Assembly (NCBI GenBank): GCA_024642625.1 | Contig: JAHEAU010000010.1 | Span: 1 to 34,602, forward strand | Source: Lewinellaceae bacterium | Lineage (GTDB): Bacteria > Bacteroidota > Bacteroidia > Chitinophagales > Saprospiraceae | Direction of reading: 5' to 3' | Length of the DNA: 34,602 nucleotides | Part shown: piece by piece, positions 1-34,602 of the stretch | Layout: each line of letters opens with the position of its first letter | How positions within the stretch are numbered: position 1 is the first letter of the stretch | Position numbers and translations under genes: made by a program | The notes under the pieces: model-generated | Database searches by the model: none | What the model saw: only the letters and a program-made list of their open reading frames with translations | What the model was told of the DNA's origin: nothing

Positions 1-270
1 CGGCCAGTTTTTGGTTGATGAATTGAGGGCTTCGTCCTAGGAGCTTCTGAAGTCAACTTTGCCGTTTTTATACCAAATCATTACTTGACTGCAATTACAG
101 AAGGGTGTTTATTGGTTTATAAGTTTATTCGTTTATTCGTTTATTCGTTTATTCAACATTTTGGGAGATGTAGCCCTGGGAATTCCATTCTCCTATTCTC
201 TATTCAATCATTTTATTTGTTTCGTAGATTCCCGAATCATGAAGGAATCGATCTTGTAAATTGAAAGAAA
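1..270. other. Intergenic leader region with tandem octamer
   Basis: I see no gene that can be supported here. The first 40 bases are open in one plus-strand frame and could be the tail of a gene lying left of the window, but this is too short to judge. Bases 99-155 carry a member of a dispersed repeat (AGAAGGGTGTTTATT followed by GTTTAT) that recurs near 25.99 kb, and then four tandem copies of an octamer. The stretch is AT-rich and probably holds the promoter of the next gene, but no convincing core was seen. Confidence 0.5.
123..154. repeat. Tandem octamer, 4 x GTTTATTC
   Basis: Four exact back-to-back copies of the 8-base unit GTTTATTC. The same unit appears one or two at a time in the repeat cluster between 25.5 and 26.13 kb, so it seems to belong to a wider family of GTTTAT-rich repeats in this genome. 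Exact tandem octamers are prone to slippage, so copy number may vary between strains. Confidence 0.85.
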
Positions 271-657
271 GTGCCATTGCATCCGATGACCGGCATCATT
301 CCCTTTATCCAGGATGACCCTTACTTTTACCAGACCATGGGAGCTCTCAACTTTTTACCCGTACTGAATGACTTCGACATCGTCCCCACAGGCGAACAGC
401 AGTTTGACGAGGCTGAAGTCCTGGAGCTGCTGACAAAACAGATCGCCTGGATGCTGGAACAGAAAACGGAGTTTCTCTTCTCCCTTCTATATCGCCTGGA
501 TGTCGATGAGCGCCTGGTTCGAAAAGCTATGGATCCAACAAATGAAACGCCAGCAGCTGAAGGACTGGCAAGGCTTGTTTTTGATCGTCAAAAAGCCCGT
601 CTCCAAACCAAGCGGGATATTCACGTTGAGGAGATCGATCCTGATCTGGCCTGGTAA
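271..657 (+). CDS. Conserved hypothetical protein, small cytosolic
   Basis: A 128-residue soluble protein with no signal peptide or membrane segment. It has an acidic helical centre (an ELLTKQIAWMLEQ-like stretch followed by FLFSLLYRLDVDE) and a basic C-terminal part (LVFDRQKARLQTKR). This pattern resembles an unnamed family of about 120 residues that I associate with Bacteroidota, but I cannot assign a function. The reading frame opens with GTG at 271; an ATG five codons later (286) is an equally good start, since the recognisable part begins further in. It stands alone, with repeat-rich spacers on both sides. Confidence 0.75.
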   Translation: MPLHPMTGIIPFIQDDPYFYQTMGALNFLPVLNDFDIVPTGEQQFDEAEVLELLTKQIAWMLEQKTEFLFSLLYRLDVDERLVRKAMDPTNETPAAEGLARLVFDRQKARLQTKRDIHVEEIDPDLAW

Positions 658-720
658 GCTGGCAATTTGGATTTACCAAAGAGAGCACGGAGTAACACAG
701 AGTTCATCATCATTAGATCA

Positions 721-802
721 CTCTCAACACTCTACCCTCTACTCCTTTCGAATTTCAGGTTTGGAATTAATTGTGATTTGAAATTTGTCATTTGGTGCTT
801 TC
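721..802. repeat. Dispersed ATTTGG-type repeat, copy 1
   Basis: Starts with CTCTACCCTCTACTCCTTTC, continues through GGTTTGGAATT and GTGATTTG, and ends with TTTGTCATTTGGTGCTT. The second copy at 985-1110 has the same order of words and the same last 14 or so bases, but is longer in the middle because the GATTTGG unit is repeated more often. Low-complexity, slippage-prone and non-coding. Confidence 0.65.
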
Positions 803-844
803 TCTCCGCCAACGCCCAACGCCTAAGACCCAATACCTTCCAGA

Positions 845-975
845 TCTAAATATGATACAATGAGATTCTATCCACATCGTCATTCCTTGAATAATAAGTA
901 TCAATGCGGCAACTAAAGCAGCCGTTACAAATGCCATCCAGTAGGCAGGATTGATTTGCCATAGAGTCTTACATC
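845..975 (-). pseudogene. Possible remnant of a membrane-protein gene
   Basis: One minus-strand frame is open for about 45 codons and translates to a stretch with the character of a transmembrane helix (TLWQINPAYWMAFVTAALVA, then a run of L, I and A, then QGMTMW). There is no good start codon, and both ends run into copies of the dispersed repeat. It could be the surviving piece of a gene destroyed by repeat expansion, or chance. I could not match it to a family with confidence. Confidence 0.2.
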
Positions 976-984
976 CTGAGACAC

Positions 985-1110
985 ACTACCCTCCACTCTA
1001 CCCTCCACCCCGTTTCGGTCATTCGCATTTGGAATTTGGAATTTATTTGAGATTTGGTGCTTGGGATTTGTGATTTATTTGCGATTTGGTGCTTGTCATT
1101 TGGTGCTTCA
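985..1110. repeat. Dispersed ATTTGG-type repeat, copy 2
   Basis: Begins with CTACCCTCCACTCTACCCTC and continues with many variants of GGAATTTGGAATTT, GATTTGGTGCTT and GTGATTT, ending in GTCATTTGGTGCTT as copy 1 does. It reaches to within about 20 bases of the transporter start codon, so that gene's promoter must lie within or be formed by the repeat. Confidence 0.65.
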
Positions 1111-1127
1111 GCGCATCTTTGCCTCCC

Positions 1128-2024
1128 GTGAAATCCAACTGGCCCGCCCATCTAGCCCTGTTTGCCGTAGCTGTCATCTACGGTGCCAACTATTCCATCG
1201 CCAAGGTGGTCCTGTCGGGCGATTATATTGGTCCCTTGGGTTTTATCCTGGCAAGAGTACTAACAGCTACTGCACTTTTCTGGATGACGGGCCTGTGGAG
1301 GCCCACTCCCGCCATTCCTCGGAAAGACATGGGACGATTGGTCCTTTGCGGACTATTCGGCGTAGCGAGCAATCAACTGTTGTTCTTTTCCGGTCTGGAC
1401 CGAACCACGCCTATCCATGCCTCCTTGATCATGGTCCTGACACCTGTTTTGGTCTTGCTGTTATCGGCACTAATCGAGCGAAGAAGTATACGCAAGGAAC
1501 GGGCATTTGGTGTTGTCCTGGCAGGAATCGGCGCGATCATCCTCATTCTCCAGGGTCGTCACCAGGGTTTGTCGGATGGCGATGTTCTGGGCGATTTGAT
1601 GGTCGCAGGGAATGCAACCTCGTACGCACTTTATCTCATTCTCGTCCGGCCACTCATGGCCAAATATCAGCCCAATCTTGTCTTGAAATGGGTCTTTTTA
1701 TTTGGGACGTTCTTTGTCATGTTCTTCGGGTGGCCCCAAGCATTGGATGCCAGATGGCAGGATTTCACCCCGTTGATCATCCTCTGTTTCATTTACGTCC
1801 TGATTTTTACAACTTTTTTTGCCTACGGATTGAATGCATTTGCGCTCCAAAGAGTAGCCCCGGTAACGGTTAGCGCCTATATTTATCTGCAGCCGTTGAT
1901 TGCCGCTTTCATCGCATTACTCATTGGACAAGAGACATTAACAATACCAAAAATCCTGTCAGCTGTTCTCATCTTCATGGGTGTATATCTGGTCAGTATG
2001 GAACGAAAGCCCAAATCGGCCTGA
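1128..2024 (+). CDS. EamA/DMT-superfamily transporter
   Basis: A 298-residue integral membrane protein of the drug/metabolite transporter superfamily. The sequence divides into about ten hydrophobic helices arranged as two EamA repeats: the first opens with NWPAHLALFAVAVIYGANYS, and the second follows the loop after the Q-G-R-H-Q segment, with V-A-G-N-A-T-S-Y-A-L-Y as its typical opening. The C-terminal pair of helices has P-L-I-A-A-F-I-A-L and ends in a short basic tail (ERKPKSA). Family members export amino acids, metabolites or drugs; the substrate cannot be read from sequence. The frame opens upstream at TTG 1086, but those codons lie in a repeat, so GTG 1128 is preferred. It appears to be a single-gene unit. 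Confidence 0.88.
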   Translation: MKSNWPAHLALFAVAVIYGANYSIAKVVLSGDYIGPLGFILARVLTATALFWMTGLWRPTPAIPRKDMGRLVLCGLFGVASNQLLFFSGLDRTTPIHASLIMVLTPVLVLLLSALIERRSIRKERAFGVVLAGIGAIILILQGRHQGLSDGDVLGDLMVAGNATSYALYLILVRPLMAKYQPNLVLKWVFLFGTFFVMFFGWPQALDARWQDFTPLIILCFIYVLIFTTFFAYGLNAFALQRVAPVTVSAYIYLQPLIAAFIALLIGQETLTIPKILSAVLIFMGVYLVSMERKPKSA

Positions 2025-2247
2025 TAAATATTTATAACTCCTATAAAATATGGTGCCCACATATAAGGTGACGCTGGCCAAACGTTTAAGGATGGACAAA
2101 GCGTAGATAGGAAGAATACAATCCCATATAATTCACTTACTATCAACCTGTTGAATATCAATTTTCTGATTCGGAGAAAGCACTGTTTTGGTCGGTTGAT
2201 CTTCAGGTTCAAATAGTCGTATATTTACCTCAAAGAGCTCACCTTGC

Positions 2248-3627
2248 ATGCCTGATTGGACCTCCGACTTTGAAGCCCGCCTGGCAGAAGGCAATAGCGG
2301 TTATCTCGATGAGCAACTTTTTCTGGACCTCATCGAACAGTATCTGACCAGCGGCAAAACCGATCTGGCATTTGCTACCAGTCGCGAAGCCCTCCTCCAA
2401 CATCCTTTTTCCGTAGATCTGATGTGCAGCCAGGCAGCTGTTCTGCTTGAAATGGAACAACCAGACCAAGCTCTCGACGTCTTGCGTCATGCAGCCGGTA
2501 TCTCTCCTGGAGAACTCGATATCCAGCTACTCCAGGTTGAGACCCTTATTGAATTGGGTCGCTCCAATGAAGCTGAAATCATACTGTCGCCGTTCTTGCA
2601 GGAAGGCAGCCATGAAGACCTTGCGGATGCTTGGTATTTCAAGGCGATGATTGAAGAACAACGGGATCAATGGCTTGCTATGCACCACAGTCTTGAATGT
2701 GCAGTTCGCTTTAATCCGCGATTTCAAGAAGCACTCGAACGCCTGTGGCTGAGCACCGAAATGCTGGGCAATTACGAAGAGAGTGCCACTTTTTATAATG
2801 AGATTCTCGAACAGGATCCTTATGCCTGGCAAGTGTGGTACAATCTTGGGCATGCCCATTCCTGTCTCGAAAACTATGAATCAGCAGCAGAGGCATTTGA
2901 TTATGCCTGTGTGATCAATGAAGAGTTCGAGCATGCCTGGCGCGATCTGGGAGAAATGTATCTCCAGCTTGGCAAGTTTGAAAAAGCAAAAGAGGCCTTC
3001 TTGACCTCGTTAGAAAAATCGGAATCTCAAGATCCTGATCTCCTGGTCAAATTGGGGGAAGCCTATGAAAAAAATGGCGAGCGCGATCTGGCAGTCAGTA
3101 CATTGAAGCAAGTGTTGGTCCTGGATGACAAACATGACGAAGCGTTGTTCCGTCTGGGTTGTATCCGTGTACTGGAAAGCCAGTTTGATGAAGCTGTCTT
3201 TTATTTGGAAGCTTCCATTCAAATAAATGGAGACCGCGAAGAATATTACATCGCATTGGCTGAGGCTTATTTTCAAAAAGGCATGATGGAACAGGCAGAA
3301 TTCTGTCTGAATCGCGCTATCGAACTGGCACCTGAACAAAGCAGTTATTGGTTGCAATATGCCTCCTTCCTTCTCCAACATGGATCATTGAGTGAGGCTC
3401 TTGATATTCTGGAAACAGCCCTCAGCCAGCAAGACTCACCGGAGCTTGATTATGCCCGTATCGCTTGTCTGTTCAAACTGGGAAAACGCCAGGAAGCATG
3501 TCAAGCACTGTGTCTCCAGTTGGCTGAAGATTTTGATGCCCACCAGACATTATTTGATGTTGCACCGGAACTCAGCACCGATCCGGATGTTATCAGTTTG
3601 GTGAGAGCATTTCGCACTGAAGCCTGA
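2248..3627 (+). CDS. Tetratricopeptide repeat protein
   Basis: A 459-residue soluble protein made almost entirely of degenerate 34-residue TPR units, roughly ten to twelve, with signatures such as A-W-Y-F-K-A, V-W-Y-N-L-G-H-A, A-W-R-D-L-G-E-M-Y-L-Q-L-G-K and Y-Y-I-A-L-A-E-A-Y-F-Q-K-G. There is no signal peptide, so it is probably cytosolic. TPR arrays are protein-binding scaffolds; no catalytic domain is present and the partner is unknown. It is followed after 45 bases by the sigma factor gene on the same strand, so the two may be co-transcribed. Start ATG at 2248; TATATTTA at 2220-2227 is a weak Bacteroidota-type -7 candidate. The function beyond scaffold is not known. Confidence 0.85.
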   Translation: MPDWTSDFEARLAEGNSGYLDEQLFLDLIEQYLTSGKTDLAFATSREALLQHPFSVDLMCSQAAVLLEMEQPDQALDVLRHAAGISPGELDIQLLQVETLIELGRSNEAEIILSPFLQEGSHEDLADAWYFKAMIEEQRDQWLAMHHSLECAVRFNPRFQEALERLWLSTEMLGNYEESATFYNEILEQDPYAWQVWYNLGHAHSCLENYESAAEAFDYACVINEEFEHAWRDLGEMYLQLGKFEKAKEAFLTSLEKSESQDPDLLVKLGEAYEKNGERDLAVSTLKQVLVLDDKHDEALFRLGCIRVLESQFDEAVFYLEASIQINGDREEYYIALAEAYFQKGMMEQAEFCLNRAIELAPEQSSYWLQYASFLLQHGSLSEALDILETALSQQDSPELDYARIACLFKLGKRQEACQALCLQLAEDFDAHQTLFDVAPELSTDPDVISLVRAFRTEA

Positions 3628-3672
3628 TGCCTTCATGATTTCGGTACCCATTCTGTAAGAATCTGTTTTATT

Positions 3673-4305
3673 TTGACTCAAGCCCCTGAAAATCACCCCC
3701 TAACCACCGCAGAAAAGCACGCCATCTTTGAGGAGGAATTTCTCCCCCACATTGATGCCCTCCACACGTTTGCCTTCCACTTGACTTTGGATGACGATGC
3801 AGCCAATGATTTGGTCCAGGATGCCTACATGAAGGCATACCGGTTTATTAAACAATATGACCGGGGCACAAATGCCAAAGCTTGGCTGTTCAAGATCCTG
3901 AAAAATGCCTTTATCAACGAATACCGACGCAGAAAGCGCCAACCGGTACAAGTGGATTATGAGGAAATCCGAAAAGTGCATGAAAAGGAAGAGCCAGGTG
4001 GCCCCGATGCGTATTTCGATCTCCGAGAGGAAATGTTCAACTACCTCATTGGTGATGAGGTCACGCAGGCGATCAATGCCATGCCGGTTGACTTTCGTAC
4101 AGTCATCTTACTTTGTGATGTAGAAGACTTCACCTATGAAGAGATCGCATTGATCCTCGATATCCCCATTGGCACTGTTCGTTCAAGATTACATCGATCC
4201 AGAAACCTCCTCAAGGAGAAGTTGAAGGATTACGCACGATCCCTTGGTTATGAGGACAAACGGCGTAAGATGACCAAGGAAGAGGATATTCCAGACCAGG
4301 AATAA
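3673..4305 (+). CDS. ECF-type RNA polymerase sigma factor (sigma-70 family)
   Basis: A 210-residue alternative sigma factor with only regions 2 and 4, as in the ECF class. Region 2 spans about residues 22-92, including DLVQDAYMKAYRF (2.2) and AWLFKILKNAFINEYRRR (2.3-2.4, -10 recognition). Region 4 spans about 128-185, with the helix-turn-helix F-T-Y-E-E-I-A-L-I-L-D-I-P-I-G-T-V-R-S-R-L-H-R-S-R. An extra acidic linker and a charged C-terminal tail of about 20 residues follow. The start is TTG at 3673: the frame has no ATG or GTG between the preceding stop (3625) and this point, and the next internal ATG would delete region 2. The next gene encodes a probable cognate anti-sigma protein, the usual arrangement for ECF factors. 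Confidence 0.9.
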   Translation: MTQAPENHPLTTAEKHAIFEEEFLPHIDALHTFAFHLTLDDDAANDLVQDAYMKAYRFIKQYDRGTNAKAWLFKILKNAFINEYRRRKRQPVQVDYEEIRKVHEKEEPGGPDAYFDLREEMFNYLIGDEVTQAINAMPVDFRTVILLCDVEDFTYEEIALILDIPIGTVRSRLHRSRNLLKEKLKDYARSLGYEDKRRKMTKEEDIPDQE

Positions 4306-4311
4306 TGTAAA

Positions 4312-4345
4312 AACCGAGGGAACTCTTCAACCAGTTTCCTTGGTT
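4312..4345 (+). terminator. Stem-loop after the sigma factor gene
   Basis: Thirteen-base arms (AACCGAGGGAACT and AGTTTCCTTGGTT) pair completely if two G-U wobbles are allowed, with an 8-base loop. It starts 7 bases after the sigma factor stop codon. No run of T follows, so it may be a processing or attenuation structure between sigma and anti-sigma genes and not a true intrinsic terminator. Confidence 0.35.
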
Positions 4346-4454
4346 ATATCTGTCTCAAGCGTTACCTTGACTAGGCTTAGGTTCTTCCTTTGATCCACTA
4401 TGGGGAAAACAGGGGACGGAGGAACTCCGATTGTTTTACGAAAACCAACAGGCT

Positions 4455-4685
4455 ATGAAGAACGATGAGTTGATCCATCGGGTGTCCCTTTTTCTGGACA
4501 ACGAACTGAACCAGGATGAAGCCCGGAATCTGATGGATGAGATCCGAGACAACAAACAGTATCAGTCTTTACTGCATCAGGAGCAGTCATTTAAGACATT
4601 TGTCAAGACCCATGTAAGTCGGCGAAACGTGTCGCCAGCCCTGATCCAGTCCATTAAAGAGAAAATTCGCGTTTCTCCTTCCTAG
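4455..4685 (+). CDS. Putative anti-sigma factor lacking zinc ligands
   Basis: A 76-residue protein directly downstream of the ECF sigma gene. Its layout follows the short RsrA/ZAS-type anti-sigma domain: an N-terminal helix leading to F-L-D-N-E-L, a long central helix, and a C-terminal helix beginning with S-P-A-L-I-Q-S-I-K-E-K-I. The H-x3-C-x2-C zinc motif expected in the middle is absent; that segment reads I-R-D-N-K-Q-Y-Q-S-L-L and the protein has no cysteine. It would therefore be a structural, not redox-sensing, anti-sigma factor. The frame opens at TTG 4431, which has a well-spaced GGAGGA upstream (about 4419-4424), so an eight-residue longer form is possible. The assignment rests on gene order and helix pattern. 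Confidence 0.6.
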   Translation: MKNDELIHRVSLFLDNELNQDEARNLMDEIRDNKQYQSLLHQEQSFKTFVKTHVSRRNVSPALIQSIKEKIRVSPS

Positions 4686-4748
4686 CAGGACAATTTCTTT
4701 ATCCTGTCTTTTTCAAAACACCACCACAGACATACCGGCCTATCGCCG

Positions 4749-4756
4749 TACTTTTG
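4749..4756 (+). promoter_or_regulatory. Bacteroidota-type -7 promoter element (TACTTTTG)
   Basis: Matches the TAnnTTTG core used by the primary sigma factor of Bacteroidota, 22 bases upstream of the release factor 1 start codon. A clear -33 TTTG at the usual spacing was not found, so this is a core-only call. Confidence 0.5.
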
Positions 4757-4778
4757 CTGCCCTTGACCACAACGCAGC

Positions 4779-5858
4779 ATGGAACAGCTATTGCAACAAC
4801 TCGAAGGTTTTGTCCACCGATATCAGGACCTGGAGCTTCAAATGTCCGACCCGGATGTGATCTCCGATCCCACACGGTTTACCAAAATCAACAAGGCGTA
4901 CAAAAGTCTTGAACCCATTGTCTTTAAGTACAAAGAATATGCACAGTTGTTGGGCAATCTGGATACGGCCAAATCCATGCTCAAAGAGTCTGATCCCGAA
5001 ATGCGGGAAATGGCTCAAGAGGAAATCCTGACGCTGGAGCCACGAAAAACTGAGCTGGAAGAAGAGATACGTATCCTCCTGATCCCGAAAGATCCGGAAG
5101 ATGAAAAGGATGTCATCGTCGAAATACGCGCCGGTACAGGCGGCGACGAAGCCAGCATTTTTGCCGGTGATCTCTTCCGGATGTACACACGATTTTTTGA
5201 CAACCAAGGTTGGAAACAGGAGGTCCTTTCCCAGAATGATGGCTCATCAGGTGGCTATAAGGAGATCGTCATCGAGGTAAAAGGCACGGATGTATATGCG
5301 CAACTCAAATTTGAATCCGGTGCGCATCGGGTGCAACGCGTGCCCAAAACCGAATCCCAAGGCCGTATTCACACCTCTGCTGCAACCGTTGCCGTTATTC
5401 CTGTCTTCGAGTTTGAAGATGTGGATATCAATAAAGCTGATCTGAAGACCGATACCTTCCGGGCCAGCGGTGCGGGTGGTCAGCACGTAAATAAAACGGA
5501 ATCCGGAGTGCGTTTTACTCACCTCCCCACTGGCATTGTCGCCGAAAGTACAGAAGCCCGTTCCCAGATCAAAAACCGGGAGATCGCCATGCAACGCCTC
5601 ATCCAGAAAATCCAGGACACGCGTCGTGCAGAGCATGATTCCGCCATGGCCTCACAGCGTAAATCTCTTGTCGGCACCGGCGACCGATCCGACAAGATCC
5701 GTACCTACAACTACCCTCAGAACCGCGTTACAGATCATCGGATCAATCTGACCCTCTATAATCTGGACCAGATTATGGAAGGGCAGATCAACGATATTAT
5801 CCAGGCCTTGCAAACCGCAGAAAACGCCTCCAAACTCGAAGCTCAGGCAAACAGTTGA
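4779..5858 (+). CDS. prfA: Peptide chain release factor 1
   Basis: Class I release factor of 359 residues, the normal length, which reads UAA and UAG in the ribosomal A site and triggers hydrolysis of peptidyl-tRNA. Visible features: a helical domain 1 (residues 1-100), the class I signature AGTGGDEAS at 118-126, the codon-reading tripeptide position R-V-P-K-T-E-S-Q-G-R with PKT at 189-191, and the catalytic GGQ at 233-235, followed by HVNKTESGVR. RF2 has an SPF tripeptide, which is absent, so this is RF1. The PKT differs from the PAT/PVT of proteobacterial RF1. Start ATG 4779 matches the family N-terminus. It follows the sigma/anti-sigma pair by about 90 bases and has its own promoter core. 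Confidence 0.96.
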   Translation: MEQLLQQLEGFVHRYQDLELQMSDPDVISDPTRFTKINKAYKSLEPIVFKYKEYAQLLGNLDTAKSMLKESDPEMREMAQEEILTLEPRKTELEEEIRILLIPKDPEDEKDVIVEIRAGTGGDEASIFAGDLFRMYTRFFDNQGWKQEVLSQNDGSSGGYKEIVIEVKGTDVYAQLKFESGAHRVQRVPKTESQGRIHTSAATVAVIPVFEFEDVDINKADLKTDTFRASGAGGQHVNKTESGVRFTHLPTGIVAESTEARSQIKNREIAMQRLIQKIQDTRRAEHDSAMASQRKSLVGTGDRSDKIRTYNYPQNRVTDHRINLTLYNLDQIMEGQINDIIQALQTAENASKLEAQANS

Positions 5859-5887
5859 TCAGGGTAGTCTTTCATCCCCCTTTCCCC

Positions 5888-5895
5888 TACTTTTG
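5888..5895 (+). promoter_or_regulatory. Bacteroidota-type -7 promoter element (TACTTTTG)
   Basis: Identical to the core ahead of prfA and 18 bases upstream of the E1 start codon, implying a very short leader. No good -33 element was seen at 19-21 bases spacing. Confidence 0.5.
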
Positions 5896-5913
5896 CGTTA
5901 GAATTCTTTTCTC

Positions 5914-7920
5914 ATGACCACCTTAGCCCAAGATCTTCCCGCTATGACCTTTGATCGGAATGGCCTGGAAGATGATGACTTGCTCCGCCTGTATCGCCAT
6001 CTGATTCTCCCCCGATTGATAGAAGAAAAAATGTTGATCCTATTGCGTCAAGGACGGATCAGCAAGTGGTTCAGCGGGATCGGTCAGGAAGCTATTGCTG
6101 TAGGGACTACTGCTGCTTTACTCCCTGAGGAGATCATGTTTACCATGCATCGCAATCTGGGTGTCTTTACCACCCGGGAAATGCCACTCGACAAACTGAT
6201 CGCGCAATGGCAGGGAAAAAAGACTGGCTTCTCGAAAGGTCGGGAGCGTTCCTTTCATTTTGGCGCCCTCGATTATGGTATCGTCGGAATGATCTCTCAC
6301 CTCGGCCCCCAATTATCTCTGGCATCTGGTGTAGCCCTCGCCCATAAACTGAAATCCGAAGGCCGGGTCTCCCTTGCATTTACAGGAGAAGGCGGCACCA
6401 GTCAGGGTGAATTTCACGAAGCACTAAATGTCGCTGCCGTATGGGAACTCCCGGTCATTTTTCTCATCGAGAACAATGGCTACGGACTAAGCACTCCGAT
6501 CAATGAACAGTTTCGATGTGCCAACCTTGCCACCCGCGGTGCCGGGTATGGTATGGAAGCACACACTATCGATGGAAATAATATCTTGGAGGTTTACCGC
6601 ACTATCAAGGAGTTAGCTGACTCCATCCGTGAGAACCCCAGACCTGTACTTCTGGAGTGTATGACCTTCCGCATGCGCGGACATGAAGAAGCTTCAGGCA
6701 CCAAATATGTCCCCCAGGAACTGTTTACCCTTTGGGAGAAGAAAGACCCCGTAGCGACCTATGAAAATTGGTTGATCGAAGAAGGATTGCTCGATGAAGA
6801 ATCTGTAGCTGCCGTCCGGGGAAGCTTCAAGCAGTTTATCACGGATGCGGTGGAACGAGCCTTTGCGGAACCCGACCCACAGCCGGATATTCAGGAAGAG
6901 TTGGCGGATGTGTATGCGCCATATACCATGCAGGAATTACCTGCCATTTCCAGTGAACGCAAGGAAATGCGTCTGGTGGATGCCGTATCAGATGGCCTGC
7001 GACAGGGTATGGAAATCCACGATAACCTCATTTTAATGGGCCAGGACATCGCCGAATATGGCGGTGTATTCAAGATCACTGACGGGTTTGTCCAGAAGTT
7101 TGGAAAGGACCGTGTCCGTAATACACCGCTCTGTGAAAGCGCTATTATCGGCATCAGTCAGGGACTGAGTTTCAAAGGCTTCAAGTCCATGGTTGAAATG
7201 CAGTTTGCCGATTTTGTCACCTGTGGATTCAACCAGATCATCAACAACCTGGCAAAGGTCCACTACCGATGGGGGGCCAATGCCGATGTTGTGATTCGGA
7301 TGCCGACTGGTGCGGGTGTGGGTGCCGGACCTTTTCACTCCCAGAGCAATGAAGCCTGGTTTGCTCATACGCCGGGACTGAAAGTGGTCTATCCATCATC
7401 ACCAACTGACGCGAAAGGCCTTTTACTCGCCGCGCTTGACGATCCCAACCCTGTCCTTTTCTTCGAACACAAAGCCCTCTACAGAGCTGTCAGCGAAGAC
7501 GTACCTGTCGACCCATACCGGATTCCCATCGGTTCAGCCAGCCTGGTTCGTCAGGGCACAGATGTCTCCATTATCACCTATGGAATGGGCGTACATTGGG
7601 CCAAAAAAGCTGTGGCTGAATTAGAGATAGATGCTGATATCCTGGATTTGCGCTCCCTCCTTCCTTTGGATTATGACGCCATTGAAGCGACTGTGAAAAA
7701 AACGAATCGGGTAATCATCCTCCATGAAGACACCCTCTTCCTTGGTATTGGTGGAGAAATCAGCGCCTGGATCAATGAACATCTATTTGAATATTTGGAC
7801 GCACCTGTGATGCGGAGTGCCAGTCTGGACACACCAATTCCATTTGCCATACCTTTGGAGCAGCAGTTTCTGCCCTCTGATCGTTTTCGTGAACAATTAC
7901 AAAACCTCTTGGTCTACTAA
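5914..7920 (+). CDS. 2-oxoacid dehydrogenase E1, fused alpha and beta subunits
   Basis: A 668-residue thiamine diphosphate enzyme that decarboxylates a 2-oxoacid and transfers the acyl group to the lipoyl arm of E2. The alpha part (about 1-340) has the ThDP/Mg motif starting GEGGTSQGEFHEA at 158 and ending in the NNGYG segment at 187-191, plus the R-M-R-G-H-E-E-A-S stretch. The beta part (about 350-668) has L-M-G-Q-D-I-A-E-Y-G-G-V-F, F-A-D-F-V, the F-H-S-Q-S-N-E-A-W-F segment and V-Y-P-S-S-P-T-D-A-K-G. Single-chain alpha/beta fusions of this type occur in Bacteroidota and are usually annotated as branched-chain (2-oxoisovalerate) dehydrogenase; pyruvate cannot be excluded. No E2 or E3 gene is nearby. 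Its stop codon overlaps the start of the DUF5606 gene by one base. Confidence 0.92.
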   Translation: MTTLAQDLPAMTFDRNGLEDDDLLRLYRHLILPRLIEEKMLILLRQGRISKWFSGIGQEAIAVGTTAALLPEEIMFTMHRNLGVFTTREMPLDKLIAQWQGKKTGFSKGRERSFHFGALDYGIVGMISHLGPQLSLASGVALAHKLKSEGRVSLAFTGEGGTSQGEFHEALNVAAVWELPVIFLIENNGYGLSTPINEQFRCANLATRGAGYGMEAHTIDGNNILEVYRTIKELADSIRENPRPVLLECMTFRMRGHEEASGTKYVPQELFTLWEKKDPVATYENWLIEEGLLDEESVAAVRGSFKQFITDAVERAFAEPDPQPDIQEELADVYAPYTMQELPAISSERKEMRLVDAVSDGLRQGMEIHDNLILMGQDIAEYGGVFKITDGFVQKFGKDRVRNTPLCESAIIGISQGLSFKGFKSMVEMQFADFVTCGFNQIINNLAKVHYRWGANADVVIRMPTGAGVGAGPFHSQSNEAWFAHTPGLKVVYPSSPTDAKGLLLAALDDPNPVLFFEHKALYRAVSEDVPVDPYRIPIGSASLVRQGTDVSIITYGMGVHWAKKAVAELEIDADILDLRSLLPLDYDAIEATVKKTNRVIILHEDTLFLGIGGEISAWINEHLFEYLDAPVMRSASLDTPIPFAIPLEQQFLPSDRFREQLQNLLVY

Positions 7921-8354
7921 TGGAAAAGGATTTTTCAACGCTTGTCTCCGTCAGTGGCTTGCCCGGCCTGTATCGTGTGGTTGCGAATCGCCACAATGGG
8001 CTGATTGTCGAAGACCTGACTAATGGTCAAAAGCGATTTGCCCCGGTTCGGTCTCATCAATTCTCTCTGCTCGCTTCCATCGGTATCTATACTGAAGATG
8101 GCACTGAAGACCTGCAAAATGTATTCCTTGCCATGGATGCACACAGCACGCCAGCTCCGGATGTGGCGGTCGCCAAGGATGAGGAATTACGTCAGTACTT
8201 CCGTCAGATTCTCCCCACCTATGACGAAGAGATGGTACGGATGGGTGATATCCGCAAAGTGATCAAGTGGTTTCACTTTATCAAGGAGAACGATATCATG
8301 CCAGAAGCGGAAAATGACTCCAAAGTACCCGCTCCTAAAGCGGAAGAGGAGTGA
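7920..8354 (+). CDS. DUF5606 domain protein
   Basis: A 144-residue cytosolic protein matching the DUF5606 family of Bacteroidota. The N-terminal half has the typical S-G-L-P-G-L-Y-R-V-V-A followed by G-L-I-V-E-D-L and a K-R-F motif, then L-A-S-I-G-I-Y-T-E-D. The second half has L-R-Q-Y-F-R-Q-I-L-P-T-Y-D-E-E-M-V-R, then D-I-R-K-V-I-K-W-F, and ends in an acidic, low-complexity tail. The family's biochemical role is unknown; the N-terminal part suggests a small beta-barrel. Its ATG overlaps the E1 stop codon (TAATG), so its translation is probably coupled to E1. Confidence 0.88.
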   Translation: MEKDFSTLVSVSGLPGLYRVVANRHNGLIVEDLTNGQKRFAPVRSHQFSLLASIGIYTEDGTEDLQNVFLAMDAHSTPAPDVAVAKDEELRQYFRQILPTYDEEMVRMGDIRKVIKWFHFIKENDIMPEAENDSKVPAPKAEEE

Positions 8355-8634
8355 TCTTTAGCCTATACTGTCATGTAGGAGATCTGAATATTTATCGGCA
8401 TGACAAGCATTTTGCAATTGGTGCAAGCCAAGATGCCTATTGGCTGTTTGCTTCTTCAGATGAGTGCAGACCAACCTTTTCATGGATCCAGTGAGAAACA
8501 TGAACAAAGTCCATTTACTCAATTGCCAAGGGTCCAGTAACTTTTTAAAAATAGTTTAGTTATTGACTATAAGCGCCCAATCTAATGGTTAACTTTAGTT
8601 GTAATTCACTTATAATCAATAAACAAATATCACT
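8355..8634. other. Intergenic, AT-rich
   Basis: A 280-base spacer. A 46-codon frame starting at ATG 8400 and ending at 8540 is open, but its composition looks random and it lacks family features, so it is not called. The last 80 bases are AT-rich and contain TTG at 8563 and TAACTTTA at 8590-8597, a weak promoter candidate for the secreted-protein gene. Confidence 0.4.
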
Positions 8635-9459
8635 ATGAACCCACTACTGAAACCATGCCTGTTGACTGTCCTTCTTTCAATGGTGACCATGAGCAGCTTT
8701 GCACAGACGGGTCAAAGCGGTACATCTCAAATGAGATTTCGCATGGCTCCTATAGGAGGTGTTGCCCCCGTTGTCGATCAGGAGTATGATCATGATGAAT
8801 TCTTGGAAGCAGTCCAAGCGTATTGCATAACTTTCAAAAATGGACAAATGTGGGAGCTGCAACCAAGTAAAAGCGAAAATCCTGATTCATTCTCACGCTT
8901 TCTTAATGTAATTACCAAGGTTCGTGAAGACAAATCTGGAACAGATCATTATATTTATTATTTCCCTGAAAATGCTAAGAAACCAGAAGATCTTGTCTTG
9001 ATGGCCGTTTTTCCGGTCGACTATATCCTGGATAGTGACAGTATTTATCGGATGGTTGAATATGCCAATTTTGAATATGCTGTGAATGTCGATGGTGGGA
9101 GATTGGCACAACGAATAAAGGCAACATTTCGTTTCAGAAATGATGGCCACTTGGCTATCCGATATCTTCGCCAGGATAGCCAAAAGAAATGGCATGTGAT
9201 CTCAGTCGGTGTATACAAAGTTCTTAACCAGCCCTTCATTGTCAGCGGGGATTATGATAATTTTATACCGCCTAAACCTATGCCTGAACGATTTAACGAG
9301 GCTCGTGCAGGAGATCTGTATTATGCTTTTAAGAGCCTGGGAACGCACCATCCATTTTTAGGTTCAACGAATCCGCATACTAAGGGTGTTTTATGGTCCC
9401 CGGTGATTAGCAGTGAATCGGAACGGATCCCTGTTGGCGATATTTGGACATTTCAATAA
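8635..9459 (+). CDS. Secreted protein of unknown function
   Basis: A 274-residue protein with a clear signal peptide (KPCLLTVLLSMVTMSSFAQ, cleavage expected after S-F-A near residue 23) and no lipobox, membrane segment or sorting domain in the rest. The mature part is mixed alpha/beta with many aromatic residues, such as D-H-Y-I-Y-Y-F-P, and I do not recognise a family. It is flanked by a long AT-rich leader and a strong terminator, so it is most likely transcribed alone. It is probably periplasmic or exported. Confidence 0.78.
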   Translation: MNPLLKPCLLTVLLSMVTMSSFAQTGQSGTSQMRFRMAPIGGVAPVVDQEYDHDEFLEAVQAYCITFKNGQMWELQPSKSENPDSFSRFLNVITKVREDKSGTDHYIYYFPENAKKPEDLVLMAVFPVDYILDSDSIYRMVEYANFEYAVNVDGGRLAQRIKATFRFRNDGHLAIRYLRQDSQKKWHVISVGVYKVLNQPFIVSGDYDNFIPPKPMPERFNEARAGDLYYAFKSLGTHHPFLGSTNPHTKGVLWSPVISSESERIPVGDIWTFQ

Positions 9460-9486
9460 TTAAACCAACACATCTCGAAAGAAGGA

Positions 9487-9517
9487 ATGGCAACTCAATT
9501 GAGTTGCCATTTTTTTA
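9487..9517 (+). terminator. Rho-independent terminator
   Basis: A perfect 24-base palindrome (arms ATGGCAACTC and GAGTTGCCAT around AATT) is followed at once by a run of eight T. It ends 60 bases downstream of the secreted-protein stop codon. On the opposite strand no T-run follows, so it serves the plus-strand gene and separates it from the convergent efflux operon, which stops at 9521. Confidence 0.9.
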
Positions 9518-9520
9518 ATT

Positions 9521-10861
9521 CTAAAAAGCGGTCAATTCACCCGAAAGACTGAGAATCTCCACCTCCTGCACGCGCAATTGATAAATCGTCGAGATCCGTC
9601 GCTGTGCAGCTTGGGCAGCATTCAACTGAACGGTGCGCAAGTCGAAAATAGAAAGTTGACCCAAACGGAATTTATCCTCGGCCATACGCAAATTCTGTTG
9701 GGCATTGGCCACCTGTTCCTCCTGAATCGATAGATTCATCATCAGGGTTTGATAAGTTGTCATGAGGTTGTCCAATTGTGACTGGAGTTGGTCGCTCAAG
9801 GCTTGACGAGACACAGAGGCGATCTGTTCCTGAAGCCGATTTACGGATACCTGACGGCGGCGAATACCGGCATCATAAATTGGCCAGCTCCCTGTGACAC
9901 CTACATAGAGGTTGCGATTCGAACCGGTCTGTGTGCCGAAGGGCTCGCCAGTAAATGGATTATTGCCATCTAATGAAGTGACAGTGCCCGACAAAACACC
10001 ACCAGCACTGATGCCAAATTGCGGATAAAAAGCAGCCTGTGTCATCCTGGTCTGCAGGGCAGCAACCTGCTCACCCAATACAGCTTCCTGAATCTGCGGA
10101 TTTTGTGTCAACATTTGTTGCAACAACGCTGCTTTATCCCATACCTGAGAGGGCAAATTGAGTGCACCATCGACAATAAAATCACTCATTGAGGGGTCGC
10201 CCATCGCCAGTTTGAGGGCATTCTTTGACACAGCAAGATTCAGATTGGCGGTAACAACTGCAGAGCTATCACTCCAGACAGCATCCCGACTTTGCAATAC
10301 CTGTTGAGTCAATGCCTGTCCGAGTTCCCGGCGTAATTCCTGATAAGCCATCAAATCCTGACTTAAAGCCAAAACATCCCGCGTCAGATCGACCTGAGCG
10401 ACTTGCCATTCAGCATTTAAATAGGCCAGCATCACGCGTCTTACCGTTTGCAAACCAGCATCATTCAATCTCGCTCTGGCTTGTTCCTCCTGGGTGCCTA
10501 GTTGCTTCAAATTATACTTGACTCGAAACCCATTGAAAACCAACCAGGTCGCATCCAATGACACATTTGCATTTCCCGATTGGATCAAACCATTGAGGAT
10601 ACTCGCCGGATTATCCTGGTCATTCAGGTTGCCTTGCCCTGCCGTATTCAAACTGACCATTGGATATCGTCCAGCAACCGACCCATGATTATTGATTCCT
10701 GCAATACTCAATTGCAGCCCAGCGATCTGACGCTGGAGATCTTTTTCAAGGGCAATCCGGACACACTGGTCCATTGACATCACTGATTGGGCATTCACAA
10801 GCAACGGCCCAAAGCCCAAGCCTACAATAACGATAAAGGAGATTAGAATTCGGTTCATCAT
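9521..10861 (-). CDS. TolC-family outer membrane efflux protein
   Basis: A 446-residue outer-membrane channel subunit of the TolC family, which joins RND pumps to the exterior. It has a signal peptide (N-terminal hydrophobic stretch ending P-L-L-V-N-A-Q), the family opening M-D-Q-C-V-R-I-A-L-E, long coiled helices rich in Q, A and L, and a repeated pattern: S-V-N-R-L-Q-E-Q-I in the second half, ending with F-R-L-G-Q-L-S-I-F-D-L-R-T-V-Q-L-N-A-A-Q-A. The start is the ATG that overlaps the RND stop codon by one base (TGATG); a second ATG follows immediately. The frame upstream of this is an antisense extension within the RND gene. It is the last gene of the efflux operon. Confidence 0.93.
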   Translation of the reverse strand: MMNRILISFIVIVGLGFGPLLVNAQSVMSMDQCVRIALEKDLQRQIAGLQLSIAGINNHGSVAGRYPMVSLNTAGQGNLNDQDNPASILNGLIQSGNANVSLDATWLVFNGFRVKYNLKQLGTQEEQARARLNDAGLQTVRRVMLAYLNAEWQVAQVDLTRDVLALSQDLMAYQELRRELGQALTQQVLQSRDAVWSDSSAVVTANLNLAVSKNALKLAMGDPSMSDFIVDGALNLPSQVWDKAALLQQMLTQNPQIQEAVLGEQVAALQTRMTQAAFYPQFGISAGGVLSGTVTSLDGNNPFTGEPFGTQTGSNRNLYVGVTGSWPIYDAGIRRRQVSVNRLQEQIASVSRQALSDQLQSQLDNLMTTYQTLMMNLSIQEEQVANAQQNLRMAEDKFRLGQLSIFDLRTVQLNAAQAAQRRISTIYQLRVQEVEILSLSGELTAF

Positions 10862-13800
10862 CAGGAAATCAGAGCACCAACAAGGCGCATAGTGAGGACG
10901 ATCAGAGCGACAAAGATGGCCACGGTGACCAGGGCAAAAAACAACCACAACCAGATATAAGTCTTCCGCCCAACAATAGCTGGTTCGATGGATCTCGGAT
11001 CAGGACGAACACCTTCCCACTGTGTCACTGCCCAAAGTTTGACTCGATTGATCATCATCAGAAGAGAAGGCAAAAGCGTTAATGTGAGAAAGGTGGCTAG
11101 TATCAAACCAAAGGCAACAGAAACAGCCATTGGGATCAGGAATTTTGCTTGAAGGCTTTTTTCAAGCAACAATGGTCCCAGACCCGCAACAGTCGTTAAG
11201 GACGTGAGCAAGATGGGACGGAAGCGCGACAGTGCAGCTTCATAGATCGCACGCATCACTCGATTGCCTTTTCGGATCAGGTCATTATAAGTTGTTATCA
11301 GGACCAGACCATCATTCACCTGTATCCCGACCAAAGCTAAAATACCGAGGAACGAAAACAGGCTGATCGGCAAATCCATTATCCAGTGGCCCAAACCCAC
11401 ACCTGCCAATCCGAAGGGAATCAGGGAAAAGACAGCCAGCGTCTGACCTATGGATCGGAAAGTGACAGCCACCGTAAAGAACATTAGCAGCAACATCACC
11501 GGCAGAACAACTTTCGCTGATCTTGCCGTTTTCATCTGCTCGCGATTCTGCCCTTCAAATGACGCACTCACTGTTGGATAGTTCACCAAAATCTGAGGCA
11601 CAATTGTCGAGCGCAACGTCTCATTCAGATCGGTGACAGAAACATTATCCTGGGCGACATCGGCCTCCAGTTTAATCTCCCGTTGACCATCCAGGTGATA
11701 AATTGCGATCGTCCCTCGCGTCATGTCCAGGTCTGCGATTTCTCTAAGTGGAAAAGAACGGCCATCGGGAAAACGAATCCGCATCTCTTCCAATCTGCTC
11801 AGATCATCACGGTCTTGCTCGCCATACCGAACCCACACGCGCACCTCATCTTCACCACGTTGCAATCGTTGCACTTCAGATCCAAAAAATCCTTGCCGGA
11901 CTTGAGCAATCACCTCGCGGAGGTTGAGCCCCAAGCCTTTTGCCTTTTCTTTCAAGGTGACATGGATCTCCTTCAATCCTTGTTGGTTATTATTTGTCAC
12001 ATCCCGCAATTCAGCAAGCGACTCCATTTCCGTTTGCAAGTCACTGACGGCTGCTCCCAATGATGCATAGTCATTACCCAAGAGGGACACAGAAATAGGT
12101 TTTCCAAATGGCGATGGCGAACCAAACGTCAACACCTCGGCTTCTGGTACCTCGCCCATCCTTTCCCGGATCGCATTCGTGATCACGGTTGCCGTCAGTG
12201 AATCACGTATCTCTCCATCAAGAAGTGAAATATCAATTGTACCCTGATATGTTGTTGGGCCAACCTTTAACTCAATGTGTTCGATCGGTCTGTTTGATCC
12301 CTGAAAATAGCTTTCAGCCAGCTGATCATTAACAGACTCCGCAGCATGCTGAATTCGCAATAAAACGTCACGAGTCACATGCTCTCTTGTTCCCGCCGGC
12401 ATTTTCAGAGTGACACTGATATTGTCCCGGGGAATAACGGGGAAGAAGGTGGTCTTGATAAAACCGCCTCGAACCAAGCCGACCGTCAACAAGACCAGCA
12501 CGGTAAAAAAGATGAGCGTACTTCCCGGATAACGAAGTGAAAACCGAAGCACAGGAGCATAAAATCGGTTCCGCATCCAGTTCATCATGCCTTCAAAGAC
12601 ACGCTGGATTTTGTTCTTGGTCTGTCCCGGCCGAAGAGCAGCAGAGTGGGCCACATGGCCAGGCAAAATAAAGATGCCTTCTACCAGACTGAAAAAGAGA
12701 GACAGAATCACGACGACACCCAGTACAGTAAAAATATCCCCGATCCGTCCATCCAGAAATGCAAATGAGGAAAACGCAATAATCGTAGTAAGCACAGACG
12801 TAAAGACAGCCGGAATCACTTTCAATGACCCTTCGATGGCCGCTTTGTAACGAGGCACACCACGTTCATAGAGTTGATAGATGTTTTCCGAAATAACAAT
12901 GCCATCGTCTACAAGAATCCCCACCACAACGATCATCCCAAACAGGGAAATAACATTGATCGTAATGTCCATCATATAGGCCACTAAAAACATCCCGGCA
13001 AAGGAAATCGGGATCGACAAGGCCACCCAGAATGCCAAACGCCAGTTGAGAAACATCGACAGGAACACCAGGACCAACACAAATCCGATCATCCCGTTAT
13101 TGGCCAGGAGATCGATCCGTTGCTGCAACACCTCAGACCCATCCCGGATGATATCCGCACGGACTAAGTTCTGTTGATTGTTGAATGACTCGATATACGT
13201 GCGCACTTTTTTTGCGATATCCAAGATGTCTTCATCGAGCGTATTAGAAACAGTGACCACCACACTCGGTTTGTCATTGATCCAGCTCCGGTCTGGACTG
13301 TCCGACCATTTATCCTGGATATCCGCAATCTGATAGAGCCGGATGATGTTCCCTTCTGCTGTCACTTTGACGGGTATTTCCCGGAGCTCATCAGCGAAAT
13401 AGCCTTTATTCCGCGCCCGAATGAGCAATTCCTCTTTTTCTCCTTTCAGTGTGCCGCCAGTTAATTCCAGATTGCTGCCCCGTACCGCCAGTTCTGCTTC
13501 ACTGAATGTCAATTGATAGGCTTGAAGATCCTTCTCCCGAAAGGCAATTTCGATTTCCTCCGCCGGAAATCCATTCAGCGTGACTTTGGAGATCCCGTCG
13601 ATAGCAAGCAGTTCGGATTCAGCTTGACGGCCAAACTGTTTAAGTGTCCGTAGATCGACATCTCCACTAATGGCAAAATTGATGGCAAAGCCCAAGTTCT
13701 CCTGACGGAATACGACAGGAGGTTCCATGCCTACAGGAAATGAAGGAATCCTGTCCACTGCATTGCGGACATCATCCAGCACTTTCTCCGGATTGTGGCC

Positions 13801-14094
13801 CTGGAGCGCCTCCACGGTGATCACACCACTGTTTTCGGTGCTAACTGAAGAGACTCGCTCCACACCGGAGACTCCTTTCAGGTTTTCTTCGATCTTCAGG
13901 ATAATTCCCTCCTCAATCTCTTCCGGAGAAGCTCCAGGATAGACCGTCTGTATCGTAATGATCCTGGATTCCACCTCCGGAAAAAAGGTGGACTTCAAAT
14001 TGGTCAGTCCAAATGCCCCAGCCAACAAAAAGAGGACCATGAGAAGGTCACCAGCAATAGGGTATCGAATAAAAAAGCGTAGTAATGCATGCAT
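10861..14094 (-). CDS. RND-family efflux pump, inner membrane subunit (AcrB/MdtBC-like)
   Basis: A 1077-residue proton-driven exporter with 12 predicted membrane helices and two large periplasmic loops. TM1 is near residues 12-30. The proton-relay aspartates lie in the G-I-L-V-D-D-G-I-V-I-S-E-N motif, D396 and D397. The second half repeats the layout, with V-N-D-G-L-V-L-I-T-T-Y-N-D in the equivalent helix. The porter opening F-F-P-E-V-E-S-R and Y-P-G-A-S-P-E-E-I-E are typical of the HAE1/heavy-metal-like branch. The substrate is not readable, and no metal-binding Met cluster typical of CusA was noted. It lies 11 bases after the adaptor gene and overlaps TolC by one base, giving a complete tripartite pump. 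Confidence 0.95.
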   Translation of the reverse strand: MHALLRFFIRYPIAGDLLMVLFLLAGAFGLTNLKSTFFPEVESRIITIQTVYPGASPEEIEEGIILKIEENLKGVSGVERVSSVSTENSGVITVEALQGHNPEKVLDDVRNAVDRIPSFPVGMEPPVVFRQENLGFAINFAISGDVDLRTLKQFGRQAESELLAIDGISKVTLNGFPAEEIEIAFREKDLQAYQLTFSEAELAVRGSNLELTGGTLKGEKEELLIRARNKGYFADELREIPVKVTAEGNIIRLYQIADIQDKWSDSPDRSWINDKPSVVVTVSNTLDEDILDIAKKVRTYIESFNNQQNLVRADIIRDGSEVLQQRIDLLANNGMIGFVLVLVFLSMFLNWRLAFWVALSIPISFAGMFLVAYMMDITINVISLFGMIVVVGILVDDGIVISENIYQLYERGVPRYKAAIEGSLKVIPAVFTSVLTTIIAFSSFAFLDGRIGDIFTVLGVVVILSLFFSLVEGIFILPGHVAHSAALRPGQTKNKIQRVFEGMMNWMRNRFYAPVLRFSLRYPGSTLIFFTVLVLLTVGLVRGGFIKTTFFPVIPRDNISVTLKMPAGTREHVTRDVLLRIQHAAESVNDQLAESYFQGSNRPIEHIELKVGPTTYQGTIDISLLDGEIRDSLTATVITNAIRERMGEVPEAEVLTFGSPSPFGKPISVSLLGNDYASLGAAVSDLQTEMESLAELRDVTNNNQQGLKEIHVTLKEKAKGLGLNLREVIAQVRQGFFGSEVQRLQRGEDEVRVWVRYGEQDRDDLSRLEEMRIRFPDGRSFPLREIADLDMTRGTIAIYHLDGQREIKLEADVAQDNVSVTDLNETLRSTIVPQILVNYPTVSASFEGQNREQMKTARSAKVVLPVMLLLMFFTVAVTFRSIGQTLAVFSLIPFGLAGVGLGHWIMDLPISLFSFLGILALVGIQVNDGLVLITTYNDLIRKGNRVMRAIYEAALSRFRPILLTSLTTVAGLGPLLLEKSLQAKFLIPMAVSVAFGLILATFLTLTLLPSLLMMINRVKLWAVTQWEGVRPDPRSIEPAIVGRKTYIWLWLFFALVTVAIFVALIVLTMRLVGALIS

Positions 14095-14105
14095 GACAAT
14101 CGGAC

Positions 14106-15230
14106 TTATTCAGTGATCCAATTGACCCGCTGACCTTCAATCATTCCCGGTTTTCGATCTAAAACGATCAATGCCCCTTCTTTCAGTCCTCTGACAATGG
14201 CATTTGTCCGACCATTTCGGACAACATCAACAGCCACCTTGATCAGACTACTGTCCTGGATTTGCCAGATCTCCCGTCCATTCACAACCAGATCCTTCGA
14301 TAAAGAGGCAACATTTTCTGAAATCCCACCAGAAATCTCACCGGAAAGGAACATACCTTCCTTAAGACCCTGACCATTCACTTCAATATAGATTGGTACC
14401 ATTTGCGTGGAGGCCTCGACCTGATCCCCGATTCGACGGACCAGACCCGTGTAGCTTTTCCCATTATCCTCACTCCCTAATGTCACTTTCTGACCGACGC
14501 GCAAGAAACCCAAATCACTGATCGAAACAGATGATTCGAGCTCATAACTTCCCAATCGGAGAAATTGGCCGATACGTTGTCCAGGTCGAACAAGGGTGCC
14601 ACGCTGGACATCGACAACCGTCAACACACCATCAAATGGCGCGACCAAGCGATATTTTGATAAGCGCTCTTCAGCGCTTCGAATACTATAATACTGTGTC
14701 TGTATACCCCGACTCGCCAAAAAGAGCTTTTCCCGATTGTTGCCTGCCTGAGGCAAATCGCTGATTTTCTTTTCAGGGTCCAATTGTTCGATATAGGATT
14801 GCCAGGTGGCGAAGCGGTCTGGGAATTCAATCTTGATATCAGGAAGGATTTGCGCTAGTGCAGTCAATAATGACGCCCTCTGCCCCTGTAAGGCCAGGCG
14901 AGCTTCACGATCATCCAATTGAAGCAGGACCTCTCCTTTCTGAAAATGAATCCCTTCCTTGAGCGGGTGTTCACCTTGATTGGCTAATCCATTGACCTCG
15001 GCAAATAAATCGACTCGGTCATATGCAGCCAATCGGCCTTGCAATGGAATGGGCATATTCGCGGGACCATTGTGTACCTCCAGTGTACGAACGGAAAGCA
15101 TGGATGATGTACCTGGTGGTTTGCGTGGTGAATCTGTTTTTTGCTTGCTCAGCAATTGAAAACCAATAACCCCTCCAATAAACAGGATTGCAGTCAGGAG
15201 AATGACGATTCGTCGCCAGGATAGATTCAT
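14106..15230 (-). CDS. Efflux RND transporter periplasmic adaptor (membrane fusion protein)
   Basis: A 374-residue HlyD/AcrA-type adaptor that bridges the RND pump and TolC in the periplasm. It has one N-terminal membrane segment (V-I-L-L-T-A-I-L-F-I-G-G-V-I-G-F) with no lipobox. Next come a biotinyl-lipoyl-like half-motif (G-R-L-A-A-Y-D-R-V-D-L-F-A-E-V-N-G), a helical hairpin (about 105-195), the return lipoyl half (A-P-F-D-G-V-L-T-V-V-D-V-Q-R-G), and beta-barrel and membrane-proximal domains to the end. Start ATG 15230 overlaps the stop codon of the upstream lipoprotein gene by 4 bases (ATGA), so the two are probably translated in a coupled way. Confidence 0.93.
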   Translation of the reverse strand: MNLSWRRIVILLTAILFIGGVIGFQLLSKQKTDSPRKPPGTSSMLSVRTLEVHNGPANMPIPLQGRLAAYDRVDLFAEVNGLANQGEHPLKEGIHFQKGEVLLQLDDREARLALQGQRASLLTALAQILPDIKIEFPDRFATWQSYIEQLDPEKKISDLPQAGNNREKLFLASRGIQTQYYSIRSAEERLSKYRLVAPFDGVLTVVDVQRGTLVRPGQRIGQFLRLGSYELESSVSISDLGFLRVGQKVTLGSEDNGKSYTGLVRRIGDQVEASTQMVPIYIEVNGQGLKEGMFLSGEISGGISENVASLSKDLVVNGREIWQIQDSSLIKVAVDVVRNGRTNAIVRGLKEGALIVLDRKPGMIEGQRVNWITE

Positions 15231-15757
15231 GCTTTCGCTTTAAAAGTCAGACGAAGAGTAAAACTCAATGCAGAAGGAGAAGGTTGTCGAAGCCGAAAAC
15301 CCATTCTCAAGTTCATCGCACTTTGCGTCAACCAGGGCTTGAAATCGGCCAGGGTCCCAACTAATATCACCCGGCTTCCCGTATTCAACGGGACATTCGG
15401 AGTATAAAAACATTCGTATCGGTTAGGACTATCAATGAGTTCAATAAAGATCTCCTGGAAGTAATCCAGACTTGTCGGTGCCAATACAACCTCCAATTGG
15501 GCATTATAGGGTTCGATTTGGCCGATATCAGCAGTTGTCAATCCATAGTCAGCCAGGATGGCTTCAATTCGTGTGGGCACCTTGTCAAATTCGACAAAAT
15601 GGGTTTGAATGGTATTCAGCGCAGCTGGCATATCCACGTTGAAGACATAGACCATGTCAAACAATGTGGGCTTCTCATCTTTGGTACAACCAGAAATACC
15701 CAGACAACTGATGACCAGAAAAGTAAAGAAGACTGTACGGCGAAAAAGGTGACCCAT
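15227..15757 (-). CDS. Putative lipoprotein of unknown function in efflux operon
   Basis: A 176-residue protein starting at ATG 15757. It has a basic start (MGHLFRRT), a hydrophobic core and a lipobox (L-G-I-S-G-C), so the mature lipoprotein starts at about Cys27 with an acidic CTKDEK segment. The rest is about 150 residues without any domain I recognise; it contains Y-N-A-Q-L-E-V-V-L-A-P-T-S-L and ends in R-L-T-F-K-A-K-A. The reading frame opens earlier at 15934, but that part lies inside the regulator gene on the same strand in another frame and looks non-coding. The ATGA overlap with the adaptor gene and the 32-base gap from the regulator put it in the pump operon, perhaps as an accessory periplasmic factor. 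Confidence 0.75.
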   Translation of the reverse strand: MGHLFRRTVFFTFLVISCLGISGCTKDEKPTLFDMVYVFNVDMPAALNTIQTHFVEFDKVPTRIEAILADYGLTTADIGQIEPYNAQLEVVLAPTSLDYFQEIFIELIDSPNRYECFYTPNVPLNTGSRVILVGTLADFKPWLTQSAMNLRMGFRLRQPSPSALSFTLRLTFKAKA

Positions 15758-15789
15758 ATACACGAAAATGTAGATCAGTAAAGATGAGA

Positions 15790-16698
15790 TTATCTGATCA
15801 ACTCCGGTTGATCGATCTCCTCCAGAACGCTGAGAATCTCTTCCAGATTTTTCATAACCCGCACTCCGGAACCAGTGGTGATCCCCTGGACAAGAACCTG
15901 ATATCCCGTGATCAAAACGGTTTTTTTCTGACAAACTTGTCTGAGATCATTCAAATACTGATGTACTGATTGTCGTGTAAACGCTTCGGAAATAATTGTG
16001 AGGATATAGTCCGTTTGAAAAATCTTGCACGCTTCAGCCAGATCAGCCAATCCCGTGTTTTGTCCCAGATAGAGCACCCGATGACCGCGATTGCGGATAA
16101 GATACTGGAGAAAAAGCAGGCTAAGCTCCTGGGATTCCCCCTCTGGTAAATACAGAATAAACGACCGCTTGGCGTTTTGTGCGAACGGGATCTCATCTAA
16201 TGCAGCGATCAGTTTCTGGCGGACCAGATTGCTGATAAAACTTTCCTGGACGGCATGGATGGAACCTGTCAACCAGAGAAGAGAAAGTTTATCCAGAAAC
16301 GGGTAGATCACTTCGAGCATGGTCCGTTCAAAACCGATTGCCCGGATATTCGAAGAGAGGATGGTCTCGAATTTACCTTCATCCAACTCCATCATGGAGA
16401 TGGTCATCGCATCCACCTGAATCGAATCCTCAAAATTACCGCTAGATAGTTTATTGACCTCATCCTTGATCTCTTGCTCATCCATCGAGGCGATCCGGGA
16501 GATCTTGAATCCATTCTTGTTGAGGATGGAAATATTCAGCAACAGACGAAGATCCCGGTCTTCATAATACCGGATATTTGTCGGCGTCCGTTGAGGCTGG
16601 ATGATATCATAACGTTGTTCCCATATCCGTATGGTATGGGCTTTAATGCCAGATAGCATTTCCAGATCCTTGATTGAATAGACGGCCACAGGTTGCAT
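15790..16698 (-). CDS. MerR-family regulator with degenerate B12-binding domain
   Basis: A 302-residue transcription regulator. Residues 7-75 form a MerR winged helix-turn-helix (YSIKDLEMLSGIKAHTIRIW, then R-Y-Y-E-D-R-D-L). Residues 90-300 have the CarH/LitR helical and Rossmann folds, with Y-L-G-Q-N-T at 210-215. Two hallmark histidines of cobalamin-dependent members are missing: the Wx9EH motif reads W142, nine residues, E152-S153; and the E-x-H-E site reads G-E-S-Q-E, with Q190 where the ligand histidine would be. The start is ATG 16698; the longer frame (16740) adds 14 unlikely residues. It is the first gene of the efflux operon and divergent from the amidohydrolase gene; I infer it regulates one or both. 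Confidence 0.85.
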   Translation of the reverse strand: MQPVAVYSIKDLEMLSGIKAHTIRIWEQRYDIIQPQRTPTNIRYYEDRDLRLLLNISILNKNGFKISRIASMDEQEIKDEVNKLSSGNFEDSIQVDAMTISMMELDEGKFETILSSNIRAIGFERTMLEVIYPFLDKLSLLWLTGSIHAVQESFISNLVRQKLIAALDEIPFAQNAKRSFILYLPEGESQELSLLFLQYLIRNRGHRVLYLGQNTGLADLAEACKIFQTDYILTIISEAFTRQSVHQYLNDLRQVCQKKTVLITGYQVLVQGITTGSGVRVMKNLEEILSVLEEIDQPELIR

Positions 16699-16806
16699 TT
16701 GGTGGAATAGAAAACATCCAGACAGAAAAATGGTTCTCAAACCGGATTTTCAACTCCTGAACACACCGGGATCAAATCCGTAGATTTAGCCCCTCAATCT
16801 GCCTGC

Positions 16807-19800
16807 ATGAGGAATTTCCTGCTTTTTCTTCTGACGAGTGTCGTTCTATTCCCGCTCGTTCATGCCCAAAATACAACCTTTCCCGTTCAAGGGATTCCAG
16901 ACCCCAGACTGGATTGGTATGCATTTACTCATGCCATGATTCATGTCAATGGCGATCAAACTCTACAGGATGCGACGTTGATCATTCGGGAAGGACGGAT
17001 CACAGCCATTGGTACGCAGATCTTGATTCCGGATGGAGCAGTGATCATAAATGTCGCCGGGCGCCACTTGTATCCAGGTTTTATTGACCTTTCTTCGGAT
17101 TATGGTCTAACCGAAAAGGAAGAAAGTAGTCCTCGTGACCGAGGCTCTCGCCGACAAGGAGACAAGTGGATCACTGATCGTCCCGGAGCATATGCCTGGA
17201 ATGAAGCATTGAAATGCGACTATCAGGCAGCATCCGTTTTTCAACCCGATACCAAACAGGCAGATTCCTATCGCAAAGCAGGTTTTGCATGGGTATTGAC
17301 CCACAAACACGACGGTCTTTCCCGGGGTACTTCTGCACTGGTCAATGTCGGAGATATCGAAGCCGGACAAGCGCTCGTCCGCGACCAGGTCGGACACCAT
17401 CTCTCCTTTAAAAAAGGAACTTCTGAGATGCCCTATCCTGGTTCACTGATGGGATGTATCTCCCTCTTGCGACAGACCTATCTCGATGGCGATTGGCTGA
17501 TACGAACCAATGCAAAGGAAGAACGAAATCTGACCCTGCAGGCGTGGAACAACATACAGAAGCTACCTCAATTTTTCGAGGTTCGCGACTGGCAGGAAGT
17601 CCTTCGTGCCCAGAAAATCGCGAAGGAATTTGACAAGACCTATATCTATCGCGGTGCAGGCGATGAATATCGCCGGATTCAGGAACTCAAAGCCACCGGG
17701 GCCACCTTTATCCTACCTCTTACCTTTCCTGAAGCCTATCAAATTAATGATCCCTATGATGGACTTCAGGTTTCGCTGGAAGACATGATGCATTGGGAGT
17801 GGGCTCCGGCAAATCCGGGTGCACTCCAGCGTGCAGGTATTCCTTTTGCATTGACCATGGAAGGCTTGACAAAGCCAGAGGACTTTTTTATTGCCATCCA
17901 AAAGGCCATTGCCAATGGACTTGATCCAGCGAAAGCCCTGGATGCATTGACCCGGATTCCCGCCCAGATGATCGGCATGAGCAGCGAACTGGGGTCAATA
18001 GAAGTCGGCAAACGAGCCTCCTTTTTAATCACTTCTGGTCCTGCTTTTGAAGAAGGTACTACCCTCTTTGAAAACTGGGTAGAAGGCAAGCCCTATGTAC
18101 TCCAGGCCGCTGATGAGCCGGATCTGGACGGTAAATATGACCTTCAGGTGGGTTCCGAATCCTTTCAACTGGAAGTACGCGGTGGAGGAAAGAAAAACAA
18201 CTACCAACTGCGCCTCAATGATACCACCACCATCAACATGAAAGGGCAATGGGATCGCGGTCGCATCGACCTCCAATTTCAGATGACCGATTCGACCGGA
18301 GTCTATCTCCTGGGCGGATACCAGCAGGACAAGGTGTGGAACGGTCGCGGTACGGACGCCACTGGTGAGTGGGTCTCCTGGCGGGCTGTCTACCGGGATA
18401 CGATTCAGTCTAAAACAAAACCCGAAAAATCTCCAGCCCCATTTGACCTGGCCAATCTGGGACCGATTCGATACCCGTTCCTTCCGTATGGATGGACGGA
18501 AAAGCCCCAACAGAAATCCTGGTTGATTAAAAATGCAACTGTCTGGACCAACACCGACCAGGGCATCCTGCGCGGTGCAGATATCCTGATTCAAGGCGGT
18601 AAGGTGATCAAGGTGGGTCAAAACCTCCAGGCACCCAATGCTTCGGTCCTCGATATCAATGGCCAGCATGTCACGCCGGGGATGATTGACGAACATTCAC
18701 ATATCGCCATTTCGCGTGGTGTCAATGAGTGTACCCAGGAAAACACGGCAGAAGTCAGCATTGGCGATGTAGTCAACAGTGAGGATATCAATATTTACAG
18801 ACAACTGTCAAGTGGAGTGACCACCTCTCAGTTGCTACATGGATCCTGCAACCCAGTCGGCGGCCAGAGTGCCATTATCAAGCTGCGTTGGGGTTCCTCG
18901 CCGGAGGAGATGAAACTGAAAGGTGCCCCAGGATTCATCAAATTTGCCCTGGGTGAAAATGTCAAACGCTCCAATGGCGGCGAAGACAACACGCGATATC
19001 CGAATACCCGGATGGGCGTGGAACAGGTCTATGTCAATGCCTTCCAACGCGCTCGTGAATACGAAAAGCAGATGAAAGACCCTGCCACTCGTGCTAGTAC
19101 CCGGCGAGATCTCGAGTTAGAAACCATGGTGGAGATCCTGAATAAAAAGCGATTTGTCACTTGCCACTCTTATGTGCAATCAGAAATCAATATGCTCATG
19201 CATGTTGCCGAATCCTTTGATTTTCGGATCAACACATTTACCCACATTCTGGAGGGATACAAGGTGGCCGACAAGATGGCCAAACACGGCGCTGGTGGTT
19301 CTTCCTTTTCCGATTGGTGGGCCTACAAGTTTGAAGTGTATGACGCCATCCCTTACAACGGTGCTTTGATGCATGAACAGGGTGTGGTGACAGCCTTCAA
19401 CTCCGATGATGCGGAGATGGCCCGTCGCTTGAATCAGGAAGCAGCTAAAGCTGTCCGGTATGGTGGTGTCTCTGAAGAGGAGGCCCTGAAGTTTGTCACG
19501 CTGAATCCCGCCAAACTACTCCACATCGATGATCGGGTTGGCAGTATCAAGCCCGGCATGGATGCCGATATCGTGATCTGGTCTGACCATCCGTTGTCCA
19601 TCTATGCGCATGCTGAAGTCACATTTGTTGATGGCATCAAGATGGTCGACGAAGAAATGAATCGGCAGGCTCAAATCGACATTCAAAAAGAGCGGCAGCG
19701 TCTCCTCAACAAGATGAAAGCCGAAGGCGGCAAGAATAAACGACCTCCCGGCAGACGTGAACAGCACCTGTATCACTGCGACTCTGATTTTGACGAGATT

Positions 19801-19809
19801 TCTGAATGA
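16807..19809 (+). CDS. Two-domain amidohydrolase-superfamily protein, secreted
   Basis: A 1000-residue protein with a signal peptide (FLLFLLTSVVLFPLVHAQ). Residues 38-430 form an amidohydrolase-like domain whose metal-binding segment is degenerate (L-Y-P-G-F-I-D-L-S-S-D-Y-G, no HxH). Residues 445-535 appear to be a beta-rich linker. Residues 570-970 form a second, apparently active domain: PGMIDEHSHIAI with HSH at 630-632, C-H-S-Y with H787, T-H-I-L-E-G with H813, and N-S-D-D-A-E with D867. The family hydrolyses amide or related bonds using one or two metal ions, often in peptide or imidazolone compounds; the substrate is unknown. Its last four bases overlap the next gene (ATGA). A polar, basic tail ends the protein. 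Confidence 0.9.
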   Translation: MRNFLLFLLTSVVLFPLVHAQNTTFPVQGIPDPRLDWYAFTHAMIHVNGDQTLQDATLIIREGRITAIGTQILIPDGAVIINVAGRHLYPGFIDLSSDYGLTEKEESSPRDRGSRRQGDKWITDRPGAYAWNEALKCDYQAASVFQPDTKQADSYRKAGFAWVLTHKHDGLSRGTSALVNVGDIEAGQALVRDQVGHHLSFKKGTSEMPYPGSLMGCISLLRQTYLDGDWLIRTNAKEERNLTLQAWNNIQKLPQFFEVRDWQEVLRAQKIAKEFDKTYIYRGAGDEYRRIQELKATGATFILPLTFPEAYQINDPYDGLQVSLEDMMHWEWAPANPGALQRAGIPFALTMEGLTKPEDFFIAIQKAIANGLDPAKALDALTRIPAQMIGMSSELGSIEVGKRASFLITSGPAFEEGTTLFENWVEGKPYVLQAADEPDLDGKYDLQVGSESFQLEVRGGGKKNNYQLRLNDTTTINMKGQWDRGRIDLQFQMTDSTGVYLLGGYQQDKVWNGRGTDATGEWVSWRAVYRDTIQSKTKPEKSPAPFDLANLGPIRYPFLPYGWTEKPQQKSWLIKNATVWTNTDQGILRGADILIQGGKVIKVGQNLQAPNASVLDINGQHVTPGMIDEHSHIAISRGVNECTQENTAEVSIGDVVNSEDINIYRQLSSGVTTSQLLHGSCNPVGGQSAIIKLRWGSSPEEMKLKGAPGFIKFALGENVKRSNGGEDNTRYPNTRMGVEQVYVNAFQRAREYEKQMKDPATRASTRRDLELETMVEILNKKRFVTCHSYVQSEINMLMHVAESFDFRINTFTHILEGYKVADKMAKHGAGGSSFSDWWAYKFEVYDAIPYNGALMHEQGVVTAFNSDDAEMARRLNQEAAKAVRYGGVSEEEALKFVTLNPAKLLHIDDRVGSIKPGMDADIVIWSDHPLSIYAHAEVTFVDGIKMVDEEMNRQAQIDIQKERQRLLNKMKAEGGKNKRPPGRREQHLYHCDSDFDEISE

Positions 19810-21128
19810 TCCTCCAAATGATCCACATGCTCCACAGACTTATCAACTATACCCTGGCCACTCTGCTTTGTTTATTGCCGATCGGCCTGATCGCACAACC
19901 TGCACCTGCCCCCGCTCAACAGGAGCCCATCGCCATCATCGGTGCCACCTTGCATATCGGCAATGGACAGGTGATCGAAAATGGTGTCATCCTTCTCGAA
20001 AATGGCCGCATCACTTCAGTCGATATGAAGAGTCGGAATACAGAATGGCAGAAGGATAAATACAAGCAGATTCAGGCAGATGGTAAACATGTCTATCCCG
20101 GATTGATCGCGCTGAATACATCCTTAGGGCTAAAAGAAATTGATGCTATACCAGCCACTCAGGATGTCAATGAATTCGGTCCAGACAATTCCAATGCCCG
20201 GACCATCGTCGCCTATGATGCCGATTCACAGGTCATTCCTACCGTGCGAACAAATGGCGTGTTGACCGCTCAAATCGCTCCAGGCAGTGGACGCTGGTCT
20301 GGATTGAGCAGTGTGGTCCAGCTGGATGCATGGAACTGGGAGGATGCGGCGTATGCCAGCGATGAGGGTGTTTTCCTTCATTGGCCATCACCCTACTCTC
20401 GCAGTGGCTGGTGGGCCGAACCGGGTATCACCACCAGGAACAAAGAGTACCAAAAGCAGATCGACGACCTGGACATCTTCATGCGGGAGGCAGCAGCTTA
20501 TGCCCGGATGCCCGCAGTTGCAGAAAAGAACTTGCGCTTTGAGGGGCTCCGTGCCGTTTTTTCCGGAAAACGACACCTCTATATCGAAACAGGAGATGCC
20601 TTGGCCATCCAGGATGCTGTCTTGTGGGCAGGAAAATACAATGTCGTCCCCGTCATCGTGGGTGCTCATGACAGTTGGATGATCACAGACTTTTTGAAGG
20701 AGAATAAGGTGTCTGTCGTGCTCATGCAGACCCATCGCCTGCCTTCAAATCCGGAAGATGATGTTTTATTACCTTTTAAAACTCCCTCTTTGTTAGCTAA
20801 AGCCGGTGTTCCGTTTGCACTGGCTGTGGATGGTCACTGGCAACAGCGCAACCTGGCTTATCAGGCTGGTCAGTCCGCAGGCTGGATGACCAAAGAAGAA
20901 GCACTCCAGTCCATCACCCTATCACCTGCCCGTATCCTGGGCTTGGACGACCGGATCGGATCCCTCGAATCGGGGAAGGATGCCACCTTGTTCATCTGCA
21001 AGGGAGACATCCTCGATATGCGATCAAGCGAGGTTGAACAGGCATTTATCCAGGGCCGCGAAATCAGCTTGAACAACAAACAAAAGGACCTTTATCGGTT
21101 GTATAAGGAAAAGTATAGCCGGGAGTAA
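19806..21128 (+). CDS. Amidohydrolase-like protein without metal ligands
   Basis: A 440-residue secreted protein with an N-terminal signal sequence (M-L-H-R-L-I-N-Y-T-L-A-T-L-L-C-L-L-P-I-G-L-I-A-Q). It resembles the N-terminal half of the preceding protein: G-A-T-L-H-I-G-N-G near 47-55, Y-P-G-L-I-A-L-N-T-S-L-G-L at 97-109 where HxH would be, then R-W-S-G-L-S-S-V-V-Q-L-D, and near the end S-P-A-R-I-L-G-L-D-D-R-I-G-S-L-E-S-G-K-D-A-T-L. The zinc ligands are absent, so it is likely a non-catalytic partner. Start ATG 19806 overlaps the upstream stop by 4 bases; a later Met (ATG at about 19827) gives a more typical signal peptide. Co-translation suggests a heteromer with the larger protein. Confidence 0.87.
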   Translation: MILQMIHMLHRLINYTLATLLCLLPIGLIAQPAPAPAQQEPIAIIGATLHIGNGQVIENGVILLENGRITSVDMKSRNTEWQKDKYKQIQADGKHVYPGLIALNTSLGLKEIDAIPATQDVNEFGPDNSNARTIVAYDADSQVIPTVRTNGVLTAQIAPGSGRWSGLSSVVQLDAWNWEDAAYASDEGVFLHWPSPYSRSGWWAEPGITTRNKEYQKQIDDLDIFMREAAAYARMPAVAEKNLRFEGLRAVFSGKRHLYIETGDALAIQDAVLWAGKYNVVPVIVGAHDSWMITDFLKENKVSVVLMQTHRLPSNPEDDVLLPFKTPSLLAKAGVPFALAVDGHWQQRNLAYQAGQSAGWMTKEEALQSITLSPARILGLDDRIGSLESGKDATLFICKGDILDMRSSEVEQAFIQGREISLNNKQKDLYRLYKEKYSRE

Positions 21129-21503
21129 AGCGAGTAATTGGAATCGGATTCTGACAAAAGAACACAGTTGATTGATGAATCTAAAAATGGCATTTACAAT
21201 TTCTAAATTCTGACCATTCAGCTTTTACAATACATTCTATTCCTGTTTCGGATCGGCTTACACCATATGCTGCGTTAAAAAACATACAACCGTTTCTCTC
21301 TTATACTTTTAAATAAATTACATATTAAACATCTATATAATCAATACTGATAAGCAACAAGTTAGAATATCATCGTTGGAGAAAATCCAGCTGTCTTATC
21401 CAGAATATTCCAGCATTATGGCCTGTTTCCAAGAACTTTAACAGGAAGCGAACTTGCATTCGGCCTCGTTTTTCCCGTTCTTTAAGCACCGAAACGGACC
21501 TTG
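21129..21503. other. AT-rich intergenic region
   Basis: A 375-base stretch without a supportable gene. It is unusually AT-rich in the middle (about 21290-21350, with long runs of A/T such as TTTTAAATAAATTACATATT), and probably holds the promoter for the following lipoprotein gene. No stem-loop terminator for the amidohydrolase pair and no RNA gene was recognised. Confidence 0.5.
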
Positions 21504-21971
21504 ATGAAAGCCTTGACCCCTCTTTGCTTCCTCACGGTTCTCATGGCCATGTCTTCATGTGCCAAAGAGGACCTCAGTGCTTCTATTGATACGATCATCT
21601 TCGGACACTTCTACGGAAAGTGTGTCGGAGAAGAATGTATAGAAACCTACAAACTGGAACAAAACAAACTCTTTGAAGATCTCCTCGACCGCTATGCCGG
21701 TGGAGATCATCAGAATTTTGCGTTCAGTCAGCTCCCTGACAGTCTCTATGACAAGATGCCGGATCTGTTCCAGTCTTTTCCATTCCAACTGATTGGAAAA
21801 GACAACATATTTGGTATGCCTGATGCCGGCGACTGGGGCGGTATTTATGTCCAGATTCGACAAAAAGGCAAAACATATTGGTGGTTAATCGATAAGGCTG
21901 AAGATGATCTGCCTGTCTGGTTGCTACCGTTCAAGCATGAGATCGAAGCTGCGATCGAGCTTTTACCTTGA
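21504..21971 (+). CDS. Putative lipoprotein of unknown function
   Basis: A 155-residue protein with a lipoprotein signal peptide (hydrophobic core L-C-F-L-T-V-L-M-A-M-S-S-C, lipid-modified Cys near residue 20). The mature part contains a paired-cysteine segment (G-K-C-V-G-E-E-C) and a tail rich in W and acidic residues (Y-W-W-L-I-D-K-A-E-D-D-L). I do not recognise a family. The frame opens with TTG at 21501 but ATG 21504 is preferred. It seems to be a single gene with a long AT-rich leader. Confidence 0.72.
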   Translation: MKALTPLCFLTVLMAMSSCAKEDLSASIDTIIFGHFYGKCVGEECIETYKLEQNKLFEDLLDRYAGGDHQNFAFSQLPDSLYDKMPDLFQSFPFQLIGKDNIFGMPDAGDWGGIYVQIRQKGKTYWWLIDKAEDDLPVWLLPFKHEIEAAIELLP

Positions 21972-22210
21972 GGAGGTTTTGAAACGCTAAGGAACGAAGA
22001 CGCAAAGTTTATTTGCTGATTTGAGCGTTCTTATAATTTCGATAAAACATATCATGATCCCCTAATATTAGAGGCGTATTTATTGTGGTTGCGTCCCGCC
22101 CTTTACCTTTCGCCATTTACCCTTCACCTTATCTTTCCGAAGTCTGCTCTGATTATACTGTGCTTTGCGAACGGCGAAAAGCCCCGAGGCCTCGGGGGCG
22201 AAAAGCGCCC
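21972..22210. other. Convergent intergenic region
   Basis: A 239-base gap between two convergent lipoprotein genes. It holds a T- and C-rich, repeat-like tract (CCCTTTACCTTTCGCC and variants, 22100-22135) and ends with GC-rich palindromes at 22181-22211. No gene was found. Confidence 0.45.
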
Positions 22211-22211
22211 C
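22181..22211 (-). terminator. GC-rich double palindrome at gene end
   Basis: CCCCGAGG at 22182-22189 is followed directly by its complement CCTCGGGG at 22190-22197, and overlaps a second hairpin (GGGGCG, four A, CGCCCC with one extra G). The two are mutually exclusive. On the minus strand they lie just after the stop of the 22211-22852 gene and are followed by CTTTTCGCC, so they may end that transcript. A member of a dispersed GC-rich repeat is the alternative. Confidence 0.45.
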
Positions 22212-22852
22212 TACCACTGCGATATTTGAATAGACCGCATCATTGCTTCAGCATCACCGGGTCCTTCGCGGTATGTTTCCGGATAAATGACGGTGACTTG
22301 ATACACTTCCTGTCCTTTTTGAATCAGGGTATTACACCAATAATGGATCAGTCCGTCCCGAAACAGCTTCGCATCCTGACGAATGCCTTTGGCCCCAGAT
22401 ACTGTGATCGGGGTTTCCTTTAATTCAAACTGAGCAACTGCAACATCCTTGCTCATTTGGTCAGCAGCTTTTGCGGCTATTGATTCCAATTGAACTGATA
22501 CACTGGGCACATACTCTATGATATTGACGATCATCTGAAAATCGTCTCCATGTATTCCGGAAAAGGTTTCATTACCGACGATATACTTCTTTGCCGATTC
22601 GGGCACCTGATCGCCCATACTCACTAGTGGCTTGGGTACTGATAATGTGATTGGTTTGGCACCATATTCTTTGACTACCCAACCCGTCCGATCCAGAGAA
22701 TCACGCAATGGTGAAGGGAAGCTTTGAGCCGGAGAAGCTTCTGGCTGCTCTGCGACAGGTATATCAGATGAAGTGCTCTCCTGACCACAGGCGATGAACG
22801 TTGTTGCGATCAAAATCAGAAAAAAAGGATAAGTCCGTAGAATGAAATTCAT
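22211..22852 (-). CDS. Putative lipoprotein of unknown function
   Basis: A 213-residue lipoprotein: start ATG 22852, hydrophobic segment F-F-L-I-L-I-A-T-T-F-I-A-C with the lipobox cysteine at about residue 22, then a low-complexity linker rich in S, E and P. The mature domain (about 60-213) begins W-V-V-K-E-Y-G-A-K-P-I-T-L and has Y-Q-V-T-V-I-Y-P-E near the end. It looks like a small alpha/beta domain without catalytic motifs; I do not recognise it. The frame is open back to 22927, but those 25 codons are an unlikely leader. A GC-rich palindrome overlaps its stop codon. Confidence 0.75.
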   Translation of the reverse strand: MNFILRTYPFFLILIATTFIACGQESTSSDIPVAEQPEASPAQSFPSPLRDSLDRTGWVVKEYGAKPITLSVPKPLVSMGDQVPESAKKYIVGNETFSGIHGDDFQMIVNIIEYVPSVSVQLESIAAKAADQMSKDVAVAQFELKETPITVSGAKGIRQDAKLFRDGLIHYWCNTLIQKGQEVYQVTVIYPETYREGPGDAEAMMRSIQISQW

Positions 22853-23036
22853 GGAAAGACGGGTTAATCGATAGGTGAAAAGCGGGTTGGCTGGATTAGA
22901 AACCATTTTGGAACGTAAATGGCCCATTCCATCCCTACTACCATCAATACTGAGGCCAGTTTTCTCTGAGGAACATCCGAAATGAAGATTCCGGAAAGAT
23001 TAAAAAGGGAGATCCGGTAAACGAAAGAAAAAAGTG

Positions 23037-23110
23037 TGACCCCGGCAGGACTCGAACCTGCAACCTTCAGAACCGGAATCTGACGTTCTATCCAATTGAA
23101 CTACGGAGCC
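23037..23110 (-). tRNA. tRNA-Arg (anticodon CCG)
   Basis: A 74-base cloverleaf read on the minus strand from GGCTCCG to CGGGGTC plus discriminator A; the CCA end is not encoded. The acceptor stem pairs at seven positions with two G-U wobbles, the D arm contains GTTC...GAAC, the anticodon stem TCAGA/TCTGA encloses loop TTCCGGT (anticodon CCG, reading CGG), and the T arm is GCAGG TTCGAGT CCTGC. All arms are intact. The discriminator is followed by CAC and then T-rich sequence (TTTTTTCTTT), which may end transcription. It stands alone between two protein genes and is not inside a tRNA cluster. Confidence 0.97.
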
Positions 23111-23170
23111 AAACGGGAGGTCAAAAGTAATAACTTCCACCGATAGGCAAACCATCACTTCCTTTTCCTG

Positions 23171-23206
23171 AAAAAAATTCCTCGGTCTGTGGGTCACAGA
23201 CCGAGG
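23171..23206 (-). terminator. Rho-independent terminator
   Basis: A perfect 12-base stem (CCTCGGTCTGTG and CACAGACCGAGG) with a 3-base loop. Read on the minus strand it is followed by AATTTTTTT. It begins 28 bases after the stop codon of the small protein gene at 23234 and ends that transcript before the tRNA. Confidence 0.88.
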
Positions 23207-23233
23207 ATCGGTTAGGGAACGCAAGTTTTCGGA

Positions 23234-23515
23234 TCAGACCTCCATCGGGCTAGCCAGGCTATATGCCAGAATGCTGGAAACCGTTTTATCAGCAGGACTG
23301 AAAGTCACCTGTGGTAACGCCCGCTTTGCAGTTAACAAACCTTCCAGCTCTTCAGCCAGTAACAGATCGATTGCGAGTTCTTGTTGAACTGCCCGAGTAT
23401 CCGATGGAGATAGCTCCCGGTACAAATAGGCAATTAATGAAAGTGGAGTAGACATTGTCGTCATAGGCATCGTTCGAGGTTGAAGTGACGTAATTGGAAT
23501 CCGCGTTAATAACAT
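23234..23515 (-). CDS. Small conserved protein, anti-sigma-like N-terminal fold
   Basis: A 93-residue soluble protein. The recognisable part is S-L-I-A-Y-L-Y-R-E-L-S, an amphipathic helix rich in L and E (L-L-L-A-E-E-L-E-G-L-L), then L-P-Q-V-T-F-S-P-A-D-K-T-V and S-I-L-A-Y-S. Proteins of this kind occur in Bacteroidota and share the helix arrangement of short anti-sigma domains, without cysteine or zinc ligands; no function is known to me. Alternative starts at ATG 23470, 23464 or 23455 would remove up to 20 N-terminal residues and still keep the conserved part. It has its own terminator and no sigma factor gene beside it, so the anti-sigma link is only a resemblance. Confidence 0.7.
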   Translation of the reverse strand: MLLTRIPITSLQPRTMPMTTMSTPLSLIAYLYRELSPSDTRAVQQELAIDLLLAEELEGLLTAKRALPQVTFSPADKTVSSILAYSLASPMEV

Positions 23516-23577
23516 CCTAAGTGGTTCCTATATTGTCTTATAACATTGAAATCATCCATCACATCAGTCGGTAGGTT

Positions 23578-23608
23578 ATAAAAAATCCCCGTCTGGAAAA
23601 GACGGGGA
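23578..23608 (-). terminator. Rho-independent terminator
   Basis: Nine-base stem (TCCCCGTCT and AGACGGGGA, loop of five) followed on the minus strand by TTTTTTATAA. It lies about 50 bases after the stop codon of the HtrA gene and so ends that transcript. Confidence 0.87.
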
Positions 23609-23660
23609 CCACAAAACGAAAAACCAACTATAAAACAACCAAACCGTGTTGGATTTCTTC

Positions 23661-24818
23661 CTAACGCATCCGAATCGTTATGTGTGAATATTTACCCTCT
23701 CTCAGTACATTCAATTCGATGGAATCACCTGGTTTTGTCCTGCCCACTTGTTCCATTAGATCGGGTGCATTCTTGACAGCTCGACCATTTGCCTCTGTGA
23801 TCACATCAAATGGCTTCAGACCGGCCAATTCTGCTGCTCCACCTTCCTCGAGCTCCTTGATGATGAGTCCCTGGGATACTGGTAAATCAAGGTCTTTAGA
23901 CATGCTACCATCAAGTTCCACTAGACTCAACCCCATCTTTCCACGCTGATAGTATCCATAGCTGATAATATCCTCAGCTATGCCACGCACCATATTGACC
24001 GGAATAGCAAAAGAATAACCTGAAAAATAACCGGTTTTCGTTGCGATAGCCGTATTGATCCCAAGTAATTCACCATGTATATTGACCAGAGCACCGCCAC
24101 TATTACCCGGGTTGACGGCGGCATCTGTCTGGATAAATGCTTCAATTGCATCCTTGGTGTGGATTATATCGATGTCCCTCCCTTTGGCGCTGATGATCCC
24201 TGCGGTAACCGTGGAGGTCAAATCAAACGGATTGCCCACGGCCATAACCCATTCACCGATCTGCGCCTTGTCCGAATCTCCAAAATCAAGAACCGGCAAT
24301 CCTGTGGCCTTTATCTTCAGAACCGCTAAATCCGTTTTGGGGTCTGTACCGATCAGATTGGCCTCATAGGTTGTTTTATCATACAAGGTAACCGTAAACC
24401 GATCAGCAAATTCGACAACATGATTGTTGGTCACAATGTATCCGTCATCAGAGAAAATCACGCCGGAACCTGACCCTTCCAATCGCTGAATACGTTGCCG
24501 TTGCTGGGGGAAGCCAAAGAAAAAATCTTCATCCATGAATCCCCACGGATTGCGTTGCTGTTCTTGCTTAAAACGCTTCTGTGCACGTTCATCAGACTCT
24601 GACACCTTGATATGAACTACAGTTGGCATGGCGGCAGCAGCGGCAAAAACGAAATCCTGCGATGCAGCGTTTCGCTCTGTTCCAACGTTCACCAACTGTA
24701 CAGACGTTTCATTAGAGTGCTGAAACGCTTGGTGATCCGGTAGGAAAAGCAAAGTCATTAAGCCACCAGCGGCTCCAGCCAGAACAAAGGGTACAATACG
24801 GAAAAGACGTTGTATCAT
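23661..24818 (-). CDS. HtrA/DegP-family serine protease with one PDZ domain
   Basis: A 385-residue envelope protease of family S1C, anchored or exported by an N-terminal hydrophobic segment (residues 7-26), that degrades or senses misfolded envelope proteins. The trypsin fold carries the triad H133 (N-N-H-V-V), D163 (T-D-L-A-V-L) and S240 (G-N-S-G-G). A single PDZ domain covers about 295-380 (G-L-I-I-K-E-L-E-E-G-G-A-A-E-L-A-G-L-K, then D-V-I-T-E-A-N-G). A basic, Q-rich insert (residues 80-110) precedes the protease domain. Only one PDZ domain is present, as in DegS; DegP has two. The start is ATG 24818; the longer frame (24914) overlaps the divergent gene. It diverges from the HD gene across a 94-base intergenic region with a 20-base dyad. 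Confidence 0.93.
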   Translation of the reverse strand: MIQRLFRIVPFVLAGAAGGLMTLLFLPDHQAFQHSNETSVQLVNVGTERNAASQDFVFAAAAAMPTVVHIKVSESDERAQKRFKQEQQRNPWGFMDEDFFFGFPQQRQRIQRLEGSGSGVIFSDDGYIVTNNHVVEFADRFTVTLYDKTTYEANLIGTDPKTDLAVLKIKATGLPVLDFGDSDKAQIGEWVMAVGNPFDLTSTVTAGIISAKGRDIDIIHTKDAIEAFIQTDAAVNPGNSGGALVNIHGELLGINTAIATKTGYFSGYSFAIPVNMVRGIAEDIISYGYYQRGKMGLSLVELDGSMSKDLDLPVSQGLIIKELEEGGAAELAGLKPFDVITEANGRAVKNAPDLMEQVGRTKPGDSIELNVLREGKYSHITIRMR

Positions 24819-24862
24819 ATCAGAGGAATATTCCTTGCAAGTAACGAGAATAAAACGCCTGT

Positions 24863-24882
24863 TGTCAAAGTCACTTTTGACA
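24863..24882. promoter_or_regulatory. Operator-like dyad between divergent genes
   Basis: TGTCAAA, six bases, TTTGACA: a perfect 7+7 inverted repeat in the 94-base space between the HtrA gene (minus) and the HD gene (plus). Its position and symmetry suggest a binding site for a dimeric regulator of both genes. The regulator is unknown, and a chance dyad is possible. Confidence 0.4.
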
Positions 24883-24912
24883 TGCTTTGTTTTTAACAGG
24901 AAATTAACAGCC

Positions 24913-25485
24913 ATGCCTCAGGATCCTGTCATCCATCTTCTTCAACCTGAAAATCAACTGGAAATCGATTTGCTGCATTCACCGGAATGTCGTTCCGGTT
25001 TTCATTGGGGCAAACCAAGACCGGGCCACCCTGAAGGACTGGTCCTCCTTCATATTCGGGAGGTTTTGGACAATATCGACGAACAAGAATTGACACTGAA
25101 AGATCGACATGACCTTCGGATCGTAGCCATTGCTCACGACACCTTCAAGATCGAACAAGAGCAACTCAGCCATGTTGGTATCACGGTTCATCATGGACAT
25201 CTGGCCGCACACTTTTTAAGCCACTGGGATGTATCCAGCCGGGTGAAGGACATCGTCTACTGGCACGATGAGGCCTATTATTGTTGGAAGATGGCCCGGC
25301 TAGGCATGGAAAAAGATGCCTTGAACCGCCTGAACCGGCTATACGATCGGTTGAAAGACAATTGGTCCTTTTTTGAAGCCTTCTTCAACGCCGACACACT
25401 CACTGGAGACAAAGACCCTGCTCCACTGGATTGGTTGAAAGATTGTTTGCCCAAGGTTCGTGAACACCGGGTTTTGTCACATTAA
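24913..25485 (+). CDS. HD-fold protein, putative phosphohydrolase
   Basis: A 190-residue soluble protein with features of the HD superfamily of metal-dependent phosphohydrolases. These are H39-P-E-G with H47 (L-L-H-I), the H-D pair at 75-76 (I-A-H-D), H93-H94-G-H with H100 (L-A-A-H-F-L-S-H), and W-H-D-E at 117-120. The spacing is compatible with a helical HD domain with one or two metals. Substrate and pathway are unknown. The frame is open back to 24835, but ATG 24913 gives the family-like N-terminus and leaves the intergenic dyad outside the gene. It ends before a long repeat cluster. Confidence 0.75.
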   Translation: MPQDPVIHLLQPENQLEIDLLHSPECRSGFHWGKPRPGHPEGLVLLHIREVLDNIDEQELTLKDRHDLRIVAIAHDTFKIEQEQLSHVGITVHHGHLAAHFLSHWDVSSRVKDIVYWHDEAYYCWKMARLGMEKDALNRLNRLYDRLKDNWSFFEAFFNADTLTGDKDPAPLDWLKDCLPKVREHRVLSH

Positions 25486-25493
25486 TTGCTTTT

Positions 25494-25588
25494 TTGGTTA
25501 TGGCGTTGAGGGGTTATGAAGTTATGGAGCGAGTTTATTCGTTTATGAGTTTATTCGTTTATAAACGAGCCGTCGCCAAAGGAGGGCC
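25494..25588. repeat. 95-base direct repeat, copy 1
   Basis: Matches copy 2 at 26039-26133 with about three mismatches, all in the first third. The last 69 bases are identical. It contains GTTATGGAG, GTTTATTC units, a 12-base palindrome (CGTTTATAAACG) and ends in GCCAAAGGAGGGCC. The plus strand has an AAAGGAGGGC motif near the end. Confidence 0.9.
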
Positions 25589-25865
25589 GAAATAAGTGGA
25601 AGAGTTTGGAGAGGAGGAGTCGAGGAGGAAGTTTATGAGGTAATGAGTGGGGGAGGTTATGAGAAAATTCGGATTTTGGAGGGGAGGATTATGGAGGCGA
25701 AATTTGTAACGGTTGCTTTAGCTGACGCATACCGGGTAAAATCCCGAAGACAGTTGATACTGCTCTTATTCCTGGAAGAAGAGAGAGTGTTCATGCAGCA
25801 CAGAAGTGATACTCGCAAAGTGGGGGAGTCGAGATCGAGGAGAACTACAATTTCAAAATCAAGGC

Positions 25866-25907
25866 AGCCCTGAAGGGGCGCAATACCTCAGGGTTGGGCA
25901 TCGCCCA
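25866..25907. repeat. Double-hairpin repeat element, family 2
   Basis: Two short hairpins in a row: GCCC/GGGC around TGAAG, a spacer (GCAATACCTCAGGG), then TTGGGC/GCCCAA around ATC. A truncated relative is at 25934-25960 (TCCTGAAGGGGCGTAATACA) and a diverged one at 34192-34238 with the same order of hairpin, AATA spacer, hairpin. Confidence 0.6.
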
Positions 25908-25933
25908 ATCATATTGAAATGACCCGAGTCAAA

Positions 25934-25960
25934 GTCCTGAAGGGGCGTAATACATCCAGT
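25934..25960. repeat. Double-hairpin family 2, truncated copy
   Basis: Shares CCTGAAGGGGCG and AATAC with the element at 25866, but only the first part is present and the second hairpin is missing. It lies 68 bases downstream of the complete element. Confidence 0.5.
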
Positions 25961-25989
25961 AGAGGCGTTTGGAGGGGAGGGGTTATGGA

Positions 25990-26031
25990 GAAGGGTGTTT
26001 ATTCGTTTATGTTTTCTCGCCGCCAAAGGAG
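25990..26031. repeat. Partial copy of the direct-repeat family
   Basis: Contains AGAAGGGTGTTTATTCGTTTAT, as near base 100 of the window, then GCCGCCAAAGGAGG, as at the end of the 95-base direct repeat. It sits directly upstream of copy 2 and looks like a deletion derivative of the same family. Confidence 0.55.
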
Positions 26032-26038
26032 GTATTCC

Positions 26039-26133
26039 TTGGTTATGGAGTTGAGGCGTTATGGAGTTATGGAGCGAGTTTATTCGTTTATGAGTTTATT
26101 CGTTTATAAACGAGCCGTCGCCAAAGGAGGGCC
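26039..26133. repeat. 95-base direct repeat, copy 2
   Basis: Second copy of the repeat at 25494-25588, in the same orientation. It runs directly into the first double-hairpin element at 26129, so the GGAGGGCC junction is shared by both units. Confidence 0.9.
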
Positions 26134-26185
26134 CGGACGCTCAAGGTCCGGATCCAGACATGGCGAGGTCGCCATCGTCTGGGCC
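26129..26185 (+). repeat. Double-hairpin element A (REP/BIME-like)
   Basis: Hairpin 1: CCGGAC at 26133-26138 with GTCCGG at 26146-26151. Hairpin 2: CCAGACATGGC at 26154-26164 with GCCATCGTCTGG at 26171-26182 and one bulged C. It is the inverted counterpart of element B at 26366-26424; stems are kept while loops differ. No adjacent transposase gene. Confidence 0.75.
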
Positions 26186-26365
26186 TCCCAAGCACATCAG
26201 AGACCCGATTTCCTAATAAGCAGGTCAACTCAATATGATGAAAATTGCTGTCCAAATTGAAGATTGCCGCATTATTTGGTCGGACATTGGATCTGAATCT
26301 TGATCCTGATACGAGATGAAAGGGTGTTGATAAAAGTACTAGCCACCGATCAAATACGAGCGGCC

Positions 26366-26424
26366 GGGCCCAGACGATGGCCTTTTGAGGCCATGTCTGG
26401 ATCCGGACTGTAAACGTCCGGGTC
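26366..26424 (-). repeat. Double-hairpin element B, inverted copy of A
   Basis: Same two hairpins in reverse order: CCAGAC G ATGGCC with GGCCATGTCTGG (26370-26400), then CCGGAC with GTCCGG (26403-26421). Read on the minus strand it aligns with element A over nearly its entire length. Stem 2 is one base pair longer than in A and the loops differ. About 180 bases separate the copies. Confidence 0.75.
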
Positions 26425-26659
26425 CTGATGTAAGGTGCGCCCAATCAAGAACCGATATGAACGTGCTGCCCATATCGTATTGAAGGCCCATTTTGGCGAC
26501 AAGCGCTTTTGGGTACTTTTGGCGCGTCAAAAGTTCCTAGCCCAGCCGGCGATGAGGCGATGCCGGACATGAAATATCGAAGGATGCATGCTTTGCAGGC
26601 CACCAAATGTGAAAAACTGCACCGCCACAACCAGTTCAGCCGAAAGCAAATAAACATTG

Positions 26660-26680
26660 GACTCATGCTCTCAATGAGTC
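26660..26680 (-). terminator. Weak stem-loop after the M28 gene
   Basis: GACTCAT and ATGAGTC form a 7-base stem with a 7-base loop, 13 bases after the M28 peptidase stop codon on the minus strand. The following sequence is only moderately T-rich, so it may be a weak terminator for the three-gene unit or chance. Confidence 0.35.
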
Positions 26681-26692
26681 ATGATCTAGATA

Positions 26693-28276
26693 TTACTCAC
26701 CCGAGACATCCAAACGAATGCGCTGATCCCGATTGGCCAATTCCCAGGTCGTATAAAAAACTAGTTTGCCAATCTTTGCCATTGCATCAAAATCAATCTT
26801 TTCGATCGTATCACTAGGGCGATGGTAATCTTCATGTGAGCCATTAAAATAGAAGATGGCCGGAATACCCTTTTCTGCAAAATTGTAGTGGTCAGAACGC
26901 TGGTAATAGCGGTTTGGATCATCAGGAGCATTATAGGTGTAATCCAGCTCCAGTTTGGTGTGCTTCGCATTCATCGACTCATTGATCTGATGTAGCTCTG
27001 TACTCAGGCGATCTGATCCAATTACATAGATGTAATCCGGATTGGCCTCATGTTTTTTGTCAAATCTGCCGACCATATCCACATTGATATCTACAACCGT
27101 ATTCTCCAGAGGAAAGACAGGATTCTCGACATAATACTTAGATCCAAGAAGGCCTTTTTCTTCTCCAGTCACCAACATGGCCAACACACTGCGGCGTGGT
27201 CCCATTCCTTTCTGTTTAGCCAGGGAAAATGCTTGAGCAATCTCAAGCACAGTACTGGTCCCCGAGCCATTGTCATTAGCGCCATTGAAGATTTCTTCGC
27301 CTCGCTTCCCCAGGTGGTCAAAATGAGCAGTGACAACGACCAGTTCGTCCTTTAGTACAGGATCCGTACCCTGGATATAGCCCAAAACATTTGAGCCAGT
27401 GATCTTTTGGATATCCATCCGGGAGGTAAATACAAATGGAGTATGCAAGATGACAGACTTTGGACGCTTGCCCTTATTCACTCTGTCTCGTGCGGCGATC
27501 AGTTCATCTATCTGATTTCCAATCAATTCCCGAGCCATTGCTGAAGACATAATAACCAGAGCCGGACCATCCGTTTTTTCAATTGTTGCGCCAAGTGAAA
27601 TGCTGGGCCCCACCATAAACCGTCGTTTTTGTCCAGCCAATTTTTTAAAGTCGTAGGCGATCATTAAAACGACAGCCGCTCCGTGATCCTTAGCAGCCTG
27701 CATCTTCAGTTTCCAATCCTGGCTCCACTGACTGGGTTCCTTCGTGCCTGTGATACAATACTTCCCCTTCTTGTCAACCGGCTCGCCTTCATAGATCATT
27801 ACAGCCTTCCCGTTGACATCTAACCCTTCATAATCATGATGTTTGGGATCATCGACACCATATCCAGCAAAGACGATGTCGTCCATTGTAAAGACTTCCT
27901 GCTTGGTGACATAATTCTTCAAACAGAGGAAATCCCACATATGTCGATACTCCTTATTCCCCGAAACCACTGACACCTCTCCCCAATCTGTTCGAGTGAA
28001 AATAACATCCTGATAATACGAACCATCTTCTCGATATGGTGGAATACTAAAGCTTTTGAACTGAGAGGCCAGAAATTGAGCTGCTTTTTCGTTGCCTTCC
28101 GTCCCTGTCTCACGACCTTCCAACTGATCACTGGCCAGCACGCTGAGATACATCCGCAAGTCTTGTGGATTAATGGATTCAGCAAAGTCGTCAACGGTAT
28201 AAGTGGACTGTTGCGCACCAAGAGATCCCAGAAAGAGGAATCCAGATAACAGGACGACAATCGGGTTCAACTTCAT
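26693..28276 (-). CDS. M28-family zinc aminopeptidase with PA domain, secreted
   Basis: A 527-residue secreted metallopeptidase with a signal peptide (V-V-L-L-S-G-F-L-F-L-G-S-L-G-A-Q). A protease-associated (PA) domain is inserted at about 125-260. The co-catalytic dizinc site is complete: H318 (T-A-H-F-D-H-L), D335 (G-A-N-D-N-G-S-G), E372-E373 (T-G-E-E-K-G), D400 (N-V-D-M-V-G-R) and H485 (Y-H-R-P-S-D-T). Such enzymes remove N-terminal residues from peptides, for nutrition or cell-wall turnover. Start ATG 28276, 12 bases after the RpiB stop codon, so it is the last gene of a GT117-rpiB-M28 unit. Confidence 0.92.
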   Translation of the reverse strand: MKLNPIVVLLSGFLFLGSLGAQQSTYTVDDFAESINPQDLRMYLSVLASDQLEGRETGTEGNEKAAQFLASQFKSFSIPPYREDGSYYQDVIFTRTDWGEVSVVSGNKEYRHMWDFLCLKNYVTKQEVFTMDDIVFAGYGVDDPKHHDYEGLDVNGKAVMIYEGEPVDKKGKYCITGTKEPSQWSQDWKLKMQAAKDHGAAVVLMIAYDFKKLAGQKRRFMVGPSISLGATIEKTDGPALVIMSSAMARELIGNQIDELIAARDRVNKGKRPKSVILHTPFVFTSRMDIQKITGSNVLGYIQGTDPVLKDELVVVTAHFDHLGKRGEEIFNGANDNGSGTSTVLEIAQAFSLAKQKGMGPRRSVLAMLVTGEEKGLLGSKYYVENPVFPLENTVVDINVDMVGRFDKKHEANPDYIYVIGSDRLSTELHQINESMNAKHTKLELDYTYNAPDDPNRYYQRSDHYNFAEKGIPAIFYFNGSHEDYHRPSDTIEKIDFDAMAKIGKLVFYTTWELANRDQRIRLDVSGE

Positions 28277-28288
28277 GATCTTCTTTGA

Positions 28289-28717
28289 TTAACAAACAAT
28301 ACGATCCGCGCGACGGGCATGTCGTCCGCCTTCGAAAGGTGTCTCCAGGAAGGTTCTGACCATCGCTCTTGCTCTGCGCAAAGACACAAATCGGGCAGGA
28401 ATGGCAAGGACATTGGCATTGTTGTGAGATCGACCAAGCTGAGCGATCTCCTCCGTCCATGCCAGTGCAGCGCGGATGCCGGCATGTTTGTTCGCACTCA
28501 TGGCAACTCCATTCCCACTTCCGCAAATAACGATACCCAGGTTGGCTTTACCTGATTCAACCAGTCGGGAAACAGCATGCGCAAAGTCAGGATAATCAAC
28601 CGATTCTGGTCCATTGGTTCCCTGATCCAGAACTTCATGACCGGCCTTAGCCAACATATCCCGGATCGAATCTTTGTACGCGTACCCAGCGTGATCACAT
28701 CCGATGGCGATGATCAT
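28289..28717 (-). CDS. rpiB: Ribose-5-phosphate isomerase B
   Basis: A 142-residue cytosolic enzyme of the pentose phosphate pathway that interconverts ribose 5-phosphate and ribulose 5-phosphate. Hallmarks: D-H-A-G at 8-11, D-Y-P-D-F at 41-45, the active-site cysteine C65 in C-G-S-G-N-G, and R-S-H-N-N-A-N-V-L with H98. The length is normal for the family. Its ATG overlaps the stop codon of the upstream GT117 gene by 4 bases (ATGA), so it is translationally coupled to a membrane glycosyltransferase, which is metabolically unrelated. Confidence 0.95.
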   Translation of the reverse strand: MIIAIGCDHAGYAYKDSIRDMLAKAGHEVLDQGTNGPESVDYPDFAHAVSRLVESGKANLGIVICGSGNGVAMSANKHAGIRAALAWTEEIAQLGRSHNNANVLAIPARFVSLRRARAMVRTFLETPFEGGRHARRADRIVC

Positions 28718-31700
28718 TTGACAGCAGGTTTTGAATACGGTGCAAACATCCTTGTCAGTTCATCGACATAGGCATCATCCTTGGCTTGTTTGGCTATGCT
28801 GATCAAGTCATCTTTGGTTCGATCCGTCATGGCGAAATCCTGAGAGAAGCCTCCTTCAATATCATCCATATCCAGGGAATAATAGAATTTCAGCCAATCC
28901 AGAGTCTCTCTGGCCAGGACTTCCAGATGAGGTTTTGCTTCAGCATACGCATCCGCCTGGATGTACACCATGATCATCGGCAGGATATTGTAATCATAAT
29001 TGAAATTCATGTGCGGGAACGCCTTGAAATAGGTGTTCATCAGGTCAACAGCATCTGCATTCTTGCCTTCTTTTACAAATTCTCGGGCCGCACGCAAAAT
29101 GACATATCGCTGCGACTGGATACTCGGCTGATAGCTTTGATCGACGAAGAGGTGCTCCTTGTCAAAATTGCCCCACTTCCATTTCGTTGTCACATTCTCC
29201 TTGAGTTTTTCAGCATCGACTCGACCACTGCCGATGATACCAAAACTGGGTTCTCCCTGACTGCGAATTGGCGTAATCCGAAGGGCCAGTCCTTCGAGAG
29301 ACATATAGGGTTGCAATCCGAGCAATTTGTCTTGTTGGCAGGTCACTGCAAAATAGATTGGTCGTTCATTGATATTGGATGCGATAATATCCATCACAGC
29401 CAGTTCATCTTTGATGATGCTGTTCCCCTCCAGTTTGAATGGAAGTTTTGTGAGTAGATTCCCAGTATCTGAGGTGCCCAGCACTCCATTTGCTGCCATC
29501 TGGCTGAGGTTGAGGTTGATGGACAAGTTTCGGGCCGGAACATATGAATCCAGACTTCGTCCGCCTCCAATGGGATAGGGATGGTCTTCAGCGATGAATC
29601 GCAGGGCATCCAAGGCATCCATTTCCCGATTATCAGCTTGTTGAGGTATTGGCAATTGGATCCGTTTCATACCTCGTAGCGCTTCATTTGGTATGGTCAA
29701 TTTAATCGGCGGTGAATCATTGATTTTACGCCGGAGATTACTAATGTACCAGTCGACTGCAATAAGGCTCAGGTTGACGACTCGGACATCCCGTCGGATG
29801 CCCTCCACTTCCTGTGCATACCACAATGGATAGGTATCGTTATCCCCATACGTGAAGATGATAGAATTGGGCTCACACGAATTCAGGAAATTGCTTGCAT
29901 AGTCACGGGAAGCTTTAATTTCCCGACGGCCCATATCATCAAAATTCTGAAAACCCATCAGTATAGGGGCCACCAAAACCAATGTTGCAGCTAGTGCCGC
30001 AGCTGGAATCTTGGGAATATTAATTTTGTCACGAAGAATCTGGAACAGGGCCAGAACACCCATACCAATCCAGATGGTATAGGTAAATATCGAACCTGCA
30101 AGGACATAGTCTCGTTCTCGAGGCTCTCGGGGTGGTTGATTTGAATAGAGGATAATACCCAATCCTGTCATCAGGAACAGAATCAGTACCGCATTGAATT
30201 CATGCCTTGATTTTCGTGCATGAAAGAAGAGGCCAAAAAGACCAAAAATCAGCGGTAAGAAGAAATAGGTATTTCTGGAAAGGTCATTTTTAACAACCTC
30301 CGGCAACTCGGATTGATTGTACAATCTGGCACCATCGATAAAGGAGATCCCGCTCAGCCAGTTACCGCTCCGTGTGTCCCAGGAATAAATCCCCTGTTCC
30401 GCGTTTTGACGACCGACAAAGTTCCAGAAGAAGTATCGCCAGTACATCCAGTTGATTTGATAATTGACGAAAAACTTGAGGTTGTCTGCCATGTTTGGCG
30501 TGCCTTTTTTACCGCCCAGCCACTGACGGTACAAATCCGGACGTGGGGCGTTATAATCGCCGATTCGAGGGAAAATCATCTTGTCAGCATCCCTGAATTC
30601 ATAGCTCACCTTTTGATCGACCACCTCATATCGATCTCCGACCCGACCATATCGATCCTCTGTCTCGGAACCGACCACTTTTGCATCGAAATGAGGTCCA
30701 CGAACCAGTGCTCGTTCACCGTATTGTTCACGATTGAGATAGGGCACCAATCGCATGGCATCATACGGCGCATTCATATTGACCGGAGGATTTGCATTCG
30801 CCCGAATGACGACCATGCCCAGAATGGAGTATCCGATCAGAATCATGGAAGCAGCGATAAAGATGTTCTGGATAAGTTGGTCCTTCTTGCGATGTGCCCA
30901 ACGTAATCCCAAAAACAAGCCACCACCCAAAACCAGGAAGAGAGGTATTAGTCCAGTATGAAATGGCAGCCCAAAACTATTGACCATGACCAATTCGAAG
31001 AACGCCCAGAGAGATGGAATCCCCGGGATCACAAAGGCGAGTAGGAAGCCTATAAATAACAGGCCACCCCCTGCGGCAATGACTGCACCACGCAGATTTG
31101 GCGCAGCGACCTTTTTGTAATAATACAGAACACCTAATGCTGGAAACGTCAATAAACTGAGAAGGTGGACACCGACACTAAGTGCGGCTGCAAAAATGGA
31201 AAAGATCAACCAGCGATCACTATCCTTATTGTCGGGCAGATTGTACCACTTCACACCGGCCCAGAAGACCAGGGTGGTGAAGAAAGTAGACATCGCATAA
31301 ACTTCACCTTCCACTGCAGAAAACCAGATGGATGAAGCAAAAGCCGTAGAGAGACCAGCAGCGATACCGGAACCAGCGAGCGCGATTTCCTGAGCCTGAT
31401 CCGGCTCATTTTCCCGACCAACCAGGGCGATACGACCGAGGATCATTGTAATCCAGCAAACAAACATGGCTGCAAAAGCTGTACATAACCCGGACATCAT
31501 GTTTACTGCAAAGGCAATGTCCTCAGGATTATCCGAAAGCAGTTCGGCAACAAGCGTAAACATCCTGCCGATCAACAAGAAGATTGGTGCACCCGGTGGG
31601 TGGACAACCTGCAGTTTGTAAGCTCCGAGAATGAACTCACCACAGTCCCAGAGACTGCCGGTCCGTTCGACGGAATAGAAATAGACAATTGCGGCTATGG

Positions 31701-31746
31701 CGAAAACCAGCCAACCTGAGAGGTTATTCCAACGCTTAAAGGTCAT
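28714..31746 (-). CDS. DUF2723 (GT117) membrane protein, putative glycosyltransferase
   Basis: A 1010-residue protein. The N-terminal part of about 590 residues is a polytopic membrane domain with the DUF2723 signature: G-S-L-W-D-C-G-E-F (acidic residues D34 and E37) followed by A-Y-K-L-Q-V-V-H-P-P-G-A-P. Many further hydrophobic helices follow to about residue 590. The rest is a soluble domain with helical repeats near the C-terminus (Y-N-I-L-P-M-I-M-V-Y-I-Q-A-D-A-Y-A). The family is classed as GT-C-fold GT117, with an expected lipid-linked sugar donor and extracytoplasmic acceptor, common in Bacteroidota and proposed to glycosylate proteins. It heads the transcription unit and diverges from the 48-residue peptide gene. 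Confidence 0.9.
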   Translation of the reverse strand: MTFKRWNNLSGWLVFAIAAIVYFYSVERTGSLWDCGEFILGAYKLQVVHPPGAPIFLLIGRMFTLVAELLSDNPEDIAFAVNMMSGLCTAFAAMFVCWITMILGRIALVGRENEPDQAQEIALAGSGIAAGLSTAFASSIWFSAVEGEVYAMSTFFTTLVFWAGVKWYNLPDNKDSDRWLIFSIFAAALSVGVHLLSLLTFPALGVLYYYKKVAAPNLRGAVIAAGGGLLFIGFLLAFVIPGIPSLWAFFELVMVNSFGLPFHTGLIPLFLVLGGGLFLGLRWAHRKKDQLIQNIFIAASMILIGYSILGMVVIRANANPPVNMNAPYDAMRLVPYLNREQYGERALVRGPHFDAKVVGSETEDRYGRVGDRYEVVDQKVSYEFRDADKMIFPRIGDYNAPRPDLYRQWLGGKKGTPNMADNLKFFVNYQINWMYWRYFFWNFVGRQNAEQGIYSWDTRSGNWLSGISFIDGARLYNQSELPEVVKNDLSRNTYFFLPLIFGLFGLFFHARKSRHEFNAVLILFLMTGLGIILYSNQPPREPRERDYVLAGSIFTYTIWIGMGVLALFQILRDKINIPKIPAAALAATLVLVAPILMGFQNFDDMGRREIKASRDYASNFLNSCEPNSIIFTYGDNDTYPLWYAQEVEGIRRDVRVVNLSLIAVDWYISNLRRKINDSPPIKLTIPNEALRGMKRIQLPIPQQADNREMDALDALRFIAEDHPYPIGGGRSLDSYVPARNLSINLNLSQMAANGVLGTSDTGNLLTKLPFKLEGNSIIKDELAVMDIIASNINERPIYFAVTCQQDKLLGLQPYMSLEGLALRITPIRSQGEPSFGIIGSGRVDAEKLKENVTTKWKWGNFDKEHLFVDQSYQPSIQSQRYVILRAAREFVKEGKNADAVDLMNTYFKAFPHMNFNYDYNILPMIMVYIQADAYAEAKPHLEVLARETLDWLKFYYSLDMDDIEGGFSQDFAMTDRTKDDLISIAKQAKDDAYVDELTRMFAPYSKPAVK

Positions 31747-31863
31747 CTTCGAGGGGAAATTTGTGATTTCACAAGGGCAGTAAAAGTACGTAAATATCCG
31801 GTCTGGGTCACTTTCACGGCCGCTGTTGTAGGTAATTGATACTTTTGGACAAACGCAGAAGGT
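31747..31863. promoter_or_regulatory. Divergent promoter region
   Basis: A 117-base region between the minus-strand GT117 gene and the plus-strand small peptide gene. It contains TACTTTTG at 31840-31847 for the plus strand and TACTTTTA, one base off consensus, at 31781-31788 on the minus strand. No strong -33 elements at standard spacing were found. Confidence 0.5.
31840..31847 (+). promoter_or_regulatory. Bacteroidota-type -7 promoter element (TACTTTTG)
   Basis: Exact match to the TAnnTTTG core, 16 bases upstream of the small peptide start codon, which implies a very short leader. Confidence 0.55.
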
Positions 31864-32010
31864 ATGTTTAAATTATTGTTGATGATTTTGGTCGGCTATA
31901 TGGCCTATCGAATGTTCTTCATGCCCAAGCCACCTCTTCCTCCGAATGGGAAGCAGGATAAGCAGGATTTATACAAGGGTGAATACACAGATTATGAAGA
32001 AATCGAGTGA
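31864..32010 (+). CDS. 48-residue membrane peptide, DUF4834-like
   Basis: A 48-residue protein: an N-terminal membrane helix (MFKLLLMILVGYMAYRMFF), a proline-rich turn (M-P-K-P-P-L-P-P), and a short charged tail ending in K-G-E-Y-T-D-Y-E-E-I-E. The G-E-Y-x-D-Y-E-E ending is what I associate with small Bacteroidota proteins of the DUF4834 type, though this one is shorter. The function is unknown. The gene has its own promoter core 16 bases upstream, and its last 17 bases overlap the start of the RluA gene in another frame, suggesting translational coupling. It is short enough to be missed by automatic annotation. Confidence 0.7.
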   Translation: MFKLLLMILVGYMAYRMFFMPKPPLPPNGKQDKQDLYKGEYTDYEEIE

Positions 32011-32701
32011 GGAGGAAGTCGCTGAAAAGCGGCCAAGTGATTATGTTTTGTTCAGATGTAATGCCTTTTGGATTTGCATCAAACCGGCGGGAATGCCCAT
32101 TGTTCCTGACAAAACGGGTGATCCATCGCTCATGGATCTCATGTCGAAGTATGCCCATCACAAATTCTTCGCTGTCCATCGTTTGGATCGTCCGGTGAGT
32201 GGATTGGTCATTCTTGCTTCAAGCAAACCAGTGGCCGCCACATTTTCGAAAATGTTCAAGGCAGGAAAGGTAGACAAGACCTATCTGGCTGTAACAGCAG
32301 ACAAACCAGAGCCACTGGAAGGCATACTTGAAGACACTTTAGTCACCGCAGAAAAGGTCCACAAAGCCTTCATCGCTGAAAAAGATGATGAAAAAGGCTT
32401 GAAAGCGACGTTAAACTATTCTTTTCTGGGTAGTAGTGAACGATATCACCTTTTGCAGGTACAAACGCACAGTGGCCGATTCCATCAAATCCGTGCCCAG
32501 CTGGCAGGAGCAGGTTGGCCCATTAAAGGTGATGTCAAATATGGTTCTCGCAGAGGAAACAAGGACCGGAGTATACATCTTCATGCCTGGAAACTATCAT
32601 TTCCTCACCCGGTGAGTGGAGAGACTTGTGATTATGTAGCTCCTGTGTCAGAAGAGGATCCGGTTTGGGCCGCATTAATAGACAGTTTGCCTGTAACCTG
32701 A
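31994..32701 (+). CDS. RluA-family RNA pseudouridine synthase
   Basis: A 235-residue enzyme that converts specific uridines of rRNA or tRNA into pseudouridine. It contains the RluA catalytic motif H-R-L-D-R with Asp65, followed by S-G-L-V-I-L-A-S, and later V-Q-T-H-S-G-R-F-H-Q-I-R-A-Q-L-A-G-A-G and P-I-K-G-D-V-K-Y-G, typical of the family. No S4 RNA-binding domain precedes it, and the short N-terminus points to the TruC/RluA-like short forms. The start is ATG 31994; the frame opens earlier at 31946 within the small peptide gene, which is unlikely. The C-terminus overlaps the convergent MFS gene by 70 bases. The exact RNA target cannot be told. Confidence 0.9.
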   Translation: MKKSSEEEVAEKRPSDYVLFRCNAFWICIKPAGMPIVPDKTGDPSLMDLMSKYAHHKFFAVHRLDRPVSGLVILASSKPVAATFSKMFKAGKVDKTYLAVTADKPEPLEGILEDTLVTAEKVHKAFIAEKDDEKGLKATLNYSFLGSSERYHLLQVQTHSGRFHQIRAQLAGAGWPIKGDVKYGSRRGNKDRSIHLHAWKLSFPHPVSGETCDYVAPVSEEDPVWAALIDSLPVT

Positions 32702-33927
32702 AGACCTCCTGGGCCGCCCATTCTTCCAGCCCAGTAAGTGCCAAGTGCTGCAACAAAAGCAATGCAAGCGATCACATACCATAATGTACGAAAACCAAAA
32801 TGATCGGCAACGTACAGACCAAGGAGAGGTGCCAGAATGGTTGTAATAGCAAAACTCATGGTATAATAGGACATATACTGCCCCCGGGTCTTTCCTGTAG
32901 AGCGCCCCATGGCGTAACTGTTGGAAAAAGGAAAATTGAGCATTTCACCAATAGTCAGCAGGCTCATACAGATAATAGTAATGCCAACCCAAGTGGCATG
33001 CAGATTCAGACTGAGATAGGCCAAACCGATGATGACTGCACCGATGCACATCAGCCAAATTTTGTGAAAACGGCCTTCCAGAATATATACCAGAGTCACT
33101 TCTGACAGACCGATGGCAAGTCCATTTAAAGCCAATAACAGACCAATCTGATCCTCACTCATCCCCAAATGGGTTTTGCAAAAGACGGGTAGTGTATGGA
33201 TAAACTGCATGAAGCAAAGTGCTACCAGGGTCATCATGGCCATGAACAGCAGAAAGGGGCGGTCTTTGTAAGGCGGAGTATGAATGGTATCCGGTGGATC
33301 TTCTATTGCCTCATTGTTATTTGCCTTTCGTGGTGGCAAAAAGATGCGCATGACGATTGCGGCCAGAACGCAAGTCAATCCATCTGCCAGAAAAAGTAGT
33401 GAATAGCCCATACTTGCCGCCAGAAAGCCGCCAATGGCAGGCCCAACAGACCATCCCAAATTGATCGCCATCCGCACCAGGGCCAATGATCGGGTAATAT
33501 TTTCCGGTTTGCTATACACACCAACAGCCACAAAATTGGCGGGCCGGAACGCATCGGCAACGGTGCTCAGAATGAAAACGCCGATGCTCAATGCCCACAA
33601 AGACTGCAGAAACATTAACCCGACAAAGACAAACCCACTGAGAAAGAGCGACCAGAATTGGACCTGGTAAAACCCGATTTTATCCGTCAGTCTCCCTCCA
33701 ATCCAGGCTCCCAATAATGACCCCAGACCAAAGGCGCCCATCACCCACCCGGCTTGTTGCAATGAAAATTGGCGATCTACAGTCAGATAGACAGTCATAA
33801 ATGGGATGACCATTGTCCCACTTCTGTTGATAAACGTGACCAACGCCAGTAGCCAAACATTTGCTGACAAACCGCGAAAGGCATTATAAAATACCCGGAG
33901 AGGGGTGCGTTGAATTATTCCGAACAT
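32632..33927 (-). CDS. MFS transporter
   Basis: A 431-residue major facilitator with about 12 hydrophobic segments. The loop after TM2 has G-G-R-L-T-D-K-I-G, a typical MFS signature, and the central loop (about residues 200-225, R-K-A-N-N-N-E-A-I-E-D) is cytosolic. The end of the protein (V-T-G-K-L-S-I-N-A-A-Q-T-G-S) is encoded opposite the 3-prime end of the RluA gene. It resembles MdtH-like drug exporters, but the substrate is unknown. The frame opens with TTG at 33936; ATG 33927 is preferred. A TACCTTTG core lies 6 bases upstream of it, so the transcript may be leaderless or nearly so. Confidence 0.9.
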   Translation of the reverse strand: MFGIIQRTPLRVFYNAFRGLSANVWLLALVTFINRSGTMVIPFMTVYLTVDRQFSLQQAGWVMGAFGLGSLLGAWIGGRLTDKIGFYQVQFWSLFLSGFVFVGLMFLQSLWALSIGVFILSTVADAFRPANFVAVGVYSKPENITRSLALVRMAINLGWSVGPAIGGFLAASMGYSLLFLADGLTCVLAAIVMRIFLPPRKANNNEAIEDPPDTIHTPPYKDRPFLLFMAMMTLVALCFMQFIHTLPVFCKTHLGMSEDQIGLLLALNGLAIGLSEVTLVYILEGRFHKIWLMCIGAVIIGLAYLSLNLHATWVGITIICMSLLTIGEMLNFPFSNSYAMGRSTGKTRGQYMSYYTMSFAITTILAPLLGLYVADHFGFRTLWYVIACIAFVAALGTYWAGRMGGPGGLQVTGKLSINAAQTGSSSDTGAT

Positions 33928-33933
33928 GGGAGG

Positions 33934-33941
33934 CAAAGGTA
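33934..33941 (-). promoter_or_regulatory. Bacteroidota-type -7 promoter element (TACCTTTG)
   Basis: Exact match to the TAnnTTTG core on the minus strand, ending only 6 bases before the MFS start codon. Transcription would start at or within a few bases of the ATG. Confidence 0.55.
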
Positions 33942-34014
33942 GCCGTTTGGGAAATATGTGGGGGGAAGGGATTTCTGGTTCCTAATTCCTAATTTCTTCG
34001 TTTCTAGTTCCTAG

Positions 34015-34110
34015 TTCCTAGTTGTCTCCAGGCCTGGAAGTTGATATTGAACGACCGGCAGTAGTGATAACCTCACCCCCCGCCCTCTCCTTTATCAAGG
34101 AGAGGGAGCT
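34015..34110. repeat. Dispersed repeat with CCCTCTCCTT hairpin, copy 1
   Basis: Bases 34015-34080 match 34537-34602 at all but two positions (both C to T). The unit continues through CCCTCTCCTT, loop, AAGGAGAGGG and AGCTTGA, which are also found in copy 2 (from 34400). Confidence 0.9.
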
Positions 34111-34191
34111 TGACTCACTTTATTGTTAGGCATCTCCTCCAATTGTTTGAATCAATCCTTGGTTAGAGCGTCCCTCCAGAATATGTAAGAG

Positions 34192-34238
34192 ACCCTAGAG
34201 GGGTCCAATATCAATAGCCCCGGGTTTTAACCCGGGGT
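34192..34238. repeat. Double-hairpin repeat, family 2 (diverged)
   Basis: Hairpin 1 pairs GACCC with GGGGTC around TAGA. Hairpin 2 pairs CCCCGGGTT (34218-34226) with AACCCGGGG (34229-34237). The spacer contains CAATATCAATA. Same order as the element at 25866, but with longer second arms. Confidence 0.55.
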
Positions 34239-34257
34239 AACAGTCCAATACAATTCC

Positions 34258-34302
34258 GTTTTGGCGACATTTTTGCCGGAACCGCAAAAATGGTGACAAA
34301 AC
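34258..34302. repeat. Inverted repeat with 19-base arms
   Basis: GTTTTGGCGACATTTTTGC (34258-34276) and GCAAAAATGGTGACAAAAC (34284-34302) pair at 16 of 19 positions around a 7-base loop. The TTTTGGCGACA word also occurs near 26493, in the first repeat cluster. Confidence 0.75.
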
Positions 34303-34399
34303 ATCCCAGGACGCAAATCTGGTTTTTCTGAATTCCCAATCCATTTGGTCTTATTCCTGATTATCGAGAAAGACGGATTATATGGGCACCTTCAGACTT

Positions 34400-34465
34400 G
34401 GCAGCAGTTATAACCTCACCCCCCGCCCTCTCCTTTCCAAGGAGAGGGAGCTTGATCCTCTTTAT
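34400..34465. repeat. Dispersed repeat with CCCTCTCCTT hairpin, copy 2
   Basis: Lacks the first 40 or so bases of copy 1 but shares GGCAG, AGT, ATAACCTCACCCCCCG, the hairpin arms CCCTCTCCTT and AAGGAGAGGG, and AGCTTGA. Confidence 0.8.
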
Positions 34466-34536
34466 TCTGAGGCATAGAAAACTGGACTTGCAAGTCCACC
34501 ATTTTGAAGGTTCCCCCTCTCCACCCTCGGGGTAGT

Positions 34537-34602
34537 TTCCTAGTTGTTTCCAGGCCTGGAAGTTGATATTGAACGACTGGCAGTAGTGATAACCTCACCC
34601 CC
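34537..34602. repeat. Dispersed repeat, copy 3, cut by window end
   Basis: Identical to the first 66 bases of copy 1 except for two substitutions. The hairpin that follows in copy 1 would lie beyond the window edge. Confidence 0.9.

Follow-up and report, generated by a model that had tools for sequence, protein, structure and literature searches.

The window analysed here, i.e., the whole 34,602-nt stretch of contig JAHEAU010000010.1 from a Lewinellaceae bacterium (its genome is referred to as G000), carries on its reverse strand a gene for a MerR-type regulator resembling CarH, followed by a lipoprotein-like gene and an RND efflux pump. The features are as follows:

15,790–16,698, minus strand: merR/CarH-like regulator gene, 302 amino acids plus stop, ATG start (open reading frame, Pfam)
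16,465–16,686, minus strand: MerR helix-turn-helix region, residues 5–78 (Pfam, alignment)
16,195–16,428, minus strand: sensor-region four-helix bundle, residues 91–168, B12-binding_2 (Pfam, model)
15,793–16,164, minus strand: Rossmann-like half of the same sensor region, residues 179–302 (model)
16,270–16,275, minus strand: W142-L143 (W131-H132 in TtCarH), tryptophan kept and light-state histidine lost (alignment)
16,240–16,245, minus strand: E152-S153 (E141-H142 in TtCarH), capping histidine lost (alignment)
16,129–16,131, minus strand: Q190 (H177 in TtCarH), axial cobalt ligand lost; glutamine in 81% of the clade described below (alignment)
15,227–15,757, minus strand: small lipoprotein-like gene following merR (open reading frame; start picked by eye)
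10,861–15,230, minus strand: HlyD gene (14,106–15,230) and AcrB-type RND pump gene (10,861–14,094) (Pfam, synteny)

Positions 16,807–21,128 contain a pair of amidohydrolase-like genes in succession (1000 and 440 amino acids; assigned by eye), divergent from merR, and this pair also adjoins merR across the genus. An ECF-like sigma factor gene at 3,673–4,305 is only distantly related to the crt-linked sigma gene.

Pfam placed MerR_1 at residues 7–72 of the window protein (E = 3.1e-14) and B12-binding_2 (PF02607) at residues 97–163, the latter with 23.1 bits and so barely above the cut-off of 23; PF02310 (B12-binding) was not listed for it at E-values up to 1. The NCBIfam CarH equivalog NF052513 scored 88.9 bits, under its cut-off of 400, and the closest solved structures were those of TtCarH/LitR (3whp, E = 1.8e-16; 5c8d, E = 2.2e-16). 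An AlphaFold2 model built on an alignment of 49 sequences had a mean pLDDT of 92.7, and its sensor region superposed on CarH (5c8e_C) with a Z-score of 20.9 at 2.6 Å over 200 residues, both halves aligning across residues 89–301. Pfam and the model together recover the CarH layout of a MerR helix-turn-helix, then a four-helix bundle, then a Rossmann cobalamin domain, in line with the MerR helix-turn-helix plus cobalamin-domain layout, and the retained fold, that an earlier note had read from the sequence.

The histidines through which CarH holds or senses cobalamin have been replaced. In the Wx9EH motif W142 and E152 are present and the histidine is S153, while the lower axial histidine of the CarH D/ExHx2G/P motif is Q190, within G187-E188-S189-Q190-E191; both replacements, reported in the earlier note, were found again in the open reading frame and in the alignment. 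A third histidine is also gone: H132 beside the tryptophan of TtCarH, which is reported to become the upper ligand once CarH is in its light state (PMC9304148), is L143 here. Against the cobalamin-domain motifs GxxW, EH, GxxH and GxxxP, as named in the SignatureFinder paper (PMC11796333), the window protein reads SxxW, ES, GxxQ and GxxxG, the GxxW glycine being S139 and the GxxxP proline G216. The joint histidine loss that the earlier note described is therefore right and understated for this protein; across its clade the loss is joint in 31 of 36 members.

Having lost the light-state histidine along with the residues for cobalt ligation and adenosyl capping, the window protein is very probably no longer an adenosylcobalamin photoreceptor, and we file it as a CarH/LitR homologue rather than as a CarH photoreceptor because defining features for which it was tested were absent. 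Pseudogenisation or decay is ruled out by strong purifying selection within the genus. Two further genus genomes carry copies that are 86–87% identical. In the sensor domain pN is 0.09 versus a pS of 0.72–0.76 for the two closest relatives, with synonymous change near saturation, and nonsynonymous change lies far under synonymous change in both domains. An absence of B12 use is likewise ruled out as the cause of ligand loss, since the window's genome encodes three B12-binding proteins elsewhere, namely methylmalonyl-CoA mutase, MetH and a MeaB/B12 fusion.

It is unlikely that the protein is a modified B12 sensor which still binds cobalamin without the histidines, either base-on or with an axial glutamine. 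The retained fold, W142 and E152, the use of B12 elsewhere in the genome and the presence of H190 in some clade members favour this, and base-on or weak binding could in principle survive the loss of the ligands, but the axial, capping and light-state histidines have gone together with the GxxW glycine and the GxxxP proline, and PF02310 is not recognised. Nor was a substitute ligand apparent: in 23 of the 36 clade members the alignment showed no conserved histidine in the sensor domain, the only near-invariant one being H21 in the DNA-binding domain. There is therefore no obvious heme ligand, which bears on the proposal that the cobalamin fold now accommodates heme or some other redox cofactor, in the manner of the AppA SCHIC domain (4heh, 4hh1), which we take to be a cobalamin-type fold not used for cobalamin. 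The model does match the AppA SCHIC structures (Z-score of 17.0, 2.9–3.1 Å), but many B12-type folds in the match list give similar Z-scores, and the window protein has no conserved candidate heme histidine; we regard this proposal as very improbable. AppA also differs in that it is not known as a DNA-binding regulator.

Relatives of the protein were matched in 52 of 60 related genomes (E up to 1e-3) and, in a phylum search, in 83 of 395 genomes (1e-15). Among 51 longer homologues, column 190 held glutamine in 27, histidine in 21, aspartate in two and serine in one, and column 153 held histidine in 20, asparagine in 15, serine in 11 and other residues in five. A quick-search tree of 120 sequences, from which the trait columns were excluded and 23 further places found in the phylum search were left out, put the window protein inside a clade of 36 rows (SH-aLRT 99). 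Within it both histidines are lost in 31 members, only the EH histidine in three and only the axial one in two; several rows (L047, L051, L146) have long branches, and the order of the two losses is not settled by the tree. Both histidines are kept in 0 of 36 clade members versus 79 of the 84 sequences outside it. When six outgroup rows and two aberrant rows (L084, L180) were left out of the latter, the remaining 76 sequences had histidine at column 190 in 97% and at column 153 in 99%, while in the 36 clade rows column 190 is mainly glutamine, as given above, and column 153 is most often asparagine (44%). The alignment with relatives thus extended the earlier observation from one protein to a clade.

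All 36 clade rows belong to the window's own family code; these codes group genomes, and the tie to Saprospiraceae rests on named public loci. When public genomes were scanned with the clade alignment, the best 80 of more than 590 loci, a sample that is not random, comprised 25 loci labelled Saprospiraceae, Lewinellaceae or Haliscomenobacteraceae, all of which lack one or both histidines, 38 labelled as other families, all of which have both, and 17 that carry no family label. A clade member was present in 33 of the 35 gene-bearing family genomes of the 60-genome search, the exceptions being G028, with a two-histidine copy only, and G008, with a two-histidine and an aberrant copy. Both kinds of copy occur in G016, G215 and G219, while the remaining 33 of the 36 genomes that carry the altered form yielded no two-histidine copy. 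Given these exceptions, the clade does not span the whole family. Most helix-turn-helix recognition residues are the same in relatives with and without the histidines, those common to both types being G17, K19-T22, R24, W26-E27, R29-Y30, N41, R43 and Y45.

The gene neighbourhood differs between the two types. Within 4 kb of crtI/crtB lie 49 of 79 two-histidine loci versus 0 of 36 clade members, the flanks compared being 1.5 to about 8 kb with many ended by the contig, and within those flanks clade genes are not near crt; six more two-histidine members adjoin an ECF sigma gene. In the window's genome crtI-crtB is on a different contig from merR. At the locus L069 (G026), which has EH but D190, merR is still 373 bp from the sigma gene. 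Frequent neighbours of the clade merR are genes for a BshA-type glycosyltransferase, a large secreted protein, a PorZ-like protein and YceI; YceI was assigned by Pfam, and the BshA and PorZ assignments are presumptive, made from the sequence. None of the marker genes stands beside merR in six of the 36 clade members. In 10 of 51 loci a co-directional YceI gene comes after merR (e.g., L040:5282–5953).

The earlier note had suggested that the regulator senses a ligand related to its own efflux operon, which would make it a sensor of some substrate of the neighbouring RND pump, in control of that operon. The arrangement invites this idea, as merR, the lipoprotein-like gene, HlyD, AcrB and TolC are co-directional in the window and in two further genomes of the genus (G002 and G004). 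The lipoprotein-like gene follows merR in all five genus genomes and in none of the other loci compared. The pump, however, is absent in G001 and stands beside merR in none of the other 47 loci, some of which are shortened by contig ends; G003 is uninformative, as its contig ends too soon. No copy of the predicted operator described below was found in the window with up to three mismatches, and repeats of this kind are located elsewhere in the genome. With synteny in only three of the four informative genus genomes and no operator in the window, the efflux link is unsupported, and control of the pump by its own substrate is improbable.

An inverted repeat, TTTGTTTAA-N-TTAAACAAA, with the half-site TAAACAAA, offers a different set of targets. 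Outside the clade, 37 of 76 merR genes have the half-site upstream (3.7 expected), and so do 17 of 23 crtI genes in family genomes (0.8 expected), where expected counts come from crude shuffles of base pairs. These 23 regions are those of 30 crtI loci that have a detected start, seven without one being left out, and 22 of the 23 come from genomes in which only the clade regulator was found. The half-site also lies upstream of seven of the 36 clade merR genes and is absent from the 270 bp before the window merR. None of the three sets of upstream regions showed enrichment of TGTACA, the half-site of the class II LitR type.

Whole genomes were searched for TTTGTTTA-N8-36-TAAACAAA, with the reversed pattern as control and its totals summed from tables; P values computed on spacings and half-site counts take related genomes as independent. 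In 34 family genomes this gave 58 sites versus 27 for the control, with peaks at 35 bp (15 sites) and 45 bp (15 sites). A set of 28 genomes, of which 27 are of the histidine type and one is the siteless clade genome G035, gave 41 sites versus 17, with a peak at 34 bp (20 sites, 14 of them given as loci) and none at 45 bp. In 27 genomes without a CarH-like MerR match at 1e-3 (8 genomes) or 1e-15 (19 genomes), one of them 80% complete, there were 12 sites versus 20 for the control and no peak; four of the 12 have lengths of 34, 35, 36 and 44 bp, and no marker gene lay near any of the seven given as loci. G030 and G032, which lack the MerR, are in both the family and the MerR-less sets and contribute no site. 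The repeat is a candidate operator at crtI, and its excess was confined to genomes that have a MerR of this kind. A perfect repeat was absent genome-wide from eight of 32 MerR-bearing family genomes, five of which have the half-site upstream of crtI and three of which (G010, G012, G036) do not. In the 34–36 bp sites, TAnnTTTG, which we take to be the Bacteroidota −7 box, falls inside the repeat at an offset of 16–18 in nine of 41 strings and at an offset of 10 in one more, which would fit an operator placed over the promoter, as for a repressor.

In clade genomes the repeat is found ahead of crtI, sigma, rhodopsin and folE genes that lie scattered. We examined 53 of the 58 family sites, the five left out all being of off-peak length: sigma, crtI, crtY/rhodopsin or folE genes were faced by 24 of 40 sites of 34–36 or 44–45 bp and by one of 13 sites of other lengths, with the target list and length classes chosen after the lengths and part of the targets had been seen. 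Spacing varied with target, sigma having 34–35 bp in 13 of 15 sites and crtI 44–45 bp in six of seven. Among the other 16 peak-length sites are ones at DUF4397 genes (three), PAS-AraC genes (two) and polyketide-cyclase-like, HNH, PIG-L and epimerase genes, and ones with ArsR-like neighbours, judged by eye. The PAS-AraC regulator has a 45-bp repeat upstream in two family genomes (L195:1573–2307, L194:745–1482) and is a candidate partner or downstream regulator. Rhodopsin and Blh-like genes with the repeat in the promoter region were seen in L193 and L223, the former with a lycopene cyclase gene too.

The 3.6-Mb genome of the window has two perfect sites, each of 45 bp, at crtI (C165) and at a DUF4397 gene (C8). 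With up to two mismatches the 45-bp site occurs nine times in the five genus genomes and never in the controls: at crtI (three), DUF4397 genes (three), a second folE (two, in G002 and G004) and one unassigned G004 protein. At crtI in G004 the site measures 44 bp, and G003 has no crtI match yet retains the regulator and the DUF4397 site. The DUF4397 protein, which is probably secreted, is the second repeat-bearing gene product in three genus genomes (L200:100–1452, L199, L201). The second folE of G002 and G004 has the two-mismatch repeat upstream (L257:737–1432, L256:736–1452), and another folE was found in all five genus genomes. A scan upstream of the sigma genes covered the right place in G000, G003 and G004, the start calls in G001 and G002 being too far upstream; all three had a one-mismatch copy there, of 36 bp in G003 and G004 and of 35 bp in G000, where it begins 44 bp before the ATG of the sigma orthologue. 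Four family genomes (L057, L078, L079, L047) keep the regulator and have no crtI match at 1e-60.

The repeat could belong to another factor, such as the ECF sigma factor or a second regulator, with the MerR acting on a local target, e.g., YceI or BshA. Sigma and MerR are often linked, and because the two often travel together, co-occurrence cannot fully separate them; clade merR genes also often stand beside BshA-like, YceI and large secreted protein genes, and only the minority of them noted above, excluding that of the window, have the half-site in front. Against this, the repeat is palindromic with fixed spacings, MerR-less genomes show no repeat excess, and recognition residues are unchanged despite the changed neighbours. 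Moreover, of 26 crt-linked merR genes for which no sigma gene was found within 4 kb, 20 have the half-site in front, and therefore it is not simply a sigma element. On balance we consider a different owner of the repeat, with a local target for the MerR, unlikely.

Several known systems resemble the present one in part. Class I CarH/LitR of Thermus thermophilus (5c8d/5c8e) shares the MerR helix-turn-helix, four-helix bundle and Rossmann fold, and relatives of the window protein are likewise linked to carotenoid genes, but the window protein lacks all three cobalamin-holding or -responding histidines. Class II LitR proteins (Pseudomonas PplR and PmlR2) are described as unable to use B12 and as having PF02607 without a recognised B12-binding domain; they keep only the four-helix bundle, with a C-terminus 19.3% similar to the Thermus B12 domain (PMC9758184). 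By that description the Pfam profile of the window protein, with PF02607 present and PF02310 not listed, is similar, but both sensor halves are modelled rather than the bundle only, and the one site proposed for class II LitR, TGTACA-N12-GGTATA, differs from the repeat found here. The same source reports that the light regulon of P. putida includes folE and that PmlR2 acts with a short LOV protein (PMC9758184). CarA of Myxococcus xanthus is described as a B12-independent CarH paralogue controlling carotenoid genes, which keeps the B12 motif and EH without the tryptophan and always co-occurs with CarH (PMC9304148); compared with this account the window protein shows the reverse, i.e., the tryptophan kept and the histidines gone, and the altered form is mostly found without a two-histidine copy (33 of 36 genomes). 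CarA and class II LitR may nevertheless serve as precedents, by analogy, for non-B12 input. In Bacteroidetes, the account of the MerR regulator MliR drawn on here mentions no B12-type domain (PMC9478572), and light-induced carotenoids are reported in Chryseobacterium (PMC7064467).

The best reading of what was computed, namely the residue losses and their spread through the clade, the purifying selection, the fold, the recognition residues, the conservation of the repeat and the lack of a repeat excess where the regulator is absent, is that the window protein is the Saprospiraceae-type version of a Bacteroidota CarH/LitR carotenoid-gene regulator. We think it reasonably probable that it is a B12-independent CarH homologue which still governs an ancestral light regulon in trans through the predicted operator. 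Its sensor domain would keep the cobalamin fold without the cobalt ligand, adenosyl cap or light-state histidine, and the protein probably still binds the ancestral inverted repeat TTTGTTTAA...TTAAACAAA, presumably as a repressor. From a separate locus it would control the ECF sigma factor, crtI-crtB and the probably secreted DUF4397 protein, and its signal would come from a partner protein or another ligand instead of B12. The earlier note's view that the fold was kept while the ligands went thus stands, and the loss of B12 or light sensing itself is something we infer. Spacings of 35 and 45 bp accompany the altered protein and 34 bp is found in histidine-type genomes; the change, about one more helical turn for the 45-bp form, may indicate that the protein assembles into another oligomer.

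Among B12 photoreceptors CarH is a model case, and it is used as an optogenetic tool. A search of the open-licence literature by title and abstract, with the operator string outside the queries, found no description of such a B12-ligand-less CarH system. The repeat is also predicted to be the operator of the ordinary histidine-type MerR-crt module across Bacteroidota, and the predicted operator and target list offer a concrete means of testing the new input. The lineage may be seen as a natural experiment in which the ligands were lost and the fold, recognition residues and predicted regulon were kept, suggesting that these are separable design parts. Tentatively, and with some doubt, we propose that most of the Saprospiraceae and kin, as we word it, run an ancestral photoprotection regulon through a CarH homologue whose B12 input has been traded and whose operator spacing has moved, the shift from 34 to 35 or 45 bp suggesting a changed oligomer. 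On this proposal the replacement input would most likely be a partner protein or a flavin/PAS photoreceptor; if true, CarH-type repressors would have one more means, not described so far, of reading light or oxidative stress.
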